Below are positions 1 through 64,000 of a DNA stretch of 64,000 bases, piece by piece. Positions within the stretch are counted from its first letter, which is position 1; each line of letters starts with the position of its first letter. The translations under genes were made by a program, and so were the position numbers. The DNA lies in the IMG/VR virus record IMGVR_UViG_3300021365_000004, positions 81,923 through 145,922 of that record; one strand, given 5' to 3'. This DNA comes from a virus. The notes under the pieces were generated by a model that worked only from the letters and a program-made list of their open reading frames with translations, did not search any database and had not been told where the DNA came from.

Positions 1-862
1 CATGTGTTCCATGAGGATGACGATGTCCATCTTTAATTACCCAAAAACCTCTATCGTGTCCTTGGTATATTAGTTCTAAGACAGCAAGCTCAATTGCAGA
101 ACGAGTTGCTTTCGTAACTCCTTCATTCGCTGCTATACCGTCTTCCATTTCCACTAACTTCGTATCCATATCCACGAAGCGGAATACATCATAACCACCA
201 CCTGTACTTAAAATCGTCTTTGTAGTCTGTACATTGAGTAAAATTTCACCAGTTAAAGTTGATATTCCCCTCAACGATACTGTGACAACATCTCTACGAT
301 AGGAAACACTTGAACCAATACCTAAGTATCTTGCGCCTCGTCCACCACTTTCAATGTTTGTATCATAACCAATTATCCCACCGTCAAGTAGGATACCAGC
401 AAACAAGAGAGGTTGAATGCCTGTTGGAGCATCCTCATTACCTTCCTGTCTTGCAAAGTCTTCTCTAGTAGAACGAATGATTTGTCTCTCTCTTACAAGT
501 GCGTCTAAACTTGTACGTTCCACTACTCTAAACCATTTACCTTTTCCAGCAGTCTTAAGTGCATCAATTAAAAATGATTCTGCACCTTGTGTGACTGCAG
601 TAGAGAATGATGCGATGTTATCCATTCTCTTCCTTTGTCCTGTCTTATCTAAGAACCCATACACTGCAACTACTGGCATATTGTCAGCAGGTGGTAAGTC
701 TGCAAGTTCTTGATACGTAGGTATATTTACTACTTCTGCCATTTCGACACATTCACCTACTCGTTCCATAACCAATGATGTACAGGAATCCGTCATGCTT
801 GGTATAGCAGCACACCCGCTGATGAGCAAGACCAGTAGTCCCACCATCCATAAATTCTTCAC
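1..862 (-). CDS. csgG: Curli-type outer-membrane secretion pore, CsgG-like lipoprotein (partial)
   Basis: Homologue of CsgG, the outer-membrane lipoprotein that forms the nonameric curli secretion channel. The left window edge cuts it after 287 codons. E. coli CsgG has 277 residues, so little is probably missing. I start it at a GTG (860-862) that follows the TAA of the csgF-like gene with no gap. This start gives a lipoprotein signal: hydrophobic residues 4-15 and lipobox LISGC with Cys17. Family-like segments follow in order: VVAVYGFLDKTGQ, ERTSLDALVRERQ, LLFAGILLDGGIIGYDTN and RGISTLTGEILLNVQTTK. It sits last in a late-promoter-driven string of membrane proteins and directly behind csgF. 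No curlin subunit is visible in the window, so it may export something else or act as a pore in host exit. The family call is firm; the role in infection is inference. Confidence 0.9.
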   Translation of the reverse strand, partial: MKNLWMVGLLVLLISGCAAIPSMTDSCTSLVMERVGECVEMAEVVNIPTYQELADLPPADNMPVVAVYGFLDKTGQRKRMDNIASFSTAVTQGAESFLIDALKTAGKGKWFRVVERTSLDALVRERQIIRSTREDFARQEGNEDAPTGIQPLLFAGILLDGGIIGYDTNIESGGRGARYLGIGSSVSYRRDVVTVSLRGISTLTGEILLNVQTTKTILSTGGGYDVFRFVDMDTKLVEMEDGIAANEGVTKATRSAIELAVLELIYQGHDRGFWVIKDGHRHPHGTH

Positions 863-1321
863 TTAAAAGCTCCCAGTGCCTATTGGTATATCCAATGTTG
901 TTGTCGTTCCATCACTTGACACAATAGTCAATCTGATAAATGACACACCATCTTCTCCAACCAACTGTTCATATGTAACCGTATTACCTTCGATAGTGAA
1001 GACTCCATACATTGCAGCCTCACCGTTAGAGAACATATTCTCTACTAATTGTTTTGCAAGTTGAGCGTAAATTCTGCTCTCAACATTTCTTAAAAATTTT
1101 GCAAGAGTTGTATTCTGTGCTTCTCTATCTGCCTTTGCAATTGCATCTTCAATGTCTTGTCTTATCTTGTCACGTCTTGACTTTTCTTGATTTTCAATGG
1201 TAAGATAATGAGCTGATTGTCCTATCCCATTAAAACTAGGACTCTTAAATCCAAATACAATTTCATCTGCATTTGCAGACATACACATCATCATTAAAAT
1301 TATACTACTTACTATTCTCAT
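863..1321 (-). CDS. csgF: Curli assembly factor, CsgF-like
   Basis: The 152-residue product has a cleavable Sec signal (basic residue 2, hydrophobic core to about residue 15, likely cleavage after ANA18). The mature N-terminus DEIVFGFKSPSFNG resembles the CsgF segment that inserts into the CsgG channel. In the known family CsgF caps the CsgG pore and couples secretion to curlin nucleation. Gene order csgF-csgG with a TAA/GTG junction matches function as a pair. The start overlaps the end of the upstream membrane-protein gene by 17 nt, implying coupled translation. CsgE, CsgA and CsgB are not seen here. The length is slightly above E. coli CsgF (138 residues). Confidence 0.88.
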   Translation of the reverse strand: MRIVSSIILMMMCMSANADEIVFGFKSPSFNGIGQSAHYLTIENQEKSRRDKIRQDIEDAIAKADREAQNTTLAKFLRNVESRIYAQLAKQLVENMFSNGEAAMYGVFTIEGNTVTYEQLVGEDGVSFIRLTIVSSDGTTTTLDIPIGTGSF

Positions 1322-1574
1322 TTTTAGCTGCCTCTTTCTTAGCGTTCTCTTTATATTCGAGAACTACGTCTACCTTTTGTTGGAGACGAATCAAATCTTG
1401 GTCTAACATTCTTACTTGGTCGATGACTTTGATTAACGCAAAGTGTTGTTTTTCAATCTCGGGTTCTAGCTTCTCGCCTACAAACCACCAAATATAATAG
1501 ATGAAGTAACCTAAACCAACTGCCATGACAATTGGAAAACCATAATCACTTATTACTGCTACAATACTTTCCAT
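1305..1574 (-). CDS. Small membrane protein with coiled-coil tail (holin-like architecture)
   Basis: 89 residues. I start it at the ATG at 1572-1574, which overlaps the TAA of the 35-aa gene upstream (TAATG). A longer reading from 1625 would run antiparallel to coupling and lacks support. Residues about 5-30 form one transmembrane segment (VMAVGLGYFIYYIWWFVG). The rest is an amphipathic, heptad-like helix (KVIDQVRMLDQDLIRLQQKV) with a charged Lys/Glu/Asn end. One N-terminal TM plus a cytoplasmic coiled coil is common among phage holins and membrane anchors, but no family is recognised. The position directly before csgF suggests a role in the same late envelope function. Confidence 0.7.
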   Translation of the reverse strand: MESIVAVISDYGFPIVMAVGLGYFIYYIWWFVGEKLEPEIEKQHFALIKVIDQVRMLDQDLIRLQQKVDVVLEYKENAKKEAAKNENSK

Positions 1575-1681
1575 TAGATGAACAATAACCCTAACAGAAA
1601 TCCTACGTTGAGACCTAATGAACACATAAGAACAAAGTCCCTAGTGAATTTGTATTCAACCATTACTATTTCATTTATCAT
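1574..1681 (-). CDS. 35-aa membrane microprotein
   Basis: A short gene between two membrane-protein genes. Its ATG (1679-1681) overlaps the TAA of the 98-aa gene, and its own TAA (1574-1576) overlaps the next ATG, so both junctions are TAATG. The product starts MINEIVMVEYKFTRDF and ends with one hydrophobic helix (LMCSLGLNVGFLLGLLFI). The tiling on both sides is the main support; length alone would not justify a call. Translation by termination-reinitiation is likely. Function unknown; a holin or antiholin-like regulator is one possibility. Confidence 0.6.
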   Translation of the reverse strand: MINEIVMVEYKFTRDFVLMCSLGLNVGFLLGLLFI

Positions 1682-1977
1682 TAGTCACGTCTCACATCTA
1701 GTTTTCCATCTTCAATAAAATTTTCTGCACGTGCTACACGTTCTATATCGGGACGGAGTTCCAATGCAGCGGAAACTAACATGTCAATCTTAATCATTTC
1801 ATTTGACATGGTTCTTGCACGGTTCTCCAGTGAGTTGCAAAACATTGTTAACGTCTTAATGTCGTCAACTACGCCTTCTAAAATTTGTTTGATGACTATG
1901 AAGATAAAAAATCCCATCACAAGGCTCCCTGCAATCGGGGCTCCCACTTCACCTATCAAAACAAATATATCATTCAT
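1681..1977 (-). CDS. Small membrane protein, holin-like architecture
   Basis: 98 residues from the ATG at 1975-1977. The start is fixed by a late-type box AATAAATA (1983-1990) lying exactly 5 nt upstream; a start at 2013 would place the promoter inside the gene. Residues 10-30 are a transmembrane helix (IAGSLVMGFFIFIVIKQI). They are followed by a helical, mixed-charge tail (DDIKTLTMFCNSLENRAR). No Shine-Dalgarno sequence precedes the ATG. The same TM-plus-helix plan is seen in the genes at 1305-1574 and 34519-34779. No family recognised. Confidence 0.75.
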   Translation of the reverse strand: MNDIFVLIGEVGAPIAGSLVMGFFIFIVIKQILEGVVDDIKTLTMFCNSLENRARTMSNEMIKIDMLVSAALELRPDIERVARAENFIEDGKLDVRRD

Positions 1978-1982
1978 GCAAT

Positions 1983-1990
1983 TATTTATT
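1983..1990 (-). promoter_or_regulatory. Late promoter, AATAAATA, 5 nt before ATG
   Basis: One mismatch to the T4 late box TATAAATA. The 5-nt spacer ATTGC leads straight into the ATG at 1977, so the transcript would begin at or next to the start codon. Confidence 0.65.
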
Positions 1991-2011
1991 CTTTTAGGTT
2001 TCTTATACGCC

Positions 2012-2042
2012 AAAAAAAAGAGACTCTTTCGAGTCTCTTCTT
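2012..2042 (-). terminator. Intrinsic terminator after the 82-aa gene
   Basis: On the minus strand a 7-bp stem GAGACTC/GAGTCTC with a GAAA loop is followed by eight T residues. It lies 17 nt after the stop at 2059 and just upstream of the late promoter at 1983, so it separates two transcription units. Confidence 0.85.
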
Positions 2043-2058
2043 AAGACATCGTAAAGAG

Positions 2059-2307
2059 TTATTTCAATTGTTCACGAATTTCGTTGATGACTGCAGCCTT
2101 TGCGCCAGATTTTTTAACCTTAAGGTTTTTCTTTTCTGCAAGTTCTACCAATTGATTCTTAGTTAATTTTTTTAACTCTGAAACCGTTGGTGCCTTTGGC
2201 TTAGATGGTGTAGTCTTCTTAGATACTGAAGATTTTTTCTTCTTACCTTTGACAACGAAAAACACGAATGCAACAGCTAGTATTGCTACTATTACTATTC
2301 CGTCCAT
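2059..2307 (-). CDS. Membrane-anchored SAP/HeH-like helical protein
   Basis: 82 residues. The N-terminus is a transmembrane segment (IVIVAILAVAFVFFVVKG, residues 4-21), then a Lys/Ser/Pro-rich linker. The C-terminus (residues about 44-80) reads LKKLTKNQLVELAEKKNL...AAVINEIREQL, a helix-extended-helix pattern like SAP, HeH or Rho-N domains that bind nucleic acid. A Shine-Dalgarno AGGAGAAC lies 5 nt before the ATG. If the domain call is right, this small protein could tether DNA to the membrane. That is inference from pattern only. A strong terminator follows. Confidence 0.72.
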   Translation of the reverse strand: MDGIVIVAILAVAFVFFVVKGKKKKSSVSKKTTPSKPKAPTVSELKKLTKNQLVELAEKKNLKVKKSGAKAAVINEIREQLK

Positions 2308-2326
2308 AATGTTCTCCTAAATTAAA

Positions 2327-2521
2327 TTACTTATCAAGTAATGGGTTCTTGTCTTTTGCTTTACCTATTGCTAGAGCACAGACTTCTATGTATTTATAGC
2401 ACTTCGCCCAAATAGCATCGTCTTTTGGTGTGTCCGTCATCATTACAATGACTGAACATATAGAAATAATCGCTGGTATTGCTGACATGAATGCCCAAAT
2501 ACTACTTATAAAATCCCACAT
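2327..2521 (-). CDS. Small membrane protein
   Basis: 64 residues with one long hydrophobic stretch (residues about 8-28, WAFMSAIPAIISICSVIVMM) and a short polar C-terminal part with two cysteines (CYKYIEVCALAIG). A good Shine-Dalgarno (ACGGAGAAAAC) precedes the ATG. It is the first gene after two late-type boxes at 2551-2566 and heads the small-membrane-protein/curli string. No family recognised. Confidence 0.7.
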   Translation of the reverse strand: MWDFISSIWAFMSAIPAIISICSVIVMMTDTPKDDAIWAKCYKYIEVCALAIGKAKDKNPLLDK

Positions 2522-2550
2522 ATGTTTTCTCCGTTAGTTATTAACAGAGG

Positions 2551-2566
2551 TATTTATCTATTTAGA
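2551..2566 (-). promoter_or_regulatory. Tandem late-type promoter boxes
   Basis: GATAAATA (2551-2558) and TCTAAATA (2559-2566) abut across the end of regA. They leave a leader of about 25-30 nt with a Shine-Dalgarno for the gene at 2327-2521. They would start late transcription of the membrane-protein and curli genes separately from the replication operon upstream. Confidence 0.55.
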
Positions 2567-2968
2567 CCCACCAATAGAGTATTTTGTGGTCAATTTCCAG
2601 TTAGATTTCTCTTTGTATGGAATAATTTTGATTTGGGAAAGGGGTGCAGATGGTTCTACTATCTTAGAAGGGTCAACCAAAGTAACGAGTTTCCATTGTT
2701 CTAGAAGCTTACAGATAGTATTTCTTCTACCAATATCAGACTCATCTATGTTTGTAGGTTTACCATCGAGTTTGAATAACTCTTTGAAGTGAGTGATGTA
2801 GTAATGACCACGCTTGTGTAAGATATGACAAGATTGGAATAGTTCCTGTTCTCTTCTAGACGCAACACCTATGCGTGATAGTGTTTCCCTTATCTTTAGG
2901 AAATCATCTTTCTCGGGGAAGGTTACTTCGACTAATTCTGAAACTATTTTTTCTTGTGCATCATCCAT
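2558..2968 (-). CDS. regA: RegA translational repressor
   Basis: T4-like RegA, an RNA-binding protein that represses translation of many early phage mRNAs by occupying their start regions. I start at the ATG 2966-2968 (136 residues) rather than the GTG four codons upstream; it overlaps the end of gp62 by 8 nt. Family-like segments are FLKIRETLSRIGVASR, ELFQSCHILHKRGHYYITHF (near-identical in pattern to T4 RegA), KELFKLDGK, RRNTICKLLEQWKLV and WKLTTKYSIG at the C-terminus. Order gp45-44-62-RegA is the T4 order. Confidence 0.95.
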   Translation of the reverse strand: MDDAQEKIVSELVEVTFPEKDDFLKIRETLSRIGVASRREQELFQSCHILHKRGHYYITHFKELFKLDGKPTNIDESDIGRRNTICKLLEQWKLVTLVDPSKIVEPSAPLSQIKIIPYKEKSNWKLTTKYSIGGSK

Positions 2969-3353
2969 TGTTATTACCACCAGTATTCATTCTGTTCTTC
3001 AACTCACGTAATTCTTTATCAGATAAGAGAGTATACAATTCTTTTGCTTCTCTTGTTGACATCTGATAATATTCTTTTACGACATCGAGTTTTTTACTAA
3101 CATATGGTTTAGACCACTTAGAAAATCTTTGTCGTTTTCGTAAAGTATTTAGGAAAAACACATACTGAAGACGGTTGTCTAGACCGTGGCGACAATTCAT
3201 TTCGTTAGTAAAGAAAACAGAATCTTGGTGGTAAGACAAAGATTTGTTTATGAGGAATGGTTGATATGCTTTCTCTTCGATATCATCAACCATGATATCA
3301 GTTTTATCGGAAGAGACCGATTTAACAAAATCGAATGGATTACGTTTCGACAC
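2961..3353 (-). CDS. 62: Clamp loader small subunit gp62
   Basis: 130-residue homologue of gp62, the non-ATPase partner of gp44 in the complex that loads the sliding clamp gp45. The segments PFLINKSLSYHQDSVFF, NEMNCRHGLDNRLQY, FLNTLRKRQRFSKWSKP and VKEYYQMSTREAKEL match the marine T4-like gp62 pattern. It begins with GTG one base after the TAA of the upstream 86-aa gene. It is shorter than T4 gp62 (187 residues), as is usual for marine relatives as far as I recall. Adjacent gp44, gp45 and RegA support the call. Confidence 0.9.
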   Translation of the reverse strand: MSKRNPFDFVKSVSSDKTDIMVDDIEEKAYQPFLINKSLSYHQDSVFFTNEMNCRHGLDNRLQYVFFLNTLRKRQRFSKWSKPYVSKKLDVVKEYYQMSTREAKELYTLLSDKELRELKNRMNTGGNNNG

Positions 3354-3354
3354 T

Positions 3355-3615
3355 TTAAGTGTTTCTTATGTAAGAGTCGAGTAGTGCTTGACCAGTAAGA
3401 GCTTCACCAAAGTAAATAATCTCACCGCTTGACTTTATTGTTCTTTGTACGACACCGTTGTTGTATTCAACGTCCAGTACTGAACCATCATTACGTCTAG
3501 TGTCGTACCACATTGAAGTGAATGAATGTGCATGGATGGATTTAACACCACTAGCCCATTCTTCAGCTTCTAGTAATAGTCTTTGTCGTTCTACTCTCTC
3601 GTTATGTTCTGTCAT
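3355..3615 (-). CDS. Hypothetical protein between gp44 and gp62
   Basis: 86 residues, unrecognised. An acidic/basic helical N-terminus (MTEHNERVERQRLLLEAEEW) is followed by a beta-rich part (SVLDVEYNNGVVQRT, GEIIYFGEALTGQALL). Its ATG overlaps the end of gp44 by 4 nt and its TAA is 1 nt before the gp62 GTG, so it is translated inside the clamp-loader operon. The pattern YNNGVVQRTIKSSGEIIYFG looks like a beta-hairpin of a small recurring phage domain, but I cannot name it. Confidence 0.75.
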   Translation of the reverse strand: MTEHNERVERQRLLLEAEEWASGVKSIHAHSFTSMWYDTRRNDGSVLDVEYNNGVVQRTIKSSGEIIYFGEALTGQALLDSYIRNT

Positions 3616-4550
3616 TTGAACTTACATTCTCCCATGATTTCAGTTAGACAAGCAACAAAGTTTATCTCTGAATCCATTGCAAATGCAGACTTGTATTGAT
3701 AGTCTGCAATAATTAACACACACGCTGGAATTGATTGGGGCTCCAATTGTAATTCTAACGCATTGAAAACTTTTCTGAATAATGTATTAAAGTCATTATC
3801 TGAATTAGTACCAACCCATTTTCTCATGGCTGACCAATTCTTTTCTTTGATGTTATTAATCAAGGGGGTTAACTTCTCTTCGGAGAGAGTTGAAATTAAC
3901 CCACTATCAATAACACCACTTGCACCGTATCGTTGAATCTCATTGAGGACTCTTCGAAAATCGGGGAAGAATTTCATGATGAGTTCTGCAAGAACTCTTT
4001 CATCGGCCTCAATGTTTTCTTGTACACATATTCGTATACATCTATCCAACATCTGCTGTGCAAGTTGTGGTTTTAGTTTTGGTGTAATACCAAAATCGAT
4101 AACTGTAGTTCTAGAATGTAATGGTGGAATAATCCTATTCTTGTAATTACATGTAAAGATAAATCTACAGTTGGACGAGAACTCTTCTATAAAGTTTCTC
4201 AAAGCTGGTTGAACTGAGTCTGCAGAAATGTAATCTGCTTCGTCTAGGATTACGACCTTTGCACCACCCGATAATGAAACCGAAGATGCAAAGTTCTTAA
4301 TCTTTGTTCTGAGTGTGTCAATCAAACGTCCTTCATCGGAACCATTGATTACTATAAAGTCTGCACCGAGTTCGTTACACAATGCTTTTGCAACTGTCGT
4401 TTTACCGACACCTGCTGACCCACACAATAATAGATTAGGTACTTCTCCATTCTTGACAAATTCCTTAAAGGTATCTTTAAGTTCCTTTGGCAGTATCGTC
4501 TCTTCAATTGTTTGTGGACGATACTTTTCTACATAGAGAAACTCATTCAT
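3612..4550 (-). CDS. 44: Clamp loader ATPase large subunit gp44
   Basis: AAA+ ATPase of the RFC-like clamp loader, 312 residues from the ATG at 4548-4550 (start MNEFLYVEKYRPQTI; the upstream in-frame start at 4592 adds a non-homologous leader). Walker A GSAGVGKTT at 44-52, Walker B/DEAD box ILDEADY at 101-107, and the sensor/arginine-finger region LHSRTT at 144-149 (SRT in place of the common SRC). The C-terminal helical collar binds partner subunits. With gp62 it opens gp45 and places it on primer-template DNA. Confidence 0.95.
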   Translation of the reverse strand: MNEFLYVEKYRPQTIEETILPKELKDTFKEFVKNGEVPNLLLCGSAGVGKTTVAKALCNELGADFIVINGSDEGRLIDTLRTKIKNFASSVSLSGGAKVVILDEADYISADSVQPALRNFIEEFSSNCRFIFTCNYKNRIIPPLHSRTTVIDFGITPKLKPQLAQQMLDRCIRICVQENIEADERVLAELIMKFFPDFRRVLNEIQRYGASGVIDSGLISTLSEEKLTPLINNIKEKNWSAMRKWVGTNSDNDFNTLFRKVFNALELQLEPQSIPACVLIIADYQYKSAFAMDSEINFVACLTEIMGECKFK

Positions 4551-4669
4551 AAGAACAAACCCCCCACCGAGTTTGCAGTGCAGTCCACCCAATGATGAGT
4601 GAGGACTACTCCCGCGTATATTGCAGAGACTGGCACAATATTCACACTACTATTATATAGGTTATACAT
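4547..4669 (-). CDS. 40-aa microprotein tiled between gp45 and gp44
   Basis: The 111-nt space between gp45 and gp44 is an open frame that fits it exactly. The ATG (4667-4669) lies inside the last codons of gp45 (overlap ATGTATAA), and the TGA (4547-4549) overlaps the gp44 ATG (ATGA). The product begins MYNLYNSSVNIVPVSAIYAG and has a hydrophobic middle (VNIVPVSAIYAGVVL). Coupled junctions at both ends support translation, if only as a reinitiation bridge to gp44. No homologue recognised. Confidence 0.45.
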   Translation of the reverse strand: MYNLYNSSVNIVPVSAIYAGVVLTHHWVDCTANSVGGLFL

Positions 4670-5330
4670 TGTATTTGCTATCTGGCTCCAGTGCAATAAA
4701 ATACTCTAAGTCTACATCTGCATTATTGAAATGAGATATACCTTTTGATGATACTTGAACATCATAGTTACCATCTAGAATCTTAAGATTTTCCATCTTG
4801 AAATTCATTTCATAAGAAGTTCCATCTGCTTCAGCTTCTACGATTCTTGAGAATGTATTTGAAGTAGGACTCTTCTTATCTGTGACAATCAATGTCACTG
4901 TGATACCATCTGATTTGAGAATCAAATCATTAACACCTAGGACAGCTGCAGCTTTCTTAAGGTCGGTCAATAGAGTTGACGTTACTTTGAAAGTAATCTC
5001 TGCCTCTGGCATGGTTATCATTTTTTCGGGTGCAGTTACCATTCCTTCAGCTGCATAGAAATATGACAATGAGGAATTGTTATCTGCCACAGACAATGAT
5101 GAATCATTGAATTGGAAGTCGGGGTCGTCCATTAAAGACGTTGCACCTAAGAACTCTGGCAAGTTGTATATACTGAAGTCTTGAGGAAAGTCCTCAGCCA
5201 CAGTTGCAACTGCAAGAATGTTTTTCATATTGGAAATAGTTTCCAGTTTATTGCCTGTTTTGACTCGAATGCCCGAGTTGATTGTAGAGAAGTTCTTTAG
5301 AACATCCTTCGTATCATTACTAATTTTCAT
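4662..5330 (-). CDS. 45: Sliding clamp gp45
   Basis: DNA polymerase processivity clamp; in T4 it is also the mobile activator of late transcription through gp33 and gp55. 222 residues from the ATG at 5328-5330 (a GTG one codon earlier overlaps the upstream stop). The fold is typical of gp45: MKISNDTKDVLKNFSTINSG at the N-terminus, ITFKVTSTLLTDLKKAAAVL in the domain linker region, DLILKSDGITVTLIVTDKKS, and YDVQVSSKGISHF near the C-terminus. It is followed by gp44 and gp62 as in T4. With gp55 encoded at 15203-15760 it should support late promoter activation. Confidence 0.94.
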   Translation of the reverse strand: MKISNDTKDVLKNFSTINSGIRVKTGNKLETISNMKNILAVATVAEDFPQDFSIYNLPEFLGATSLMDDPDFQFNDSSLSVADNNSSLSYFYAAEGMVTAPEKMITMPEAEITFKVTSTLLTDLKKAAAVLGVNDLILKSDGITVTLIVTDKKSPTSNTFSRIVEAEADGTSYEMNFKMENLKILDGNYDVQVSSKGISHFNNADVDLEYFIALEPDSKYNV

Positions 5331-5332
5331 CA

Positions 5333-5617
5333 CTAGTTAGTCTCCTTATAGGTATCGTGGTTGTACAATGCAAGGAATCCGTAATGGATAACCTTGAGAA
5401 GGTCGGCACGATTATATCCATCCTTCTTGCCGTATCGTTGTGCATATTTCATCACGTTACCGATACAAAATCCTTCACCGTGGCCACCATCCATGATAAA
5501 CTCAGTTGCCTGAAATCTATCTTTGGAATAGTGTTCACCGTATGTCTTATCAATGTAGGAAGAGAACTCCGATAGGAGTTCCTTCTCATTGTATTTGTAG
5601 TTTATTTTTACTGACAT
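5333..5617 (-). CDS. DUF3310-type small protein
   Basis: 94 residues. The C-terminal half has the DUF3310 pattern: FCIGNVMKYAQRYGKKDGYNR followed by ADLLKVIHYGFLAL. Family members occur in many phages (T7 gp1.7 is a nucleotide kinase related to this group), but activity here is unproven. A host-type promoter TTGACG-17-TATACT (5624-5652) ends 6 nt before the ATG. It is therefore probably an early gene heading the clamp/RegA operon. Confidence 0.8.
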   Translation of the reverse strand: MSVKINYKYNEKELLSEFSSYIDKTYGEHYSKDRFQATEFIMDGGHGEGFCIGNVMKYAQRYGKKDGYNRADLLKVIHYGFLALYNHDTYKETN

Positions 5618-5623
5618 GTTACT

Positions 5624-5652
5624 AGTATACTCCTAGTACCCTGTTTCGTCAA
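5624..5652 (-). promoter_or_regulatory. Sigma-70-type promoter, -10 box 6 nt from ATG
   Basis: TTGACG (5647-5652), 17-nt spacer, TATACT (5624-5629), then AGTAAC and the ATG at 5617. An AGGAG lies inside the spacer, so it would not be in the mRNA started here; longer read-through transcripts would carry it. Confidence 0.65.
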
Positions 5653-6871
5653 CAGGGTTTTCTGAAGTTTCTTCAGCTTCAGCATTCAAGTCAACTCCAG
5701 CATCAATCTTGGAGTAGAGGTCAAGGATTGAACTCCTAGTCTCTTCATCAAATCTTGAAATACACATTGTGATTGACTTCAACTTGTCATTGAACATTCT
5801 GAATGCATTGACAATGTGAACCAACCTTCTAGTCGTGACAACATCATCGATACCACCTTCGTAGTATGTCTTTCTGATTATGTCAGCCCAGTCGACAAGC
5901 TTCTCAACGAAGTCTTCATCAACGGCACCAGTCAATTCCATTTCTTTTGCAAGGATTGACTTCTCAGTTTTCACTGGTGGGTATTCTTGTTGCATCGTGA
6001 TTGCAAATCTTTCCAACATTGCTTCATTCATGATTTGAGTCCCGATGAATTTACCATCGTCTGACCCTTGACCTTTCGTGTTTGCAGTTGCAAGGATTGT
6101 GAAACCATCTTTAGGTGAAACCCACTCACCAGTTTTCTTGATTAGGTATCCTTTACCTTCAAGAACTGATTGTAGACACATCAACTTGTTTGAACCCAAG
6201 TCAACTTCGTCAAGAAGAAGGACAGCACCTTTTCTCATTGCTTTGATAACAGGGCCTTCTCTGAAGACAACGTTACCATTAACAAGAGTGTGGCCACCCA
6301 TCAAATCATCTTCATCGGTTTCGATGGTGATGTTGACTCTGTAAAGTTCTCTCTTCAATTGAGCACAAGTTTGTTCAATCATAAGAGTTTTACCATTACC
6401 ACTCAGACCAGTAACGAATACTGGAAAGAAGATTTTGGATTTAATAATATTTTTGACATCTCTGAAATGTCCAAAAGGAACATAGTTAGACATCTTCTCG
6501 GGAATGATTTTAACTTCATCATCGAGTAGATTAACTGACTCTGTTTGTGCAGCCACTGGCATATTACTCGGTGGAGTAATTGCAACGACTGGTGCTGGAG
6601 CAGGTTGGGGTGCTGACTCAGAGTACCCACCATTGTATCCAGTAATTACAGCCTGAAGATTGTACAACAAAGGCCCAGTCTCTTGAGCTTCTTTGAAGTT
6701 ATACTTCGAGGATTTTATCCATGAAGGGAAGTATCCATCAAATGCATCTTTGATTTCCTTCCTTCCAAAGGACGTTTGGTTAGGGAATTTAGAAACGAGT
6801 TCTCCCAAAAACTCCGCCCTGTCGGGTGTGTAAGAGAATTTCTTACCGTTTATATCAATTGAATTTATCAT
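5633..6871 (-). CDS. cobS: AAA+ MoxR-type ATPase, CobS-like
   Basis: Homologue of the CobS-like ATPase found in many marine T4-like phages. I use the ATG at 6869-6871 (start MINSIDINGKKFSYTPDR), which has the Shine-Dalgarno GGAGAG. An ATG at 6901, 7 nt from the -10 box, is an alternative giving ten more residues. An N-terminal domain (1-80) is followed by a Pro/Ala linker, then the AAA+ core: Walker A GLSGNGKT (155-162), DEDDLMGG loop, Walker B LLLDEVD, and sensor ILATANT. Cellular CobS with CobT drives cobalt insertion into corrin. MoxR-type ATPases in general remodel VWA-protein partners, and here the partner at 7207-9603 is nearby. Whether the phage pair acts in B12 synthesis is unproven. 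Confidence 0.88.
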   Translation of the reverse strand: MINSIDINGKKFSYTPDRAEFLGELVSKFPNQTSFGRKEIKDAFDGYFPSWIKSSKYNFKEAQETGPLLYNLQAVITGYNGGYSESAPQPAPAPVVAITPPSNMPVAAQTESVNLLDDEVKIIPEKMSNYVPFGHFRDVKNIIKSKIFFPVFVTGLSGNGKTLMIEQTCAQLKRELYRVNITIETDEDDLMGGHTLVNGNVVFREGPVIKAMRKGAVLLLDEVDLGSNKLMCLQSVLEGKGYLIKKTGEWVSPKDGFTILATANTKGQGSDDGKFIGTQIMNEAMLERFAITMQQEYPPVKTEKSILAKEMELTGAVDEDFVEKLVDWADIIRKTYYEGGIDDVVTTRRLVHIVNAFRMFNDKLKSITMCISRFDEETRSSILDLYSKIDAGVDLNAEAEETSENPVDETGY

Positions 6872-6908
6872 AGTCTCTCCGTTTTTCAATTCTTTTCTCA
6901 TCTTTTAT

Positions 6909-6938
6909 AGTATATCAAAAAGCCGATGGCACTGTCAA
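6909..6938 (-). promoter_or_regulatory. Sigma-70-type promoter for the CobS-like gene
   Basis: TTGACA (6933-6938), 18-nt spacer, TATACT (6909-6914). Nearly the same -35 context and spacer (GCTTTTTGATATACT) recurs at 9857-9886, so these are one promoter family. Confidence 0.85.
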
Positions 6939-6940
6939 GG

Positions 6941-7210
6941 CTATTTCAGCGACTCGAATCTAGTTCCCATCTTCTCAACACACTTAATTAAACCCTTCTT
7001 GTTTTTCTCAGTCAGATAGTTCTCACCTTTATTGACCCAAATCCTAAATGCAAAACATTCCTTCTCTTCAGTTTTACATTCATTAATCTTCGAACAATTG
7101 TGGAAGGTGCATGGGGCAGGCCCAACATCCATAACTGCATCTGCAAACTTTGAATAATCAGTTTGGTGGCTAATGTAATACGCTTCATCTACTCTTAATG
7201 GGTCTCTCAT
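6941..7210 (-). CDS. Cysteine-rich small protein between CobS- and CobT-like genes
   Basis: 89 residues with five cysteines (CTFHNCSKINEC, EEKECF, IKCVEK). Four are clustered in residues about 34-52 in a C-x4-C-x5-C-x6-C arrangement that could bind zinc or an Fe-S cluster. Its ATG overlaps the end of the CobT-like gene by 4 nt, so it is made with that protein. It was not recognised. The name would depend on whether it joins the ATPase/VWA complex, which its position suggests. Confidence 0.75.
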   Translation of the reverse strand: MRDPLRVDEAYYISHQTDYSKFADAVMDVGPAPCTFHNCSKINECKTEEKECFAFRIWVNKGENYLTEKNKKGLIKCVEKMGTRFESLK

Positions 7211-9603
7211 GATATCTCCTTTATAAACTCATTTGTTAAAAACCTTGAAGTTGTTTTTGCTTTCTGATTCTTTTTGAAAGCAGCCAACACTCTTGACTTT
7301 TTGGCATCAACCAAATCATCATCTAATTCGTCTGAACCATCAACACCAAGTGAAGAAGTTGCAGTCAAAAACATTTTGTTGTAGCCGTGACAGTCAACAA
7401 CCAATCCATTCTTTCTAATCTCAGCCCAGATTTGTCTGTCGTTATCCCACCATGTATCTTTTAAAGAAGTGAATCCCATAAGGTCACCCATATCTCTCTT
7501 CTTGTCTAAAACAAAGTAACCAGTCACAGTGACGTTACAAGTCTTAGACAACCATGACAATAAGTTCTGAGTCTTCTTGAAATTAGAAGCGTTGTAATAT
7601 CTTCCTCTGTGGCTTGTTGCACCACTGTATTCAAATACTTTGTTTGAGAAAGGGTCAATGATTTCTTCGACAGTCTGAACGTCCCAAGCGTCAATACCTT
7701 GCTCTTTACACCAAGCATACTTTTCATCACTATCTCTTCTCAACCAAGGACTTCCATGTGAGAATCCATCTGTGATAACTGTTAAGATTGACTTCTCAAC
7801 TCCGTAAGCACTGTTGAACTCGGGAAGTATTTTTCTCAAGGCAATCAAACAATGGTCAAGTGGTGTACCACCAAGTCTATACTGCATTGGTCTGATATCG
7901 GTATCGAACCAAAAGTAAGGTTGGTCAATGTGGTCAATTGCAAAACCACTGTCCCAGTCATAGAATGTATTGTGAGCCTTTGCAGTTTTCTCACTACCTC
8001 TCCAACCTAGTTTTCCTAGGAAGTGACACATCCATAGAGCTGCAACATTCACCATCATTTCTTTGTACTTCTTGTTGTTCATTTCGTTAGAGAACAATTC
8101 AACTAGGAAACCTTCGTCACCCATTGAACTCCACTCACCTCTCTGATATGCATCAGAGAAAAGGTAAACTCTGTGAGGGATGTTTGCTTTTCTGCAGAAC
8201 TCTGAAAGGATAATTGCTTGTTCCAGTAACTCAGCACAACTGTTTGAAATTGAACCACTCCAGTCAAGTAAAACATTCAGACCGTGATTCTGTCCATCAG
8301 GCAAGTAAGTAACTCTCTTGAAAACATCATCAACGATTTGGTACTTTGCAAGTTTGTTCATATCCAACTTACCAGTTTTACCACTGAAAGCTTTAACACT
8401 TCTTTGTGCAGTCTGCTTCATTTCGAATTCTTTAACCATGTGAGCAACAATCTTCTTGTTCTTGTCAATAAGTTTCTTGGCAGTGAACTGGATTTTTGAC
8501 ATGTTGTGTTCAAATTCTTTTGAAGTGTTGTTCTTAGCATACTCGTTGAAGTATTTTTTCCAGTCTGATAACACTTGGTTGTGACCAATAATAATATCCA
8601 TATCGTTGTTCTTGAAAGTATCTCTTAGATTGATTTGCTCTCTCCAAGCAGGGCTATCTTCAAGGAACATTTCTTCGTTGTTATGTGCATGGTGTTCAGT
8701 GATAGATTCTCTAGCACCATTTTCACCATCGTAATCTTCGGGACTTGCAACACCACCTTCTTTAGAAGTTCCAGTAGTTTTTTTCTCAGACTTCTCTTCT
8801 TCTTCTACTTCGTCTTCGTCACCTTCTATGTCTTGGTTGCCCTCACCATACTCGGGTGCTTCGGGAAGTTTGTCTTCATCATCTTCTGAATCGTCTTCGT
8901 CTGAAGAACCATCTTCGTAATTATCTTCATACTCTTCACCACCATCTGAATCTTCACCTTCCATGTCTTCATCTTCAAGGTCTTCATCATCAAGTTGAAA
9001 CATTTTAGGAACGATTGCTTCGTCACTCTCATCCCTAGTCTCATTTTCTTTTGACCAGTTGTAAATTTCTTCAGCACAAACTTCAACGTCTTCCCAAGTG
9101 ACACAGGCTTCTGCCATGTCCAAGAACTTCTGCTCTTGGTCGGTCAACTCAATTTGAACCCTAGAACCACACTTAGTAATCAAGTTGATTTTATCAATAC
9201 AAGAAAGTGTGTTTAAGTCTTTACCTTTAAGACCAAAGAAATCTTTTTCCATCAACTCATTGTATGCAGTGTAGAAAGATTTTCTCAATCCTTGGAATTT
9301 GTTTTTGATTGCTTTCTCAATTCTGACATCTTCAACAACGTTGAGATATCCTTTGAGTGTTTTGTTTTTAGTCAATGCATTATGAAGTCCCTCGTAAGGT
9401 GTATTCAATGCATGTCCAACTTCGTGACCCATGAACAAGTCATAAAGTTCGTCACTGATATCATCTTTGAAAGTAGGACAAGCAAGTATCCTATTCTTTA
9501 CATCGAAGTATGCAGTTGGTATTGGTTTATGAACAATAGTAATGTTCTCGGTTGCCATTAGTTTGGCAAGTTGGTCTTTTTGGTTTCTTTTTGTCTCAGT
9601 CAT
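7207..9603 (-). CDS. cobT: HExxH metallopeptidase-like / VWA-domain protein, CobT-like
   Basis: 798 residues. The N-terminal part carries HEVGHALN (60-67), a zinc-peptidase-like HExxH motif. Residues about 190-275 are extremely acidic (Asp/Glu runs), as in CobT proteins. The C-terminal half holds a von Willebrand A domain with the metal-adhesion motif DWSGS (447-451). This resembles CobT-like proteins that work with MoxR/CobS AAA+ ATPases; in cyanophage annotations it is often called a peptidase. The -10 box of its promoter ends 6 nt before the ATG. As a pair with the CobS-like ATPase it may form a remodelling or proteolytic machine; the substrate is unknown. Confidence 0.82.
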   Translation of the reverse strand: MTETKRNQKDQLAKLMATENITIVHKPIPTAYFDVKNRILACPTFKDDISDELYDLFMGHEVGHALNTPYEGLHNALTKNKTLKGYLNVVEDVRIEKAIKNKFQGLRKSFYTAYNELMEKDFFGLKGKDLNTLSCIDKINLITKCGSRVQIELTDQEQKFLDMAEACVTWEDVEVCAEEIYNWSKENETRDESDEAIVPKMFQLDDEDLEDEDMEGEDSDGGEEYEDNYEDGSSDEDDSEDDEDKLPEAPEYGEGNQDIEGDEDEVEEEEKSEKKTTGTSKEGGVASPEDYDGENGARESITEHHAHNNEEMFLEDSPAWREQINLRDTFKNNDMDIIIGHNQVLSDWKKYFNEYAKNNTSKEFEHNMSKIQFTAKKLIDKNKKIVAHMVKEFEMKQTAQRSVKAFSGKTGKLDMNKLAKYQIVDDVFKRVTYLPDGQNHGLNVLLDWSGSISNSCAELLEQAIILSEFCRKANIPHRVYLFSDAYQRGEWSSMGDEGFLVELFSNEMNNKKYKEMMVNVAALWMCHFLGKLGWRGSEKTAKAHNTFYDWDSGFAIDHIDQPYFWFDTDIRPMQYRLGGTPLDHCLIALRKILPEFNSAYGVEKSILTVITDGFSHGSPWLRRDSDEKYAWCKEQGIDAWDVQTVEEIIDPFSNKVFEYSGATSHRGRYYNASNFKKTQNLLSWLSKTCNVTVTGYFVLDKKRDMGDLMGFTSLKDTWWDNDRQIWAEIRKNGLVVDCHGYNKMFLTATSSLGVDGSDELDDDLVDAKKSRVLAAFKKNQKAKTTSRFLTNEFIKEIS

Positions 9604-9609
9604 AAGTAT

Positions 9610-9639
9610 ATGCTATCATTAGCTGCATGGCATTGTCAA
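9610..9639 (-). promoter_or_regulatory. Sigma-70-type promoter, -10 box 6 nt from ATG
   Basis: TTGACA (9634-9639), 18-nt spacer, TAGCAT (9610-9615), spacer ATACTT, ATG at 9603. No ribosome-binding site can fit, so the mRNA would be leaderless. Confidence 0.68.
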
Positions 9640-9642
9640 GGC

Positions 9643-9828
9643 CTAGAGCGTAATAAATTTTCTCCTTGATTTAGAGAATTGTTTCATTGGAGATTTGAAG
9701 ATGATTTCTTCTTTGGTTCCAGTCTTGATGTATCCAACTAGTTGTCCAGCATCGTTGACTATGTAAGTATGGTTTGGAACTGTAGACTTCGACTCAGTCC
9801 AGTCCGTAATCTCTTTTAGGTACTTCAT
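9643..9828 (-). CDS. Hypothetical 61-aa protein
   Basis: 61 residues starting MKYLKEITDWTESKSTVPNH. A compact beta-rich core (HTYIVNDAGQLVGYIKTGT) is followed by a basic tail (KSPMKQFSKSRRKFITL). A sigma-70-type promoter (9857-9886) and a purine-rich ribosome site (AAAAGGATGAGGG) precede it, which marks it as an early gene. No family recognised. The tail could bind nucleic acid, by inference only. Confidence 0.75.
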   Translation of the reverse strand: MKYLKEITDWTESKSTVPNHTYIVNDAGQLVGYIKTGTKEEIIFKSPMKQFSKSRRKFITL

Positions 9829-9856
9829 CCCTCATCCTTTTTCATAATATACACAT

Positions 9857-9886
9857 AGTATATCAAAAAGCTTAGGGCATTGTCAA
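9857..9886 (-). promoter_or_regulatory. Sigma-70-type promoter for the 61-aa gene
   Basis: TTGACA (9881-9886), 18-nt spacer, TATACT (9857-9862). The leader of about 20 nt contains a Shine-Dalgarno. Confidence 0.85.
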
Positions 9887-9893
9887 GGCACGA

Positions 9894-10565
9894 TTAGCGG
9901 GGGATGTAGGAGTTTTCTCTTTGGATTTGGTGTTGGTTTTGGTCTAGATTGATGGGTGTATCGATGATAATCTTATCTTCGATGTCTGTAAACCACATGG
10001 ATATGGTGTGTCTTGGGCCTCTTCTTACTGGATAAACCCCATGTTCAAGGTATAGTCCTTGAAAAAGAAGTCCCTCACCGGCCTGTGGGGGATGCTCATG
10101 GCCAACTGGGAAGGTCTCACTGGGTGGAAAATAGGTCTGTCCACCGTTATAATTGTCATTTAGATACAGAATACACGTCCATTCCCTAGAGTTTCCCTCT
10201 TCGGGAACAGCATTCTCATTGATTTCTGAGTTGGAATAGGTATCAAAGTGTGGGTTCTGAACCCCACCTATGTCCCATTCATTGAGTGCTAACATTTCGG
10301 GATAGAAATGTTGTCCTGTTTCTTTAAAGATGTGGGATGTACAGACCTGTGCAGAACGTCTAAAGATATCACGAACCCATGGAGTCTTTATGTGACAAAA
10401 GTCTATAGCACGATAATCAGAACCGTCACCAACTGTTCTTAAATGTTTATGCTGTAGATGATAGTTTATCAGATTCAGACTGTCCTTCTGACTCAGAAGG
10501 TTGGGAATCACTATTGGCTGCAGCACTGTTTTGGATGTACTTTGCAAATGCTTGTCGTTTTTCAT
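9894..10565 (-). CDS. 2OG-Fe(II) oxygenase
   Basis: 223 residues. The double-stranded beta-helix of a 2-oxoglutarate/Fe(II) dioxygenase is visible: the iron ligands H-x-D in NPHFDTYSN (H106, D108), then WTCILYLNDNYNGGQTYF, the distal histidine in LEHGVYPV, and the 2OG-binding arginine in GPRHTISMWF. Prolyl-4-hydroxylase-type members hydroxylate proteins or small molecules; the substrate is unknown. Its first 119 nt overlap the 3' end of the peptide deformylase gene in another frame. The N-terminal residues here (VIPNLLSQKDSLNLINYHL) look like the usual start of the family, so the overlap appears real. Confidence 0.87.
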   Translation of the reverse strand: MKNDKHLQSTSKTVLQPIVIPNLLSQKDSLNLINYHLQHKHLRTVGDGSDYRAIDFCHIKTPWVRDIFRRSAQVCTSHIFKETGQHFYPEMLALNEWDIGGVQNPHFDTYSNSEINENAVPEEGNSREWTCILYLNDNYNGGQTYFPPSETFPVGHEHPPQAGEGLLFQGLYLEHGVYPVRRGPRHTISMWFTDIEDKIIIDTPINLDQNQHQIQRENSYIPR

Positions 10566-11064
10566 ATTCTATTCTCTTTGCACGTTCTTTGGGACGTGAC
10601 TTCAATGCTCTATCTAACTTCAATTTAGATGCACGTTGTAGGAAGATGATACCATTTAGATGGTCAACTTCATGTTGGACACATCTAGAGGCAAGACCTT
10701 CTAGACTGACCACTTTATCTTCACCTTGTGCGTTCTGATACTTCAACTCAATCAACTTTGCACGTTTTATCATAAGGTATATATCGGGAAACGATAAGCA
10801 TCCTTCTTTCATCAAGTCGGTCTCTTGTGATACCTTTGTTATTTCGGGATTAAAAAATGCAACTATCCCTTGGTCTTGAGATTTCATTACAAAAACTCTT
10901 GCATCCAATCCTACTTGGTTTGCACTTAGACCGATTCCACCAAACTTTTCCATTGCTTCTGTTAAAGATTTTTCAATCTCTTCAGCATCGGTACGATTTT
11001 CGAAATCAAATACGAGGGGTGGTGTTCTTAACACCTTTGAGGCTTCTTCTATCAATTGGTACAT
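10447..11064 (-). CDS. def: Peptide deformylase
   Basis: Removes the N-formyl group from nascent proteins; known in marine T4-like phages. 205 residues with all three catalytic motifs: GIGLSANQVG (43-52, Gx-G-x-A-A-x-Q form with Ser in the second Ala position), EGCLS (87-91, metal-binding Cys) and HEVDH (131-135, two metal His and catalytic Glu). Residues after about 180 are a low-complexity Ser/Glu/Asn/Gln tail (AAANSDSQPSESEGQSES). This tail is encoded in the part that overlaps the oxygenase gene and looks like sequence gained by overprinting. Confidence 0.93.
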   Translation of the reverse strand: MYQLIEEASKVLRTPPLVFDFENRTDAEEIEKSLTEAMEKFGGIGLSANQVGLDARVFVMKSQDQGIVAFFNPEITKVSQETDLMKEGCLSFPDIYLMIKRAKLIELKYQNAQGEDKVVSLEGLASRCVQHEVDHLNGIIFLQRASKLKLDRALKSRPKERAKRIEYEKRQAFAKYIQNSAAANSDSQPSESEGQSESDKLSSTA

Positions 11065-11066
11065 AA

Positions 11067-12410
11067 TTATTTCTTTAGTAGTCCGTTATATTTTACGGCA
11101 AGGTTATAAAATTGTCCGAGTTTCTTAAGTCCAGCATGTCCTGCCTTGTTAGTTCTCACTGACATCTGCATGGTGTACGTTGTATCTTTCGATGCAAGGT
11201 GTAGGAACCAATTCTGTTTTGATGACTTTGAAGCTTCTGCTTTGATGAACTTAACTACTGGTAAAAATACTCCGAGTTCATCATCATCTGTAACCTGTTC
11301 ATACGTGGAACCGATACCCTTAATTACTTTAGTTGGTACGCCTGGGGCTTCACGTAAAATCTCTTTCTTTATATAGTCGAATGCTTTCCCACCCTGTTTA
11401 CCATTCTTATTGAATAGGTCTATCAGTGCTTGCCTGACTATCTCTAAGTGTTCGTTATAGTACTGTTCGTACTTACCATTATTATTCTTATCAAAATCCT
11501 TTAGGACTTGTTGGGTAATCTTTCTATCTTTACTGTCATATGTTTTTGCAGAAGGCATACCCTCAATCTTAGAGTATACTTCTTTATGTAACTTCTGAGA
11601 TAACTTAGGTACATTGCTTCCTTCTTTAAATGCTTGAAAGATTGGGTTAACATATGTGTTGAGTTTAGGTTCAGAAGTTTTCTTACCACCTGCTTTGAGA
11701 GAGGTTCCTAAGATTGCACCATCCGTAAACTGAAGGAAGATGTCGCCTGGATGTTTGGATGGAACACCAGCTGGTTTTGCACGGTATCCCCAAAAAACAT
11801 TCTTGATTGACTTCGCTTTCATTTCATCATAGATATACTTTGTAATACCTATTGCATTCTCTACTTTCTCTTGAAACTTAGATGAGTCTTCTGCCTGTGC
11901 AATGAAGTCTTTTGCAGCTTGTTTGTCTGAACTACCAACACACTTTAACTTATCTACATTCTGTTCAAGTATCCACTCATAGAATGATGAAACTGAACTA
12001 GGTTTGTAGCCTTTCTCCCATGCAATACAAGGGAACAACTCTGTGATACTTGAGTTTAGTGTTGTCTCATTCATGCCACCACTCTTAGGTTTAAACATGA
12101 TGATTGCACGGTCTCCATTCAATGATGGGATGAAGATAGGGTCAAAACTTGATAGGGAACTTCCCTTCACCTCTGCAGTGATATCTGCATTCCTTAACTT
12201 CTTTTCTACCTCGTCTCTATCACCGTCTCTGTCTTGTGTCTTGACAACAAAAACTGTAGTCTTACTATTAGATTTCTTATGTTTCTCAATTGTTAAACCA
12301 TCGATTACTTCTGAAGGCAAGTCTTTAACTTCTAGTGCTTCATTTAATGAAGGGATATCTAGTTTGATATCTTCTAGTTTTGGGTCGAGTAGTTCTGAGA
12401 AAGTTTTCAT
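11067..12410 (-). CDS. Conserved phage protein, possible PD-(D/E)xK-type nuclease
   Basis: 447 residues from the ATG at 12408-12410, fixed by the late box GATAAATA exactly 5 nt upstream; an upstream start at 12461 lies within gp46 and lacks support. I do not recognise a named family. In the middle, GDIFLQFTDGAILGTSLKAG resembles the catalytic core of restriction-type nucleases (Asp ... Ser-x-Lys spacing) and follows a typical KHP turn. The C-terminal half has a beta-rich section (NWFLHLASKDTTYTMQMSV). Late expression next to gp46/47 could mean a DNA-processing role. The fold call is inference from one motif. Confidence 0.6.
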   Translation of the reverse strand: MKTFSELLDPKLEDIKLDIPSLNEALEVKDLPSEVIDGLTIEKHKKSNSKTTVFVVKTQDRDGDRDEVEKKLRNADITAEVKGSSLSSFDPIFIPSLNGDRAIIMFKPKSGGMNETTLNSSITELFPCIAWEKGYKPSSVSSFYEWILEQNVDKLKCVGSSDKQAAKDFIAQAEDSSKFQEKVENAIGITKYIYDEMKAKSIKNVFWGYRAKPAGVPSKHPGDIFLQFTDGAILGTSLKAGGKKTSEPKLNTYVNPIFQAFKEGSNVPKLSQKLHKEVYSKIEGMPSAKTYDSKDRKITQQVLKDFDKNNNGKYEQYYNEHLEIVRQALIDLFNKNGKQGGKAFDYIKKEILREAPGVPTKVIKGIGSTYEQVTDDDELGVFLPVVKFIKAEASKSSKQNWFLHLASKDTTYTMQMSVRTNKAGHAGLKKLGQFYNLAVKYNGLLKK

Positions 12411-12415
12411 AATAC

Positions 12416-12423
12416 TATTTATC
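12416..12423 (-). promoter_or_regulatory. Late promoter, GATAAATA, 5 nt before ATG
   Basis: Single mismatch to TATAAATA; spacer GTATT, then ATG at 12410. It overlaps the gp46 stop region and would start a leaderless late message for the nuclease-like gene. Confidence 0.65.
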
Positions 12424-14139
12424 CTAATCTGCCAGTCTAGAGAAGTTTTTATACTTCTCAAATCTCAATACATTACTGAACTTATCATATAATGTATCGC
12501 CCTTATGACTAATAATAAATGCATTTACTCCATCTGTCAAGGTGTTTAACAGCTTTAAAAATTCATCTGTACCAGCAACATCTAAAGATGAGTCAAAGAC
12601 TTCGTCTAGGATGAGTAGGTTGGTGTTTACTGAGTTCTTCATTCTTGCAACACTTCTCCATGTGAATAGTAGTGCAAGGTCGATTCTCATCTTCTCACCT
12701 TGTGAAAAGTTTTCGTATTTGAATACGTCTCTGAATCTTGACTTGATTGTTTCATCAAAGGATTCATCTAATTCAAATCCAACATAGAACTCTAATTGTG
12801 CAAGGTACTTATTGATAAGCTTGTTCATGATAGGAACGTACTGTTTAATAATCTTTTCCTTCACACCTTGGTCTCTGAGAAGCATTGTTGCAATCTCATA
12901 GTAGTGAGTCTTGTCTATTAAAGATTTGTGTTTAGTGTGTAGAACATCTAACTCATCTTCACCTTTGGTTATTCTTTCATGTACATCTGTACCACCATCG
13001 GATTCGATTTTTAGTGCTTCGATTTCACCGTTAATTTTTTGTATGTATTTTTGATTGGATAGGATTTCGGTTTGGTGTAATCCTATTTGTCGCTGGATAT
13101 TGTCGATGTCGTATTGGATGTCTCCGATTTCTGATATTCGTTTTGATGCATCGGTAACTCCATCTTCAATTTGTTGGAGTGCATGTGCAATCTCCGTTGC
13201 CTTCTTAGTCTTTGATTCGAGGTGTTCCTTCTTATGTTCCTCATCTAAACCTTGCTTACATGTTGGACATTCATCATTCTCTTCATAGAATTCGACTTCC
13301 TTAAGTGCTTTCTTTCTTGCAGTTTCAAGTTGTTTCTCCATTTCTTGTAAGTCTTTCAACTTTTTAGAAATAGAATCCTTGTCTGAAATTGTTAATTGAA
13401 TCTTATCAATCTCTTGACTGTTAGTATCTATAACATCCATTAGCTCACCTATATTAATGTTGGTGTCTATTACATTCTTTTCGAACTGTGTAATCTTTGC
13501 CATTCGATTTTCTGTCATGACTTTGACTTGTTCGTTCAGACCATTGAGTCTTTCTTCTAGAATCTCTACTTGATGTTGAGTATCTTTCAAATCGATTTGA
13601 TGTGCAGCTTTCTTCTTTCTTAAAAGTTGCATCATGGTTGTGAAAATGTTGATATCCAGTAAGTCTTCTACCAACTTCCTTCTATCCTTTGCTCTGAGTT
13701 GCATGAAAGGTGTGAAGTTTGCAGAACCCAATATTGCAACCTGTGTAAATGAACGATAAGACATCTTAAGTATATGTTTCTCTAGATGGTCTTGGTAGTC
13801 TCTCACTGTTGCATCTTGATTGACTAGGATATCGTCAACATACAATTCAAAGATGTTTGGTTTTGCGCCACGGATAATTTTATAACTTTTCTTACCAATA
13901 GAGAACTCTATTTCTACTACCAAAGCTTTCTCATTAATACTATTAATAAGAAGTTCTTTTTTTAGATTCCGAAATCCACGTCCGTATAATCCGAAACACA
14001 ATGCATCTAATAGTGTGGATTTACCAGCACCATTGTCACCAAGAATAAGGGTGGTTTGATGTCCGTCTAATTGTATTTCAGTAAATTTATTTCCCGATGA
14101 AAGTAAATTCTTCCATCTCACCTTTTTGAAATTTATCAT
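12424..14139 (-). CDS. 46: Recombination endonuclease subunit gp46 (Rad50/SbcC-like)
   Basis: 571-residue SMC-type ATPase of the gp46/gp47 complex, which resects DNA ends for recombination-dependent replication. Walker A GDNGAGKST (34-42), a central coiled coil with the zinc-hook CPTC (291-294), ABC signature FSQGEKM (478-484) and Walker B LLILDEVFD (508-516). The ATG overlaps the gp47 stop by 4 nt, as expected for partners made together. Confidence 0.96.
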   Translation of the reverse strand: MINFKKVRWKNLLSSGNKFTEIQLDGHQTTLILGDNGAGKSTLLDALCFGLYGRGFRNLKKELLINSINEKALVVEIEFSIGKKSYKIIRGAKPNIFELYVDDILVNQDATVRDYQDHLEKHILKMSYRSFTQVAILGSANFTPFMQLRAKDRRKLVEDLLDINIFTTMMQLLRKKKAAHQIDLKDTQHQVEILEERLNGLNEQVKVMTENRMAKITQFEKNVIDTNINIGELMDVIDTNSQEIDKIQLTISDKDSISKKLKDLQEMEKQLETARKKALKEVEFYEENDECPTCKQGLDEEHKKEHLESKTKKATEIAHALQQIEDGVTDASKRISEIGDIQYDIDNIQRQIGLHQTEILSNQKYIQKINGEIEALKIESDGGTDVHERITKGEDELDVLHTKHKSLIDKTHYYEIATMLLRDQGVKEKIIKQYVPIMNKLINKYLAQLEFYVGFELDESFDETIKSRFRDVFKYENFSQGEKMRIDLALLFTWRSVARMKNSVNTNLLILDEVFDSSLDVAGTDEFLKLLNTLTDGVNAFIISHKGDTLYDKFSNVLRFEKYKNFSRLAD

Positions 14140-15206
14140 AAGTAAGTATGTTCATCCAATGCTTCATTATATAAGCTCTTCATTATCTCATCGAGCTTCT
14201 CTTTCTTACCTTGTATCTCCAACCCATCAACATACTTGGATAATATGGTTAGGGTATCATCTACTCCTTCGATTTCATCATCATCAAAGAAGTCCATGTG
14301 TTTATTATCATCAACAACTGCAACGTGTAAAGGATTAGATGCATGTACTTTATCAAGGAATGAATCAAACCAATACGGATTGTCTTTGTTAACAACAATA
14401 ATTTTTACAAACTTGCCGTCGAATTTTGAGTAGTCCATGTTTTGTAACTCATCAAAATCTTTTATCTTACCATCGTCATAATATCCTTTCTCAAACATAG
14501 TGAGAGGATTGTGAACTGGGGTAATCTCTTTTGTCTCTGTATCAAAAATATGAAAATACTTTTTATCATTGTAATCAGACCAAGTGAATTCCATTTGGGA
14601 ACCTAGGTATCTTACATTCTTTACTTCTGATTTATGATGGAAATGACCACTGTAGACTTGTTCGAATCTCTTAAGATAAGATATGTCTAGTCCATGTTGA
14701 CATGTCATATTAGGTAATAGTAATGCACCTTCTATTTCAAAGTGACCCATACAGTGTGTTGCTGGAGCTGTCTGCATAAACTCTACCATGTCAGCATAGT
14801 TCTCGGGATTAATCCATGGAACTAATGCAATAGGAAAATCATCATACTCCTTTACAATAGGGTCGGCATGAACGGTAATGTTAGGTTGATTGTATAATAA
14901 TAACTCGGGTGAGTTAACATCATTCGTGTTTTTATAATATGTATCATGGTTACCTAGAATCAAGTCCATCTTGATTCCCCTTTCATTCATAGGCTCAACA
15001 AAGTGTTCGATGTTTGCTTTCATCGATGCAAAGTTGACATACTTACGTCTATCAAAGTAATCACCCATATGGATAATCTGTTTGATGTTATGCTCATCTA
15101 GATATGGAAAGAATATCTCTTCATAGAAACGTCCTTGATACTTGGACATTTCAACCATATCTGAACGGACACCACAATGGGTATCATTTAATATCGCTAT
15201 CTTCAT
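14136..15206 (-). CDS. 47: Recombination endonuclease subunit gp47 (Mre11/SbcD-like)
   Basis: 356-residue metallophosphoesterase, nuclease partner of gp46. The metal-binding motifs are in order: ILNDTHCG (D-x-H, residues 4-11), HMGDYFDRR (GD), LGNHDTYY (GNHD) and the distal GHFEIEGALL / YSGHFHHKS (GHxH). Overlaps of 4 nt with gp55 upstream and gp46 downstream make a tight gp55-47-46 operon. Length is close to T4 gp47 (339 residues). Confidence 0.96.
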   Translation of the reverse strand: MKIAILNDTHCGVRSDMVEMSKYQGRFYEEIFFPYLDEHNIKQIIHMGDYFDRRKYVNFASMKANIEHFVEPMNERGIKMDLILGNHDTYYKNTNDVNSPELLLYNQPNITVHADPIVKEYDDFPIALVPWINPENYADMVEFMQTAPATHCMGHFEIEGALLLPNMTCQHGLDISYLKRFEQVYSGHFHHKSEVKNVRYLGSQMEFTWSDYNDKKYFHIFDTETKEITPVHNPLTMFEKGYYDDGKIKDFDELQNMDYSKFDGKFVKIIVVNKDNPYWFDSFLDKVHASNPLHVAVVDDNKHMDFFDDDEIEGVDDTLTILSKYVDGLEIQGKKEKLDEIMKSLYNEALDEHTYL

Positions 15207-15760
15207 TCAGTAAAGTTTTCTAAGTTCTTGTTAGCTTTCTTCTTTTTGTTTTTTGATTTACGTGGTTCATACTCTACACGATTCATATTCTCTTGCATCC
15301 ATTCCACATTCGTGTTCGATAAACTTGGGTCGTGTTGACCATCGATGGTTGCAAATGAATCCATAGTAATAGATGATTCCATGATTTGTTTTTGTTTGAT
15401 GTAGACTTGTTTCTTTTCCTTCTGTATCCTTCTTAAGAAAGCGTAATAACAAATCTGAGTAACATATGCAAATGCATTGTTGGACTTTTCAACGTTGAAG
15501 TTACCAATGTATTGTATGCAATTTTCGATTGCATCACAAATCATTTCGTCACGGTAAGTATAGTTGATGAAATTGGGTCGAGTGGATAATCGGGTTGCAA
15601 TCTTATAGATGCACTCACCAATGTATTCAGTCATTCGAGGGGGTTCTTTCCCAGCAGATTCTGCCTTTGCAACTAAAGTATTAAACTCTGCAACTGCAGC
15701 TGTAAACTCTTTGTTGTTAACGTAGTGTTCTGCTTTTTTGGGGTCTTTTTTCTTAGTCAT
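15203..15760 (-). CDS. 55: Late-transcription sigma factor gp55
   Basis: 185-residue homologue of gp55, the small sigma factor that directs host RNA polymerase to TATAAATA late promoters. Region-2-like helices are recognisable: NYTYRDEMICDAIENCIQYI, FNVEKSNNAFAYVTQICYYA and FLRRIQKEKKQ. The C-terminus is basic and ends NLENFTE, which is in the right place for the short clamp-binding tail known in T4 gp55. The many TATAAATA-like boxes here fit its presence. A sigma-70-type promoter ends 6 nt before the ATG. Confidence 0.92.
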   Translation of the reverse strand: MTKKKDPKKAEHYVNNKEFTAAVAEFNTLVAKAESAGKEPPRMTEYIGECIYKIATRLSTRPNFINYTYRDEMICDAIENCIQYIGNFNVEKSNNAFAYVTQICYYAFLRRIQKEKKQVYIKQKQIMESSITMDSFATIDGQHDPSLSNTNVEWMQENMNRVEYEPRKSKNKKKKANKNLENFTE

Positions 15761-15766
15761 GTATAC

Positions 15767-15795
15767 ATTATACCCTTTTTATGTGGTATTGTAAG
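15767..15795 (-). promoter_or_regulatory. Sigma-70-type promoter of gp55, -10 box 6 nt from ATG
   Basis: CTTACA (15790-15795, three of six match), 17-nt spacer, perfect TATAAT (15767-15772), spacer GTATAC, ATG at 15760. It predicts a leaderless gp55 message made by unmodified host holoenzyme. The region 15773-15926 holds nothing else that I can support except a TATAAATA at 15924-15931. Confidence 0.62.
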
Positions 15796-15926
15796 GGGCT
15801 TTCTTAATAAAAATAAATTTTAAAAGCCACTGTACAAATAGAAAAACTGTGATAAAATGAATATGTCCCAAGGGGGATATACTTAGCTAGTAATAACTAA
15901 CTCTATCTTCTTATGTACAATTGTAT

Positions 15927-16049
15927 TTATAACGTCTGAACGTGTCGTTTGAATTGTTCCAATTCTCGGACTGCACGTAACGCTCCAGGCTCTCGTTCGA
16001 GGAACGTCCATTGCATAAGAAGAATCACAGCAAAGGAATACTTTATCAT
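15927..16049 (-). CDS. 40-aa microprotein, last of the cassette
   Basis: The ATG (16047-16049) overlaps the TGA of the 67-aa gene (ATGA). The product starts MIKYSFAVILLMQWTF, a short hydrophobic N-terminus, followed by a charged helix (LEREPGALRAVRELEQF). The frame was chosen over a longer cysteine-rich frame at 15883-16095, which begins inside the previous gene and lacks any coupling. The TAA lies within a TATAAATA sequence (15924-15931). Function unknown. Confidence 0.45.
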   Translation of the reverse strand: MIKYSFAVILLMQWTFLEREPGALRAVRELEQFKRHVQTL

Positions 16050-16249
16050 GACACAAACTTGTCAATGATATAGAATGAAAGTAACATGAATCCAAATACA
16101 GAGATTTGAATTATCGATGCCCAAAAGACTTGTCTCATGGGATGCATCTCAACTAACTTTTCTATAGAACTTTCACTGGGTGATAGGTTAACAATCTGCA
16201 AAGCAGTTCTTTCGTTTTCGGGTTTTTGAAACCAAGGTACATGTATCAT
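16046..16249 (-). CDS. 67-aa membrane microprotein
   Basis: Starts at ATG 16247-16249, overlapping the TGA of the 27-aa gene (ATGA). An N-terminal polar half (MIHVPWFQKPENERTALQIV) is followed by one C-terminal transmembrane helix (VFWASIIQISVFGFMLLSF). It is the best supported member of the five-gene cassette. No family recognised; the topology resembles small tail-anchored phage proteins. Confidence 0.62.
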   Translation of the reverse strand: MIHVPWFQKPENERTALQIVNLSPSESSIEKLVEMHPMRQVFWASIIQISVFGFMLLSFYIIDKFVS

Positions 16250-16329
16250 TTTGGGTTATAAAGGTGAAGGGCTATTAGTACTATAAGTTGAAAGGTCAAC
16301 CCACTAATCAATAACCAAATATCAGACAT
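16246..16329 (-). CDS. 27-aa membrane microprotein
   Basis: ATG at 16327-16329 lies inside the last codons of the 33-aa gene (ATGTCTGA overlap). TGA at 16246-16248 overlaps the next ATG. The product is essentially one transmembrane helix (WLLISGLTFQLIVLIALHL). The claim rests on the tiled overlaps and on hydrophobicity. Confidence 0.42.
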   Translation of the reverse strand: MSDIWLLISGLTFQLIVLIALHLYNPK

Positions 16330-16423
16330 TAGGAATTAAACCTATAATGGATGCGATGAAAACAAGACAGAGACATACTATCTCTGTCTGTTCCCGTAGC
16401 TTGTTTAGTTTCTTAGAACTCAT
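16322..16423 (-). CDS. 33-aa membrane microprotein
   Basis: ATG 16421-16423, one base after the TGA of the 54-aa gene (TGA A ATG). A basic N-terminus (MSSKKLNKLREQTE) is followed by one hydrophobic helix (IVCLCLVFIASIIGLI), i.e. positive-inside topology. The overlap with the 27-aa gene supports translation. Function unknown. Confidence 0.45.
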   Translation of the reverse strand: MSSKKLNKLREQTEIVCLCLVFIASIIGLIPNV

Positions 16424-16424
16424 T

Positions 16425-16589
16425 TCAGTACGGTGAACTGAATGAAATTACTAAGAATGGTAGAGCAAATGGAAGAGTTAACAGCACTAGAAATTCGATA
16501 GTGTCACAGATTGCACAAACACGTTTGTTCTCTTTGACTTCTCTAGCTTTTCGTACCATGCTCTTCGCAAACAAAGTTGCTGTGGTCAT
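16425..16589 (-). CDS. 54-aa membrane protein with CxxC
   Basis: First gene of the cassette, with a clear Shine-Dalgarno (AAAGGAAAACC) before ATG 16587-16589. A basic N-terminal half (KSMVRKAREVKENKR) leads to CAIC (residues 25-28) and a C-terminal hydrophobic helix (FLVLLTLPFALPFLVISF). The CxxC just before the membrane could bind metal or form a disulfide. No family recognised. Upstream, 16590-16675 holds only possible promoter elements (a TCTAAATA at 16656-16663). Confidence 0.58.
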   Translation of the reverse strand: MTTATLFAKSMVRKAREVKENKRVCAICDTIEFLVLLTLPFALPFLVISFSSPY

Positions 16590-16675
16590 GGTTTTCCTTT
16601 TAATTAAGTTATAAAAATTTTGTATAATAGTATATAGACACCAATTATACGCACTTATTTAGACAAATAAAAATC

Positions 16676-17137
16676 CTAATGGATAGTTTTATTGGGGTCG
16701 AAGTCTTCAAGGTCGAAGTCTTCATCGATTAAGTCTATGTCTTCGGGGACAAGGGACTCCATTACTTTCGTTAGATAGTCTCTACGTACATCATCGGGTG
16801 TGTTCTTTTTATTGGTTAGAGGAATGGTTTGTGTTTCTACCATCTCCAACCACCTTGATGAAGCTTCATCATAGAATGGAACGAACTGCTGGTTCATATT
16901 ACTACGGTATAGTATTTGGTCATTTGGAATAACGATGATTGGGTCATCACTAAGAGGTGCATACGGATAGAAGGTTGCAAGAGTTTCAAGTTTATTTTGC
17001 ACGGTTAACTGACACATCATAGGTAGTGTTATCTCAATACCTTTAGTTGTGTCTCTTACCATACCCACCACTTCACTACCAGTTTTTAGTTTTACAACTT
17101 CGTATTTTTGTGGTGTTAAATCTGAGGGTCTTGTCAT
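16676..17137 (-). CDS. Conserved phage protein with Sm-like N-terminal region
   Basis: 153 residues from the ATG 17135-17137, which overlaps the UvsW TGA (ATGA); an upstream in-frame start inside uvsW is not needed. The N-terminus (YEVVKLKTGSEVVGMVRDTT, followed by GIEITLPMMCQL) has the strand pattern of an Sm/LSm-like small beta-barrel. The C-terminus is highly acidic (EDIDLIDEDFDLEDFD). A TATAAATA (17187-17194) about 50 nt upstream could drive late expression. An RNA- or clamp-related role is possible but unproven. Confidence 0.7.
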   Translation of the reverse strand: MTRPSDLTPQKYEVVKLKTGSEVVGMVRDTTKGIEITLPMMCQLTVQNKLETLATFYPYAPLSDDPIIVIPNDQILYRSNMNQQFVPFYDEASSRWLEMVETQTIPLTNKKNTPDDVRRDYLTKVMESLVPEDIDLIDEDFDLEDFDPNKTIH

Positions 17138-18558
17138 TTTAAATCGAACTGCCTTATCTCGTATGTAAAGTTTTCTTCGTTGTATATATTTATACGTTCT
17201 TTGAGGTGATTTAGGGTATGATTTTCGCATTGCATATCATCTGATATGTCAAACAATTTCATCTCTGTTTTACCGTCAGCCTTACGAAGTCCTCTACCTA
17301 TAGATTGAAGGTTTCTGATTCGACTTTTACTTGGGGATGCGAAGACAATATTGTCTATTCGTTTGATGTTAACACCTGTAGAGAAAGTTCCGTATGATGC
17401 TAGTATGACGTTATTGTTACTTCTCTCTACTATTTCTCTAACTGCTTCTCGGTCTTCTACATCTGTCCCACCATTGACATAGTGGAGCGTTCCCTTTCTT
17501 CGTGTGACCATGGGGTTGAACATTTCCCATAGTGGTTGTCCATGTTTCTCAATGTATTGAAATAGTACTAGGGTATTACCTTTCAGTGACCCCACAAGAT
17601 TAGTTATGAAATGATTTCTTTCTTGATGTGATACTAGATAATCCATCTCATCTTGGTATGACATTTTTTTCTGTTTAGTATGACGAAGTATGACACATTC
17701 TATTTTTAAATTTGCAATCGTTCCCGAATCCATCAACTCCTTTGTGCTTATGACCTTTTTGACAGGGCCGAATAAACCTTCTAGTTGTAGTCTGTGTACT
17801 TCTGTTCCGTCCAGTGTACCAGTACATCCAATACGTACAGCAGTAGTCTTCATCTTTTCAAGTATACCTTTCAGTACATTTGCTTTAAACAGATGAGCTT
17901 CGTCTCCTATTACAACATCGAATGATTGCATTACTTCCTTTGGTGCTTTACTAAATGACTGCCATGTGGTAACTGTGATTGGTGCATCGAAAACTTCTTG
18001 ACCATGATAAATTTTACAGATAGGGTCTTTGTATCCGTAGTCTTTAAAATCCTTAGTCATCTGTTCCACTAATGATGTGGTGGGTACAATGATGACTGTC
18101 TTAGAGTCATAGTATCTTGCAAGTAAATAAATGATTAGAGACTTACCACTTGCAGTGGGTGATAATAATAGTTGCCTACCATATTGAACTGCAGTTTTAA
18201 AAGCTTCTAACTGGTAATCTCTTGGTTCAAATGGAAGGTCTAATATACTAATCCAATCTTCTATTGATATCGGCCCGTTGTTTCTTTGCTTCTTACCAAT
18301 AACATCTTGAATACCTTCAAACTCGTAACCTCGTTCTCTGCAGAACTCATCTACGTATGGAAGTAACCCAATATAAATCTTATGTGTTTTGATTGAGAAA
18401 AGATATACTTTACCGTCCCACCATTTGTTTTTATAACTTGGCATGAACTTTGCGTTTGGTACAGTGAAAGAGAAATAGTCATGAAGGTCTTTGGCTAAAC
18501 CGTCATCACAGTCTACCCTCATGAAACATTCGTCCACCTTTGATACTATGACTTTCAT
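17134..18558 (-). CDS. uvsW: DNA/RNA helicase UvsW
   Basis: 474-residue superfamily 2 helicase that unwinds branched DNA and R-loops and helps switch T4 from origin- to recombination-dependent replication. Motif I SPTASGKS (133-140), motif Ia VPTTSLVEQM, motif II GDEAH (218-222), motif III GCTGTLDG, and C-terminal motifs VILASYGTFSTGVN and QSIGRGLRK are all present. The N-terminal domain matches UvsW (WWDGKVYLF). Its stop is coupled to the Sm-like gene. Confidence 0.95.
   Translation of the reverse strand: MKVIVSKVDECFMRVDCDDGLAKDLHDYFSFTVPNAKFMPSYKNKWWDGKVYLFSIKTHKIYIGLLPYVDEFCRERGYEFEGIQDVIGKKQRNNGPISIEDWISILDLPFEPRDYQLEAFKTAVQYGRQLLLSPTASGKSLIIYLLARYYDSKTVIIVPTTSLVEQMTKDFKDYGYKDPICKIYHGQEVFDAPITVTTWQSFSKAPKEVMQSFDVVIGDEAHLFKANVLKGILEKMKTTAVRIGCTGTLDGTEVHRLQLEGLFGPVKKVISTKELMDSGTIANLKIECVILRHTKQKKMSYQDEMDYLVSHQERNHFITNLVGSLKGNTLVLFQYIEKHGQPLWEMFNPMVTRRKGTLHYVNGGTDVEDREAVREIVERSNNNVILASYGTFSTGVNIKRIDNIVFASPSKSRIRNLQSIGRGLRKADGKTEMKLFDISDDMQCENHTLNHLKERINIYNEENFTYEIRQFDLK
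17187..17194 (-). promoter_or_regulatory. Late promoter, TATAAATA
   Basis: Exact late box inside the 3' end of uvsW, 49 nt before the ATG at 17137. Confidence 0.55.
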
Positions 18559-18559
18559 T

Positions 18560-19270
18560 TTATTTGTATGGATATCCTATAAACCAACCGACTAAACTGG
18601 TTCGAGTTCCCTTAGTGACAGGAGTCACTTGATGATGTACAAAGGAAGGGAACAATATCAATGACCCCTTTTGTTTTGATGAGTTGGGAATTTGTCTATA
18701 GAAATCTCTCATGTCTCGTGTATAATCTTCACGTGTAAGTGTGTCCTTTGCACGGACATCTTCTATCCACTGGAAGTTACCACCTTCATATTCATCGGGG
18801 TCTGTCAGCTGAATAGACATACTTAACTTTCTAATCATACCACTATTTTCGTATGGTTTATCTCCAGCATCTGTATGCCATGTATAGAATCCACCTCGTT
18901 CACCTTGTTGTGCATGGTAAGTTGTATGCTGAAATGGTTCTACTTGTTCTATGTCAACATTCCATCCACTCTGTTTCATCCCCATGGTAACTGCTTCGGT
19001 AATCTTGGTGAATACATCTCCCAAGATTTCTAGGTGGTCTCCATGCAACCAACGAACATCTGATGCTCTTATGTTATCAACAACTTTACCACCACTACCG
19101 TTTCCTCTTTCCATATGAGCTTGTTCTGCATCGGGGTCTAGGTCTAACCTTCCACCTTGACCAACTGCACCTTCCTCTAGAGGGAAGTCTAAAGCTTTAC
19201 CATTGATAAATTCAACTTCCTCTGAAGTTAATAGAGACGGATATGTCCACATGTAATTTTGTAAATTCAT
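18560..19270 (-). CDS. 2OG-Fe(II) oxygenase (prolyl-hydroxylase-like)
   Basis: 236 residues from ATG 19268-19270, overlapping the UvsY TAA (TAATG). H-x-D iron ligands in TWHTDAGD (H132, D134), core strands KLSMSIQLTDPDEYEGGNF, distal histidine in FPSFVHHQVTPV and 2OG-binding arginine in GTRTSLVGWF. This PiuC/P4H-like type is common in marine T4-like phages; substrate unknown. It sits between UvsY and UvsW, so it is probably co-expressed with recombination proteins. Confidence 0.9.
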   Translation of the reverse strand: MNLQNYMWTYPSLLTSEEVEFINGKALDFPLEEGAVGQGGRLDLDPDAEQAHMERGNGSGGKVVDNIRASDVRWLHGDHLEILGDVFTKITEAVTMGMKQSGWNVDIEQVEPFQHTTYHAQQGERGGFYTWHTDAGDKPYENSGMIRKLSMSIQLTDPDEYEGGNFQWIEDVRAKDTLTREDYTRDMRDFYRQIPNSSKQKGSLILFPSFVHHQVTPVTKGTRTSLVGWFIGYPYK

Positions 19271-19713
19271 TATTGTCCTGCCATGAACTTTCTCCAATCG
19301 ATTGTGTTTCTAATCGTTTGGTGTCTCCAAGTGATATTTTGCATACACTCTTTGAGAAAGTCTACCGTAACTTTGAGATACTCAATCTTTGCATTGAGTT
19401 CTTGTAAATCTTTATCTGCATTGAAGAAGATGTTCATATCATTCTTCATAATCTTAAGACCATCAAAAGGGTCGGGGTTCCACCCTAACTCTCTGATTCT
19501 ATCGTCATCCATTTTACCATTAAACCATAACCACTTATCTTTAAGTAAGGTGTTGTATTGTTCTTGGTATTTCTTAAGGACTAGAATCTTATTGGTAAGT
19601 AAGTCTTGGTATTTTGCATGAAGCTTAGGTACTTCTAAGGATGCAGTATCCAATTCAATGTCATCTATTTCACAGTCACCTGCCCACTGGGCTTTCAATT
19701 CTTCTAAAGTCAT
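19270..19713 (-). CDS. uvsY: Recombination mediator UvsY
   Basis: 147 residues, close to T4 UvsY (137). UvsY helps load UvsX recombinase onto gp32-coated DNA. It matches in layout: an acidic N-terminus (LEELKAQWAGDCEIDD), a helical centre (YQDLLTNKILVLKKYQEQY), NADKDLQELNAKIEYLK in the conserved middle, and the ending IDWRKFMAGQ, which parallels the T4 end (MRAFEAGK). It is preceded by an extended -10 promoter whose TATAAT is 6 nt from the ATG. Confidence 0.87.
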   Translation of the reverse strand: MTLEELKAQWAGDCEIDDIELDTASLEVPKLHAKYQDLLTNKILVLKKYQEQYNTLLKDKWLWFNGKMDDDRIRELGWNPDPFDGLKIMKNDMNIFFNADKDLQELNAKIEYLKVTVDFLKECMQNITWRHQTIRNTIDWRKFMAGQ

Positions 19714-19719
19714 AATAAT

Positions 19720-19738
19720 ATTATATCACGAAAACGTG
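19720..19738 (-). promoter_or_regulatory. Extended -10 promoter with adjacent palindrome, uvsY
   Basis: TGATATAAT (19720-19728) is an extended -10 element; the TATAAT ends 6 nt before the uvsY ATG. No good -35 is visible. A perfect inverted repeat TCACG-TTTT-CGTGA abuts it and shares its TGA. It could be an operator, or a weak terminator for the upstream gene. Confidence 0.55.
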
Positions 19739-19741
19739 AAT

Positions 19742-20278
19742 CTAACTAGTGGTTTCTATGTCGTAGTAAGTAAATTTAAACTCAATAGTTGCAACCACAG
19801 ATTCACCATCTGCACCCGATTCAAACTCTAATCCACTTAGACCGATTGGAAAGCAGTCATGAAATCTAAAGTATCTATTGGGTATGTTTTTGTTTGTTGT
19901 TGTAATAAGAGTGATATCAGATACTTCTGAGCCTGCATCTCCCTTATCCGAAGACGTTCCTATTAGATTTCTACTGGTACCAACATAGGTCTCATAATCT
20001 TTAGGGTCTTTAATTGGTACAATTGCATTCATCCATTCGTACACTTCTTTGAAGTTCTCTAGGTCTTCATCCACCAAGAAGTCTACAGATAGATTTTCAA
20101 ATGTAACTTTGTCGCCTGGAAAATATGCATCCAACCCAACCCCAGCACCATGTGCTAATTCTGAGAATGACACGCCTGGAATATTACACTTCTTGACAAA
20201 GTATTCTGCAGTTGGTATCCTATCAATAAGAAGTCTAAAGTTGTTCTTATTGAGAAGGGATTTATTGATGTCAGCCAT
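19742..20278 (-). CDS. Tail-tube-like structural protein (gp19 fold relative)
   Basis: 178 residues. The opening (NKNNFRLLIDRIPTAEYF, then VKKCNIPGVSFSELA) and FPGDKVTFENLSVDFLVDE resemble tail-tube and baseplate-tube proteins of T4-like phages. The second tube gene at 27131-27628 shows the standard gp19, so this copy is probably a tube-related baseplate part such as a gp48/gp54-type initiator. That assignment is inference. It lies outside the tail operon, with an 8-nt overlap to the 72-aa gene upstream. Confidence 0.68.
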   Translation of the reverse strand: MADINKSLLNKNNFRLLIDRIPTAEYFVKKCNIPGVSFSELAHGAGVGLDAYFPGDKVTFENLSVDFLVDEDLENFKEVYEWMNAIVPIKDPKDYETYVGTSRNLIGTSSDKGDAGSEVSDITLITTTNKNIPNRYFRFHDCFPIGLSGLEFESGADGESVVATIEFKFTYYDIETTS

Positions 20279-20489
20279 GGACTCTTGTTATCCGTTTGTT
20301 AGTAGTGATGTCGTGATAATCGTCACCCCTATACTCTCTTGTTGTAGTTTCCTCACATAGATATCCTTCTTGGATATAAGTGGTTACAGTTTTTCTAGAG
20401 ATTACATTTGTGTTCTCTCGACCTTGTGGAAATATTTTTGCTTCCCATGGGCCCTCTAAAACTTGTACACTCTTTTCATAATTTGACAT
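20271..20489 (-). CDS. Hypothetical 72-aa protein
   Basis: Unrecognised. The beta-rich start (SVQVLEGPWEAKIFPQGREN) is followed by TVTTYIQEGYLCEETTTREY and a basic end (DITTNKRITRVHG). A Shine-Dalgarno CGGAGAAC precedes the ATG, and a late-like CCTAAATA (20509-20516) lies 19 nt upstream. The 8-nt overlap with the tube-like gene suggests a structural partner. Confidence 0.7.
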   Translation of the reverse strand: MSNYEKSVQVLEGPWEAKIFPQGRENTNVISRKTVTTYIQEGYLCEETTTREYRGDDYHDITTNKRITRVHG

Positions 20490-20507
20490 ATTGTTCTCCG
20501 TATATAC

Positions 20508-21305
20508 TTATTTAGGTGTTTTGATATGCCAGAACCTACGGAAGTGAACATAATTTGGTGGTATTGATGCAAACTTAACTGGTTCCATAGGATTCTTAGG
20601 GTGTACATCTTCTAGTGTCCAACTATACACGTCTCTTCTGTAGACTTCGTTAGGTATGATTATACCAAATTCATTATCCAAATCTTCATCATCATATCTT
20701 GTGTAGGTCTTACCTATCTCGTCTAAGTATTCTTCTACATGTGTATCATTAAATGAAGCTTCCCACTGGTCGAACCCATTAAAGACTCTAGAATTTTTCT
20801 TCTTCTTTTCGCCTGGAGCTCCATGTACACCCGACCACTCTTCTTGTCTAAACCATGGTGCTGGCATTGGTAATGAATTGACTGCAGTCTCTAAGAACAT
20901 TTCATCCGTATGATTAAATGCTCTTCTCAAATCATCATAGATGTTTTTAACATGATATAGAGTACCAAAGTGTATAATCAAATCCCACTTTCTATTGAAA
21001 GACCATTCGTCATTATGATTGATACATAACTTTTCTGAGTCTGTTTCTATGGAATCCAGTAGTTCTTGTCTAGCATCTGCATAACTTACAGTTGCACCCA
21101 ACTTCTCAAAGTGTCTACCAATCAATCCATGTGCAGTTCCTAGTTCTAGGATAGTCTTACCATCAAACCAGTCTTCACCTTTACAATCGATAACCTTTTT
21201 AACTCTTGCTTCCGTTGGAAGGTACATTGTGTGTTCGTCATCTGTGATTGGATTCTTCCATTTAAAGAAACCTTCCAACCCCTCACCATACTTAATCATC
21301 TTCAT
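20508..21305 (-). CDS. Class I SAM-dependent methyltransferase
   Basis: 265 residues. The SAM-binding motif I ILELGTAHGLIGRHF (52-66), an acidic motif II region ATVSYADARQE, and the post-core segment LIIHFGTLYHVKN (common in small-molecule/FkbM-type and UbiE-type enzymes) are present. Substrate unknown; the C-terminal half has no DNA-methylase catalytic motif (NPPY/DPPY absent), so DNA modification is unlikely. The late box GATAAATA ends 5 nt before its ATG. Confidence 0.85.
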   Translation of the reverse strand: MKMIKYGEGLEGFFKWKNPITDDEHTMYLPTEARVKKVIDCKGEDWFDGKTILELGTAHGLIGRHFEKLGATVSYADARQELLDSIETDSEKLCINHNDEWSFNRKWDLIIHFGTLYHVKNIYDDLRRAFNHTDEMFLETAVNSLPMPAPWFRQEEWSGVHGAPGEKKKKNSRVFNGFDQWEASFNDTHVEEYLDEIGKTYTRYDDEDLDNEFGIIIPNEVYRRDVYSWTLEDVHPKNPMEPVKFASIPPNYVHFRRFWHIKTPK

Positions 21306-21310
21306 ATACT

Positions 21311-21318
21311 TATTTATC
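21311..21318 (-). promoter_or_regulatory. Late promoter, GATAAATA, 5 nt before ATG
   Basis: Drives the methyltransferase gene; spacer AGTAT. It is separated by only GCG from a plus-strand TATAAATA, forming a head-to-head pair. Confidence 0.65.
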
Positions 21319-21321
21319 GCG

Positions 21322-21329
21322 TATAAATA
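21322..21329 (+). promoter_or_regulatory. Plus-strand late promoter, TATAAATA
   Basis: Exact late box pointing to the non-coding RNA. It is the mirror of the minus-strand box, in the near-palindrome TATTTATCGCGTATAAATA. Confidence 0.5.
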
Positions 21330-21335
21330 TGTGCC

Positions 21336-21365
21336 TTGACAATGGATATCATATTTTGGTATACT
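21336..21365 (+). promoter_or_regulatory. Plus-strand sigma-70 promoter of the non-coding RNA
   Basis: TTGACA (21336-21341), 18-nt spacer, TATACT (21360-21365). The -35 context GCCTTGACAATG is shared with the minus-strand early promoter at 9857-9886, so the same polymerase form should read it. Expected start near 21371-21373. Confidence 0.8.
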
Positions 21366-21371
21366 TGTAAG

Positions 21372-21686
21372 GTAGGAAGTCGAGACGGAAGTTAGATGGT
21401 TGTGAGAGGTTGTTCCGTATAGACAAGGTGTTCCACACTGTTAAAGTCAATTAAGACGTGGCATATAATCGTGAGGTGTGGATAGAATCCGAACAGAGAA
21501 GCACTTGAAATTTCTGACAAATTGGAATGGTGTGGTAAACGAACTTCCGTATGGTCACTACCTATTGACCTTAATAAAATTGGGGTAAGGCCCCACTAGA
21601 AGGACACGGTGTAAAGAATTGGGGTCATACCCAAGACATTGAACGATTCAGTCATGCTAAAAAAAACCCCTCGTGAGAGGGGTTTT
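21372..21686 (+). ncRNA. Structured non-coding RNA, class unknown
   Basis: The only plus-strand unit of the window, in a 415-nt gene-free space. It runs from its promoter to a two-way terminator hairpin, about 315 nt. Pairings I can see: a long-range 9-bp helix ACGGAAGTT (21385-21393) with AACTTCCGT (21542-21550); TCCACAC (21432-21438) with GTGTGGA (21476-21482); CAGAGA (21494-21499) with TTTCTG (21511-21516). Three hairpins follow at the 3' side: GGTCA/TGACC (21553-21569), GGGG/CCCC (21582-21594) and TTGGG/CCCAA (21619-21634). TTCCGT at 21413-21418 competes for the 5' arm of the long helix. No open frame of note. I could not match tmRNA, RNase P, 6S or tRNA. Confidence 0.68.
21659..21686. 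terminator. Two-way terminator between gp23 and the ncRNA
   Basis: Stem CCCCTC/GAGGGG with GTGA loop, flanked by A8 on the left and TTTT on the right. On the minus strand it ends gp23 transcription with eight T; on the plus strand the AAAACCCC/GGGGTTTT stem ends the ncRNA with a weaker T tract. Confidence 0.85.
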
Positions 21687-21720
21687 AGTATTCCAATTAA
21701 GGAATGAGAACCTAAGTTCC

Positions 21721-23025
21721 TTACAGAATGTTAGACACTGCCATCTTTCTGTAGTACTGGTTAGTTCCAGCGGATGCAAGTCCGTCAGCAGGTGTAGCAC
21801 CTACGAATGGATTTGAAACCATACCATATCTAGTTTTGAAACCGATTTTTGGTTGGAATGTGTTCTCACCTACTGCACGAACCATTTGTAATGGAACGTA
21901 TGGGCAATAGAAAAGACCAGCATCATAAGGGTTAGTTCCTCTATAACCTACTGTTAAGTAGTCAACACCAGCATATGGGTCAACATATACTTTAACTCTT
22001 CCGTTTAGAAGACCAGCAAAAGTATTACCAGTATCGTCAACGTTTAAGTTTGTGTTAAGAGCAGGAGTGTAATCTAATACACCTGCCATTGAAAGAGCAG
22101 AAGCTACATCAGATGAACATAGGATAAAGTTACCTTTTCCTCTACGTGTATCTTTAGCGATGAAGTTTGATTCTCTTTCGATTTGGAACAATAATCCTTT
22201 GAATTTCTCAACAGACCATCTACCGTTAGCATCAACGTCTAGGTTGAAAGTACCTGCTGAAGCTGTTGAAGCTGCACCAGTTTTTGCTTGTAAGTTAACA
22301 TTTCTGATAACTTCACGGTTGATTTCTGCAAGAATTTCTGATGAAAGAATATTTGCAAGTTCTGATTCTGCGTCAAGACCGTGGATTGCTTTGAGGTCTT
22401 GTGCAAGTTCGAGTGTGTACTCAGCTTTTAATGCTCTGGATTTAGCAGTGACAGTAGCTTTCTCGATTGAGAATGCCATCTCTGCAAAGTGATTTCCTGC
22501 TCCATCACCTAATGCTTCAGCAGAAGCAGTACTCATACCACCACTTGTAGTGGATGCGTATGAAGGAGATGATGTGTCGAAAGGGTCACCTATTGGGTCT
22601 GAACCTAGTGAAGTACCTGTTCCTTGAGGAGATGCAGAGTAATCAGTTCTTGCTTCGTTATGAAGTGCTTCTGATTTTGCAGCTCTATCGGCGTCAGTAT
22701 CATCGTTATATCTTGCTTTCATAGCAAAGATAAGTCCAGTTGGGCCTGTCATTGGTTGAACACCACAAATGTCGTATGCAACGAGATTTGGCATAGCACG
22801 TCTTACTAATGAAATCAAAATAGGATTCCAGTTTGCAACCGCGCTTCCAGTAGCATTTAAAGGTGCTGCTTCTTCCAAGTTTCCTTGCTCTTCGAAAAGG
22901 GCCTTCTCTTGGTTTTCAAGAATAACAGCAGTAACAGCACGCTTGTAGTTGTCTTCGATTTTTGGTAAATCGGAGTGTTCTAGAATCGGCTCCCACTTTT
23001 CTTGTAAGTTTTCTGATAAAAACAT
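21721..23025 (-). CDS. 23: Major capsid protein gp23
   Basis: 434-residue HK97-fold capsid protein. The start (LQEKWEPILEHSDLPKIEDN) is the typical gp23 propeptide region, removed by gp21. ENQEKALFEE, NWNPILISLVRRAMPNL, YDICGVQPMTGPTGLIFAMK and ESNFIAKDTRRGKGNF are hallmarks of marine gp23. The middle insert is Ser/Gly/Thr-rich. Shine-Dalgarno AAAGGAAAA precedes the ATG; a strong terminator follows. It is smaller than T4 gp23 (521), as in cyanophages and pelagiphages. Confidence 0.97.
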   Translation of the reverse strand: MFLSENLQEKWEPILEHSDLPKIEDNYKRAVTAVILENQEKALFEEQGNLEEAAPLNATGSAVANWNPILISLVRRAMPNLVAYDICGVQPMTGPTGLIFAMKARYNDDTDADRAAKSEALHNEARTDYSASPQGTGTSLGSDPIGDPFDTSSPSYASTTSGGMSTASAEALGDGAGNHFAEMAFSIEKATVTAKSRALKAEYTLELAQDLKAIHGLDAESELANILSSEILAEINREVIRNVNLQAKTGAASTASAGTFNLDVDANGRWSVEKFKGLLFQIERESNFIAKDTRRGKGNFILCSSDVASALSMAGVLDYTPALNTNLNVDDTGNTFAGLLNGRVKVYVDPYAGVDYLTVGYRGTNPYDAGLFYCPYVPLQMVRAVGENTFQPKIGFKTRYGMVSNPFVGATPADGLASAGTNQYYRKMAVSNIL

Positions 23026-23043
23026 TTTATTTTTCCTTTAAAT

Positions 23044-24384
23044 TTAACCTAATGGTTTTAGTTTAGTTATTGCTTGAGTGTACTGTTGCATGTCGGGAGC
23101 AAGTAGTGGTTCTTTCTTTTCATCAAGTTCCCCTGTTCCTTCTTCTACAATAGTATCCTCAACTAGTTTATCACTTTCTTTTGGAAAGTAAGCTTCAGCG
23201 ATTTCTGCAATCTTCTCAGCGAAGTCTGCTTCATCTTTGAAGTCTACACCATTAGATAATGATTCTAGCTTCTCTTTTTGTGACTCGGACAAACTGTCAC
23301 CAGCTGCCTTAACCACGTTACTTCTCTTGAGGGCATCTAACTCTTCTGTGATATCAATATTTTTACTGACTTCACCATCAAGCTTTTGCTCCATCTCATC
23401 GAGACGATTTGCGAGTTCATCGATAACGTTGTACTTATCTTCTGGCACGTCAACATAGTGTTCTGTGAACAATGTTTTCAAACCATCGATGAAGTTCTCT
23501 GTCATCTCTGCTCTCAATCCTCTTTCTATTGCAAGTTCGTTTTCTTTCGTCCACTCGTCTGCAACATATGAAAGATATTTGTCAACGCCTTCTGCGAGGT
23601 CAGCTTTGACTTTTTCCACTGAGGATTTTAATTCTTCTGAATATTGGGTTTCTAAAGACTCTTTAATCTCTTCTACTTTAGATGAGACTGCAGCCTTGAA
23701 GATAGTTCTTGCTTTCTCAGCACTTTCTTCTGAAAGGTCTAGTGCTTCAGAGATTTTAGATAGGTCGTCTTCTACTTCAATCTCGACTAGGTTTGCTTCG
23801 AGCTCTGCAGAAGTTTCTTCGTCAACGATTTCCTCTTTGACTTCTTCTTCCTCTTCTTCCTTTTCAGACCACTTTTCAGCAAGTTCTGCAACTGCTTCTT
23901 CGTCCATAGACTTTAGTGATTCTACAATTTTTCTAGCTACTTCTGCTTTAGTCAAGGTCTCGTCAACTTCGTCTTCTGAAATAGAACTGAATCTACTTTG
24001 AAGTTCTTCCTTAGTCATTTCCTTCATGTTGTTGACGATAGCTTTGATTGATTCCATTTTTGTTGCCTTAACAACATCTTTAGACTCTTCTTCTTCTGAA
24101 ACTTTTGCAAGTTTAGGTTGACTGTCACCTTTTCCAGCATTCTTTTGATGTGCATCACCACTAACTGGTTTCACATTCTCTGCTTTCTTTTGTGCATCAA
24201 CTGCTTTGTCAACAGGATTTTCTTCGGGTTTGACGACTTCAGCTTTACCGCTTTCGATTTTCTCGGCATCTGATGAACCTTGCTTAACAGGTTTCGCGTC
24301 ACCTTTTTGAGCACCGTCTGTAGGTTGCTTCTCTTCAGAAACTTCTACTTCTGTACTTTCTAGGTTATTTTCTAACTCTGCCAT
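23044..24384 (-). CDS. 22: Prohead core scaffold gp22
   Basis: 446 residues in the gp22 position between gp21 and gp23. It is highly charged and helical, with a Glu/Lys/Ala/Ser-rich N-terminal half (SDAEKIESGKAEVVKPEEN) and acidic runs (EKEEEEEEVKEEIVDEE), then a long coiled coil (LFTEHYVDVPEDKYNVIDEL). The C-terminus (LLAPDMQQYTQAITKLKPLG) matches the usual gp22 end. Scaffold is degraded by gp21 during head maturation. Longer than T4 gp22 (269) because of the charged N-terminal extension. Confidence 0.87.
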   Translation of the reverse strand: MAELENNLESTEVEVSEEKQPTDGAQKGDAKPVKQGSSDAEKIESGKAEVVKPEENPVDKAVDAQKKAENVKPVSGDAHQKNAGKGDSQPKLAKVSEEEESKDVVKATKMESIKAIVNNMKEMTKEELQSRFSSISEDEVDETLTKAEVARKIVESLKSMDEEAVAELAEKWSEKEEEEEEVKEEIVDEETSAELEANLVEIEVEDDLSKISEALDLSEESAEKARTIFKAAVSSKVEEIKESLETQYSEELKSSVEKVKADLAEGVDKYLSYVADEWTKENELAIERGLRAEMTENFIDGLKTLFTEHYVDVPEDKYNVIDELANRLDEMEQKLDGEVSKNIDITEELDALKRSNVVKAAGDSLSESQKEKLESLSNGVDFKDEADFAEKIAEIAEAYFPKESDKLVEDTIVEEGTGELDEKKEPLLAPDMQQYTQAITKLKPLG

Positions 24385-24412
24385 GTTTTTCTCCTGTTTG
24401 AGTTTACTTTTT

Positions 24413-24420
24413 TATTTATA
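24413..24420 (-). promoter_or_regulatory. Late promoter, TATAAATA, for gp22-gp23
   Basis: Exact late box 28 nt before the gp22 ATG; the leader carries the Shine-Dalgarno AGGAGAAA. Confidence 0.78.
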
Positions 24421-24422
24421 TG

Positions 24423-25076
24423 TTATAGGCTTTCAACAAACCTTTTCCATAGATTTAACTTGGTTTCTTCCAATTTATTCAGTTTTGCACCCCTTAATTC
24501 GGTTCGCATCTGCTCTGAATCAACTGCTTTCAATATACCATTAGACATAATCCACTCTACACCTTCGTATATACCTTCAACGAAGGCCTCGGGTGCAGAA
24601 GGGTCTGCAACTATATCGGCTGCTGTTGCTAATTGAAAGTCCCCTTTCACGTATTGAGCTCCACCTTTTTCTTCCAAGGAACCTAATCCTCTAGATGATA
24701 CTCCTAGTTTGGCACCGTCATCAATCAAATTTCTTACGATTTGACCGTTTGGTGTGCTCAAAATCTTTGCACGTCCCACATAATTGTTACCATCTTCTTC
24801 TAAAGATGTGATTAAGTGTGACACTTTGTCAAGATTAATAGTCGGGCCCTCGGGATGTCCGAGTTCTCCAAATGCTCTATCTTTCTCAACGAATTCTTTT
24901 CTGTAACGGTTTACTTCTTTTTCCATTATCTCTTTAGGATATACACGGCCGTTACGGTTCTTAATTTCAGACTGCATGAAAACACCTTCGATGAAGTATT
25001 CCTTCTGTCCCTTTGCGTTTTCTTCAATGACAACTGGTGTCATTTGATAATCGTTATACTCTGATATTAATTTCAT
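24423..25076 (-). CDS. 21: Prohead core protease gp21
   Basis: 217-residue serine protease that matures the prohead by cutting gp22, gp23 and core proteins. Catalytic-type motifs: His in FGELGHPEGP (H74) and Ser in LGVSSRGLG (S127/S128), with the conserved NRNGRVYPKEIME and PEAFVEGIYEG segments. It overlaps the gp68-like gene by 23 nt. The position 20-67-68-21-22-23 is exactly that of T4. Confidence 0.96.
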   Translation of the reverse strand: MKLISEYNDYQMTPVVIEENAKGQKEYFIEGVFMQSEIKNRNGRVYPKEIMEKEVNRYRKEFVEKDRAFGELGHPEGPTINLDKVSHLITSLEEDGNNYVGRAKILSTPNGQIVRNLIDDGAKLGVSSRGLGSLEEKGGAQYVKGDFQLATAADIVADPSAPEAFVEGIYEGVEWIMSNGILKAVDSEQMRTELRGAKLNKLEETKLNLWKRFVESL

Positions 25077-25362
25077 GTATTATTTCCTCTATGTTTATTC
25101 CTTCTTCAGACATGTTTGACATAATCTTTCTAATGTCTTTCATCTCTTTTTCAGCAGATTTCAAATCTTTGTAAGGTGAATCACCACTAAACAAATTCCC
25201 ATCCATATAAACATCTACTTTATTTCTTTTATTCTGTACAAAAGAAACTGAAACTTTCTTTCCACCAATCTTTAAAACATCAACCTTGAGCTCCTTTGAA
25301 CCACTAGGCAATTTTAGTTTTGCCTCGTTCAACTCAGATTGTACTGTTCTAAATGACTTCAC
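25054..25362 (-). CDS. 68: Prohead core protein gp68-like
   Basis: 102 residues beginning at a GTG (25360-25362) with the Shine-Dalgarno AGGAGAG overlapping the end of the previous gene. A basic, beta-rich part (LKVDVLKIGGKKVSVSFVQN, KVDVYMDGNLFSGD) is followed by a helical acid/base end. Assigned to gp68 by position between gp67 and gp21 and by size (T4 gp68 is 141); sequence identity is not obvious to me. Confidence 0.72.
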   Translation of the reverse strand: MKSFRTVQSELNEAKLKLPSGSKELKVDVLKIGGKKVSVSFVQNKRNKVDVYMDGNLFSGDSPYKDLKSAEKEMKDIRKIMSNMSEEGINIEEIIHEINIRV

Positions 25363-25363
25363 C

Positions 25364-25540
25364 TTACTCTCCTGTAGGTTCCTGTGGTGTATTCATCCAG
25401 TCGACTTGAGCATTAACTCTCTTCATGTCTACTGCATCTGCAGCTGCTTTCTTAATTCCATCACCGATAGAACCTTTTGCAGCTTCAAGTTGACCTGCTT
25501 CTATTTGGTCAACGATTTGTTTTGATATTTCACTACTCAT
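25364..25540 (-). CDS. 67: Prohead core protein gp67-like
   Basis: 58-residue gene between portal and gp68: ATG 25538-25540 with AGGAG upstream, TAA 25364-25366. Product MSSEISKQIVDQIEAGQLEA continues with KGSIGDGIKKAAADAVDMKR and ends WMNTPQEPTGE. The helical pattern and place match gp67 (PIP) of marine T4-like phages, a prohead core component trimmed by gp21. Confidence 0.75.
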   Translation of the reverse strand: MSSEISKQIVDQIEAGQLEAAKGSIGDGIKKAAADAVDMKRVNAQVDWMNTPQEPTGE

Positions 25541-25549
25541 AATTTACTC

Positions 25550-27088
25550 CTAAAAACCACCGAAGTCGTCATCGTCTTCGTTACCACCATCTTCATTGCC
25601 ACCTTCATCTTTAATCTGTTGGTCAATGATACGGATATCTTCTTCTGTCTGTCTCAGTATATACTTTCTAACATACTCGTCTGAATAGTATTTACCAACA
25701 TAGTCAGCTGCCTGTGAGAGAGTATCTAGTCTCTCTCTTAAAATTTCTGCATCCTTCAACTCTGTAAAATGGTTGTCGGTTGCATAATCATACAAGAGAA
25801 AGTCCTTGAATTTATCGAACTCTTCTCCTGTTACAATTTCCTTAAGTACTAATTGTGTCTTAAGAATATCTGTAAAAACTCTTCCAAACTTCTTCTGAAG
25901 TCTGTTTGTGAACTTATTAAACTTAAGTTCATCTCTAGAAATCTCTGAAGCACGACCCATGTTAAACCCATTGTCTGCTTCCATTCTAGATGATGGTACA
26001 TTAAGAGACTGATATAACTTCTTCTTAAAGTATTCTATATCATCTATATCTGCTAGGTTTTGTCCGCCTGGCAATGTAGTAATCTCTGTTCCTCTACCAC
26101 CTTCTCTTCTAGGTAACCAAAAATCTTCTAACATACTCATATGTTTTCTATCATCTTTGATTTCACCTGTATCTGCATTATAAACCAACTTGTTCTTGTA
26201 TCGGTTCATTACATCAGCAAGATACTGTTCTGCCTTTGCCTTTGGAAGGTTACCTACGTCAATGTAGAATATTCTTCTTTCGGGAGCTCTTGATATCCTA
26301 TAGATAACAAGTGCATCTTCCATCATTGATAACTGATTTGCAGTCTTCAATGCCTTGTGCAGATACCCGATGACTACATTCTTAGTGTAGTCAAGTAATC
26401 CCGAAGTCGTATATGTAACTGCCTCGGGTGCAATTCGTACAGTGTTTCCTTCAGCTGCACTGGATTTATCAAATCCCTTATCATTGAAAACGAAAAACTC
26501 TTCTATCTTAGAAATCCTTTCGACCTTAGTCTTGGGGTCTCTTTCTTTCTCAATGTTTCTGACCTTCTTAATTTTAATAGGGTCAATGTTTCTTAAATCT
26601 ACTATTCCGCCTTTAGGATTTTTAGCGTTAACGACCTTATGGAAGTATACCCTTCCATCTACGTACCATTTTCGGAAAATTTCATGAGAGTTCTGATTGA
26701 ACTTCATCATTGATAGGATGTTGTAAAACTCGTTTTGTATCTTTGTTTTGATACTATCAGAGAGTTTAACATCTCTGAGGTCGAGTGTGACTATCCTATC
26801 AGAACTATCCGATGTGATACACTCATTAACTATATCTTCGATTGCAGAATCACATTCTGGCACCAAAGATACTTCACGATATCTACGAATGAGTTCTGCC
26901 TCATTCTTGATACCACCTTCCATGTCGATGTAAGCACCGTATGCTCCACCACCCACGAAACCACTTTGTTGTTGAATGACGGGCGTACCGTCATCGTCAA
27001 CTGGTGGAACGAAAGAAGGTGCCTTCGGCAACTCCTTCGCTCTTAGTTCATCCCTTTTACGGGATATTTCAAATCCTAAAAATTCCAT
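25550..27088 (-). CDS. 20: Portal vertex protein gp20
   Basis: 512 residues. Portal dodecamer through which DNA enters. Marker segments: GFVGGGAYGAYIDMEGG, LIRRYREVSLVPECDSAIED, IVNECI, WYVDGRVYFHKVV, SQMMED-like region LSMMEDALVIYRISRAPERR, FYIDVGNLPKAKAEQYL and FWLPRREGGRGTEITTLPGG. The last two are the gp20 primer regions widely used for marine myoviruses. C-terminal acidic tail (DDDDFGGF). The ATG follows a perfect late box by 5 nt with no ribosome site. Confidence 0.97.
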   Translation of the reverse strand: MEFLGFEISRKRDELRAKELPKAPSFVPPVDDDGTPVIQQQSGFVGGGAYGAYIDMEGGIKNEAELIRRYREVSLVPECDSAIEDIVNECITSDSSDRIVTLDLRDVKLSDSIKTKIQNEFYNILSMMKFNQNSHEIFRKWYVDGRVYFHKVVNAKNPKGGIVDLRNIDPIKIKKVRNIEKERDPKTKVERISKIEEFFVFNDKGFDKSSAAEGNTVRIAPEAVTYTTSGLLDYTKNVVIGYLHKALKTANQLSMMEDALVIYRISRAPERRIFYIDVGNLPKAKAEQYLADVMNRYKNKLVYNADTGEIKDDRKHMSMLEDFWLPRREGGRGTEITTLPGGQNLADIDDIEYFKKKLYQSLNVPSSRMEADNGFNMGRASEISRDELKFNKFTNRLQKKFGRVFTDILKTQLVLKEIVTGEEFDKFKDFLLYDYATDNHFTELKDAEILRERLDTLSQAADYVGKYYSDEYVRKYILRQTEEDIRIIDQQIKDEGGNEDGGNEDDDDFGGF

Positions 27089-27093
27089 ACTAT

Positions 27094-27101
27094 TATTTAT
27101 A
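27094..27101 (-). promoter_or_regulatory. Late promoter, TATAAATA, 5 nt before portal ATG
   Basis: Exact box, spacer ATAGT, ATG at 27088. Confidence 0.8.
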
Positions 27102-27130
27102 CCACCTTAAAGTGGTGTTATTCACTGTTC

Positions 27131-27628
27131 TTAAAGAACTCTTTCCCAGTGAGAGAAGGTCAAATCAACTGTAAATTCCTCTACTGCATCTACTGTGTCA
27201 TAACCTAATGTTATTTCACCGATGTTTTTAGGGAACATGTTGAAGAACTCATATCTCGCTAGTACAGAGTCGTCTTTGTTTAACTGTTCTACAAATGCTC
27301 TACTTAATAAGTAGTCCGTTGTTGTAGCACCTTCACCACTGTCCATTGCTTGAATTTCAGTCTGCCATGCTTCTAGAGCAGTTCTTGCTGAAAATTCCAT
27401 GTCATTGATGATGGTTATTGACCAGTCTGCAAAAGTACGTTCTCCTGCTAGTTTAAGGTTATGTCCTCTAAAAGGAATGATGACTTCGCCTAAAGTTCCT
27501 GCTGGGATGTTTGCACCCTTACACATGAACTCGATATTGTTACCAGCTCTAGGTAGGAATACTCTAAATCGGTTAGCTCTTGGGCCACCACCGACTAGTT
27601 GTGCTTTAAATTGGTCTATTGTTGCCAT
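27131..27628 (-). CDS. 19: Tail tube protein gp19
   Basis: 165 residues, standard length of gp19 (163 in T4). It forms the inner tail tube around which gp18 assembles. Typical segments: NRFRVFLPRAGNNIEFMCKG, ANIPAGTLGEVIIPFRGHNL, ERTFADWSITIINDMEFSAR, EFFNMFPKNIGEITLGYDT and VEEFTVDLTFSHWER. It lies between gp18 and gp20 as in T4. Confidence 0.96.
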   Translation of the reverse strand: MATIDQFKAQLVGGGPRANRFRVFLPRAGNNIEFMCKGANIPAGTLGEVIIPFRGHNLKLAGERTFADWSITIINDMEFSARTALEAWQTEIQAMDSGEGATTTDYLLSRAFVEQLNKDDSVLARYEFFNMFPKNIGEITLGYDTVDAVEEFTVDLTFSHWERVL

Positions 27629-27639
27629 GTTTTATCTCC

Positions 27640-29634
27640 TTAAACTGCACCATATATTTCACTAAACTCAACCCCCGACCTTGCAGCCACGAAGTTAAGA
27701 GTGATAAAGTTAATACTTCTAGAAGGTTTCACAAAGATAGAACATACAAATTCGTTTCTATCGATGACTGAATCAGTGTTGTTTGTTTCGTCACAAACTA
27801 CTGAGAAATCTACTAGTCCTCTTCTGTTTTTAACATCTCTTAAGAAAGGTTCAACAGCTGCTCTAAATTGAGCTCTTGTGAATGCATCGTTGAATTCAAA
27901 GAGTTGTGATTTAGCTGCAGTTGATATTGCCTTTTCTAGGACGATGAACAGTCTTCTTACATTGATTCTGTCGAATGCAGAAGGACTTGTTAATGCAGTC
28001 TTATCACCATAAAGGATTGTACCTTGGCCTGGGAATGTTACTACTGGGTTAACTCTTGCTCTGTACAAGTCATCTCTTGATGATTGTGAAGGATTGAATG
28101 CAAGTTTTGTGATACCTAGGTATTGTCCTCTAGAGAATCCTGCTGGTGAGAACCATGCATCTCTAAGAAGGTCTGACCTTGCCATGATGCCTGCTGTGTG
28201 ACCATTAGCTGGTACGTAACAGTACTTATCATTGAATCGGTCATACTGGTATGTCCAACCGCTGTCGATTACGGCATATGAACTTGAAGACATTGTATTT
28301 GCAGTTGTAATGACGTTAGTTGCTTGTGTTGACTCTGAAGTAACACCAACAACGTCTGCACGTCTTGGAGAAACGATTGCAATACAATCCTTTCTATTTT
28401 CTGCAACTAATACTGCTTGGTTAGCAAGTGTTGTCCAGTCTGCAATTGTATCTTGGTCGACACCCAAACCGTTATCAGTTCTTGTTGAACCAACAATCAA
28501 GAATGAGATGTCATGTAAATCCCCATCTTTGAAATGGTCTTCCCATGCACCGTACTTCTGAGCTGCAGTTGGAGTTCTTCCATTTGCACCACCACTTAGT
28601 GAAGTAGTTGCTGGTAATGTTGGGAATAAGAAAGATGTTGTAGCAGATGCTAGGTGAGTTCTGTCTTGGTTTGCTGGTGTTATAATAGATGTATTATGTC
28701 CACTCCAGTATACCCATTCAGATTTGTTACCGATTACTTTCTTATAATAGTTTGAATTGTTTGCAGAATCTTTTGCATCTGATGCCATTGACACGAATGC
28801 ATATGTTTCTAAGATGCTGTGAGGTGTTCCACTGATTGTTCCATCTTCATCTGCAACTACAACGTGCATTTCGTCATTTGAACCACCAGCTGCAAGTGCA
28901 GATGCACTCTTGCCTGGAGCTTTGTCGAAAGATGCATAAAATTCCCAGTATCTATTGACTGCTGTTCCACTTGCCACTGTAGCAATTAGTCCTGTTCCTA
29001 CTGGTTGATTTAATGCTTCGACTGTGATGTTGTCTGTGTTGATTGCTGTAATTCTGTACTGTTGTGTGACTGCACCGAATGTGACGATGTCTCTTACTTT
29101 CAATAATACACCACCACCAGCTGCAAGAGTAATAACTGTTTGACCAGCTGCCTCTTCTCCACTAGTTGTAGTCGCTGCATCATTGTAATATGCATCGGAT
29201 GAAGCACATACTGAAACCTTAATTGAGTTACCTAATGCGCCTGGACATCTTGCAATCCATTGACCTACTGTTCCATTGAGAGCTCCACTCTCATATGATT
29301 GTACGTATTCGTCATGATTTTTAAGTAATGAAGCAGTTGACCCAGCACCGTTTGCACTTAACAAACCTGTGGAGTTAACTCTTACTACTCTTAAAGATGA
29401 ACCATACCTTAAAAATGCTTCTGCTGAATAGAAGTCTTCTGCTCCAGCGTTAGTATTAGCTGGTTCTGAAAACTCATCGACTAAACCCTTTGCGTCTGAA
29501 ACTGTCTTTACTTCATCAACAGGGCCCCATTGAAATGAACCAGCGAAAGCACCACTTGTGCTTGATACTGCTGGTACAACATTTGTAAGGTCAACTTCTT
29601 TGACCTGTACGCCTGGTGATACTTGAAATGCCAT
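27640..29634 (-). CDS. 18: Tail sheath protein gp18
   Basis: 664 residues (T4: 659). Contractile sheath subunit. N-terminus VSPGVQVKEVDLTNVVPAVS and GAFAGSFQWGPVDEVKTVSD are hallmark sequences; the C-terminal domain keeps DLYRARVNPVVTFPGQGTI, FDRINVRRLFIVLEKAI and FEFNDAFTRAQFR. A middle variable domain is presumably surface-exposed. Preceded by a late box and the Shine-Dalgarno AGGAG. Confidence 0.97.
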   Translation of the reverse strand: MAFQVSPGVQVKEVDLTNVVPAVSSTSGAFAGSFQWGPVDEVKTVSDAKGLVDEFSEPANTNAGAEDFYSAEAFLRYGSSLRVVRVNSTGLLSANGAGSTASLLKNHDEYVQSYESGALNGTVGQWIARCPGALGNSIKVSVCASSDAYYNDAATTTSGEEAAGQTVITLAAGGGVLLKVRDIVTFGAVTQQYRITAINTDNITVEALNQPVGTGLIATVASGTAVNRYWEFYASFDKAPGKSASALAAGGSNDEMHVVVADEDGTISGTPHSILETYAFVSMASDAKDSANNSNYYKKVIGNKSEWVYWSGHNTSIITPANQDRTHLASATTSFLFPTLPATTSLSGGANGRTPTAAQKYGAWEDHFKDGDLHDISFLIVGSTRTDNGLGVDQDTIADWTTLANQAVLVAENRKDCIAIVSPRRADVVGVTSESTQATNVITTANTMSSSSYAVIDSGWTYQYDRFNDKYCYVPANGHTAGIMARSDLLRDAWFSPAGFSRGQYLGITKLAFNPSQSSRDDLYRARVNPVVTFPGQGTILYGDKTALTSPSAFDRINVRRLFIVLEKAISTAAKSQLFEFNDAFTRAQFRAAVEPFLRDVKNRRGLVDFSVVCDETNNTDSVIDRNEFVCSIFVKPSRSINFITLNFVAARSGVEFSEIYGAV

Positions 29635-29673
29635 ACTTTTTCTCCTGTTAATGTAAAAAGTTGTTTACTGTTT

Positions 29674-29681
29674 TATTTATA
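29674..29681 (-). promoter_or_regulatory. Late promoter, TATAAATA, for gp18-gp19
   Basis: Exact late box 39 nt before the sheath ATG; AGGAG in the leader. The 29635-29717 space holds nothing else evident. Confidence 0.78.
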
Positions 29682-29717
29682 ACTTTTAATTTCCTACTAA
29701 TAGCATTATTACTATTA

Positions 29718-31304
29718 CTACATGTTTTTGTGATACCATCTATCACCTTCATTGTCTACAAACGATGCAGCCTGTTCAGTTGGTTCTCCAAATACTCCTG
29801 CTGGAAGCAAGTCGTCTTGAATAATCTTCTGTTGTTCTGCATATAACAAGTCTTTAACTTGTGTATCTGTCAAGTGATAAAAATATTCTGTGGTGATAAA
29901 CCAACTAAACATGACAACATTCATTACCATGTCATCGTGATAACCTCTATCAGCTTCGAAACTAGTACCTTTATTTATGAAGGTCATAAGTTCAGTGATT
30001 GTAGGTCTATCTACCAACTCCAATCTATGTTCTTCCAACAACTCTTTCATTGTAGAACAACCGATACGTTTAATCTTTCTCGACATTGTGACACCAATGT
30101 CTTCTGCTTTTGCAAAACCTTGAGTAAAGACGTTCTCGTACTCGATATCATAGTGTAATTGATTTGCCACCATAGCACCTTCGTTATTATTCTCAATTAT
30201 TACAATTGGTTTATTGTAAGGTGTTACAAACTTATTTATAATATCGGGGAAGAGAAGAGGACTTATCATATTGTCTCGATACACAGCAACCTGTTTGAAC
30301 GGCTGTGTGGAAACATCGAATATACTAAAAGTCGACCAATCCATTCCTCTACCCTTCGCAACATCAACTGTACAGATGTATTCGTGACCTTCTACTGGTC
30401 TATCATACATAACAAAACCATCCTTTTCATACTCTCCGTCAACTGCTTTCATCTCCAATAGTGTATTACTATTAATAAGAGTATTACCAGTTCCTAGGAA
30501 TGAGTTACCATACTCTTGTTCAAACTGTGCTTCAGATGTGTTTGCAATAGTCTGTTCTTTCCATTCATCATCTCGGCCTGGCACATCAAACCAGTTAATA
30601 AGAAAGTCTTTGTACTCTGATTGTCCGTGTACTGCACTCTCATATATTTTATGAAACATATTACCAACACCGTTTGCAGTAGAGGTAATGATGACCTTAG
30701 ACTCTTTACCCGATGTTACCACTGGATATGTTGCAGTATAGAAAGTTGCAGCGTCTTCTACGAATGCAAACTCATCTAGATATAGTAAGTTAATAGACAT
30801 ACCACGAATCGAACTTGAAGATGTCGCAGCTGCAACCACTTTACTATCATTTGCAAATTCAATTGACCCTTTGTTAAGAATCTTCACGCCTGGTTGAAGG
30901 AAAAATGGAACTGATTCTAGCATGGTAACAATACGTGCAATCATCTCTCTTGCAATTGCACCTTTGTTTGCAAGAACCGCTACAGTAACCTCGGGATGAA
31001 ATACTAGATACCACAATAAGTATGCACATGATGTGATTGACTTACCACTCTGACGTGATGCAAGAACTACATTGAATCGATTGGTGTTGTAGTGATTTAT
31101 AAGTTTGTCTTGATAACCACGGAGTTTGAATGGCACCATACCTTCATCTAGTGAGATAATCTGTGTGTAGTTTTCAATGAAATGACAAGGGTCTTCAGAA
31201 CACTTGACGTATTCTGCAAGTTCTTCTTTAGTATACTGGATATCAATCCCAGCTCTCTTGATGAGATTATTACCTAAGTACCCCTCATTTGTTGGTTGTA
31301 CCAT
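29718..31304 (-). CDS. 17: Terminase large subunit gp17
   Basis: 528 residues. DNA-packaging motor ATPase and headful nuclease. Walker A LASRQSGKS (81-89), Walker B LLYLDEFAF (173-181), coupling motif TSTANGVGN, and the RNase H-like nuclease with CTVDVAKGRGMDWSTF, IIENNNEGAMVAN and HDDMVMN near the C-terminus. The ATG overlaps the gp16 stop (TAATG). Confidence 0.97.
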   Translation of the reverse strand: MVQPTNEGYLGNNLIKRAGIDIQYTKEELAEYVKCSEDPCHFIENYTQIISLDEGMVPFKLRGYQDKLINHYNTNRFNVVLASRQSGKSITSCAYLLWYLVFHPEVTVAVLANKGAIAREMIARIVTMLESVPFFLQPGVKILNKGSIEFANDSKVVAAATSSSSIRGMSINLLYLDEFAFVEDAATFYTATYPVVTSGKESKVIITSTANGVGNMFHKIYESAVHGQSEYKDFLINWFDVPGRDDEWKEQTIANTSEAQFEQEYGNSFLGTGNTLINSNTLLEMKAVDGEYEKDGFVMYDRPVEGHEYICTVDVAKGRGMDWSTFSIFDVSTQPFKQVAVYRDNMISPLLFPDIINKFVTPYNKPIVIIENNNEGAMVANQLHYDIEYENVFTQGFAKAEDIGVTMSRKIKRIGCSTMKELLEEHRLELVDRPTITELMTFINKGTSFEADRGYHDDMVMNVVMFSWFITTEYFYHLTDTQVKDLLYAEQQKIIQDDLLPAGVFGEPTEQAASFVDNEGDRWYHKNM

Positions 31305-31723
31305 TATTCTTTATTCTTTTTTAGAAACTTTTGTAGTTCTGAAGTTGAACCTACGTATAGGTGATTGTGTTGTGTACCAATTTTCTGACCTTCTTCGTCC
31401 TTTTCTAATTCTTTAATTTTCTTCTGTAGGTCTAAAAGTTTTTCTGCAGTATCACCGACTGTTTTCAGAAGCTGCCCAGCAACTTCGTATGCACGTGGAT
31501 GTTCCGTTTCTTTTGCAACATCCAATATACCATCGATTGCATCTTGTCCACGCTCTACTAAACCATACAAGTTTTCACGAGCATATTTGTAATCGTTTAC
31601 TATGGATTCTCCCCTGTCTTTAGTAGTGGGAAGTTGTTTAGGAAGTATCTCTACCTCTTGTTTGATTTCAGTGTTGATATCTAGGATATCATCTAACTGT
31701 TTATCTATCGTATCTTTTGCCAT
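31304..31723 (-). CDS. 16: Terminase small subunit gp16
   Basis: 139 residues directly before gp17. Helical protein that recognises DNA and stimulates gp17. Segments KDRGESIVNDYKYARENLYG and GQDAIDGILDVAKETEHPRA followed by YEVAGQLLKTVGDTAEKLLD are typical of marine gp16, which form a helical oligomerisation core. Coupled to gp17 by TAATG. Confidence 0.93.
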   Translation of the reverse strand: MAKDTIDKQLDDILDINTEIKQEVEILPKQLPTTKDRGESIVNDYKYARENLYGLVERGQDAIDGILDVAKETEHPRAYEVAGQLLKTVGDTAEKLLDLQKKIKELEKDEEGQKIGTQHNHLYVGSTSELQKFLKKNKE

Positions 31724-31725
31724 TA

Positions 31726-32799
31726 TTAACTCGCATCTGTAGTCCTATCGCCTGCAAAACTTCTAGTAGAACCATCATCATAAAACGTTACTGTCTCTGC
31801 AACAACAAAGGTGTCATTGGGATTAACCGACCCAACAAACTTAAGATTGGTTTTTGCATCTAGTGTCACTGCACTTGATACTACAATACTCAATCTATCC
31901 TCAGCAATAGAGGATATAGTTGGATTCGTTCCTAAATTAGTACCGAACACTTCATCGTTTACACTTATCTTTGTATTTATTGCTGTTGGGAATGTTATTG
32001 TGGTGGACGAAGATACTGCATTTGAAACAGCTGCAAAAGCAGGTTCATATGATTTGACCTCTTTAACCAATCCACTATCTTCTATTTCACTGGTAGTGAA
32101 TAGACCACTTGCAGTCTTAACTTGTCCTTGCACTCCGTCTGATATGTATGTTCTTTCGATAACATTCTTAATAATTTCACCAGTATATACTGGGCCGAAG
32201 AAGTACAGTTTCATCTGAAACTCCAATGTGTATTCTATAACACGTCTTTCTTCGAACGTACCTTCGTATTGGTCTTCCATTGATACGGTACTTAGAATAA
32301 TTGGAACATCTCTATGGTCTGTCATAGAATCAATCATCTTCATAGTAACCGTATATTCGGGTTGGAAATATGGTAGTATTTGTTCTACTATTTGTAGTGC
32401 ATCATTCATGTTCTTTGCAAGAATTGATAGATTAAATGTTAAATTATATGGTGCTGGTTGATACTGAAATCCTCTCTTTCCTGTATCTGAACTTTCCAAA
32501 TCGGATTTAGAATGACGTATTAGTTTGTTTTGTTGTCTAGATGCATCATATTCAAACCCTGTAAGTTCGAATGCAAGTCTAGGCATACTAATTGCAGTTC
32601 TCATACCATCACCAAGGTCAGCATCTTCTGCTAGTCTTTGTAAGAACTTTTGTTTTGGCCCGTATGATATTGGTACCTTTTGTTCTGTTAGAACTGTACC
32701 ATCTGATTTGGTTTTCTTAATTGTAATGTTATTGAACAGTGTTCCAAAAATGGATACTGCTCGTTTGAAAGTTTCATTATAAAAATAGGTACCGAACAT
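31726..32799 (-). CDS. 15: Tail sheath stabiliser / tail terminator gp15
   Basis: 357 residues. gp15 caps the tail and joins it to the neck. N-terminus MFGTYFYNETFKRAVSIFGT, FNNITIKKTKSDG, VPISYGPKQKFLQRL and MPRLAFELTGFEYDASRQQN match gp15. The C-terminal 100 residues are a beta-rich extension beyond T4 length (272), with ASSTTITFPTAINTK-like repeats. It overlaps gp14 by one base. Confidence 0.95.
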   Translation of the reverse strand: MFGTYFYNETFKRAVSIFGTLFNNITIKKTKSDGTVLTEQKVPISYGPKQKFLQRLAEDADLGDGMRTAISMPRLAFELTGFEYDASRQQNKLIRHSKSDLESSDTGKRGFQYQPAPYNLTFNLSILAKNMNDALQIVEQILPYFQPEYTVTMKMIDSMTDHRDVPIILSTVSMEDQYEGTFEERRVIEYTLEFQMKLYFFGPVYTGEIIKNVIERTYISDGVQGQVKTASGLFTTSEIEDSGLVKEVKSYEPAFAAVSNAVSSSTTITFPTAINTKISVNDEVFGTNLGTNPTISSIAEDRLSIVVSSAVTLDAKTNLKFVGSVNPNDTFVVAETVTFYDDGSTRSFAGDRTTDAS

Positions 32800-33662
32800 T
32801 ATGTGACCTCACCGAATGGGTTTGTCTCTGAGAAGTCTAAGTATCCATCTGCCTTGTCTTCAAAGTCTTTATTCTGTGCATCACCGTCATTAGCAAACGT
32901 TAGCACATCTGTAATCGATTCTATGACCACTGTCTTACCACTTGATGCACCAACTAGGGTGTCACCAACTGCAAGCGTTCTAGTAACATCTTTGATAGTA
33001 AGTTTACGGATATTCCCAGTAGGGCCAGGTGTCCAACCGATGACTTCACCTGTTGCAGCTCCACTATAATTAAGAACTTCTTGAATCACAAAGTCTCCAC
33101 TTGTATTTGAAACTTGCATTTCTATTGTATAGGCTTGTTCATTCTCCACTAAGTCTACCACTGTTCCAGTATCGAAATCCTCTCCACTGTATTCGAACAA
33201 TTCACACTGTAGTTTAAATACGAATAGTTTTCCAACTTGATAGAATGGGTTCTCGTGTTCTACGAATTTGATTTCAAACATTGAACCACTCATAGGGAAG
33301 TAAATTAAATCTCCCTCGTTGGGTCTCAATGATGTTGTAAGGTTTGAATCTAGAGAAATGAATCGTTCCCATGTTCTTAGGGATATAACGAATGTTGCTT
33401 GGTCTCTTACTTGTACACCGAACTTGGACATGAGGTCTCCATCACCCTCAAATCCATCTGTATTTTCTAGATACATCTCTACTGAGTACGCATCTCCAAA
33501 TTTAGACTGCACATCTTCACCAAGAATCGTGTCTTCTTCTACAATCTCTCTTGGAAGATAATACGTCTCGTGTCCAAACATCCTAAGTGACTCAACAACG
33601 ATGTCTTCATATAACATCTGTTCAGTATTAACTGCATGGTTAAAAAATACATTTGTCGGCAT
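32799..33662 (-). CDS. 14: Neck protein gp14
   Basis: 287 residues. Head-completion/neck protein. N-terminus VFFNHAVNTEQMLYEDIVVE, SLRMFGHETYYLPRE and NEGDLIYFPMSGSMFEIKFV are characteristic. The C-terminus includes a beta-rich module (GEVIGWTPGPTGNIRKLTI) repeating a motif also seen in other marine structural proteins. Confidence 0.95.
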   Translation of the reverse strand: MPTNVFFNHAVNTEQMLYEDIVVESLRMFGHETYYLPREIVEEDTILGEDVQSKFGDAYSVEMYLENTDGFEGDGDLMSKFGVQVRDQATFVISLRTWERFISLDSNLTTSLRPNEGDLIYFPMSGSMFEIKFVEHENPFYQVGKLFVFKLQCELFEYSGEDFDTGTVVDLVENEQAYTIEMQVSNTSGDFVIQEVLNYSGAATGEVIGWTPGPTGNIRKLTIKDVTRTLAVGDTLVGASSGKTVVIESITDVLTFANDGDAQNKDFEDKADGYLDFSETNPFGEVT

Positions 33663-33666
33663 GTTT

Positions 33667-34482
33667 TTATCCCATTAAGTCCATGACTGGCATTTCAAAA
33701 TTCAGTCTAGACTCTTCTTCTAATCTTGTAATTTCCTCTTGTGCTTCGGACTTCATCTGTGTAGCGTCTAATGTAACTCCGCCAGGCAATGCAATTCCCG
33801 AAAACTTCGATAGGTTTTCACCCCACTGATACTTAACTAATGCAGTACAGTATTTCTTTAACCACATATCATTATAGATATCTGTCATGTCGGTTGGGTC
33901 TATCTTTCTATAACACTCAATAATTAAGAACTCACCAGCTGTAAGACTATCTGCATCTAAATCTAGATACAATCTATTAGAATGCATATTGTATCTAATT
34001 GGAGTTCTTCCAACTAGGATGTTATCCATCATTGAAATGTTCTGTTGAACCATCTCGTAATACAAGACATTGGTTGATGTCAAGTCATACATATCGTTTA
34101 GTCTTAATTGATATCTTAAGTCAAACATGTTTAGATTATGTTTGTCATTGAATGGTAAAATGTTTAAAACGGATAATACGTGTTCGGGTAGGGTAAGATA
34201 GTTCTGTTGCTCTTTGTAAGTTTGGTTATCCACAGCATGACTACCAGCCGTAGCTGCAGAATGAGATTCGTTTGTCTTGAATGAATCTATCTGATTTTGG
34301 GTTAGTTCGTGCTTAAGATAACACTTGATACTACCATCATAGCAGTATTCTCTAAAGTATTGAAGTCCTTCATCAATTCTATCATCAAACTGGTCATCAT
34401 CCACGTTGATTTCCAACACAGGTGCGCCTAGTTTTCTCTTCACATACTCTTTGAGGGTTGCTTTTGAATTGGGTTGTGCCAT
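33667..34482 (-). CDS. 13: Neck protein gp13
   Basis: 271 residues. Head-completion protein partnering gp14. KEYVKRKLGAPVLEINVDDD, QFDDRIDEGLQYFREYCYDG, LPEHVLSVLNILPFNDKHN and NMFDLRYQLRLNDMYDLTST match marine gp13; C-terminus SGIALPGGVTLDATQM is also typical. Shine-Dalgarno AGGAAA and a late-like box at 34505-34512 precede it. Confidence 0.94.
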   Translation of the reverse strand: MAQPNSKATLKEYVKRKLGAPVLEINVDDDQFDDRIDEGLQYFREYCYDGSIKCYLKHELTQNQIDSFKTNESHSAATAGSHAVDNQTYKEQQNYLTLPEHVLSVLNILPFNDKHNLNMFDLRYQLRLNDMYDLTSTNVLYYEMVQQNISMMDNILVGRTPIRYNMHSNRLYLDLDADSLTAGEFLIIECYRKIDPTDMTDIYNDMWLKKYCTALVKYQWGENLSKFSGIALPGGVTLDATQMKSEAQEEITRLEEESRLNFEMPVMDLMG

Positions 34483-34504
34483 AATAGTATTTCCTGTTTA
34501 ATAC

Positions 34505-34512
34505 TATTTATG
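34505..34512 (-). promoter_or_regulatory. Late promoter, CATAAATA, for gp13-gp17
   Basis: One mismatch to TATAAATA, 22 nt before the gp13 ATG, leader with AGGAAA. Confidence 0.6.
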
Positions 34513-34518
34513 CGTTTT

Positions 34519-34779
34519 TTATTCTTGGAAATAAGTCTTAGATGTAAGTTTATCTATTTTGTCTGAAATACGGTTCATTTGGTCAAGTAACTTGGTCATA
34601 TCACGTTCTATTTCTTCTCTTGTGACGTAGTCCTTTGCTATCTCTTCTCTAGTCTTGTTGACTAGTATTGAGAGCCTAGATAGTTCTGATAATGAACTTC
34701 TTAATAGAAAACCAATGGGTACGATTACGAATACCGTAACGAGGTTCCATAATAGATAAGGTGTAATAGTAATTTCCAT
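34519..34779 (-). CDS. Small membrane protein with coiled coil
   Basis: 86 residues: an N-terminal transmembrane helix (YLLWNLVTVFVIVPIGFLL, about 8-26) followed by a long charged coiled coil (LSILVNKTREEIAKDY, EEIERDMTKLLDQM). The same architecture as the genes near csgF. The start is set by the late box TCTAAATA 5 nt upstream. No family recognised; a holin-like or membrane-anchoring role is possible. Confidence 0.75.
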   Translation of the reverse strand: MEITITPYLLWNLVTVFVIVPIGFLLRSSLSELSRLSILVNKTREEIAKDYVTREEIERDMTKLLDQMNRISDKIDKLTSKTYFQE

Positions 34780-34784
34780 ACTAC

Positions 34785-34792
34785 TATTTAGA
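34785..34792 (-). promoter_or_regulatory. Late-type promoter, TCTAAATA, 5 nt before ATG
   Basis: Spacer GTAGT, ATG at 34779. The first two bases differ from TATAAATA in one position (TC for TA). Confidence 0.58.
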
Positions 34793-34796
34793 ATTT

Positions 34797-35516
34797 CTAG
34801 TTGATTATGGGGTCGCCATTTGAATCTAATTCAAAAGTAAATTCATCTTCAGGCGGTGGGTTTCTCCACGGTTTTCTTGCATCTGAGGGATTACCAATGT
34901 ATTGTACTCTACAATTGAAAGAGATTGAGTATCTATCTTTGTCTGTGGGATTGGGTTCTACCATATGCATTGCACCACTAGGAAACAATATGAGTCTTCC
35001 AGTTTTAGGTTGGTACTGAATACTCTCTTGGTGTCGTTGCAAAGATGGGTGGTCTGCAACTACTTTAGCATCGGTATTAATCATATTGAGGTCTCCCTCG
35101 TCACCGTCACCATGTATATAACATACTCCACTATACCAACAACCATTATGTAAGTGTGGTGTGTTCCACGCACCTTTATCATTTATGTTTGCCCATGTGT
35201 TGTCTATTTTAATTTGGGCTGCATTTGGATTTACTCCAAAGAATGTCTGCACCTCTTCTCTCAATGCAGCTTCAATACATCTTATAATCTTTGCAAAACT
35301 TGGATGTTGTTCTATACCATCTTCCGACTGCCAACCAGTATATCTATTTGAAATCTGCCTTCCCTTCGGGTCTCTTTGTCTCCATGCATCCATTTCATTT
35401 CTAAGAGAATCGATGTATTCAATTGTAACAGCATCGTTACCATACTTTTCTTTGTCAAGTAAATCTCTTTCAAATATAGCAGTAGGGAATGCTAATCTAA
35501 CTGTCATCTTGACCAT
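34797..35516 (-). CDS. 2OG-Fe(II) oxygenase-like protein (TIGR02466 type)
   Basis: 239 residues. WANINDKGAWNTPHLHNG has the iron-site HxH/D form of TIGR02466 proteins. It continues with CWYSGVCYIH, GRLILFPSGAMHMVEPN (distal His) and RYSISFN (Arg). N-terminus LAFPTAIFERDL also fits the group. Common in marine T4-like phages; substrate unknown. Start could be 35516 or the ATG three codons on. It overlaps the upstream gene by about 20 nt. Confidence 0.85.
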   Translation of the reverse strand: MVKMTVRLAFPTAIFERDLLDKEKYGNDAVTIEYIDSLRNEMDAWRQRDPKGRQISNRYTGWQSEDGIEQHPSFAKIIRCIEAALREEVQTFFGVNPNAAQIKIDNTWANINDKGAWNTPHLHNGCWYSGVCYIHGDGDEGDLNMINTDAKVVADHPSLQRHQESIQYQPKTGRLILFPSGAMHMVEPNPTDKDRYSISFNCRVQYIGNPSDARKPWRNPPPEDEFTFELDSNGDPIIN

Positions 35517-36423
35517 CCCAATTCAAATCAGTTTGTTTCAATTGTTCTTTTTTATAATCCCTTTCCATCTCTACCTCGTCATTTACATCGGGGTTGTGCA
35601 TAGGACATTCGGGTGGTGGATTATCTTCTTTGAACATCCTTCCCTTTTCATTCCAATATTTAATTCTTCTGTATGCACCAGCCATTCCTTCTATGTGTCT
35701 CTTCTCTTCTCTGAGTTCGGGTGACCTATTCCATTCGTCCATGGTCTTGAGTTTCTCACCGTCCTCTCCTACTCTATGTGTAGTTCTTACAGAACGATTC
35801 TCTTGCCATGATTTATTATCATAAGTTATATAGGATGCATTCCACACTTCTCTTCTGTAAGGAACGACCTGTACTAGTGGTGTACCCTCTTTGATTACAA
35901 AGTCCTTATTCGTTTTAGGATAGAATATAATCTGAGAATTATCCATATTCACATTGAATGTATCTGTATCGATGATTCCCTGCCATGTTGCAAAATGAGT
36001 ATTCTGAAATAGAAAGGGGTCTAGATATAGACATGAATAGCCTGGTGGTGTAATAATATTCCAAGGAGCTCTCATTTTAAATGCATCTTTAGTGGGTGCA
36101 TCCTCTTTGGGTAGGTAGGTAAAGTTATGACCACCTTGTGCAGCTGGATGAGTTGGAGAATGAAGGGGATTGTTTGGGTCTGTCATTGACCTACCGTCTT
36201 CATTTACCTTTACTTGCATATCTGTTTTTGCACATATGTACCAACCACTCTTTAACCAGTCGTCCATTGCTGGACATGACCTAATAGTTTGAGTCTTATT
36301 CCCACGAACCATCTCTTGAACTTTCATGGTCTTCCACCAATCGGGAACAACCTTTTTAGCTAAAACAGGTCTCCATAACTCTGTGGTTCTCTTATCGTAA
36401 GTTGTGAATTCAATCGTAGGCAT
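35497..36423 (-). CDS. Conserved phage protein, DUF6065-like
   Basis: 308 residues from ATG 36421-36423 (a GTG two codons upstream is possible). Unrecognised in function. Segments: RPVLAKKVVPDWWKTM, TIRSCPAMDDWLKSGWYI, NIITPPGYSCLYLDPFL and VIKEGTPLVQVVPYRRE. The strand pattern with a late PPGYS...VIKEGTPL is cupin- or jelly-roll-like. The C-terminal 50 residues are charged and Pro-rich (DNPPPECPMHNPD). Overlaps with oxygenase genes on both sides (14 and about 20 nt) tie it to them in translation and suggest a shared pathway. Confidence 0.72.
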   Translation of the reverse strand: MPTIEFTTYDKRTTELWRPVLAKKVVPDWWKTMKVQEMVRGNKTQTIRSCPAMDDWLKSGWYICAKTDMQVKVNEDGRSMTDPNNPLHSPTHPAAQGGHNFTYLPKEDAPTKDAFKMRAPWNIITPPGYSCLYLDPFLFQNTHFATWQGIIDTDTFNVNMDNSQIIFYPKTNKDFVIKEGTPLVQVVPYRREVWNASYITYDNKSWQENRSVRTTHRVGEDGEKLKTMDEWNRSPELREEKRHIEGMAGAYRRIKYWNEKGRMFKEDNPPPECPMHNPDVNDEVEMERDYKKEQLKQTDLNWDGQDDS

Positions 36424-37114
36424 CTTCACCCCATAAAGTTCTTATACTAATTTCGTCTCCTCTTATTACCAAAGAACGTCTATCCATATATCGTGCCTTT
36501 GGAGATGGTGCATCTGCACCATGTGGTATTCTTCCGTCAAATATCAACAATCTATTTGGTTTAAAATATATTTCTTGTGTTTGATGATTTTTAATGTGGT
36601 CTGCTCTTCCATGGATTCCTTGTTGTGGTTCATCATACAATCGTAAAGACCCACCCCATGAATCATTCCAAAATCTATTTGGATAATATAAGAATGATAG
36701 ATTCCAATCATCTTCCATATCACAATCTGAATGTGTGGTTCCTTCCAATCCTTGAGTTTGTGAGTTCAATCCAAAGTATTGAAACCTTTCCCACATAAAA
36801 CCAAAATCAGTTTGTAGCTTTCTATTGAACCATCCCATTAAGTATGTGTCTTTAGGTTCCATACCGTGTTCTATTTCTTGATTCTCTCCTCTGAAAAACC
36901 CAGCACCCCAAAAACTATGGTGCGGTAATCCTGTAGGTGAGTTTGAATTCACTTGGTTGGTCTTTGCCCAGTAAGACTTTCGAACTATCTGTTCGTCTAT
37001 TGCATGATGTAATGTTGGAGATAGATAGTCATCAAGGATATACATATTTTTCAAAGGCATATCTTTGATATGAAAGGGTTCCTTGATGAACTCTAACTCA
37101 ACATTTTCGAACAT
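36410..37114 (-). CDS. 2OG-Fe(II) oxygenase
   Basis: 234 residues. Iron site THSDCDMEDDW (H-x-D), central strands NLSFLYYPNRFWNDSWGGSL, distal histidine GRIPHGADAPS and Arg in DRRSLVIRG. This is the fourth oxygenase of the window. An aromatic-rich surface (SFWGAGFFRGEN, WERFQYFGLN) suggests a bulky or carbohydrate/lipid substrate, by inference only. Confidence 0.83.
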   Translation of the reverse strand: MFENVELEFIKEPFHIKDMPLKNMYILDDYLSPTLHHAIDEQIVRKSYWAKTNQVNSNSPTGLPHHSFWGAGFFRGENQEIEHGMEPKDTYLMGWFNRKLQTDFGFMWERFQYFGLNSQTQGLEGTTHSDCDMEDDWNLSFLYYPNRFWNDSWGGSLRLYDEPQQGIHGRADHIKNHQTQEIYFKPNRLLIFDGRIPHGADAPSPKARYMDRRSLVIRGDEISIRTLWGEDAYD

Positions 37115-37117
37115 TAC

Positions 37118-37675
37118 TTAAGCTCTGGTATCTTCGGGTACGTATGGACTTGGTAGTTCACTCTGATAAGCGTCATAGTCCTTTAAGAAATCTTCTCTAG
37201 TTTGTTGGACTTCGTCTACAAGTTGTGCAAGAACACAATTGATTGCGTCTGCATATTCAAGAGCTCTTCTTGCATTGTTTCTATGGGGATGGGATGAACC
37301 TTCTCTACCAGCATACATTGCTTCATTCAAGTCTTTGAATCTGTATTGTCTACACTCTTCGTCAACATATTTATCTGTAGTTCTATAGAGACTGTCAACG
37401 ATTTGACTATTGAGACTATGACCCATAGGTGGTTCACTATTCTCAATGTATTGTTCAATAATTTCACACTCTTCTCTTGAAAGTGCAACTTTTTGTTGTT
37501 GGTCAAAGTTTAGACCGTCTTCCCACTTCTCAATCTTTACTTCGATATCATCATAGATGACAACATCATATTCAAAATCAAAAGCAGGTTTGTCGACATT
37601 CTCATAGTTGTATTCCAGTCCGTTTGGTTTACGGACAAAAATTGTACCATCACTGTCGTATATAAATGCATTCAT
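37118..37675 (-). CDS. Hypothetical 185-aa protein
   Basis: Unrecognised. Acidic beta-rich N-terminal third (FIYDSDGTIFVRKPNG, FDFEYDVVIYDDIEV) then helices (LSREECEIIEQYIEN; YADAINCVLAQLVDEVQQTR). An extended -10 promoter (37696-37704) and GAGGAA ribosome site precede it; it is the first gene of a unit with the oxygenases. Confidence 0.72.
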   Translation of the reverse strand: MNAFIYDSDGTIFVRKPNGLEYNYENVDKPAFDFEYDVVIYDDIEVKIEKWEDGLNFDQQQKVALSREECEIIEQYIENSEPPMGHSLNSQIVDSLYRTTDKYVDEECRQYRFKDLNEAMYAGREGSSHPHRNNARRALEYADAINCVLAQLVDEVQQTREDFLKDYDAYQSELPSPYVPEDTRA

Positions 37676-37695
37676 AATTATAGTTCCTCGTTACT

Positions 37696-37704
37696 ATTAT
37701 AACA
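37696..37704 (-). promoter_or_regulatory. Extended -10 promoter
   Basis: TGTTATAAT on the minus strand. Transcription would start near 37689 with GAGGAA in the leader and ATG at 37675. No convincing -35. Confidence 0.5.
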
Positions 37705-37706
37705 TA

Positions 37707-39287
37707 CTAATCGCCAATTGGCAACTTTCTTTTCACTTTTAAAAAGTCTTCAAGATTATTTATGGTAGAATAATCCATGCCTTTTACCCATGGGCCACCA
37801 CGAGTATAGTGAATACCACTATAATTATACTTTTCTTCGTGATTATCATACCCTTCCACAAAGATATAGTGTTCGGGTATAGGTGAAATCTTATCAGTCC
37901 ATTCGAATTGATGTAACTGTTTTCCTGTCCATGTGTTGACAACTTCGGGTGTTAACTTCTTACAGTCTTCATGTCCGTTGTTGAACACCATCATACTAGA
38001 CCACAGCTTCTTTGGATAATCGATATTAACTTCACCGTCAAACTTGGTTGCATCATGTTCGTATTGTGGGTATTTAATACATGCAACAGCATCGTTTGGG
38101 TTTAGATAGTAGAACATAGGTAGTATGCTTTTGTTGAAGATGAAATCATCATCAATGAAGATACTAAACCCTTCATAGTTCTCTAGGTAAGGTATTAGAA
38201 ATCTACTGTATGTAAATTCAGTACTTTGATTAGCATACTCTCTAGTATACTCGGGAATCTCAGCAATGTCAAGTATCTTGACTTCGGGTTCCCATTTAAC
38301 TTGGTCGTGCATCCAGCCTTTACCGAATCCACTTTTAATACTTTCTAGGATTGCAAACTTAGAACACTTAGACAAATCTCCATGCCTACTATCATGTCCA
38401 ATATAAATTGTTAGGGGTTTACCCTTTGCAAGTTCAAAGACTTGTTTGTTGAATGCATGTACTTCTTCTCTGAAATCTAAGTCCATCAATGCAGTATTGT
38501 ATTCAATACATCCATCAACATACGTAAATGAACAATGATATGCTTTACCTAATCTCGTTAACTTATTATACCACATTTCTAACACATCGTCTAGGCTTGA
38601 TGGTTCAACTTTCACGACATCAAAATTATCTATTACCATAATTTCCATATCATTATCATTCAATTCTTCAAACACACCACTCCTAATAGAGCCTGGATGT
38701 ATTCTAAATGTATAAGTTGGTTCTACATTATTACCAGTAATACCATGACTGATAACATATCCTTGAATAGGAGCTCTAAGACCTTCCTCTTGAATACTTT
38801 GAATTAACCAATGTGCTTTTGCACCATGATAATACATCGATAGTAATGACCCTTCTGCACTTTGGTCTCTATTTTCAACGGTATCCCAATCGATTAATGT
38901 GTCTATATCGACATATCCATCAGCATCTTTCATATCCATACCTGCTACGCCTGGGATAACCTTTCTAGGTTTCTCTGCATAACCTCTTGGTAGGAACTTG
39001 TGATAGGTTACTGATTCATTTCTCAAACCATTGAACCCACCAAATCTATTTTCCTTTCTTAGGTATTCAAAGTCTGACCACTTTGCAATTTTTACAGGTG
39101 GAAGAATCTCTTTGAATAACCAGTCTAGAATTTTATATGTTTCACTAGTTTTACTAAAGCCTGGTTCTATATTAAATGAACCTAGATGGAAATTACCAAT
39201 GTGTCTTCTATCTTGGTCTCTTAGTTTGTCCCAATCTTGTGGGATAATTAACTCTTTTGCTTCTTCAAGGGTGCTTATATTTTTCAT
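37707..39287 (-). CDS. ParB-like domain fused to glycosyltransferase
   Basis: 526 residues from ATG 39285-39287, fixed by a late box 5 nt upstream and by a terminator just behind it; the frame continues upstream but only as shadow of the repeat gene. The centre (AKAHWLIQSIQEEGLRAPIQ, about 157-176) looks like a ParB/sulfiredoxin-type domain. The C-terminal part (about 290-510) resembles family-8-type glycosyltransferases: LTIYIGHDSRHGD, YSRFLIPYLENYEGFSIFID, metal motif DDD (379-381), and KLWSSMMVFNNGH. It could glycosylate virion or cell-surface material. The fold calls are by pattern. Confidence 0.72.
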   Translation of the reverse strand: MKNISTLEEAKELIIPQDWDKLRDQDRRHIGNFHLGSFNIEPGFSKTSETYKILDWLFKEILPPVKIAKWSDFEYLRKENRFGGFNGLRNESVTYHKFLPRGYAEKPRKVIPGVAGMDMKDADGYVDIDTLIDWDTVENRDQSAEGSLLSMYYHGAKAHWLIQSIQEEGLRAPIQGYVISHGITGNNVEPTYTFRIHPGSIRSGVFEELNDNDMEIMVIDNFDVVKVEPSSLDDVLEMWYNKLTRLGKAYHCSFTYVDGCIEYNTALMDLDFREEVHAFNKQVFELAKGKPLTIYIGHDSRHGDLSKCSKFAILESIKSGFGKGWMHDQVKWEPEVKILDIAEIPEYTREYANQSTEFTYSRFLIPYLENYEGFSIFIDDDFIFNKSILPMFYYLNPNDAVACIKYPQYEHDATKFDGEVNIDYPKKLWSSMMVFNNGHEDCKKLTPEVVNTWTGKQLHQFEWTDKISPIPEHYIFVEGYDNHEEKYNYSGIHYTRGGPWVKGMDYSTINNLEDFLKVKRKLPIGD

Positions 39288-39292
39288 ACTGG

Positions 39293-39300
39293 TATTTAGA
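39293..39300 (-). promoter_or_regulatory. Late-type promoter, TCTAAATA, 5 nt before ATG
   Basis: Spacer CCAGT, ATG at 39287; sits between the terminator of the repeat gene and the glycosyltransferase. Confidence 0.58.
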
Positions 39301-39304
39301 GGAT

Positions 39305-39331
39305 AAAAAAAACCCCTCTTTCGAGGGGTTT
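39305..39331 (-). terminator. Intrinsic terminator of the adhesin unit
   Basis: Minus strand: CCCCTC-GAAA-GAGGGG stem followed by eight T. It ends the transcript of the repeat gene 39352-40656. Confidence 0.87.
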
Positions 39332-39351
39332 GTTCACTGTCGGGTAAGTTC

Positions 39352-40656
39352 CTATGATGTAATTGGGGTTGCAGGCCACTGTTGTGATACCACTCCATCC
39401 CATCTTGCTTCGGGGGTTTGACCCTGTCTTGCATATGTGAATGGACTTCTGTGTTGATACGTAAACGGTGTTTGACCTGTTCTTTGATATGTGAACGGAC
39501 TTCTATGTTGATACGTAAACGGTGTTTGACCCTGTCTTGCATACGTGAATGGAGACCTGTGCTGATAAGTGAACGGTGTTTGACCTGTTCTCTGATAAGT
39601 AAACGGAGTCTGTGCATTACGTATATTAGGTTCTTGAGCAGCTGCAATGTATGGATACGGTTGCTGTGCATTTCTAATATTAGGTTCCTGTGCGCTTACT
39701 GGATTCTGATAAGTGAACGGTGACCTGTACTGATATGTAGCAGGTTGACGTGCATTACTAGGATTCTGATAAGTGAACGGACTTCTATATTGATAAGTGA
39801 ACGGAGTCTGAGCATCCCTAATGTTAGGCTCTTGTGCAGAACGTATATTAGGTTCTTGAGCAGAACGTATATTAGGTTCTTGAGCAGATACAGGGTTCCT
39901 ATATGTAGATGGAGACCTGTGATTGTACGTAAACGGTGTTTGACTGTTTCTAATATTAGGTTCTTGTTGACTTCTAATATTAGGTTGTTGTGCAGCTCTA
40001 ATGTTCGGTTCTTGTGCAGATACAGGGTTCCTATAAGTGAAAGGAGACCTGTGCTGATAAGTGAACGGTGTTTGACTATTACGTATATTAGGTTCTTGCT
40101 GACTTCTAATGTTAGGTTGCTGTATGTTTCTAATATTAGGTTCTTGAGCAGATACAGGGTTTCTATAAGTGAACGGACTTCTATATTGATAAGTGAACGG
40201 AGTCTGTGCAGAACGTATATTAGGTTCTTGTTGACTTCTAATATTAGGCTCTTGTGCAGAACGTATATTAGGTTCTTGACCATTTACAGGACTTCTATAT
40301 GTAAATGGTGACCTATAGTTGTACGTAAATGGAGACCTATAACTGTATGTAAATGGATTCCTTGCGTTGTTAGGTTGTCTCGCAGACATAGGGTGTCTGT
40401 AAGTAAACGGATTCTGAAACGTAAACGGTTGCTGTCCATTCGCTGGATATCTTGCACTATATGTAAATGGTGCTTGGAACGTAAAAGGTTGTTGAGCACT
40501 CGCTGGATATCTTGCACTATATGTAAATGGTGCTTGGAACGTAAAAGGTTGTTGAGCACTCGCTGGATATCTGTTTGCATATGTGAACGGATTCTGAGAC
40601 GCGACAGGTTGCTGTGCGTTCTTAATAGTAGGTTGTTGTCTATTACCTATAGGCAC
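39352..40656 (-). CDS. Proline-phased repeat fibre/adhesin protein (C)
   Basis: 434 residues, GTG start (40654-40656) with AGGAG upstream. Almost the whole protein is short repeats: QQPFTFQAPFTYSARYPAS, RSPFTYNY, AQEPNIRN, QTPFTYQH. All proline-to-proline spacings I checked are even (6, 8 or 10, or 2 in PYPY). The C-terminus is ARWDGVVSQQWPATPITS. DNA encoding residues about 33-72 contains a perfect 60-nt duplication. Together with three other genes it forms a paralogue set in the fibre region, so a virion adhesin or fibre role is inferred. Confidence 0.75.
   Translation of the reverse strand: MPIGNRQQPTIKNAQQPVASQNPFTYANRYPASAQQPFTFQAPFTYSARYPASAQQPFTFQAPFTYSARYPANGQQPFTFQNPFTYRHPMSARQPNNARNPFTYSYRSPFTYNYRSPFTYRSPVNGQEPNIRSAQEPNIRSQQEPNIRSAQTPFTYQYRSPFTYRNPVSAQEPNIRNIQQPNIRSQQEPNIRNSQTPFTYQHRSPFTYRNPVSAQEPNIRAAQQPNIRSQQEPNIRNSQTPFTYNHRSPSTYRNPVSAQEPNIRSAQEPNIRSAQEPNIRDAQTPFTYQYRSPFTYQNPSNARQPATYQYRSPFTYQNPVSAQEPNIRNAQQPYPYIAAAQEPNIRNAQTPFTYQRTGQTPFTYQHRSPFTYARQGQTPFTYQHRSPFTYQRTGQTPFTYQHRSPFTYARQGQTPEARWDGVVSQQWPATPITS
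39480..40640 (-). repeat. Proline-phased codon repeats of gene 39352-40656
   Basis: Coding repeats of 18, 24, 30 and 60 nt with drifted codons. No CRISPR-like constant spacers; the variation is at protein-repeat boundaries. Confidence 0.8.
40441..40560 (-). repeat. Perfect 60-bp tandem duplication
   Basis: Bases 40441-40500 and 40501-40560 are identical. Each encodes 20 residues, in frame, so this is a recent duplication in the repeat gene. Confidence 0.95.
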
Positions 40657-40707
40657 TTTAAAACTCCTGTTAGTTTAATATTATTTCTTGTCATGTTTTT
40701 CATCGGC

Positions 40708-42138
40708 TTATGGCTCACAGAAGTTGCCACCACCCCCAGTAAAGTAGTAGTTGAATGGTGACCTATGACTATATGTAAACGGTGACTGAGAAATAACAGG
40801 TTGCCTTGCATTAGCAATGTAAGGTACTCTATAAGTGAATGGGCTTCTTGCACTATTCGGTTGTCTTGCATTAGCAATGTAAGGTACTCTATAAGTGAAT
40901 GGGTTCCTTGCACTATTCGGTTGTCTAGCATTTGCAATATACGGTACTCTATACGTAAATGGGTTCCTTGCATTATTCGGTTGTCTAGCATTACTTGGTT
41001 GTCGATAAGTAAACGGATTTTGGAACGTAAACGGTTGTTGTGCCGAACGTATATTAGGTTGTTGTGCCGAACGTATATTAGGTTGTTGAGCAGATACAGG
41101 GTTTCTGTAAGTGAACGGAGACCTATGACTGTATGTATATGGTGACCTATGACTATATGTTAACGGACTTCTATGTTGATACGTAGAAGGTTGTCTTGCA
41201 TTACGTATATTAGGTTCTTGAGCAGATACAGGACTTCTATATGTAAATGGTGACCTATGTTGATACGTGAATGGTGACCTGTGACTATATGTTAAAGGTG
41301 ACCTGTGCTGATACGTAGCAGGTTGACGTGCATTTCTAATATTAGGTTCCTGTGCGCTTACAGGACTTCTATATGTAAATGGAGACCTGTGCTGATATGT
41401 AAACGGAGACCTATGACTATATGTTAACGGTGACCTATGTTGATACGTAGCAGGTTGTCTTGCATCTCTAATGTTCGGTTCTTGAGCATTCACTGGACTT
41501 CTATATGTGAATGGAGACCTATGACTGTACGTAAATGGTGACCTATGATTGTACGTAAATGGACTTCTATGCTGATACGTAGAAGGTTGACGTGCATCTC
41601 TAATATTAGGCTCTTGTCCATTCACTGGATTTCTATAAGTGAAAGGTGTTTGACTATTACGTATATTAGGTTCTTGACCATTTACTGGGTTTCTATATGT
41701 AAATGGAGACCTATGTTGATAAGTGAACGGTGTTTGTCCCTGTCTTGCATATGTAAACGGACTCCTATGTTGGTACGTAGAAGGTTGTCTTGCATTCGCT
41801 ATATAAGGATATGGTTGCTGTGCATCCCTTATGTTTGGTTCTTGTGCATTAGCAATATATGGATACGGTTGCTGTGCATCTCTTATGTTTGGTTGTTGTG
41901 CATTTGCAATGTATGGATATGGTTGTTGAGCATCCCTTATGTTTGGCTGTTGTCCATTTGCAATGTACGGATATGGAATTTGAGTTGCAGTCTGCCCTGA
42001 TGCATTGTTCCATCCAGTAGGGGTTTTAATATAGATTTGGTCGACTGCTTTCCATGTGGAAGAACCTGTCTTTACCCATGCACCTTGGGTTGAATTCCAA
42101 CCTGCTGGTGTTTTGACCTTTTGTGAACCTGTTGCCAT
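40708..42138 (-). CDS. Proline-phased repeat fibre/adhesin protein (B)
   Basis: 476 residues. A non-repetitive start (residues 1-52: KVKTPAGWNSTQGAWVKTGS and AVDQIYIKTPTGWNN) resembles short phage-fibre modules. Then repeats up to about residue 460: QQPYPYIANAQQPNIRDA, RSPFTYSH, RQPATYQH, RNPVNGQEPNIR. It ends FNYYFTGGGGNFCEP, a Gly-rich C-terminus shared in kind with the protein at 50531-52249. Prolines keep even spacing throughout. Probably a host-range or fibre component. Confidence 0.76.
   Translation of the reverse strand: MATGSQKVKTPAGWNSTQGAWVKTGSSTWKAVDQIYIKTPTGWNNASGQTATQIPYPYIANGQQPNIRDAQQPYPYIANAQQPNIRDAQQPYPYIANAQEPNIRDAQQPYPYIANARQPSTYQHRSPFTYARQGQTPFTYQHRSPFTYRNPVNGQEPNIRNSQTPFTYRNPVNGQEPNIRDARQPSTYQHRSPFTYNHRSPFTYSHRSPFTYRSPVNAQEPNIRDARQPATYQHRSPLTYSHRSPFTYQHRSPFTYRSPVSAQEPNIRNARQPATYQHRSPLTYSHRSPFTYQHRSPFTYRSPVSAQEPNIRNARQPSTYQHRSPLTYSHRSPYTYSHRSPFTYRNPVSAQQPNIRSAQQPNIRSAQQPFTFQNPFTYRQPSNARQPNNARNPFTYRVPYIANARQPNSARNPFTYRVPYIANARQPNSARSPFTYRVPYIANARQPVISQSPFTYSHRSPFNYYFTGGGGNFCEP
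40740..41970 (-). repeat. Proline-phased codon repeats of gene 40708-42138
   Basis: Includes a 60-bp block at 40801-40860, 40861-40920 and 40921-40980. The first two copies differ at three positions; the third is more diverged. Confidence 0.85.
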
Positions 42139-42162
42139 TTAATTATCCATTAATAATACTGT

Positions 42163-42170
42163 TATTTATT
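42163..42170 (-). promoter_or_regulatory. Late-type promoter, AATAAATA
   Basis: 24 nt before ATG 42138 of the repeat gene. A weak hairpin ACTCCTA/TAGGAGT (42181-42197) just upstream, over the stop of the previous gene, may end the preceding unit. Confidence 0.5.
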
Positions 42171-42189
42171 AGAATTCTAAACTCCTAGA

Positions 42190-44517
42190 TTAGGAGTAAA
42201 GAATCCACATATCACCAACCGCTCCATCTGAACCGCCAGGTGCAGAAGTTGATTGGTAAACATTTCTTGCAGTTCCACCACTGTTAGATGCATTCGTTAT
42301 TGTTAATGCACCTGTAGATACCGCTGCTGGTGTTACTGATAAAGCACCAGTTGAAGAACCTGTTGCAGTAGTTGTTCCGAATGCAAAACTTGATGCACTG
42401 TCGTCCCAACCCATAAACACGTTACTTTCATCACCTCTTTCAATGACAATACCTGCGTCTCCAGCTGGAGCACCAGTTGTCCCTGTTCCTAACTCAATCA
42501 AAGAATCTTCGATGGTTGTGTTAGTTGAACTTACTGTTGAAGTGGCACCATTAACTGTTAGGTTACCACTTAATGTTAAGTTTCCAAACGTTACGTTACT
42601 TGAAGTTGCAACTGCCTGACCAATACTGAATGCACCACCACTATATGATACACCAGTTCCAGCACTTAAATGAGCTCTTGTCTCAGATGCACTTGGCCCT
42701 GTGTAAGTTATTGCACCAGTTGAACTATTATATGAAAGTGAACCATCTCCACCACTGTCTGTTACTGATACTAGACCTCTTACTTCTGCATCTGTTCTCT
42801 CTGTGAATGAGAATGCACCAGTTCCACTGTTGTATGATAAATCTCCACCAGCAGATAATAAACCTCTGATATCTGCATCTGATGAACCAGCAAGTGTAAG
42901 TGTTCCAGCTGCATCATCATATGTAGAAGTGATGTTTGTTCCACCAACTACTAATCCATTTACGATGTCTTCTACTTGTTCTGTAGATAGTTGAGTGTTA
43001 GTTGTTGTGACCGAACCACCCAATGCAACTGATTGACCATCAACTGTTATTGTGCTGTTTGATAATTTTGCGTTTGCAATAGAACCTGCTAACATGGCAT
43101 TAGTAATACCAAGTGCTTTGACTCTTAATGCATCTGTATTTGTTTCGATTGAACTATCGTCTACTCCGACTGACAGAACACCACTTGAATGTGCAAGACC
43201 GTCACCAGCGACTGATGCGTCTAGGTTTAAGGTAACTGCACCAGTTGAACCACCACCACTTAGACCGTCACCTGCTGTAACACCTGTGATGTCCGCTGCG
43301 TTTCCGTCAATTGTAAGTGTTCCAGCTGCATCATCATAGGTTGCAGTGATGTTTGTACCACCAACAATTAATGCACCAACTCTGTCATCTACTCTTTCGT
43401 TTGTATAGTAAAGGTTTGTATTTTCTGTAATTCCACTAGTGTTTAGTGTGATGTTTGCTGTACCGTCAAAGGAAACACCCGAGATAGTTCTTGCATTTGC
43501 AAGTGCAGTAGCAGTTCCTGCTAATCCTGTTGTATCTTGGTTAAGTGTTCCAATTGTAAAGTCTAAAGTGTTATCTGCATCTTGGTAAGCAACTGTAATA
43601 CCACTTTCTGTATTTGATGATACCATTGCACCAACTGTATCTGCAATATACTCTGAAGATACTGCAAGGTCAACTGCACCGTCACCAGCATCATCGTAAG
43701 TTGCTGTAAGACCAGTGTGTGAACCGTTAGTTGCTAATTGAGCACCAACTACATCTTGAACTCTTTCTGAAGTATGATAGAGATTGGTTGTCCCTTCACC
43801 TAAGTCATCTGAATCAAATGCACCCATGTTTACTGAGATTGCATCTGCAGCTACTGAGATACCTGTTCCACCACCAATGTTTAATGTTGCAGCTCCACTT
43901 GTTGCACCACCAGTTAAACCCGAACCAGCAACTACTGATTCGATGTCACCAGCATCGTTTGTGAAACTGAATACACCAGTTGAACTATTGTATGATATAT
44001 CACCAGTTGCTGATAGAGCAGCTCTTGCTCTTGCATCTGTAAAGTAAAGGTTACTTGACCCTTCTGTGATTTCGTCTGTGTTGTCTTTTGTTAGAATACT
44101 TGCATCAACATAAGCTTTAATTGATTGTTGTGATGCAGCGTGAGATGCACTGTTCGAAGACATATCGTCTTCGTCTTTAAGGTCGATTGCAATGTCATCT
44201 GCATTTACAGTAATACCTGTACCAGCACCGATGTTTAATGTTGCATCACCCGAACTTGCAGTACCAGTTAAACCAGCACCAGCATTAACTCCAGTGATAT
44301 CACCTTGTTGTCCGTTGATTGTAAGTGTTCCAGCAGAGTCGTCATATGATAATGATACACCTGTTCCTGCTGTTAGTAAGGTATTGACTTGGTCATCGAT
44401 GACCTCTAGAGCTGCAGTTCCGAATGCAGCTGCTACTAAGTCACCCGAACTATCTAGAACATCGTTTGTTCCTACGGATAGACCGTTCTTAAGTATAAAA
44501 TTCTTTTCACCTGCCAT
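42190..44517 (-). CDS. Long tail-fibre-like structural protein
   Basis: 775 residues of beta-repeat modules. It repeats SSNLYFTDARARAALS / TTNLYHTSERVQDVVG / NTNLYYTNERVDDRVG, each followed by Gly-Thr-rich strands (GAGLTGTASSGDATLNIG). ASQQSIKAYVDASI is a common phage-fibre motif. The C-terminus GDMWILYS parallels GHLWFVI of the protein at 52251-53861. The ATG overlaps the stop of the 72-aa gene (TAATG). A trimeric fibre shaft is the likely role. Confidence 0.8.
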   Translation of the reverse strand: MAGEKNFILKNGLSVGTNDVLDSSGDLVAAAFGTAALEVIDDQVNTLLTAGTGVSLSYDDSAGTLTINGQQGDITGVNAGAGLTGTASSGDATLNIGAGTGITVNADDIAIDLKDEDDMSSNSASHAASQQSIKAYVDASILTKDNTDEITEGSSNLYFTDARARAALSATGDISYNSSTGVFSFTNDAGDIESVVAGSGLTGGATSGAATLNIGGGTGISVAADAISVNMGAFDSDDLGEGTTNLYHTSERVQDVVGAQLATNGSHTGLTATYDDAGDGAVDLAVSSEYIADTVGAMVSSNTESGITVAYQDADNTLDFTIGTLNQDTTGLAGTATALANARTISGVSFDGTANITLNTSGITENTNLYYTNERVDDRVGALIVGGTNITATYDDAAGTLTIDGNAADITGVTAGDGLSGGGSTGAVTLNLDASVAGDGLAHSSGVLSVGVDDSSIETNTDALRVKALGITNAMLAGSIANAKLSNSTITVDGQSVALGGSVTTTNTQLSTEQVEDIVNGLVVGGTNITSTYDDAAGTLTLAGSSDADIRGLLSAGGDLSYNSGTGAFSFTERTDAEVRGLVSVTDSGGDGSLSYNSSTGAITYTGPSASETRAHLSAGTGVSYSGGAFSIGQAVATSSNVTFGNLTLSGNLTVNGATSTVSSTNTTIEDSLIELGTGTTGAPAGDAGIVIERGDESNVFMGWDDSASSFAFGTTTATGSSTGALSVTPAAVSTGALTITNASNSGGTARNVYQSTSAPGGSDGAVGDMWILYS

Positions 44518-44735
44518 TAGATAGTACCCCCATCAATAACTGCATTTGATAATCTAGTATCGAATGAAGAGTTAAATCTACTTGAAGTAAAGTATTGATT
44601 AGTTGAACCTTCTGTGAGGTTATCTGAAGTAAGTAATGATATTGCAGTCGCAGCTAATTTTCCTGCTGAGGAAATAATCTCTGTCGACCCAACTGTCAGA
44701 CCGTATTCTATTACGAATGTATTTTGTGTTGCCAT
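44517..44735 (-). CDS. Short fibre-like protein, duplicate of fibre N-terminus
   Basis: 72 residues. MATQNTFVIEYGLTVGSTEI is similar to the N-terminus of the next gene (NFILKNGLSVGTND), and SDNLTEGSTNQYFTSSRFNS matches its repeat. It ends AVIDGGTI, a C-terminal motif shared with two other fibre genes. It could be a cut-down duplicate or a docking subunit. Late box GATAAATA at 44777-44784. Confidence 0.72.
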   Translation of the reverse strand: MATQNTFVIEYGLTVGSTEIISSAGKLAATAISLLTSDNLTEGSTNQYFTSSRFNSSFDTRLSNAVIDGGTI

Positions 44736-44776
44736 ATATGTGTCCTTTTAGGGTTTACCTCGAGGGGTGATACATT

Positions 44777-44784
44777 TATTTATC
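44777..44784 (-). promoter_or_regulatory. Late promoter, GATAAATA
   Basis: 41 nt before ATG 44735; AAAAGGACAC in the leader. Confidence 0.55.
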
Positions 44785-44812
44785 GATTCTGCCCACTCAT
44801 AAGTAACGTATT

Positions 44813-45646
44813 TTATACATCTACTAAAATCTTTTTAAATTTATAGACGGTTGAGTTTGTAGAAGCAGAAGTTGCTCTAATTCTTAGAGTTCCTATATTG
44901 ATATCTACACCAAATGTTGCAAGTTCTGAATTCCCTGTAAGAACTGTACCGTACTGAGACACACTTGCAGTTGTTCCATTATGAACAATTGCTAATTCTG
45001 TAAATTGATATACTCCACTTGTTGCATCTGAAATAGATACTTCATACTTTGCACTTCTATATGCAGTAGTAGAGAATGTATCCATACTTGTTTCACTTGT
45101 AGATGTTGTGGTAAGTGTACCACCATCTAAACCAGCTGCTGATTGAAATGTTAATGTACCACTACCATTTGTAGTAAGTACTTGACCCGAAGTACCATCC
45201 GAGGTTGGATAGTTGATACTTGCACCTGTTAAACTATTTGTTGCAGTCAATGTTGTTGCAACTAAGTCACCAACATGTAAGTCTGCTAATGCATAACCAC
45301 TTCCACTTAAATTAACAGTAGATGTGGGTTCAACTTCTAAACCATCAAATAATTTCCATGTTGAATCTGAAGCATCTCTGAATAGACCTGTATATTCACT
45401 TGCACCCCCTTCTCCACTTAAACCATCATTATAGTTACCATAGATTCCTATGTCTACTGTATCTGCAGTGGTGTTACCACTTGCAAGTTCTATCAATGAA
45501 TCTGTAACCGATTGAGTTGTAGAATCTATGACTGTGTTAGTTCCATTTACAGTTAGGTCACCAGTGACTACGAGATTTCCACCAATAGATGTATCTCCCG
45601 ATGTTTGGATGCCTACGTCTGCAAAAAATTTGGATTGAGTTGCCAT
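44813..45646 (-). CDS. Fibre-like structural protein with shared C-terminal domain
   Basis: 277 residues. The start FFADVGIQTSGDTSIGGNLV and LTVNGTNTVIDSTTQSVTDS is a fibre shaft module also present in the proteins at 42190 and 47002. The last 90 residues (AKYEVSISDATSGVYQFTEL ... KFKKILVDV) are a domain shared with 45709-46122 and 46136-46963. The ATG follows TATAAATA by 5 nt. Confidence 0.78.
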   Translation of the reverse strand: MATQSKFFADVGIQTSGDTSIGGNLVVTGDLTVNGTNTVIDSTTQSVTDSLIELASGNTTADTVDIGIYGNYNDGLSGEGGASEYTGLFRDASDSTWKLFDGLEVEPTSTVNLSGSGYALADLHVGDLVATTLTATNSLTGASINYPTSDGTSGQVLTTNGSGTLTFQSAAGLDGGTLTTTSTSETSMDTFSTTAYRSAKYEVSISDATSGVYQFTELAIVHNGTTASVSQYGTVLTGNSELATFGVDINIGTLRIRATSASTNSTVYKFKKILVDV

Positions 45647-45651
45647 AGTAC

Positions 45652-45659
45652 TATTTATA
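45652..45659 (-). promoter_or_regulatory. Late promoter, TATAAATA, 5 nt before ATG
   Basis: Exact box; spacer GTACT; ATG at 45646. It directly follows the terminator of the previous unit. Confidence 0.8.
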
Positions 45660-45661
45660 GC

Positions 45662-45690
45662 AAAAAAAAGGGGAACCGAAGTTCCCCTTA
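45662..45690 (-). terminator. Intrinsic terminator after 45709-46122
   Basis: Minus strand GGGGAAC-TTCG-GTTCCCC stem with a UUCG tetraloop and eight T. Confidence 0.9.
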
Positions 45691-45708
45691 AAAGATTTTA
45701 ATCTTTGT

Positions 45709-46122
45709 CTATGCGTCTACTGTTGTCCTAATAAATTTAGTAACGGTTGAAGTGGCACTAGCAGGTGTGATTCTCAATCTGAGGTCATCACCACTAATGT
45801 CAGCATCAAATGTTGCCAAAGCAGAACCACTTTTTAACGTGCCGTATTGAGTTAGTGTCACATCACTTCCATCATGAACTAACATGATTTCAGTTGAATG
45901 AAACTCTCCCGCCGAAGACATTGCAACCACATACCTTGCAGCTCTATGAGTTGCATGGGCAAACGTATCCAAATTAATTTGGGTAGTTGCAGTCGTAGTG
46001 GCATCACTACGTGTGGTATTCTTATCGCTCATAGGTTTAGTCGTACTAATCTCATCTGTAGATGTATTATACTGTAAGACACGGATTAATTCTGCTATTT
46101 TAAATGCATTAGATTTAGCCAT
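45709..46122 (-). CDS. Structural protein, single copy of the shared fibre C-terminal domain
   Basis: 137 residues. A short N-terminal helix (FKIAELIRVLQYNTST) and a domain (ARYVVAMSSAGEFHSTEIML ... KFIRTTVDA) homologous to the C-terminal domains of its two neighbours. Ribosome site AGGGGGA. Its small size suggests an accessory fibre subunit or tip. Confidence 0.76.
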   Translation of the reverse strand: MAKSNAFKIAELIRVLQYNTSTDEISTTKPMSDKNTTRSDATTTATTQINLDTFAHATHRAARYVVAMSSAGEFHSTEIMLVHDGSDVTLTQYGTLKSGSALATFDADISGDDLRLRITPASATSTVTKFIRTTVDA

Positions 46123-46135
46123 AGTTCAATCCCCC

Positions 46136-46963
46136 TTAAGAATGTCTAATTTGGAATGTATCAATTGTAGTGTTAGTGTTGGTTGGAGTTACGAGTAATC
46201 TCATATTCCCCGAATCAACATCTGCACTCAATGTGAACAAACTTGCTGTTGAATACACATCTCCGTATTGTACGAAGTATGCATTCGAGCCGTTATTAAT
46301 AAGTAAAACTTCACATGCATGTGTCCCTGCCGAAGCATGAGTTGCATTAATTACATACTTGATGCCCTTAATTGCAACTGCATTTGAAGATAATACTTGG
46401 TCTGCTGTGGTCGCAGTTAAAACAGATGCAGTATAATAACCTTGTACAAGGTTAGCTGCTTCTGTAATTGCTACTACTTCTAGCACATCTCCACTTAAAG
46501 CATTTGCTTCTAGTGTGATAGTACTACTATTTGTTGCAGCGTAGTCGACACCGCCATCGATTAACTTAACACCATTCAAATAAACTTGTTCCGTACCTGC
46601 TGTATAGAGCAACGTATTACTGTTATCATCATTACCTGTGATAACAGTCGTTGTTGAACCAATTGTGTAGGTAAACGTTACAACTCCACTTGATGCTTGA
46701 GAAGTGAATGATAGTGCGCCTGAACCATCTGTTTGTAGTACTTGGCCTGAAGTTCCGTCACTAGTAGGAAAGGAGTAGGCATCATTAACAGAAAGAGTTT
46801 TAGGGTTAGAACCGATTTCAGTAATCGCTGCTGACCCATCGTTCTTTTCAGTATACATTCTACCATGATAGGTATTAATCGCGACTTCACCTAGTGATAA
46901 ATCACCAGTAGTCGGGACTGCATTCTGAGTCGAACTTCTTTTAAAATTAATAACTGTTGCCAT
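46136..46963 (-). CDS. Fibre-like structural protein with Mtd-type N-terminus
   Basis: 275 residues. INFKRSSTQNAVPTTGDLSL and GEVAINTYHGRMYTEKNDGS follow the pattern of short fibre N-terminal domains (KRS...L..GE.A......Y). The centre FTYTIGSTTTVITGNDDNSN is beta-rich and GTEQVYLNGVKLIDGGVDYA is a known fibre hairpin type. The C-terminal domain (IKYVINATHASAGTHACEVL) is shared with two neighbours. AGGAG precedes the ATG. Confidence 0.78.
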   Translation of the reverse strand: MATVINFKRSSTQNAVPTTGDLSLGEVAINTYHGRMYTEKNDGSAAITEIGSNPKTLSVNDAYSFPTSDGTSGQVLQTDGSGALSFTSQASSGVVTFTYTIGSTTTVITGNDDNSNTLLYTAGTEQVYLNGVKLIDGGVDYAATNSSTITLEANALSGDVLEVVAITEAANLVQGYYTASVLTATTADQVLSSNAVAIKGIKYVINATHASAGTHACEVLLINNGSNAYFVQYGDVYSTASLFTLSADVDSGNMRLLVTPTNTNTTIDTFQIRHS

Positions 46964-47001
46964 GTTACTCTCCTAGTATTGATTGATTAGTGAAATATTA
47001 A

Positions 47002-48615
47002 TTAAAATGTTCCGCCGTCAATACCAGTGACTGTAACTGCACCCGAAGTTACCGTGAAGTTTGCAGAAGCAAAACTTGCGATACCTTTGTTAGATGTTGT
47101 TGCATCTTCACCAGCGACTGTTACTGTTCCGCCAGAGTATGATGCATCCATCCCTTCTCCAGCTGCAACGATAACGACACCAAGGTTAGAACCTGTACCA
47201 ACTTCTGATGCAATAGTGATAGCACCATCTGCATTAGTTACGTCAATACCTTCACCAGCAGTTAGAGTTGCAAGTTCCATGTCTCCATTAGAACCATTAC
47301 CAACCATCAACTGTCCAGCTGTTGGAGCTGCACCGTCTAATGAAGTAATTGAACCACTTAATGCAAGACCAGTTGCTTCTAATCCACCGAATACTGCGTC
47401 CATTGCTGTTCCACTGAATACAGATGAACTATCTGTTGCAGCTTTTAATGCAGTAAATTTCTGAGTATTTTCGTCCATACCGAAGAAACCAAGTTTAGCA
47501 GCTCCATCGTTATATTTGAATTTAATACCACGGTCTAGATTATCATCTGAACTATCTGAACCAATTTCAAACACTGGGTCTGCAATTGATACTGTTGTTG
47601 AGTCTACAGTTGTTGTTGTGCCTTGAACTGTTAAGTTTCCAGTAATAGTAGCATTACCTGCAACACTGATATTTGTAGATGTGATGTCATCCGATGTAAG
47701 TGTTCCATCAACGTCTACGTTGTTGAAAGTTACGTTAGATGTTGTTGCAACTGCCTGACCAATAGCGAAAGTCGCTGCTTGACCCGATACAGAAGTTGTT
47801 ACACCAGTTCCACCAGTAAATGTGATTGACTGAGAGTCTAAGTCGACTGCACCAGTTCCACTATCACCAGCAAGGTCTAAGTCCTGTGCTGTTACTTGTG
47901 AATCTACATATGCTTTTACAGATTGCTGAGAAGGAACTTTGACTGCAGAGTCAGAAGCCATATTGTCTTCGTCTACTAAGAAGTCGATTTTTCCTACTGT
48001 TACATTACTGTCTAGAATCTTAGCAGTTGTAACTTTATCGTTTCCGATTGTTACTGCACCACTAGATGCTAATGTTACGTCACCACTTAATGCTACGTTG
48101 TCGAATGAATCACTTCCGTCATGAACAAGAACGTGTCCTGCTGCTGGAGCAGAAATATCTGAATCCGTTGCACCTGCTAGTGTTGATGTTGTTGATAAGA
48201 ATGATAAGTTACCACTGCCATCTGTACCGATGACTTGGTTAGCAGAACCATCCGCTGTAGGTAGAGTAAAGGTTGTCGAAGCACCTAATGTGTCAGCAGC
48301 TTTTAATGCAACGAAGTTCGTTCCATTATCACTGTCTTCCATTAACTGAACACTTGCACCTGCTGAAGCACCGTTACCAACTTTGAAGTTAGATGGTGTT
48401 GCAGTTGAACCTGCTAACATATCCGTGTAATACTTACCACCGATGGCTTGTATTAAAGGAGTACTGTTATCAGAATCTACGGATTCAATGTAAAGTTTTG
48501 CTCCGGCGCCTGAATTCGACCTATCCTGTACGTACGCTAATTCACCTTCCGAAAGGTCGGAGATAGCTGGTGCAGATACACCTGTACTTCTTTTAATCTG
48601 AATTACTGTTGCCAT
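47002..48615 (-). CDS. Tail-fibre-like structural protein
   Basis: 537 residues. The N-terminus TVIQIKRSTGVSAPAISDLS is the same kind as in 46136-46963. Then beta modules: SQQSVKAYVDSQV, NVTFNNVDVDGTLTSDDITS, ITGNLTVQGTTTTVDSTTVS. It ends VTVTGIDGGTF. A 148-nt leader (48616-48763) and late box 48753-48760 precede it. Probably a fibre shaft; the receptor-binding part is not identified. Confidence 0.8.
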   Translation of the reverse strand: MATVIQIKRSTGVSAPAISDLSEGELAYVQDRSNSGAGAKLYIESVDSDNSTPLIQAIGGKYYTDMLAGSTATPSNFKVGNGASAGASVQLMEDSDNGTNFVALKAADTLGASTTFTLPTADGSANQVIGTDGSGNLSFLSTTSTLAGATDSDISAPAAGHVLVHDGSDSFDNVALSGDVTLASSGAVTIGNDKVTTAKILDSNVTVGKIDFLVDEDNMASDSAVKVPSQQSVKAYVDSQVTAQDLDLAGDSGTGAVDLDSQSITFTGGTGVTTSVSGQAATFAIGQAVATTSNVTFNNVDVDGTLTSDDITSTNISVAGNATITGNLTVQGTTTTVDSTTVSIADPVFEIGSDSSDDNLDRGIKFKYNDGAAKLGFFGMDENTQKFTALKAATDSSSVFSGTAMDAVFGGLEATGLALSGSITSLDGAAPTAGQLMVGNGSNGDMELATLTAGEGIDVTNADGAITIASEVGTGSNLGVVIVAAGEGMDASYSGGTVTVAGEDATTSNKGIASFASANFTVTSGAVTVTGIDGGTF

Positions 48616-48752
48616 TTTTATTTTCCTTTAAATAAAATTAATTAGTTTATGTCTCTCGTTCACTATCCCGAGAAAAGTTGAGTTCATAATGTAGTCTGTC
48701 CACTCACAATGTGGGTCGTTGCCTCACTGTCGACAACCTTGATTTGTACTAG

Positions 48753-48760
48753 TATTTAGA
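48753..48760 (-). promoter_or_regulatory. Late-type promoter, TCTAAATA, with long leader
   Basis: 137 nt before ATG 48615. The leader 48616-48752 contains only a 19-codon frame and the Shine-Dalgarno AAAGGAAAA. I see no other feature in it. Confidence 0.5.
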
Positions 48761-48763
48761 CAA

Positions 48764-49009
48764 TTAAAACGTTCCACCGTCTAGTACGGTAGTCGTTGTC
48801 CATTTGTCTGAAGTTGCATCATAAGACAATAATCCATCGTCTGTTTCAGATGCGTTTACGTCTGCAAGTTCATTGATAGATTTTGCAGTGATGTCTGTAG
48901 AAGATGCCGAAGTTCCACCCATAGCAACCTGTGTTGCTTTGATGTTTCCACCACCAGTGACTTTACCACCAACGGTTACAACTCTACTTAATGTTCCTCT
49001 AATCGCCAT
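48764..49009 (-). CDS. Short fibre-like structural protein
   Basis: 81 residues. Basic beta start (RGTLSRVVTVGGKVTGGGN), then SSTDITAKSINELADVNASE and DDGLLSYDATSDKWTTTTVL, a common fibre module, and the C-terminal DGGTF. Shine-Dalgarno GAGGTGA. The short length suggests a docking or tip subunit. Confidence 0.75.
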   Translation of the reverse strand: MAIRGTLSRVVTVGGKVTGGGNIKATQVAMGGTSASSTDITAKSINELADVNASETDDGLLSYDATSDKWTTTTVLDGGTF

Positions 49010-49013
49010 ATTA

Positions 49014-49343
49014 TCACCTCGTTACACTTGGGGTTACGATGGCCTGTCCTTCTATTACTCTAGTAGTTGTTGAACCACTAGTTACAGTCATATCATATAC
49101 ATAACGACCTGGCTCCAATGCTCCGCTTTGTGTATCAGTTAATGATAATGTTACCTTACCATCGGATGCTGATATTGATGTTGTAAATGTTGCACTTGCA
49201 CTTGAGGAAGTATAAGTCTTTCTCATTTGTGCAGCTGCAGTATAACCTGTTAAGTTAAGAACATTTCCAGTTGCATCGGTTACATCTACAGTAATACTGA
49301 AGTCTGTATGTTGGTCGATGAATATGTTTGCAAGAATAGCCAT
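49014..49343 (-). CDS. Ig-like structural protein (BppU N-terminal-like)
   Basis: 109 residues, an all-beta domain: NIFIDQHTDFSITVDVTDAT, NLTGYTAAAQMRKTYTSS, DGKVTLSLTDTQSGALEPGR and YVYDMTVTSG. This matches the Ig-like N-terminal pattern of phage baseplate upper proteins. The ATG is 5 nt after TATAAATA. Likely a baseplate/fibre connector. Confidence 0.75.
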   Translation of the reverse strand: MAILANIFIDQHTDFSITVDVTDATGNVLNLTGYTAAAQMRKTYTSSSASATFTTSISASDGKVTLSLTDTQSGALEPGRYVYDMTVTSGSTTTRVIEGQAIVTPSVTR

Positions 49344-49348
49344 GTAAC

Positions 49349-49356
49349 TATTTATA
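49349..49356 (-). promoter_or_regulatory. Late promoter, TATAAATA, 5 nt before ATG
   Basis: Exact box; spacer GTTAC; ATG at 49343. Confidence 0.8.
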
Positions 49357-49361
49357 CCTTT

Positions 49362-50531
49362 TTAAGTTTGATACTGAGCAGTTGGTACAGATTGGTGTAT
49401 TTTTCTTGCCGTTCCGTTGTCATTTACGTGAACTTCGTCTAATTTCCTTAAAGTTCCATTGTCATTTATGAACACACCTTTGACCCTTGCATATCTAGGT
49501 ATGACCCTAGTAGTATTGTAAGTGACTTGATATGTGAACGGACTTCTGTGTTGATATGATACTTGACTACCAGCATTATAGAAGAACGGTGTTTGTGAAT
49601 TTCTAATATTAGGCTCTTGACCTTGCACTGGATTCTGATAAGTGAAAGGTGACCTATGCTGATATGTAAACGGTGTCTGACCCGCTGCAATATATGGATA
49701 CGGTAATTGTCTGTTTCTAATGTTAGGCTCTTGACCACTTGCAATATAAGGATATTGTATATCCGTATTGGCATTCACTGGTGTTCGTCCTGTTCTCTGA
49801 TATGTGAATGGACTTCTATATTGATACGTAAACGGTGTTTGACCTTGTCTAGCATATGTGAATGGAGTCTGACTTTCCTTAACAACATTTGTTTGTGCAT
49901 TAGAAGGATTACGATACGTATACGGTGATTGATGCTGATATGATACTTGTCTTATTGCCTGTCTTGCATAGGTAAACGGTGACCTATGGTTATATGTAAG
50001 TGGTGACCTATGTTGATAAGTCGCTGGTTGCCTTGCATTACTAGGATTCCTGTAAGTGGATGGAGACCTAAAGTTGTAAGTAAATGGTGTCTGACTGTTA
50101 CGTATATTAGGCTCTTGCTGATTTCTAATATTAGGTTGTTGTATGTTTCTAATATTAGGTTCTTGAGCATTCACTGGACTTCTATATGTGAATGGAGACC
50201 TAAAGTTGTAAGTAAATGGTGTCTGACTATTACGTATATTAGGTTCTTGACCATTTACAGGGTTTCTGTAAGTGAATGGAGACTGATGCTGATATGTAGC
50301 AGGTTGACGTGCATTACTAGGATTCCTGTAAGTGAATGGAGACTGGTGCTGATAAGTAAAAGGCGTTTGCCCTTGTCTTGCATATGTTCCTGGCTGTCTT
50401 GCATCCCTTATGTTTGGTTGTTGTGCATTTGCAATGTATGGATACGGTTGTTGTGCGTTCTCAATAGAAGGCATCCTATATCCTACAATTATAGGGTTAC
50501 GATATGCGTATGGTTGTTGTCCTGTTGCCAT
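49362..50531 (-). CDS. Proline-phased repeat fibre/adhesin protein (A2)
   Basis: 389 residues. Repeats from the start (QQPYAYRNPIIVGYRMPS) to about residue 340, same units as the other three paralogues. The C-terminal 45 residues differ: ARVKGVFINDNGTLRKLDEV and HVNDNGTARKIHQSV form two copies of a short Asn-Asp-Gly hairpin seen at phage-fibre ends. The ATG overlaps the end of the gene 50531-52249 by one base. Confidence 0.75.
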   Translation of the reverse strand: MATGQQPYAYRNPIIVGYRMPSIENAQQPYPYIANAQQPNIRDARQPGTYARQGQTPFTYQHQSPFTYRNPSNARQPATYQHQSPFTYRNPVNGQEPNIRNSQTPFTYNFRSPFTYRSPVNAQEPNIRNIQQPNIRNQQEPNIRNSQTPFTYNFRSPSTYRNPSNARQPATYQHRSPLTYNHRSPFTYARQAIRQVSYQHQSPYTYRNPSNAQTNVVKESQTPFTYARQGQTPFTYQYRSPFTYQRTGRTPVNANTDIQYPYIASGQEPNIRNRQLPYPYIAAGQTPFTYQHRSPFTYQNPVQGQEPNIRNSQTPFFYNAGSQVSYQHRSPFTYQVTYNTTRVIPRYARVKGVFINDNGTLRKLDEVHVNDNGTARKIHQSVPTAQYQT

Positions 50532-52240
50532 TACTGGAAGCCTCCACCACCACCGCCACCAGTGTTGAATGCGCTTGGTCTAACTGTCCCAGCACTATAA
50601 CTAGTGTATAATGATGTTTGTCCTGTCTTGGATACTTTTACGGTAAATACGACACCTGTACTCTGTACCGATGCTTCTGATTCGCCCTGATTACCCACAG
50701 ATGCTCTCCATTTGAATTCTACCAAATTTGACGTAGAAGACCCATTCCATATATTATAATATGTATCTTTTGCTTTGTAACTACCTGTAGAAGTGCTCCA
50801 TTGATGAGGAGCAAAACTGATACCCAGCTCGTTCAAGTTGGAGTCTCCAGTAGAATTCCATTTTGCTTCCCATGACCACGTACTGTCAATTCCACTTGGG
50901 GAATGATGGTTTATAGTATCTTCGTATACAGGGAAGAACTTGGTGGCTGGTTGGAAAGTTCCCGCCCATTCTACATCAACATCAGCTGATGTTGTTCCAC
51001 CATAAGTGAATCTAAAAAATGCTGTAGCACTATTAGCCGTAGTACCGAAAGAACTAACAGCCTTATCCCATGCTCTATTTGTAGAGATTGGAAAAGCAGG
51101 AGAACCCACAGTATATTGAGCTTGAGCGCCTGGGCCCCAAGTTGTAGTTGGTGCTGGATTCGAATCATCCCCATCGATACCATCAAATATGTAAGGTCTC
51201 TGAGCAATCAAAGGTTGTTGTGAAGATGTATTTGCTGGTGTTTGCACAGCATAAGTAAATGGTGTTCGTCCTTGCCTTGCATATGTGAATGGACTTCTAT
51301 ATTGATACGTAAATGGTGTTTGTGAATTTGCAATGTATGGATACGGTTGCTGGGCACTTCTAATATTAGGTTGTTGTCCATTCACTGGATTCTGATATGT
51401 GAATGGTGTCTGACTATTACGTATATTAGGCTCTTGACCATTACTAGGATTCTGATAAGTGAATGGAGACTGATGCTGATATTCAGCAGGCTGTCTTGCG
51501 TTTCTAATATTAGGTTCTTGTGCGCTTACAGGATTTCTATATGTGAATGGTGACCTATGTTGATACGTGAATGGAGACCTAAAGTTGTAAGTAAGTGGAG
51601 ACTGATGCTGATATGTAGCAGGCTGTCTTGCATCTCTAATATTAGGTTCTTGTGCATTCACTGGGTTTCTATATGTGAATGGTGTTTGACTATTACGTAT
51701 ATTAGGTTCTTGTTGATTCTTAATAGTAGGTTGTTGTCCAGCTGCAATGTATGGATACGGTTGCTGTGCATCTCTAATATTTGGTTCTTGTGCATTTACA
51801 GGATTTTGATATGTAAATGGACTAGGGTGCTGATAGAATCCAGGCTGTCTTGCTTGTGCAATATATGGATAAGGTTGTTGTGCATCCCTACCATTTGGTT
51901 GTTGTGCTACTGCAATATATGGGTATGGTTGTTGATGTTGATATATTGCTGGTTGTTGACCTTGTCTTGCATATGTGAATGGACTTCTATGCTGATAAGT
52001 TGTTGGGGTCTGACCTTGTCTTGTATAAGTGAAAGGTTGACGTGCATCCCTAACGTTAGGTTGCTGTGCGCTTACAGGAGTATTGTATATGAATGGAGAC
52101 CTGTATTGGTATGTTGATGGTTGACGTGCTTGTGCTGGTGACTGTACAGCAACCTGTCTAATGTTTGGTTGTTGAGCATTTACAGGAACACGAGCAATGT
52201 AAGGTTGCTGTATCTCCGTTGCTATATTTACAAAAGTTTC
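49490..52240 (-). repeat. Proline-phased codon repeats of genes A1 and A2
   Basis: Repeats cover most of 49490-50525 and 51220-52240, separated by the non-repeat C-terminal domain of A1 (50531-51210). Confidence 0.8.
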
Positions 52241-52249
52241 TTCAGACAT
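50531..52249 (-). CDS. Proline-phased repeat protein with C-terminal beta domain (A1)
   Basis: 572 residues. Residues 1-345 are repeats (QQPYIARVPVNAQQPNIRQV; RSPFTYARQGRTPFTYAV). Residues about 346-572 are a non-repetitive beta-sandwich-like domain with several Trp (KAVSSFGTTANSATAFFRFT, HSPSGIDSTWSWEAKWNS, NIWNGSSTSNLVEFKWRAS) and a glycine-rich end (NTGGGGGGGFQ). The Gly-rich tip and Trp-rich domain fit a receptor-binding head on a repeat stalk; this is inference. It is the only one of the four with a large globular domain. Confidence 0.77.
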   Translation of the reverse strand: MSEETFVNIATEIQQPYIARVPVNAQQPNIRQVAVQSPAQARQPSTYQYRSPFIYNTPVSAQQPNVRDARQPFTYTRQGQTPTTYQHRSPFTYARQGQQPAIYQHQQPYPYIAVAQQPNGRDAQQPYPYIAQARQPGFYQHPSPFTYQNPVNAQEPNIRDAQQPYPYIAAGQQPTIKNQQEPNIRNSQTPFTYRNPVNAQEPNIRDARQPATYQHQSPLTYNFRSPFTYQHRSPFTYRNPVSAQEPNIRNARQPAEYQHQSPFTYQNPSNGQEPNIRNSQTPFTYQNPVNGQQPNIRSAQQPYPYIANSQTPFTYQYRSPFTYARQGRTPFTYAVQTPANTSSQQPLIAQRPYIFDGIDGDDSNPAPTTTWGPGAQAQYTVGSPAFPISTNRAWDKAVSSFGTTANSATAFFRFTYGGTTSADVDVEWAGTFQPATKFFPVYEDTINHHSPSGIDSTWSWEAKWNSTGDSNLNELGISFAPHQWSTSTGSYKAKDTYYNIWNGSSTSNLVEFKWRASVGNQGESEASVQSTGVVFTVKVSKTGQTSLYTSYSAGTVRPSAFNTGGGGGGGFQ

Positions 52250-52250
52250 A

Positions 52251-53861
52251 TCATATCACAAACCATAAGTGTCCAACATCGGTACTCCCTACGGAAGTGG
52301 GTGCGTTTGACACTATTTCATAATCCAACATAATTTTGTCTGATACTCCACTGCCTGAATTTTTCAATCCATCGCCTGGGTCTGTAGAGAATGTCAAACT
52401 GTTTCCATCTCCAGTGTATGTTTCGGTAATACCTGTACCGCCAACTGTTAAGTCTGCAACATCATTATCCCCATATTGAGGAGCTGCAGTAAGAATAATT
52501 TTATCATTTGAATCTTCATATGATGCAGTTATGTTTGAGTGACCATTGTGGTCTAGTAATCCTTTAACTCTGTCTTGTGCGTATTCTTGGAAAGTTGTAC
52601 CATTGAATGTTAAGTCACCATCAATGTCAACATCCCCACCAAAGGAAACGGTACCACTAATGTCTGCATTTCCGTTGATATCAAGTGAACCACCTTCTAT
52701 CTCTCCAGTTGCAGTAATGTTTCTAAATCCACTGATATCTTTTGATGAATCAACTGCAACTACGTTACTAGCAGTAACACTTCCTAGTGTAGTTCCGTCA
52801 AGATAGTTAATCTCTGTAGTGGTTAAAGTTGCACCGTCTAGTATCTCTAGTTCAGTCTCATTTACTCTTGCACTTCCGATTATGAATTCACTACCAGCAG
52901 TAATATCTGCTGTTGCAGTAATGTTTCTGAATCCACCAATATCTTTATTTGAATCTACTGCAACTGCTTTACTAGCAATTACAGTTCCGTTTGTTAGGTC
53001 ATCGATTTTTTCTAAATCTGTTTCATCTATTCTTGCACTTCCGATTACGAATTCACTTCCAGCAATTATGTCTGTAGATGAAGTAATGTCTCCACCAGCT
53101 TGAACTGTTGAAGTTAGAACTGCAGTCGTACCACTTAGGTTACCGTTAAATATTGTTGAGGTGATAGCACTAAAACCTGTACCCACACCGCCTGTAATCG
53201 TTGCTGTTGAATCGGTAAAGGTTGGTGCAGTGATTGTATGTCCAGTGTCTACTGTAAAGTTTCCATCATGCAAAGTTTGACCATACATTGCAATTGTGTT
53301 TCCACCACTAAGAGCTGTTACCCTGTTGGCTGCATCTGCATAATTACCATTGATAATAACACCACTATCGTTGTTATTATAAATTGTATTTGCAGCTGTC
53401 TCTGTAAAGAACCCAATTGATTGAGCACCAATTGTAGATGTTCCTAAGTATGAACCTGTGAATGAGTAGACAACAAGTTTATCACCTGCTGTTGCACCAC
53501 TTGTTAGAGATAGTTTGAAATAAATGTTTCCAGTAACAGCAGATATAGAATAATCAGCACCCTCTAATAATAGAGTAGAATTTTTGAATACTTGGAATCT
53601 ATCCTTTCTTAATCTAAGTGTGTTGTTAAAATCATCAACTTGCATTGATGTACCCAAACCAAATTCTGTTTGTCCACTGGTACATGTGTAGATTAACTCT
53701 TGGAAGAAGAATGATTTATCTTCTAAACTATTCAGAGCATCAATAACTGTTTCTTGATTCTCTGTTCTTAGGCCAGAGATATCACCAACATTAACTGCTA
53801 GTTCATTGTACTTTTGTCTAAACTCTTCAATAGTTGAGTATGTGTCTACTGTTTTTGCCAT
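52251..53861 (-). CDS. Fibre-like structural protein with tandem shaft repeats
   Basis: 536 residues. N-terminus STIEEFRQKYNELAVNVGDI followed by QTEFGLGTSMQVDDFN and a short hairpin domain VFKNSTLLLEGADYSISAVT, common in cyanophage fibres. The shaft repeats ITATADITAGSEFIIGSARV / ETELEILDGATLTTTEINYL twice. C-terminus SVGSTDVGHLWFVI. ATG overlaps the stop of the 69-aa gene by one base. Confidence 0.8.
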   Translation of the reverse strand: MAKTVDTYSTIEEFRQKYNELAVNVGDISGLRTENQETVIDALNSLEDKSFFFQELIYTCTSGQTEFGLGTSMQVDDFNNTLRLRKDRFQVFKNSTLLLEGADYSISAVTGNIYFKLSLTSGATAGDKLVVYSFTGSYLGTSTIGAQSIGFFTETAANTIYNNNDSGVIINGNYADAANRVTALSGGNTIAMYGQTLHDGNFTVDTGHTITAPTFTDSTATITGGVGTGFSAITSTIFNGNLSGTTAVLTSTVQAGGDITSSTDIIAGSEFVIGSARIDETDLEKIDDLTNGTVIASKAVAVDSNKDIGGFRNITATADITAGSEFIIGSARVNETELEILDGATLTTTEINYLDGTTLGSVTASNVVAVDSSKDISGFRNITATGEIEGGSLDINGNADISGTVSFGGDVDIDGDLTFNGTTFQEYAQDRVKGLLDHNGHSNITASYEDSNDKIILTAAPQYGDNDVADLTVGGTGITETYTGDGNSLTFSTDPGDGLKNSGSGVSDKIMLDYEIVSNAPTSVGSTDVGHLWFVI

Positions 53862-54070
53862 TACGTCCTATCCAATAATTGTTGAAGCATACTTTTCATT
53901 TCTGATACTTCACTCTTAAGTGTGTCTATCTCGTTCCTTTGTGCTAGAAACCGTTGTTTCCTAACCATATGTAATCTATACTGTTCTACATCTGTATTTA
54001 TAATAGCATGAGAACTTTCGTCTCTATAAAGATTGGATTGTCCTTCGACTTTAATACCCATCTTATGCAA
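53861..54070 (-). CDS. Small coiled-coil protein upstream of fibre gene
   Basis: 69 residues; the start may instead be ATG 54059-54061 (MGIKVEGQSNLYRDES), one base after the stop of the giant gene, which gives 66 residues. The second half is a coiled coil (RNEIDTLKSEVSEMKSMLQQ). It could trimerise with fibre proteins. A TATAAATA at 53996-54003 inside it may be a promoter for the fibre gene that follows. Confidence 0.74.
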   Translation of the reverse strand: MHKMGIKVEGQSNLYRDESSHAIINTDVEQYRLHMVRKQRFLAQRNEIDTLKSEVSEMKSMLQQLLDRT

Positions 54071-57000
54071 GTGCCATACATCTTAGTGCAGTTACCGCTG
54101 GTACTATAGATGTACTTGTTCCTTGACCTACTATTTTAACTACGAATCCACTAAATTCGGGTAAATCATTTGCAGTAAACTCATATTCTTTAAAGTTTCT
54201 TGCATCTTCTGCTGTTGAAACATCGGGTGAACCATCTGTATTGAAGTATTCAAAACCTACATCATCTAGTAGAGTTTCTTCATCATTCTTGATGATTTTA
54301 TACATAAATTTAACTTCAGATGTTGGTGGTCTAAAGACATCTGCAATAACTTTTAAGGATGTTGCTGGAGTCTTAAGGTTAACCTTTCTTGTTACATAGA
54401 CCATTGCATTTGAATCACCCTCTGACTCTGTTGATGGTACGAATGGTGTACCAGCTGGTAGAGAAGTTGTTGTACCATTGTTCTTAGTACTAGTTGCACT
54501 GTCTATATTATTAATTCTGTTTCCTGTACCTAGACAACCCGCTGCTTGAACATCAATCATAGGTGATATGTTAGGGTTGAATGACATTAACTGTAACTGT
54601 AAGTTGAATGATTTCTGTGATGACATCTCTGAAGCTTCGTTTTCGGGTGAAGCTACGATTGATGGTGAACCAAAGAATACGTTATCGTTCATTGTTACAA
54701 ATCTATTTGCAGTTCTTCTTTGATATACATTTCCGTCAATAATTCCTTCGGGTGAATACATCGGTGTTGTAAGAACGTTTGCACTAATGATTGTTCCTTT
54801 CAATTGTACTGAAGGAATCATTGTGTGTAATGAGTCAAAGTAGTAGTTTCTTGTTGATGTTGCATTAGCACCACCACCTACTGTAGTCTCGAACACGTAG
54901 TTACTTGATAAATCATACGCTGAAAGAGAAGGTGCAAGTCTAAATGAGTCTATTCCTCTATCAGAAATAGTACTATGTGTTGCATTGATAAGAGATATAG
55001 GACAACCACCTAATGTGTCTTCGACTGCTCCTAATACCACACTTACATCTGCATTCGAACTACCAATATTTGTAATTGTAATGTTATCAGCTGCAGTATA
55101 ACCTTGTCCACATTTGAGAATGTTTACATCTGTAATTGCACCACTTGATATGATGACTTCACACTTGATTCCACTACCTGTTCCACCACTATGGGTATCA
55201 CCTGTACAGTCGATTGTTCCATCTGCTGGTAGTGTATCACCACCAATCTGTGAGAAACTTGTAATGTTTACTGCAGAATTCTGTTTATCTCCAGTGATTC
55301 CTGCTAGTGTCACATTATCTCTGTTAAATGTGTCATCATAGAGACCATGGAAGTAAGAATATACTTTCACTTTATTGTTTGCAAAAGTTTCGATTGGATT
55401 AACCTGTAGGTTTGCAGCTGGAAGAGCATCATTTTCGAAATGTACACTACCAACCTTATCAATCTGATATTTTGCAGCCTTCAAGTTAAACTTAAGGTCA
55501 TCTGTTTGTTCTGCAGTCCATGTAGATGCGTTCTGTGATAAGAACAATGAACCAGCATATGGTTGACCACTAATAGTTTCTGCAGTTGTTAAATCTGTTT
55601 CTCCCATTCTTGAGATATATGCTTCGTATTCATTTGAGTTTGAGTAAACTACAAAACAGTATTCAGTATCTTCGTTCAAATGAACCATAGAATCGAATGT
55701 GAATGTAGTTTTCACTGAACCATCTGCAGATACATTAATATCATCGGGATTTTTAGTAACATCTGAGAATGGTAGTACTAACTGGCCTGGATATCCATTA
55801 ACCATGTTTCTGATTTGTACTGAACAAGGCATGAAAGTGTCTTTCTTTGCAAAGTATAAATCTATTGAGGTTAAATCTAATCCACCTACAGTGTCAACCA
55901 AGAATGATTGAGCAAGTGGGTCTCCCCATCCTCTTGGGTTACCACCATTCAAGACTTGAATCATAGGTCTTTCTAGCTGCAACTCAGGCATCTCTCTTCT
56001 ATCTTGGATGACCATTACTTGTGGCACGTGTGGTGGAGTTGGGAATGTTAATACTGGTGGTACAAACACAATCTCGGGTATAATGTTTGGAATTTCCACG
56101 ATTATTTCTTGAATCGAGATAGGTGGTATTATATCCACTTCAGCGGGCAATGGGCCAGGTATTGGTGTTACTGGGGGTGGTTCTGGCGGATTGTTATCCA
56201 CTGGAACCTCGTTAACTGGTCTTGGCGGTAAATCGGGTGCAGTTGTATCATGTATCTCTGAGTTTAACCTTTCACCTCTTCTTGAGAAGTCCCTTTGCAT
56301 TGAACGGTCTTCTCTAATTACTCTTGCATTTCTTGTAGAGATAATTTCTGTTTGAGAAGCTTGTAATATACCTTGAGCAGTATATAATGTAGTTCCCTGT
56401 GAAGCAGGGTTAGGCATATTATATAAACTTGAAGTAATTCTTAATTCTCTTGACCCTGTTGGGAATCTTTGAACTGCAGTATTAGGCAATTCGAAATATG
56501 CTCTTAGTCTTCCATTACCATCTGTTTTACAATGTGAAGCAACTGTAGTGCCACTATCTTGTGAATAGTTTGCATTGTAAGGTCTTACATATTTGTTTAC
56601 TATGATGTTATCAAAGTAGAAGTAATGGTTTGAATTTGGTTTTAAGTTTGTTGCATCAATTTCAATAGTCTTTGCACGAATAAATGGTATCAAAGACATT
56701 GATACTATTCTGTCATTTCTTGTTTCTACTAAATCTTCAACAACTGTAGTTGTTACACCAGTCCTTGTTTGGATTTCGGGTGTGTCTGTAATCTCTCTAG
56801 TAATTTGTAAACCAGCAACCCATTGTCCACCTTGTAGTGGGTCTCCACTCCATGAACCGTTAGAGGTTGCTTGTACTTCTGAAGATGTTGTAGTAGGTTC
56901 ACCAACCCATGTTGTTTGCCATGAGTTCCAAACTGTTCCTAATGCGTTTGCGTTTTCAGCTAGAACTGCATCAAAGTTACCCTCTCTGTTTATTGAAACA

Positions 57001-60000
57001 TCGGGTAGTCTTTCGGTGTCTTGCCAAATATCTGTATCGGGTGATAGTTTAACATTACCGATAAATGCAAACACGTGATAAGGGTTAACATTGATTGAAC
57101 GAGACGCTTTGTTTTGGTTAACATAACTAACTTCGTCATATGGTAAAGTGATTATATCACCAGTCTTTTGATAGTTAGATGATGCACCTTCGTTCTGTGT
57201 AACACCAAAGAATTGTGTAAATGCTTTGGGTCTTAACATACCCATTGCAGTATCGATAGCACAGTTATAGTCGGGATGGTTTACATCACCAATCTTATGA
57301 CCTCTAAAGTTATCTACTAAGAAGCCTGACTTATATCTGTCAAAACCGTCTGCATCTAAAATTTGTTTTGTTTGTGTATCTTTTTCTAATAGAGAAAGAG
57401 ATGTAATTCTTTCAAGGTTGGTAACCCTGTTTTGTATCTTACCGATATCCTTCATGGTATATCGTCTATGGTCAAAACTTCTTACTCGTACATCTGATAG
57501 TTTATTAGTGTAAGCAGGAATTGATAATTCAAACAACTGAATACAATCGTCTAACCCTGTTGGTTTAGTTGGTGATAAAGCTGGTGTTCCTTGAGATATT
57601 TCAAACTTACCTTTTTTGTGTAAGAAGATTTTATCGATTCTTCCAACATAGAATGAGATGTCACCTTTAAGAGATGTTCCACTAACAGGAACGTCCACTG
57701 CGTTAGCATTTGTTTCGGAGATACCAGCTCTTGCACCTAAGAAAGAACGACCACTCTCATAACCAAATGGTGCATACACTGCTCCACTAGTGGAGTTTGA
57801 TATGTCAACTGGACTTGATGGGTCTTGTGAATTGTTTGTTCCAAAAGTGGTACTACCAATAATCTGACCTACCACTGGTCTAAAGTCAAGACAATCTGAA
57901 AGTTCAAATGTTCCATCGGGTTCTAAACCACCCAAGTCTACTTTGTTTGGAGAGTAAACTGGAATCTGAGAATAATCGATTGCTGAATATGAGGATACAT
58001 CAAAGAAGTCACCACCACCCGATACTCTGAAGTAATCGAACAATACCATGATTGGGCCGTTAGGTGTTGGTTGCCCAGGCTTAAGTGTTAATTTAGATAG
58101 GTCATAAAACCCATCTCTTTGACCATTGTCAAAGAAGTATCTATCTTTAATGTCGGGTGAACCTTGACTAATAGTTGCACCTAAAACTCCAACTGCAATA
58201 GATGTCTGTCCTACTACTGTTTCACCACCAACGAATGTTGCACCGTCTTTAGATGTGTAATACCAATATGATGCATTACCACCACCGTTGTTAATGAGTA
58301 TTGCTCTTGCGCCTGATGTTTGTCCTATGAGTTCTTCATAATTAACAAACGTACCACTTGATGTGGTAATAACACCGTTAGGTGTGATTGGTGTTCCGTC
58401 AACACCTTCGTATACTGCAATAATCTTATGTACGTCTGCAACACCTAATGTGATATCTTTATCATCGTATGCAGTTCCATAGAAACCGTTTGAACTTCTA
58501 GGACTTCCTACTTTAAGACATCTTGCTTGTGCTAAAGATTTGCCTCTTGCAGTCGGGTCTGAAATTGTAACTGTGTAAGTTATATCAATAACTGCATTGT
58601 TATTTGATGATGCAACGGTGCATGCCAATGTTTCTGTTGAACCCGAAGTAGTCACATTTGGACTCAAGTCTTCGATGTTTAGTACATCACCAGCTGCATA
58701 ACCACCTGCTGGTTCTCTTACTGAGATTGCAAAATTGTCTGTGTTTCTTGCACCGAATGTTTCTCCAGCATTAGTAGTGATACTGAAACCACCACTGGAA
58801 ACTAATTTAGTGACCTGTCTTCTTACTGTAACAAAATCTGGGCTGTGTGTTTTAACCCAATCTCTTGGCCATGCATGGATGTTTGCAGTTTGGTTTTGGT
58901 CAACCAGTTTTGCACGTCTTCGAACTGCATTACCACTGTATGATGAAGAACCATCCGCGGTCAAAGTTAAACTTGTTTCTGATTGTACTGAAGCAATGAC
59001 TCTAACATTACCTGCTTGGTCTAATAGTTGGTCACCTTCTTTTAATTCTTTTATGAACTGAGTTGCAAAACCTGTAACGGTAGCGGAGTCCGAGGCCATT
59101 GTAATTGTTCCAGCTAGAACTTGGTCTGCATCTAAGAAGACATCTGCAGTAAAGATTTCTCTACCAGCAACGTTTGGTAACTGGGCAACTGACCTTGCAC
59201 GGTCAATATTATATGCTCTAACTGCAGAACAACTTGTAAGTGTTGCATTTGAACCCGAACCAACTGCTGAGATATTATCAGAAGTTGAGAATGCACCCTG
59301 TACATCATGAACAAAAAGATTACTTCCCTCGACATGGTGAACAATAGCAGTTGTACCAGTTGCACTACCAGTGACTTTATCACCTGTTACGAATGTGTTT
59401 GCAATCGTACCAGTAAGTTTGGTGAACATCTTGATATCAAACATATACATATTGAATAATGCATCTGTACCATAGACATCACTTGTGTCTACACCACTGA
59501 CATGGTCTACGTTTCTAACTCTTGCAGTACCAATATTTCCTGTTGAGGAGTTTAAGTTTAAAGCATCTGTGTCTGATATACCTAAAGTTGATTTTAATCC
59601 ATCATACAATAGTACTGGATTGTGTGGGTCAATAGTATCCTGTCCAGTTTCATTACCGAACTCGGGTAGACCATGAGTATTATATACTCGTAATTTGTTT
59701 CCTAATCTAATAGGTGCTGATACATTATTTAATGTTTCTGTTGTTCTTGCTTTGTTTATGGAGAGAGTTGTTGTACCAACTTTATCGATTTCATATCCTC
59801 TTACATATGCCTTACCTGGCGATACCATGAATACAAACCTATTTGCATCTCCACCATTTGCAGCTGCATAGAAACCTAAGTTATCACCTGTGTCTAAGTG
59901 TTCTCTTGAAGAAGCAGTAAATTGATTTACAACGAAGTCACCATTTGCTTCAAAGGTTCTTCTTGCAAGAGTGTTTTCTATCTCTGCATATTTTGTTTTA

Positions 60001-60878
60001 TCAATCTTAAGTGTTATGACACCTTTGTTCACTCTTGTCAATTCAACAAAGGATGTACCTAATATTGAATCTAGTTTATGTTTACCTAGTACTAGGTTAA
60101 ATTGTAATCTATCTGCACCACCAGCGTTCTCATTTGAAGAACCCGCTGCATTGTCTAATAATGTACCGTCTGCAGATGAAGTCACCAATGTTTCGGTGAT
60201 ATCTAGACCTACTCTATAAGATGGTGCTCCATTGTATTTTTCTAGTAGGATAATTTGTTTATCAACCTTAGTGAAGAATCCTCTTACAAATACTACACCT
60301 TCAGATATTTCTGCAAGTGATGCTCTACCTACTGGTGATTCTGAGGTTGGTTGAATTTCGAAATCGTTTTGTGAAGCTGAATCTGCAGATACCGTACCAC
60401 TTGAATCGTATCCTACCAACTCCAATGTTTCGGATGCTTGGAATAAGAAATCGTTAGTGGCTGTTGTACCTTGTTGAACTGGTCTAACAAATAGAGTTAA
60501 TTTATCTGCAGATGTTTCTGCAGTTGATGTTACTACCTTTGCTACAACACCACTAGTTTGACCTCTGACATACTTTCCATGAAATGATTCTCTATAAGTT
60601 TCTACTGCAGTATTACCACTTGGATTAGGGTTTGCAGCTTTAACTTTGACATAGTAAACATCCATATCGATGTTTGCTTGTGCGCCTTGGATGATAGTCC
60701 CTTCTTCAAAGAAGTGGTCTCCAAGTCTAGAGATTTGGTTTTGTAGGATTGACTGAGACTGTGTTAATTCCCTTGCTTGTAAAGGACGGCCTGCTCTATA
60801 AAGAACTTTATGAAATTTCTTATCTTCGGAATAGTCGTCATAATAAGGTGATATATTTAAGTCTGTCTTCTCTGCCAT
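54063..60878 (-). CDS. Giant baseplate-associated structural protein, DUF4815
   Basis: 2271 residues. The N-terminus has the DUF4815 signature: LNISPYYDDYSEDKKFHKVL, RAGRPLQARELTQSQSILQN, QISRLGDHFFEEG. Long beta-rich modules follow. Residues about 1549-1619 are a proline-rich linker (NNPPEPPPVTPIPGPLPAEV). After it come PLAQSFLVDTVGGLDLTSID and VQIRNMVNGYPGQLVLPFSD, typical of the C-terminal half of cyanophage giant structural proteins. ATG 18 nt... the Shine-Dalgarno is poor. It probably links baseplate and fibres; the exact T4 equivalent is unclear. Confidence 0.82.
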   Translation of the reverse strand: MAEKTDLNISPYYDDYSEDKKFHKVLYRAGRPLQARELTQSQSILQNQISRLGDHFFEEGTIIQGAQANIDMDVYYVKVKAANPNPSGNTAVETYRESFHGKYVRGQTSGVVAKVVTSTAETSADKLTLFVRPVQQGTTATNDFLFQASETLELVGYDSSGTVSADSASQNDFEIQPTSESPVGRASLAEISEGVVFVRGFFTKVDKQIILLEKYNGAPSYRVGLDITETLVTSSADGTLLDNAAGSSNENAGGADRLQFNLVLGKHKLDSILGTSFVELTRVNKGVITLKIDKTKYAEIENTLARRTFEANGDFVVNQFTASSREHLDTGDNLGFYAAANGGDANRFVFMVSPGKAYVRGYEIDKVGTTTLSINKARTTETLNNVSAPIRLGNKLRVYNTHGLPEFGNETGQDTIDPHNPVLLYDGLKSTLGISDTDALNLNSSTGNIGTARVRNVDHVSGVDTSDVYGTDALFNMYMFDIKMFTKLTGTIANTFVTGDKVTGSATGTTAIVHHVEGSNLFVHDVQGAFSTSDNISAVGSGSNATLTSCSAVRAYNIDRARSVAQLPNVAGREIFTADVFLDADQVLAGTITMASDSATVTGFATQFIKELKEGDQLLDQAGNVRVIASVQSETSLTLTADGSSSYSGNAVRRRAKLVDQNQTANIHAWPRDWVKTHSPDFVTVRRQVTKLVSSGGFSITTNAGETFGARNTDNFAISVREPAGGYAAGDVLNIEDLSPNVTTSGSTETLACTVASSNNNAVIDITYTVTISDPTARGKSLAQARCLKVGSPRSSNGFYGTAYDDKDITLGVADVHKIIAVYEGVDGTPITPNGVITTSSGTFVNYEELIGQTSGARAILINNGGGNASYWYYTSKDGATFVGGETVVGQTSIAVGVLGATISQGSPDIKDRYFFDNGQRDGFYDLSKLTLKPGQPTPNGPIMVLFDYFRVSGGGDFFDVSSYSAIDYSQIPVYSPNKVDLGGLEPDGTFELSDCLDFRPVVGQIIGSTTFGTNNSQDPSSPVDISNSTSGAVYAPFGYESGRSFLGARAGISETNANAVDVPVSGTSLKGDISFYVGRIDKIFLHKKGKFEISQGTPALSPTKPTGLDDCIQLFELSIPAYTNKLSDVRVRSFDHRRYTMKDIGKIQNRVTNLERITSLSLLEKDTQTKQILDADGFDRYKSGFLVDNFRGHKIGDVNHPDYNCAIDTAMGMLRPKAFTQFFGVTQNEGASSNYQKTGDIITLPYDEVSYVNQNKASRSINVNPYHVFAFIGNVKLSPDTDIWQDTERLPDVSINREGNFDAVLAENANALGTVWNSWQTTWVGEPTTTSSEVQATSNGSWSGDPLQGGQWVAGLQITREITDTPEIQTRTGVTTTVVEDLVETRNDRIVSMSLIPFIRAKTIEIDATNLKPNSNHYFYFDNIIVNKYVRPYNANYSQDSGTTVASHCKTDGNGRLRAYFELPNTAVQRFPTGSRELRITSSLYNMPNPASQGTTLYTAQGILQASQTEIISTRNARVIREDRSMQRDFSRRGERLNSEIHDTTAPDLPPRPVNEVPVDNNPPEPPPVTPIPGPLPAEVDIIPPISIQEIIVEIPNIIPEIVFVPPVLTFPTPPHVPQVMVIQDRREMPELQLERPMIQVLNGGNPRGWGDPLAQSFLVDTVGGLDLTSIDLYFAKKDTFMPCSVQIRNMVNGYPGQLVLPFSDVTKNPDDINVSADGSVKTTFTFDSMVHLNEDTEYCFVVYSNSNEYEAYISRMGETDLTTAETISGQPYAGSLFLSQNASTWTAEQTDDLKFNLKAAKYQIDKVGSVHFENDALPAANLQVNPIETFANNKVKVYSYFHGLYDDTFNRDNVTLAGITGDKQNSAVNITSFSQIGGDTLPADGTIDCTGDTHSGGTGSGIKCEVIISSGAITDVNILKCGQGYTAADNITITNIGSSNADVSVVLGAVEDTLGGCPISLINATHSTISDRGIDSFRLAPSLSAYDLSSNYVFETTVGGGANATSTRNYYFDSLHTMIPSVQLKGTIISANVLTTPMYSPEGIIDGNVYQRRTANRFVTMNDNVFFGSPSIVASPENEASEMSSQKSFNLQLQLMSFNPNISPMIDVQAAGCLGTGNRINNIDSATSTKNNGTTTSLPAGTPFVPSTESEGDSNAMVYVTRKVNLKTPATSLKVIADVFRPPTSEVKFMYKIIKNDEETLLDDVGFEYFNTDGSPDVSTAEDARNFKEYEFTANDLPEFSGFVVKIVGQGTSTSIVPAVTALRCMALA

Positions 60879-60895
60879 AGTCTTTTAGCCTTGGT

Positions 60896-60922
60896 ATAAA
60901 ATGTAAAGGGGGATTGCTCCCC
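60896..60922 (-). terminator. Probable terminator after the gp8-like gene
   Basis: Minus strand GGGGA-GCAA-TCCCC stem with a GNRA-type loop, then a T-rich tail (TTTACATTTT). Weaker than the other terminators. Confidence 0.5.
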
Positions 60923-60926
60923 AGTA

Positions 60927-62396
60927 TTACATTTCAATAATTAATTTAATATCTTCGATTTGGTCTGCAGCTCTTGAAACAGCACCACGATTCTCTATGT
61001 ACATGATGTTGCCTGAGTAATGTTCAACCTCGGGGTGAGCAGCGTTAACTGAAGACACCGTACCAATGTTTGAACCACCCTTGTAGACTACGTCTGCTTG
61101 AGCAAAGTTTGCATAACCACCTTCACTGTTTGCTACAGGTATGTGAGATATAACTGTTCCGTTTATAGAAACGATTCTAGAAACTGCTACTCCAACTCCG
61201 TCTGTAGATGCATCCATGATTATATCATCGGGTGATAAACCACTTGCACTTGACAAAGTCATTTGTGAGTATGCTGTCATAGAAGAGTCTGAACCAATAG
61301 TTGTTGTACCATTTTTGAATGGGTCTTGTACTAGGCCGATTCTTCTGAAATCGTTATCTGTTGGGAAGTCTCCATCACCTTCACCAAACTCAAATCTAGA
61401 GTTGATGATAATGTAGTTTCCACCTAGTTCTTCTACTGGGTCTGCACCATGTCCTATGATTGGTGAAAGGATAACTTTAATAGCTGCACCAGTTCCGCCT
61501 GGCACTGCAGCTGCAATGTCTACACTCGCACGTCTGTAACCAGAGCCTGGAGTTGTAACTGTTACGTGTGTGATAACACCACTTGATACGTGGATTGAAC
61601 AAACACCACCTGTACCATCTCCATCGATTGCAACGTTTTCGTATGTACCATCTCCGTTTGTGTATCCACTTCCGCCTGCAGTTACTACTGCATGATAGAT
61701 TGCTCCATCTACTGCATCATTTTCTACGTCCCATTGTGCAGTACTATCGTTTGTTGCAACGGTTCCTAAACCACCGTTATTGCCTGTTCCAAAGATTTCT
61801 GTTTGAGCACCGATTGTTTTAACTGGGATAAAGTCGTTAGTTACGAATTTGATTACGTCTGAAGCTGAGATTGAATACATGTATTTCCATTTGTATCCTC
61901 TACCTGTTCCCGCTCCTGTATCTGCAGTTTCGATAATTGCAGTTGATGATGTACCACTAGGTGCTACAGTAGAGGCAACGACAGCACCGCCTGAACTTCT
62001 ACCTGTTCTGATACATTTGTACACGTTATAGTCTTCTGTCATCACATAAAATCTAGAATCGTAAACGTTTGATGCACTAGTTGCTGTTGAGTTGTTCCCA
62101 ACTGAACCTACATCGTGTTGATATTCGTCATAAGTTGTGTTTGCAGTCCAGTTATATCTAACTAGTCCATGAGTTACATCGCCAGTAGGCACTTTCTTTA
62201 GTGCAATCATGTCTGACCATGCGTCCAACTCTTCACCAACTGAGTTTGTTGGGTCTGTAGGAACTGCATCATTCGGCCATGCAAATGACCTTCCTATGAA
62301 TATATAAGTTGAAGAGGAAGTTTCTGCTGATGAGAAGTCCTCTTTAAATTGTTTCGCATTATGTGTACGAAACTTCTCTGTTATTATTGCTGCCAT
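60927..62396 (-). CDS. Baseplate wedge-type structural protein (gp8-like)
   Basis: 489 residues. Start AAIITEKFRTHNAKQFKEDF followed by YIFIGRSFAWPNDAVPTDP matches the marine protein annotated as a gp8-type baseplate wedge subunit. Repeats of YHAVVTAGGSGYTNGDG and HVTVTTPGSGYRRASVD are beta modules. C-terminus NIMYIENRGAVSRAADQIED. Shine-Dalgarno GGGAGAG and a late box precede it. The gp8 label is from memory of marine phage annotation, moderate certainty. Confidence 0.72.
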   Translation of the reverse strand: MAAIITEKFRTHNAKQFKEDFSSAETSSSTYIFIGRSFAWPNDAVPTDPTNSVGEELDAWSDMIALKKVPTGDVTHGLVRYNWTANTTYDEYQHDVGSVGNNSTATSASNVYDSRFYVMTEDYNVYKCIRTGRSSGGAVVASTVAPSGTSSTAIIETADTGAGTGRGYKWKYMYSISASDVIKFVTNDFIPVKTIGAQTEIFGTGNNGGLGTVATNDSTAQWDVENDAVDGAIYHAVVTAGGSGYTNGDGTYENVAIDGDGTGGVCSIHVSSGVITHVTVTTPGSGYRRASVDIAAAVPGGTGAAIKVILSPIIGHGADPVEELGGNYIIINSRFEFGEGDGDFPTDNDFRRIGLVQDPFKNGTTTIGSDSSMTAYSQMTLSSASGLSPDDIIMDASTDGVGVAVSRIVSINGTVISHIPVANSEGGYANFAQADVVYKGGSNIGTVSSVNAAHPEVEHYSGNIMYIENRGAVSRAADQIEDIKLIIEM

Positions 62397-62426
62397 TTTT
62401 ATTTCTCTCCCGAAATTATATAATAC

Positions 62427-62434
62427 TATTTATA
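62427..62434 (-). promoter_or_regulatory. Late promoter, TATAAATA
   Basis: Exact late box 30 nt before ATG 62396; leader with GGGAGAG. Confidence 0.78.
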
Positions 62435-62437
62435 ACA

Positions 62438-64000
62438 CTAACCCGACTTAACATAAGCGGAATAGGTCAAATTTGTTCTTTTATTTGCAAAACTCTTCTC
62501 ATATTCATCTGAATATCTATTTGGGAAGTAGTTGTCAAAGGATGATATTCTCAGTCCTTCATATTTAGGTGTTTCCACCATTACGTTTCCATGCCCATCT
62601 TCTAATAATATATCATCGCCATCAGTTTCATCTTTTAGGTAATATGATATGTCATATGATTGTTGACTTGATAACATATTTAGTCTTCTCAAAGTTGTTC
62701 CGAATCCATAACTTGCATTTGCTCTTGCATAGTCTTGAGTTCGTTCTGTCACAAAGTACTCCTCTTCTCTTGAGATGGTTGCATCTTCCAAGAACATGAT
62801 GTCTCCGTTTTCATATTGAATGAAGTCTCCTTCCTCTGCAGCTGTATTCTGTGCATGGGTAGGTTCCATTCTCATGAAGTTATCAATCTGTTCTTGTACA
62901 ATCTTGTCTCCAGTTTCCAATACTAACGTTTCTTCGTTTAGTGTTTGGATTGTGGTTTGTACTTTTCCATCTAAAGAAGTTCTTGTTGGTAAAGATATAA
63001 GATTTGGTGGTGTTGATTGGTCATAAACAGCACTGTTCATATTACCACCGATGCCAGATATCTCTACATTAGTTCCATAAGTATCTGTTGGGTATAAAGA
63101 TAATACCGTATCAAATGATGGAACACTTTTTGCTACTCTTCCACCCATACCACTGTGAAGTGTACAATAGTAGTATAGAGTGTCGGGTGTTGAACCATCA
63201 ACAATCAAATGAGTCATGTTATATAAATCAGCTGAATTGTTGTGGGTGTAGTTTATAACACCAGTTGTATAAATGGTACCACCACCATGAGTTCCGTCTG
63301 GCGTTGTTGAGAACTTAAGTATATGTGTTTTTGGAACTGTAAAGTAGTAGTTGTATCCTTGTTTGATTTGAATTGCACCTGCCTCATCGGCTAAGTCCAT
63401 TTTAAATTTACCACCACTGACTGTAACATTTACATGAGCGTGTTTAGGATTGGTATCAGTTCTTGTTGTTTTTCTTTGTAGTGGTTCAGACTTAGAAACA
63501 ATTTTAAAAATGTTTACGTGTCTAGCCTGTAATCTAGAATGATGCAATATGGATGATGCATCTAATACACCATCTGACTCTGGCGAACCAGCATCATTGT
63601 AATGTATGATTGGATTATTAACTCTTGGTGGTGCAATGAATCTTGCATCCGTAACTTTACTCTCGGGTCTCGCTAATTCGTTAATAACTTTAAACCCATC
63701 TTCTAACAGAATGCTATTGTTTTCATATAGTTTACCGTCTTCTTGTGTTTCAAGAACCAAGTAATCTGTAAGATAAGTTTGTAATTCCTTAAGTGTTTGT
63801 TTAGAGAAATGTGCAAAATTATCTCTAGAGTTTTCATTCTCCAATAGATGTATGTTTGATACTGAATACAACTCATGGTCGGGTGCAAGACCATCTTCTA
63901 AGGCTAAGTGGTCTTCACTATTTCTATCTGAAGTTTCCAACAATACATTGTCTGTTGGATGTAATTGCATAACAACCATGGGTACGAATGTAGTTGATAT
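62438..64000 (-). CDS. Virion structural protein with LLEDG repeats (partial 5' end)
   Basis: At least 520 residues; the frame stays open to the right window edge, so the true start is probably outside. An ATG at 63977-63979 exists but has no clear ribosome site. Contains many variants of a short motif: NVLLETSDRN, HLALEDG, LVLETQEDG, SILLEDG, LVLETGD, IMFLEDA, DILLEDGHG. In the middle, YNYYFTVPKTHILKFSTTPD and YYCTLHSGMGGRV form a cupredoxin-like beta domain known from marine structural proteins. It lies in the baseplate region; T4 equivalent not known to me. Confidence 0.7.
   Translation of the reverse strand: MSTTFVPMVVMQLHPTDNVLLETSDRNSEDHLALEDGLAPDHELYSVSNIHLLENENSRDNFAHFSKQTLKELQTYLTDYLVLETQEDGKLYENNSILLEDGFKVINELARPESKVTDARFIAPPRVNNPIIHYNDAGSPESDGVLDASSILHHSRLQARHVNIFKIVSKSEPLQRKTTRTDTNPKHAHVNVTVSGGKFKMDLADEAGAIQIKQGYNYYFTVPKTHILKFSTTPDGTHGGGTIYTTGVINYTHNNSADLYNMTHLIVDGSTPDTLYYYCTLHSGMGGRVAKSVPSFDTVLSLYPTDTYGTNVEISGIGGNMNSAVYDQSTPPNLISLPTRTSLDGKVQTTIQTLNEETLVLETGDKIVQEQIDNFMRMEPTHAQNTAAEEGDFIQYENGDIMFLEDATISREEEYFVTERTQDYARANASYGFGTTLRRLNMLSSQQSYDISYYLKDETDGDDILLEDGHGNVMVETPKYEGLRISSFDNYFPNRYSDEYEKSFANKRTNLTYSAYVKSG

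What the first reader, a model, noticed from the sequence alone, without database searches (positions are those of the whole stretch)
15927..16589. Cassette of five overlapping membrane microproteins
Products of 54, 33, 27, 67 and 40 residues are tiled with ATGA, ATGTCTGA or 1-nt junctions. At least four carry one hydrophobic helix. The first has a Shine-Dalgarno and a membrane-proximal CAIC. Such exact tiling is unlikely by chance. The position between UvsW and gp55 is unusual for lysis genes.
Basis: partly seen in the sequence, partly recalled or inferred. Interest (0 to 1): 0.68.

Follow-up and report, generated by a model that had tools for sequence, protein, structure and literature searches.

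The report
Phage-borne redox-linked membrane microproteins
A marine virus of bacteria carries a conserved set of five tiny overlapping membrane-protein genes, and two of them match unannotated mini-proteins in streamlined, SAR86-like ocean bacteria that sit beside electron-carrier and peroxide-removing enzymes, so the virus may be adjusting its host's respiration or redox balance.

Summary
Five ORFs (54, 33, 27, 67, 40 aa; minus strand, 15927-16589) are tiled between the uvsW-p184 pair and gp55. No simulated sequence (0 of 20,000) gave a chain of even four. All five are under purifying selection. Four families (g54, g33, g67, g40) recur in 51-53 of 57 distinct relative loci, with shuffled order and conserved overlap junctions. 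They are genuine genes.

They do not look like a lysis cassette. In relatives the same cassette gains a membrane-anchored c-type cytochrome (22 of 57 loci), a ferredoxin, IscU/IscA or an EF-hand export. The cytochrome and g67 also travel to an nrdB-glutaredoxin locus and to IscS/IscU clusters.

The decisive evidence is in ~1 Mb, 34% GC gammaproteobacterial genomes (probably SAR86). g33 has homologues in 85 of 107 genomes, directly beside an exported glutathione peroxidase in 28 of 28 loci inspected. g67 occurs beside a blue-copper electron carrier in 18 genomes (16 also with a second phage-family microprotein, p55) and beside DoxX in 3.

Best reading: host-related single-pass microproteins forming a phage accessory module for periplasmic electron transfer or redox defence. 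Association is shown; the biochemical step is inferred. g54, g40 and g27 have no identified host counterpart.

The parts
16425..16589 (-). g54: 54-aa microprotein, predicted amphipathic N-terminal helix (3-18) plus one long hydrophobic helix (23-51), N-in by positive-inside; first gene of the cassette
   Evidence: 53 of 57 distinct loci; 156 stretches in IMG/VR; low-moderate confidence model, pLDDT 68; no homologue in 107 host-like genomes
16322..16423 (-). g33: 33-aa single-pass microprotein; homologue of a 25-33-aa gene beside exported glutathione peroxidase in SAR86-like chromosomes
   Evidence: 51 of 57; 85 of 107 genomes; 28 of 28 inspected loci beside GPx, nearly all between fadB and rpiA
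16246..16329 (-). g27: 27-aa hydrophobic peptide MSDIWLLISGLTFQLIVLIALHLYNPK, overlaps g33 by 8 nt
   Evidence: 11 of 57 loci, all same subgroup; dN/dS about 0.13 on two pairs; host homologue not tested
16046..16249 (-). g67: 67-aa microprotein, cytoplasmic N-terminal part plus C-terminal TM helix (37-66 in the model); homologue of a protein beside blue-copper carrier (18 genomes) or DoxX (3 genomes) in SAR86-like chromosomes
   Evidence: 51 of 57; 533 stretches; helix pLDDT >90
15927..16049 (-). g40: 40-aa peptide, short N-terminal hydrophobic segment then conserved DREPGALRAVR(D/E)xEQFK tail
   Evidence: (13 + 38 loci in two subfamilies); no homologue in 107 host-like genomes with the second-subfamily profile
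16590..16675 (-). Upstream region of the cassette: conserved CTAAATA (T4-late-promoter-like) and TATAAT/TTATAAC boxes, then SD AGGAAAACC
   Evidence: CTAAATA 18 occurrences in 33 distinct upstream regions; motif only, no expression data
16676..17230 (-). p184: conserved T4-like cyanophage neighbour ('methylamine utilization', PHROG 527/471) between UvsW and the cassette; boundary gene
   Evidence: P-HM2 has uvsW-p184-gp55 with no insert
15203..15760 (-). gp55 late sigma factor; boundary gene downstream of the cassette
   Evidence: phrog_234, 4e-59

Best explanation
The five genes are one translationally coupled operon of single-pass inner-membrane microproteins, carried as accessory cargo by a marine T4-like phage whose host is probably a SAR86-like gammaproteobacterium. 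At least g33 and g67 are homologues of chromosomal microproteins that, in the host group, sit beside a periplasmic redox protein: g33 beside an exported glutathione peroxidase, g67 beside a blue-copper carrier or DoxX. Most likely they are small membrane partners (anchors, docking or assembly subunits) of periplasmic electron carriers and peroxide-detoxifying enzymes, made during infection to keep electron flow, proton-motive force or redox balance going. Many relatives add their own carrier (c-type cytochrome, ferredoxin) or Fe-S assembly genes to the same cassette; the window's phage has no cytochrome in its 146-kb record and would rely on the host's carrier. Shown: gene reality, conservation, selection, host homologues, genomic association. 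Inferred: host identity, expression, membrane insertion, direction of gene transfer, physical partnership, and the effect on respiration.
For: Purifying selection and intact frames in 57 distinct loci. The cassette also contains a CAACH cytochrome in 22 of 57 loci (Pfam Cytochrom_C 1e-8, PDB c4/c552/c554 hits), a ferredoxin (L045), EF-hand exports (L033, L039, L071) and IscU + IscA (L033, L039). Cytochrome and g67 sit together in a second, unrelated place, nrdB-[cytc/g67]-glutaredoxin, and near IscS/IscU/ferritin (L193) where g33 and a g40-like ORF are present too; cytochrome also neighbours an alternative oxidase (L171, L225; AOX 4e-70). Bacterial homologues: g67 beside plastocyanin/azurin-family carrier in 18 genomes and DoxX in 3; host p55 profile matches phage p55 at 2e-8 and host g67 profile matches phage members at 1e-23; g33 in 85 of 107 genomes and beside GPx in 28 of 28 sampled loci, control order 1 of 57. 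G000 itself encodes IscU and IscA. Published: an IscU-encoding phage genome from an ocean virome was assigned to SAR86 by IscU phylogeny (PMC5332604).
Against: g54 and g40, the first and last genes, have no homologue in the 107 host-like genomes, and g27 was not tested there. The window's own phage has no cytochrome c. g67's commonest phage neighbours are nrdB and glutaredoxin without a cytochrome (41 of 79 loci), so its partner could be something else, or both places could simply be cargo hot spots. No biochemical, expression or complex-structure data. The host group is not named by the tool; SAR86 is inferred from the L319 title (Gammaproteobacteria bacterium TMED226), genome size, GC and the literature.
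Confidence: 0.55

Rival explanations
1. Dominant-negative or rerouting version of the same anatomy: the phage microproteins displace their host counterparts from a redox complex, shutting down or redirecting respiration or peroxide defence rather than supporting it.
For: Same host homologies and neighbours. Phage copies often come without the partner enzyme (no cupredoxin or GPx gene seen beside them; the window genome has no cytochrome), as expected of an interfering subunit.
Against: In 22 of 57 cassettes and in many nrdB loci a complete, apparently functional cytochrome c is supplied alongside, which fits supplementation better than inhibition.
Confidence: 0.18
2. Cargo hot spot only: unrelated small membrane proteins with separate functions sit together because uvsW-gp55 and nrdB-grx are permissive late or middle insertion sites; there is no joint module.
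For: Gene order and content vary between loci; g67 alone also occurs beside glycosyltransferases or curlin-like genes (L288, L316); g54, g40 and g27 have no link to redox genes other than through the cassette.
Against: g54-g33-g67-g40 persist together in most of 57 loci despite rearrangement; a g40-like ORF, g33 and g67 move together to another site with cytc, IscS and IscU (L193); the cytc-g67-p55 unit in phages resembles the host g67-p55-cupredoxin operon.
Confidence: 0.17
3. Lysis cassette (holin, antiholin, spanin-like proteins).
For: Small single-TM proteins in an overlapping cluster; no lysis genes were identified in the window, though not every window gene was classified.
Against: Two of the five families are conserved chromosomal genes in bacteria, beside redox genes; relatives add cytochrome, ferredoxin and Fe-S genes rather than endolysin or spanin genes; no Pfam or PHROG lysis match.
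Confidence: 0.04
4. Envelope protection or superinfection exclusion by single-TM proteins (Imm/Sp-like).
For: Size and single-TM form; positive-inside topology places short tails in the periplasm.
Against: Host homologues in redox operons and association with electron carriers are not predicted by this reading.
Confidence: 0.04
5. Fortuitous or untranslated ORFs.
For: Very short, no database family.
Against: Chance simulation 0 of 20,000, purifying selection, intact frames across 57 distinct loci, conserved junctions.
Confidence: 0.02

Closest known systems
Auxiliary metabolic genes of marine T4-like phages (cyanophage psbA, hli, PTOX, petE, petF sets)
   Same: Marine T4-like phage carries host-related membrane and electron-transfer genes as small cargo; relatives add a periplasmic carrier, ferredoxin and AOX, the respiratory counterparts of petE, petF and PTOX.
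   Different: Host appears to be a non-photosynthetic gammaproteobacterium; the core cargo is 27-67-aa single-TM proteins of no known family; no HLIP motif.
IscU/A-type-carrier encoding T4-like phages assigned to gammaproteobacteria including SAR86 (Nishimura et al. 2017, PMC5332604)
   Same: Same broad phage type and Fe-S theme; IscU and IscA occur in this genome and inside the uvsW-gp55 cassette of L033 and L039.
   Different: The passages read report Fe-S genes only; the microproteins and their link to cytochrome c, cupredoxin and GPx are not described there.
Small single-TM respiratory subunits such as CydX (cytochrome bd) and CcoM/CcoQ (cbb3 oxidase) (own knowledge)
   Same: Works like: 30-70-aa single-pass proteins tied to respiratory enzymes, usually unannotated.
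   Different: No sequence match in Pfam; the host neighbours here are periplasmic carriers, GPx and DoxX, not oxidase catalytic subunits.
DUF2970 (PF11174)
   Same: p55 looks similar by eye (amphipathic start with LLIGV, then one TM) to the DUF2970 proteins of the same host genomes.
   Different: Profile-profile comparison inconclusive (6.8% probability); different host locus (between trmA-like and nfuA-like genes).
Phage holins and small lysis proteins
   Same: Small TM proteins in a compact overlapping cluster.
   Different: No lysis partners; homologues are bacterial chromosomal genes in redox operons.

Membership tests
Phage auxiliary (host-derived) metabolic genes | Homologues encoded in cellular host chromosomes, outside prophages | tested here: met
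   g33 in 85 of 107 genomes at a syntenic fadB/GPx/rpiA place; g67 in bacterial operons. Not met for g54 and g40; g27 not tested.
Phage auxiliary (host-derived) metabolic genes | Gene acts in host metabolism | not testable with these tools
   Only genomic association with redox genes; no enzymatic domain in the microproteins.
Phage auxiliary (host-derived) metabolic genes | Host-to-phage direction of transfer | not tested
   Family proteins are too short for a robust tree; direction inferred from conserved chromosomal synteny of g33.
Phage auxiliary (host-derived) metabolic genes | Expressed during infection | not testable with these tools
   SD and conserved promoter-like boxes only.
Holin / lysis cassette | One or more TM segments per protein | tested here: met
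   (weak for g40)
Holin / lysis cassette | Neighbouring endolysin or spanin genes | tested here: not met
   Neighbours are p184/uvsW and gp55 in nearly all relatives; added genes are redox genes
Holin / lysis cassette | Lethal, timed membrane permeabilisation on expression | not testable with these tools
   needs experiment
High-light-inducible proteins (HLIP) | ExxNGRxAMxGF chlorophyll-binding motif | tested here: not met
   No such motif in any family alignment read
DUF2970 (for p55) | Significant profile match to PF11174 | tested here: inconclusive
   hmmscan no match; hhalign probability 6.8%, E 0.005 for one pair
Class I c-type cytochrome (relatives' cassette gene) | CxxCH haem site and cytochrome c fold family match | tested here: met
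   CAACH invariant; PF00034 1e-8, above cut-off; PDB c4/c552/c554 matches

The most novel reading that the evidence does not exclude
Phages of SAR86-like bacteria carry a modular respiratory or redox remodelling kit whose core is a set of previously undescribed single-pass microproteins. In the host the same microproteins are obligate small partners of periplasmic electron carriers and of a glutathione peroxidase; the phage swaps in its own versions, and often its own cytochrome c, to take over periplasmic electron flow during infection.
Probability: 0.4. Interest if true: 0.82.

Novelty: new variant of a known kind. Interest (0 to 1): 0.62.

Why it matters
Phage takeover of photosynthesis is textbook in cyanobacteria; a comparable, widespread takeover of respiration in abundant heterotrophic ocean bacteria is little described. 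The phage cassette also exposes a tiny gene family (25-33 aa, beside glutathione peroxidase) found in 85 of 107 genomes of a streamlined marine lineage, easily missed by gene callers, together with concrete partner hypotheses (cupredoxin, GPx, DoxX, cytochrome c). Because a first SAR86 isolate now exists (PMC11582366), the bacterial side can be tested directly. The g33 and g67 homologies also offer a host-assignment marker for uncultured T4-like phages.

Tried and rejected
Lysis reading: rejected because g33 and g67 are chromosomal redox-operon genes. CAIC as a functional metal or redox motif in g54: not conserved outside the window's subgroup. DNA search against cultured phages: no match. Protein searches of g54, g67 and the cytochrome against cultured phages: no match, so no annotated cultured relative exists in that collection; the nearest UvsW is about 50% identical, in cyanomyoviruses. 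AOX in 20 phage records including the window's: none found, but nothing rang in the control genomes either, so that negative shows little. p55 as DUF2970: inconclusive. g54 and g40 in 107 host-like genomes: none. The control for g33 uses an unrelated order with larger genomes (1 of 57); synteny carries more weight than that count. Single-helix structure models were not searched against structure libraries because matches of lone helices mean little.

Full report
WHAT WAS CLAIMED AND WHETHER IT IS THERE. The five ORFs exist exactly as described, on the minus strand between 15927 and 16589, with a 1-nt gap, an 8-nt overlap and two ATGA overlaps. The neighbours are UvsW, a conserved 184-aa gene (p184) and, downstream, the late sigma factor gp55. 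In the cyanophage P-HM2 the same backbone uvsW-p184-gp55 has no insert, so the cassette is an insertion in a core T4-like gene string. A first-order Markov simulation of the 915-nt interval gave chains of at most three tiled ORFs in 20,000 trials; the real sequence has five.

THEY ARE GENES. A gp55 search returned 80 viral contigs, 57 of them distinct in this interval. g54 occurs in 53, g33 in 51, g67 in 51 and g40 (two subfamilies) in 51; g27 in 11. Order shuffles (window g54-g33-g27-g67-g40; L013 g54-g33-g27-g40-g67; L032 g54-g33-cytc-g67-g40), yet characteristic junctions persist (g33>g27 always -8 nt; g67>g40 and g40>g67 mostly -4). Pooled NG86 dN/dS is 0.13-0.58, with an excess of synonymous change for each gene (g54 is the weakest, p 0.019 against one relative and 9e-5 against another). 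Only the first gene regularly has a Shine-Dalgarno (49 of 53), which fits translational coupling of the rest. Conserved CTAAATA and TATAAT-like boxes lie upstream of g54. No member matches Pfam or a PHROG of known function.

WHAT TRAVELS WITH THEM. In 22 of 57 loci the cassette also encodes a 144-149-aa membrane-anchored c-type cytochrome with an invariant CAACH. Other loci carry a two-cluster ferredoxin (L045), EF-hand exported proteins (L033, L039, L071), IscU and IscA (L033, L039) and further small TM proteins. A cytochrome scan found 485 encoding stretches: beside the uvsW-gp55 place there is a second one, directly downstream of nrdB and upstream of glutaredoxin, where the cytochrome often stands next to a g67 homologue (L202 nrdB-cytc-g67-grx; L190 nrdB-g67-cytc-grx), and in a few contigs next to an alternative oxidase (L171, L225). 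In L193 the order is cytochrome-ferritin-IscS-IscU-(g40-like)-g33-g67 at yet another place. g67 itself has 533 stretches; among 79 inspected loci the commonest context is nrdB-g67-grx (41). The window's own 146-kb record has no cytochrome c but has IscU, IscA, NrdB and glutaredoxin; between its NrdB and glutaredoxin sit a MazG-like and a QueC-like gene instead (identified by eye).

HOST COUNTERPARTS. A scan of 84,980 bacterial and archaeal genomes with the g67 profile gave four contigs: three look like phage, but L319 (Gammaproteobacteria bacterium TMED226) is a bacterial chromosome in which g67 directly follows a plastocyanin/azurin-family protein. In the 107 genomes of that family, two carry this g67 type and 19 the second type; 16 of the 19 have the conserved gene set g67-p55-cupredoxin, where p55 is also a phage-cassette family (L006/L007 group, L071), and three have g67-DoxX. 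Each main sequence type of phage g67 (HPMRQ type; FDPLVMFVVIP type; WWxxRQLxFVAIAT type) has its own chromosomal match. g33 is even more telling: 85 of 107 genomes have a homologue, and in all 28 inspected loci it lies beside an exported glutathione peroxidase, between fadB and rpiA wherever the contig extends that far; an unrelated order gave 1 of 57. g54 and g40 were not found there. The family has about 0.8-1.5 Mb genomes and 34% GC in sampled regions, matching SAR86 (1.05-1.65 Mb, 31-40% GC, PMC11582366), but the tool does not name it, so SAR86 is an inference. It agrees with a published IscU-encoding ocean virus genome assigned to SAR86 (PMC5332604).

MECHANISM. Inferred: the products insert as single-pass helices (models: g67 TM helix at pLDDT above 90; g54 amphipathic helix plus TM at low-moderate confidence), with N-terminal positive charge pointing to N-in for g54, g33 and g67. 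Since the host homologues sit beside a periplasmic electron carrier, a peroxidase or DoxX, the simplest common role is a small membrane partner of periplasmic redox proteins. Relatives that bring their own cytochrome would supplement electron flow; the window's phage would work with host carriers. An inhibitory version of the same model cannot be excluded.

COMPARISON AND NOVELTY. It works like the accessory electron-transport gene sets of cyanophages and like small respiratory subunits, but belongs to no known family tested. Phage-borne host-related metabolic genes are a known kind; a core made of undescribed microproteins with chromosomal redox-operon counterparts is a new variant. Literature search was limited to open PMC text with few queries; none of the papers read describes this cassette.

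Noticed in passing
window 15203-15790 (minus): gp55 has a TATAAT exactly 12 nt before its ATG in 8 of 10 distinct upstream sequences with a TTACA-like box further up: the late sigma factor is probably made from a leaderless sigma70-type transcript of its own.
   Followed up: partly
L369 1501-1602 and L390-L409: Conserved 25-33-aa single-TM gene beside exported glutathione peroxidase in 85 of 107 genomes of a streamlined marine gammaproteobacterial family (28 loci inspected); a candidate unannotated host gene family in its own right.
   Followed up: yes
L171 6396-6968; L225 5441-6007: Alternative oxidase (PF01786, 4e-70) encoded by T4-like marine phage contigs next to the cytochrome c gene.
   Followed up: partly
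L033 and L039, between p184 and gp55: IscU and A-type Fe-S carrier inserted in the same uvsW-gp55 place, downstream of g33, EF-hand protein and g67.
   Followed up: partly
L020 3539-3742, L021, L080: Extra tiny hydrophobic ORF ending KYLIYAAILIPWELGIVLLFSLV between g67 and g40.
   Followed up: no
Cytochrome family, e.g. L007 3023-3466: Invariant CTGxC pair about 40 residues before the CAACH haem site; possible disulfide or metal site.
   Followed up: no
L316 3207-4171: g67 homologue directly downstream of a curlin-repeat-like gene in a viral contig; curli-type operons are reported in pelagimyophages (PMC7029224).
   Followed up: no
window 37707-40580: Three minus-strand ORFs of highly repetitive, R/L/H-rich sequence (VKHRL, NLIYVLHR repeats), possibly the wrong frame of a repeat-bearing tail-fibre-like gene.
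   Followed up: no

Follow-up and report, generated by a model that had tools for sequence, protein, structure and literature searches.

The window, which is the whole stretch of DNA analysed here, covers 64 kb at the right-hand end of a phage record of 145.9 kb. It contains an ORF-free gap of 415 nt (21306-21720) between two minus-strand genes. One of them (20508..21305) encodes a methyltransferase, recognised by a domain match to PF13489, and the other (21721..23025) encodes the major capsid protein gp23 (PF07068, E=7.9e-147). On the plus strand of the gap lies a structured RNA with a core of ~280 nt (about 21372..21650), which has homologues in ~148 records. The methyltransferase gene is its upstream neighbour and the gp23 gene is convergent with it. 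A preliminary description, made from the sequence of the window, had reported the gap, an early promoter and a late box on the plus strand, and a terminator usable from both sides. All of these are present.

Transcription signals and coding capacity

The early (sigma70-type) promoter, TTGACA-18-TATACT, is an exact match at 21336..21365 on the plus strand. The general pattern TTGACAN16-19TATAMT has 13 matches in the entire record of 145.9 kb, 12 on the minus strand and one on the plus strand, the latter in front of the structured RNA. A reversed-pattern control gives 0 matches in the same record. Within the window the pattern is found four times (at 6909, 9857, 21336, and 38244) against 0.27 expected. 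Judged by these matches, the predicted promoter is one of the phage's own early class. In subfamily A of the homologues described below, TTGACA-18-TATAMT ends 7-8 nt 5' of the RNA in every copy listed.

A T4-type late box, TATAAATA, stands at 21322..21329 on the plus strand. The window contains 12 exact late boxes against 4.7 expected, and the other 11 are all on the minus strand. It recurs in the copies read from relatives that share the methyltransferase context (e.g. L101), and it was not seen upstream of the other inspected copies of subfamily A. It is thus common only to the window and its close relatives. The preliminary description had read the early and late promoters together as a role throughout infection. 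Because the late box is confined, among the copies inspected, to the window's own subgroup, a conserved early-plus-late role is unsupported.

The terminator (21663..21686, both strands) is a perfect 10-bp stem with T runs on both strands, and would serve the structured RNA on the plus strand and gp23 on the minus strand. It is also found in relatives without the RNA, and therefore belongs to gp23 first.

The open reading frames of the region are short and are not kept between copies, and no frame stays open across copies. The lengths of the core fall into all three classes modulo 3. By these criteria the structured RNA is noncoding.

Homologues and their distribution

Homologues were gathered by scans with gp23, with the methyltransferase, and with a 15-letter seed pattern, followed by further pattern scans. 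The gp23 scan returned close phages, which are without the structured RNA except for L001. The scan with the methyltransferase and the seed returned copies at the same place with 94% identity, two copies that lie among other genes, and one site that is empty. The 15-letter seed alone gave mostly chance matches, together with two true copies (L138 and L133) that opened the family. The structured RNA is now found at 159 loci with one copy each, or about 148 viral records when counted by contig name. The homologues fall into four subfamilies, A-D.

The carriers are T4-like marine phages wherever the marker was checkable. Twelve records, carriers and non-carriers, were searched for gp23, and all 10 in which it was found have a T4-type capsid gene. 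BLASTN searches of INPHARED with the window copy and with copies of B, C, and D gave only short chance matches and no carrier, and no phage in culture was found to have the RNA. No copy was found in the E. coli genomes searched, and a scan of bacterial genomes with a pattern for subfamilies A-C gave nothing. A second pattern scan of bacterial genomes found one contig, L380 (NYUU01000005.1), labelled as a Synechococcus metagenome-assembled genome. It has a D-type copy and genes with phage relatives, and is probably a phage contig misassigned to a bacterium. Two distant matches to model R1, in Melnitz (E=0.08, inside an annotated coding sequence) and in G013 (E=0.07), were judged to be due to chance.

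Conserved fold

The fold was derived from alignment A1, with 54 distinct copies from subfamilies A-C, and alignment A2, with 13 from subfamily D. Of 1,964 cells in A1, taken before any editing, 98.1% pair; 462 cells have double changes, and 27 of the 38 pairs have such changes. When the partners are slid against each other, pairing falls to 46% or less. The covariation score is 0.599, compared with 0.195 in shuffles and 0.107 or less with slid partners. Helix H1 was excluded from the count of 1,964 cells, since the rows of B and C are out of register by one letter at this helix. The register of these rows at H1 was set by hand, and the columns of the pseudoknot, H3, and H4 were untouched by the correction. 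In 12 null simulations that preserve the phylogeny, nine pairs exceed every null value, and they lie in H1, H2, H3, H3a, H4, and the pseudoknot. Covariation in these alignments is very strong evidence for nine predicted helices, including a pseudoknot of 6 bp. Pseudoknotted RNA families with such strong covariation are uncommon.

The 5' hairpin, H1, is formed by 21383 and 21385-21390 with 21413-21418 and 21420 (plus strand, as are all helices here), and closes a GU-rich loop of 22 nt. After the hand correction, 100% of 354 cells are paired, through combinations such as ACGGAA/TTCCGT, AGGACT/AGTCCT, and AGAGCT/AGCTCT, with CTCCTC/GAGGAG in D. Two of its pairs reach a covariation E=0 in the 12 null simulations.

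The H2 domain (21427..21490) consists of an outer helix (21427-28/21489-90), a stem (21432-21438/21476-21482), and an inner stem (21446-48/21460-62). It is 96-99% paired, and most of its pairs have changed on both sides. The most conserved stretch of subfamilies A-C (21440-21465) lies within it. The H2 loop also holds the 5' strand of the pseudoknot (21467..21472), which pairs with a 3' strand in the 3' tail (21643..21648), so that the interaction spans 175 nt. It is paired in 99.7% of 324 cells, as AAUCGU/ACGAUU, GGUAUU/AAUACC, GGUAGU/ACUACU, or GACUGU/ACAGUC. The equivalent in subfamily D is CUCCA/UGGAG, in the same relation and with other letters.

Helix H3 (21501-21505/21529-21533, spanning 21501..21533) encloses an AU-rich inner helix, H3a. 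It is 97% paired, with double changes at all five pairs, and holds the top covarying pair of the whole RNA. Three hairpins follow towards the 3' end, as the preliminary description had proposed, and their pairing is conserved. H4 (21553-57/21566-70, spanning 21553..21570) is 100% paired in A-D, with swaps of CG to GC. H5 (21581-85/21591-95, spanning 21581..21595) has a UAAGG loop and is 100% paired where present; it is missing from subfamily C. H7 (21619-23/21630-34, spanning 21619..21634) is 95.5% paired, and its second pair occurs as UA, AU, or CG. The 3' domain of the RNA is common to all four subfamilies.

This fold differs from the one first drawn for the window. The preliminary description featured a 9-bp long-range helix, with TTCCGT at 21413-21418 as a competitor for its 5' arm and hence two possible folds. 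The complementarity between 21385-21393 and 21542-21550 does exist, but only 73% of its cells pair, with frequent mismatches, and it is contradicted in many copies. TTCCGT is likewise present, but as a strand of H1, and of the two folds only this hairpin is conserved. For the window copy the long helix is favoured thermodynamically, under an energy model that omits tertiary contacts as well as the pseudoknot. Left unconstrained, that copy reaches its minimum energy in a fold other than the conserved one, lower by 13 kcal/mol than the nested part of the conserved fold, from which the pseudoknot is left out. As a candidate for the true fold, this minimum-energy fold is contradicted by the comparison of copies. 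The folding energy of the window copy (z = -2.1) is on its own weak evidence for a structured RNA. Compensatory changes in relatives, which had been named as a way to check the RNA, were found for the other fold. The comparison is thus decisive for an RNA at this place though against its drawn fold, and the earlier proposal is partly confirmed: the predicted RNA gene appears to be real and its fold was misdrawn.

Some copies vary around the common plan. L342 (at about 500-600) and L354 have an extra segment of ~95 nt in the H2 loop, between the 5' strand of H2 and the near-invariant stretch, with the rest intact. An expansion domain or some inserted element could account for it. A copy in L329 (5673-5893, minus strand) is without the H4-H5 region and keeps H1, H2, H3, H7, and the pseudoknot strands; a tRNA-Glu follows it. 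Seven A-type copies (L256, L238, L241, L242, L264, L274, and L250) have an extra 3' tail of ~50-90 nt before the terminator. The tail ends in AAGATGYAGTC and is reminiscent of the S element of group I introns, without an Rfam match.

Gene settings and tRNA linkage

The structured RNA is found in several gene settings. In subfamily A it is convergent with gp23, as had been described for the window, and the genes upstream of it are of at least four kinds, the methyltransferase gene being one of them. That description does not extend to subfamily C, where the RNA is co-directional with gp23 and downstream of it, nor to most of B and D. In subfamily C a tRNA-Asp lies 4 nt before the RNA and an IscU/NifU-like gene after it. 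Copies of D lie between genes for a 2OG-oxygenase-like and a large peptidase-like protein, with a tRNA-Arg or tRNA-Asp 3-11 nt after the RNA. Copies of B are found near a DNA polymerase gene or small genes, and in four cases a tRNA-Glu follows 4-12 nt after the RNA.

A tRNA gene lies within 130 nt of the RNA, mostly at 3-12 nt, in 17 of 18 contexts of C, 13 of 15 of D, 4 of 17 of B, and 0 of 35 of A. For B, C, and D together this amounts to 34 of 50 contexts. Since the tRNA density over all loci is 0.038 per kb, the linkage is far above chance. ARAGORN found complete, separate tRNAs beside the RNA in related loci, and none in the window.

Strong promoters are found in the copies of subfamilies A and D. 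No promoter of their own is recognisable in C and in some copies of B, which would fit release of the RNA from a tRNA precursor. Some promoterless B copies may be transcribed by read-through from the upstream gene.

The variety of settings bears on the idea that the RNA acts in cis, whether by regulating gp23 as an antisense RNA or at its 3' end, or as the leader of a neighbouring tRNA or gene. Such a role is suggested by the position of A and C copies next to gp23 and of B and D copies in front of tRNAs. It is nonetheless improbable, as the orientation and neighbours vary: A is convergent to gp23, C is co-directional, and in G011 and G016 the RNA points away from gp23. The A copies have a predicted promoter of their own and a terminator, and all gene settings share one fold.

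The position beside the capsid gene also raises the question of a packaging RNA, like the pRNA of phage phi29, since gp23 is the direct neighbour of the A and C copies, in one orientation or the other. This is extremely improbable, given that B and D copies are located elsewhere and that phages with nearly identical gp23 do without the RNA.

Two further observations concern the neighbourhoods. The window has a counterpart of the site occupied by the RNA and tRNA in phages of the D type, namely the gap between the 2OG-oxygenase and large peptidase-like genes at 9604-9893. It holds no copy of the RNA; a 61-aa ORF (9643-9828, minus strand) with its own early promoter is found there. Glutamine riboswitch aptamers (RF01739) occur in tandem in L138 (10782-10898, minus strand) and also in L250 (1835-1898, minus strand) and L334 (3070-3191, minus strand), a few hundred bases from the structured RNA in L138 and L250, and ~2 kb from it in L334.

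Gain and loss as a cassette

Close relatives of the window phage show the site without the RNA. In L090-L095 the flanks are those of the window, and a single C replaces the ~338 nt at 21321..21658 (plus strand). In one of these empty sites, L092, the gp23 protein is 99.1% identical and the methyltransferase DNA 92.5% identical to those of the window. Conversely, in L138 the gp23 DNA is 81.8% identical to that of the window, yet the structured RNA is 96.0% identical; in L101 the methyltransferase gene is 83.3% and the RNA 94.3% identical. Empty sites in phages with nearly identical gp23, together with similar RNAs beside more divergent gp23 or methyltransferase genes, indicate that the RNA is quickly gained and lost, and constrained where present.

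In L107-L112 the same site downstream of gp23 is occupied by a gene for a PNKP-type phosphatase, so that different accessory cassettes have settled there. In L107 (4380-5010; also in L109, L111, and L112) this PNKP-like 3'-phosphatase gene (PF25109, E=1e-26) has its own TTGACA promoter and replaces the RNA.

Phage morons are units with their own promoter, on the strand opposite to the surrounding genes, that vary between close relatives and typically code for proteins. The structured RNA resembles them in having its own predicted promoter, in lying on the opposite strand, and in being present or absent among close relatives. The predicted promoter and the empty site are what is expected of an autonomous transcription unit gained and lost in this way. 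Unlike typical morons, which encode proteins, this unit encodes an RNA. Phage accessory cassettes can therefore be RNA genes, here in a position that protein genes occupy in relatives.

Comparison with known RNAs

No Rfam model reaches its gathering threshold anywhere in the window. With the limit relaxed to E=10, the matches that appear are chance-level ones on the terminator and the flanks, and a search over the structured RNA in 24 related loci gave no match. The earlier reading of a single plus-strand structured RNA outside the known families is thus supported, and of the refuting conditions named with it, neither an absence of conserved pairing in relatives nor a clear match to a known family was found. 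The models for RNase P RNA, 6S RNA, SRP RNA, self-splicing introns, and riboswitches do not match over the core. RNase P had been considered because of the motifs ACAGAGA and AGGAAGUC in the RNA; their letters vary among copies, and there is no model match. A group I intron was considered for the AAGATGYAGTC tail, again with no model match.

The possibility of a ribozyme, or of the remnant of a mobile intron-like element, can be raised on other grounds as well. The RNA is gained and lost like a cassette, it has long near-invariant unpaired stretches, and some A copies carry the tail mentioned above. It is very improbable all the same: no intron or ribozyme family in Rfam matches even at E up to 10, the RNA interrupts no genes and occurs once per record, and the neighbouring genes inspected include no recognisable endonuclease or reverse transcriptase.

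Another way to account for the RNA would be as a tmRNA that has diverged very far, or as something that takes over the function of one. A permuted tmRNA, made of two pieces, is known from this phage group (PMC9004378), and such phages often have one. It resembles the structured RNA as a phage-borne stable RNA of the same group of pelagimyophages and methylophages with an early promoter upstream (PMC9004378), but differs from it in sequence and structure. The RNA contains AAACGA followed by a frame of 8-17 codons. The alpha_tmRNA model (RF01849) detects the tmRNA in the positive controls Melnitz, Mosig, and HTVC008M, all three of which are without the structured RNA, and in none of the 26 carrier contigs searched (G000, G009-G012, G016, and G019-G038).

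Against this, tmRNA models give no match over the RNA in the window and related loci, and neither a T-loop nor a CCA-ended acceptor is seen in the core. In the aligned copies, the frame after AAACGA meets an early stop in L341, a stop stands just before AAACGA in L331, and the ends differ. H4 changes its codons freely, and there is no conserved tag frame. The tmRNA of Melnitz is unrelated to the RNA in sequence. Several contigs without the structured RNA also lack a tmRNA, so that the mutual exclusion of the two is weak and only suggestive. Overall, the identity of the RNA with a tmRNA or its stand-in is a most improbable one. The phages with an alpha-type tmRNA (W01, W02, and W03) do not have the structured RNA, a pattern that is suggestive and not significant by itself.

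The closest systems are other large phage RNAs. GOLLD is a phage-borne noncoding RNA from marine metagenomes, often >800 nt long and often near tRNA genes, with a conserved 3' domain (PMC12286853). ROOL is a standalone RNA of phages and prophages near tRNA islands, with pseudoknots, and the solved ROOL RNA has 659 nt (PMC12286853). The function of both is not known, and Rfam includes models for them (PMC12286853). The structured RNA resembles GOLLD in being phage-borne and noncoding, often near tRNA genes, with a conserved 3' domain. It shares with ROOL its standalone occurrence in phages, its link to tRNAs, and its pseudoknot. With ~280 nt it is unlike both, and it is unrelated to them in sequence; it has neither a sequence nor an Rfam match to ROOL, and the GOLLD and ROOL models match neither in the window nor in the 24 related loci. 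A member of these classes would be expected to have ~600-900 nt and many helices, compared with nine helices in this core; the location expected, in phages and often near tRNA genes, is the one found in 34 of the 50 contexts of B, C, and D.

Vibrio phage ICP1 has a large and abundant noncoding RNA, ~800 nt long and not near tRNAs (PMC7567579). Like the structured RNA, which lies in an ORF-free gap, it comes from a gap without ORFs, as an independent noncoding transcript of a lytic phage (PMC7567579). It differs in its length and its distance from tRNAs, and is unrelated to the structured RNA as far as the text of that publication shows.

As a conserved pseudoknotted fold that matches no RNA family on record, the structured RNA is a new viral RNA. 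It is a new family by every test run, and may already stand unnamed among published candidates for phage RNAs. As a kind, namely a phage-borne structured RNA linked to tRNAs, it has relatives in niche and not in descent.

Possible function

The structured RNA is very probably the product of an accessory gene in T4-like marine phages, a noncoding RNA that acts in trans during infection. A trans-acting phage RNA is suggested by the combination of an early promoter, the opposite strand, a conserved compact fold, the linkage to tRNAs, and an accessory distribution. Action early in infection is likely. Host RNA polymerase would transcribe the RNA from the early-type promoter and stop at the terminator that also serves gp23. 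In other lineages the RNA would be co-transcribed with a tRNA, and its ends would be cut out by tRNA processing. The product would fold into a compact, pseudoknotted particle, made up of H1, the H2 domain with its loop locked to the 3' tail, H3, H4, H5, and H7, which would then act in trans.

As to how it acts, the RNA might be a binding platform. The GU-rich loop of H1 and the near-invariant loop of H2 would be offered to a host partner (a ribosome, an RNA-binding protein, or an RNA), which would favour takeover of the host. This can be put forward only tentatively, by analogy. Something of this kind has been suggested for GOLLD and ROOL, also phage RNAs, though it is unproven. Neither a protein partner nor a target of the structured RNA was found.

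The H1 loop also allows for a base-pairing small RNA, in which these 21-22 nt would be the seed for host or phage mRNAs and the remaining fold would be protective. The loop is long and unpaired in the conserved fold, and GGUUG motifs are kept in it in A-D. Still, this is unlikely, as the conserved structure, with its pseudoknot and three 3' hairpins, far exceeds the needs of a seed. The loop differs among A, B/C, and D, and no mRNA target was identified.

In its widest form, the reading as a trans-acting accessory RNA would make this the first of a new class of RNA machines in phages. The class would consist of pseudoknotted, tRNA-linked accessory RNAs, distributed across T4-like marine phages, that influence translation or RNA metabolism of the host at an early stage of infection and perhaps replace the tmRNA missing from all the carriers searched. 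This is possible, with rather less than even confidence. Beside GOLLD and ROOL, the structured RNA is a third type of tRNA-linked phage RNA, and it makes the role of such RNAs directly testable. At ~280 nt it is small enough for structure work, with a mapped fold and compensatory changes in every helix. Natural relatives with an empty site allow comparison, and the carriers are a widespread group of ocean phages.
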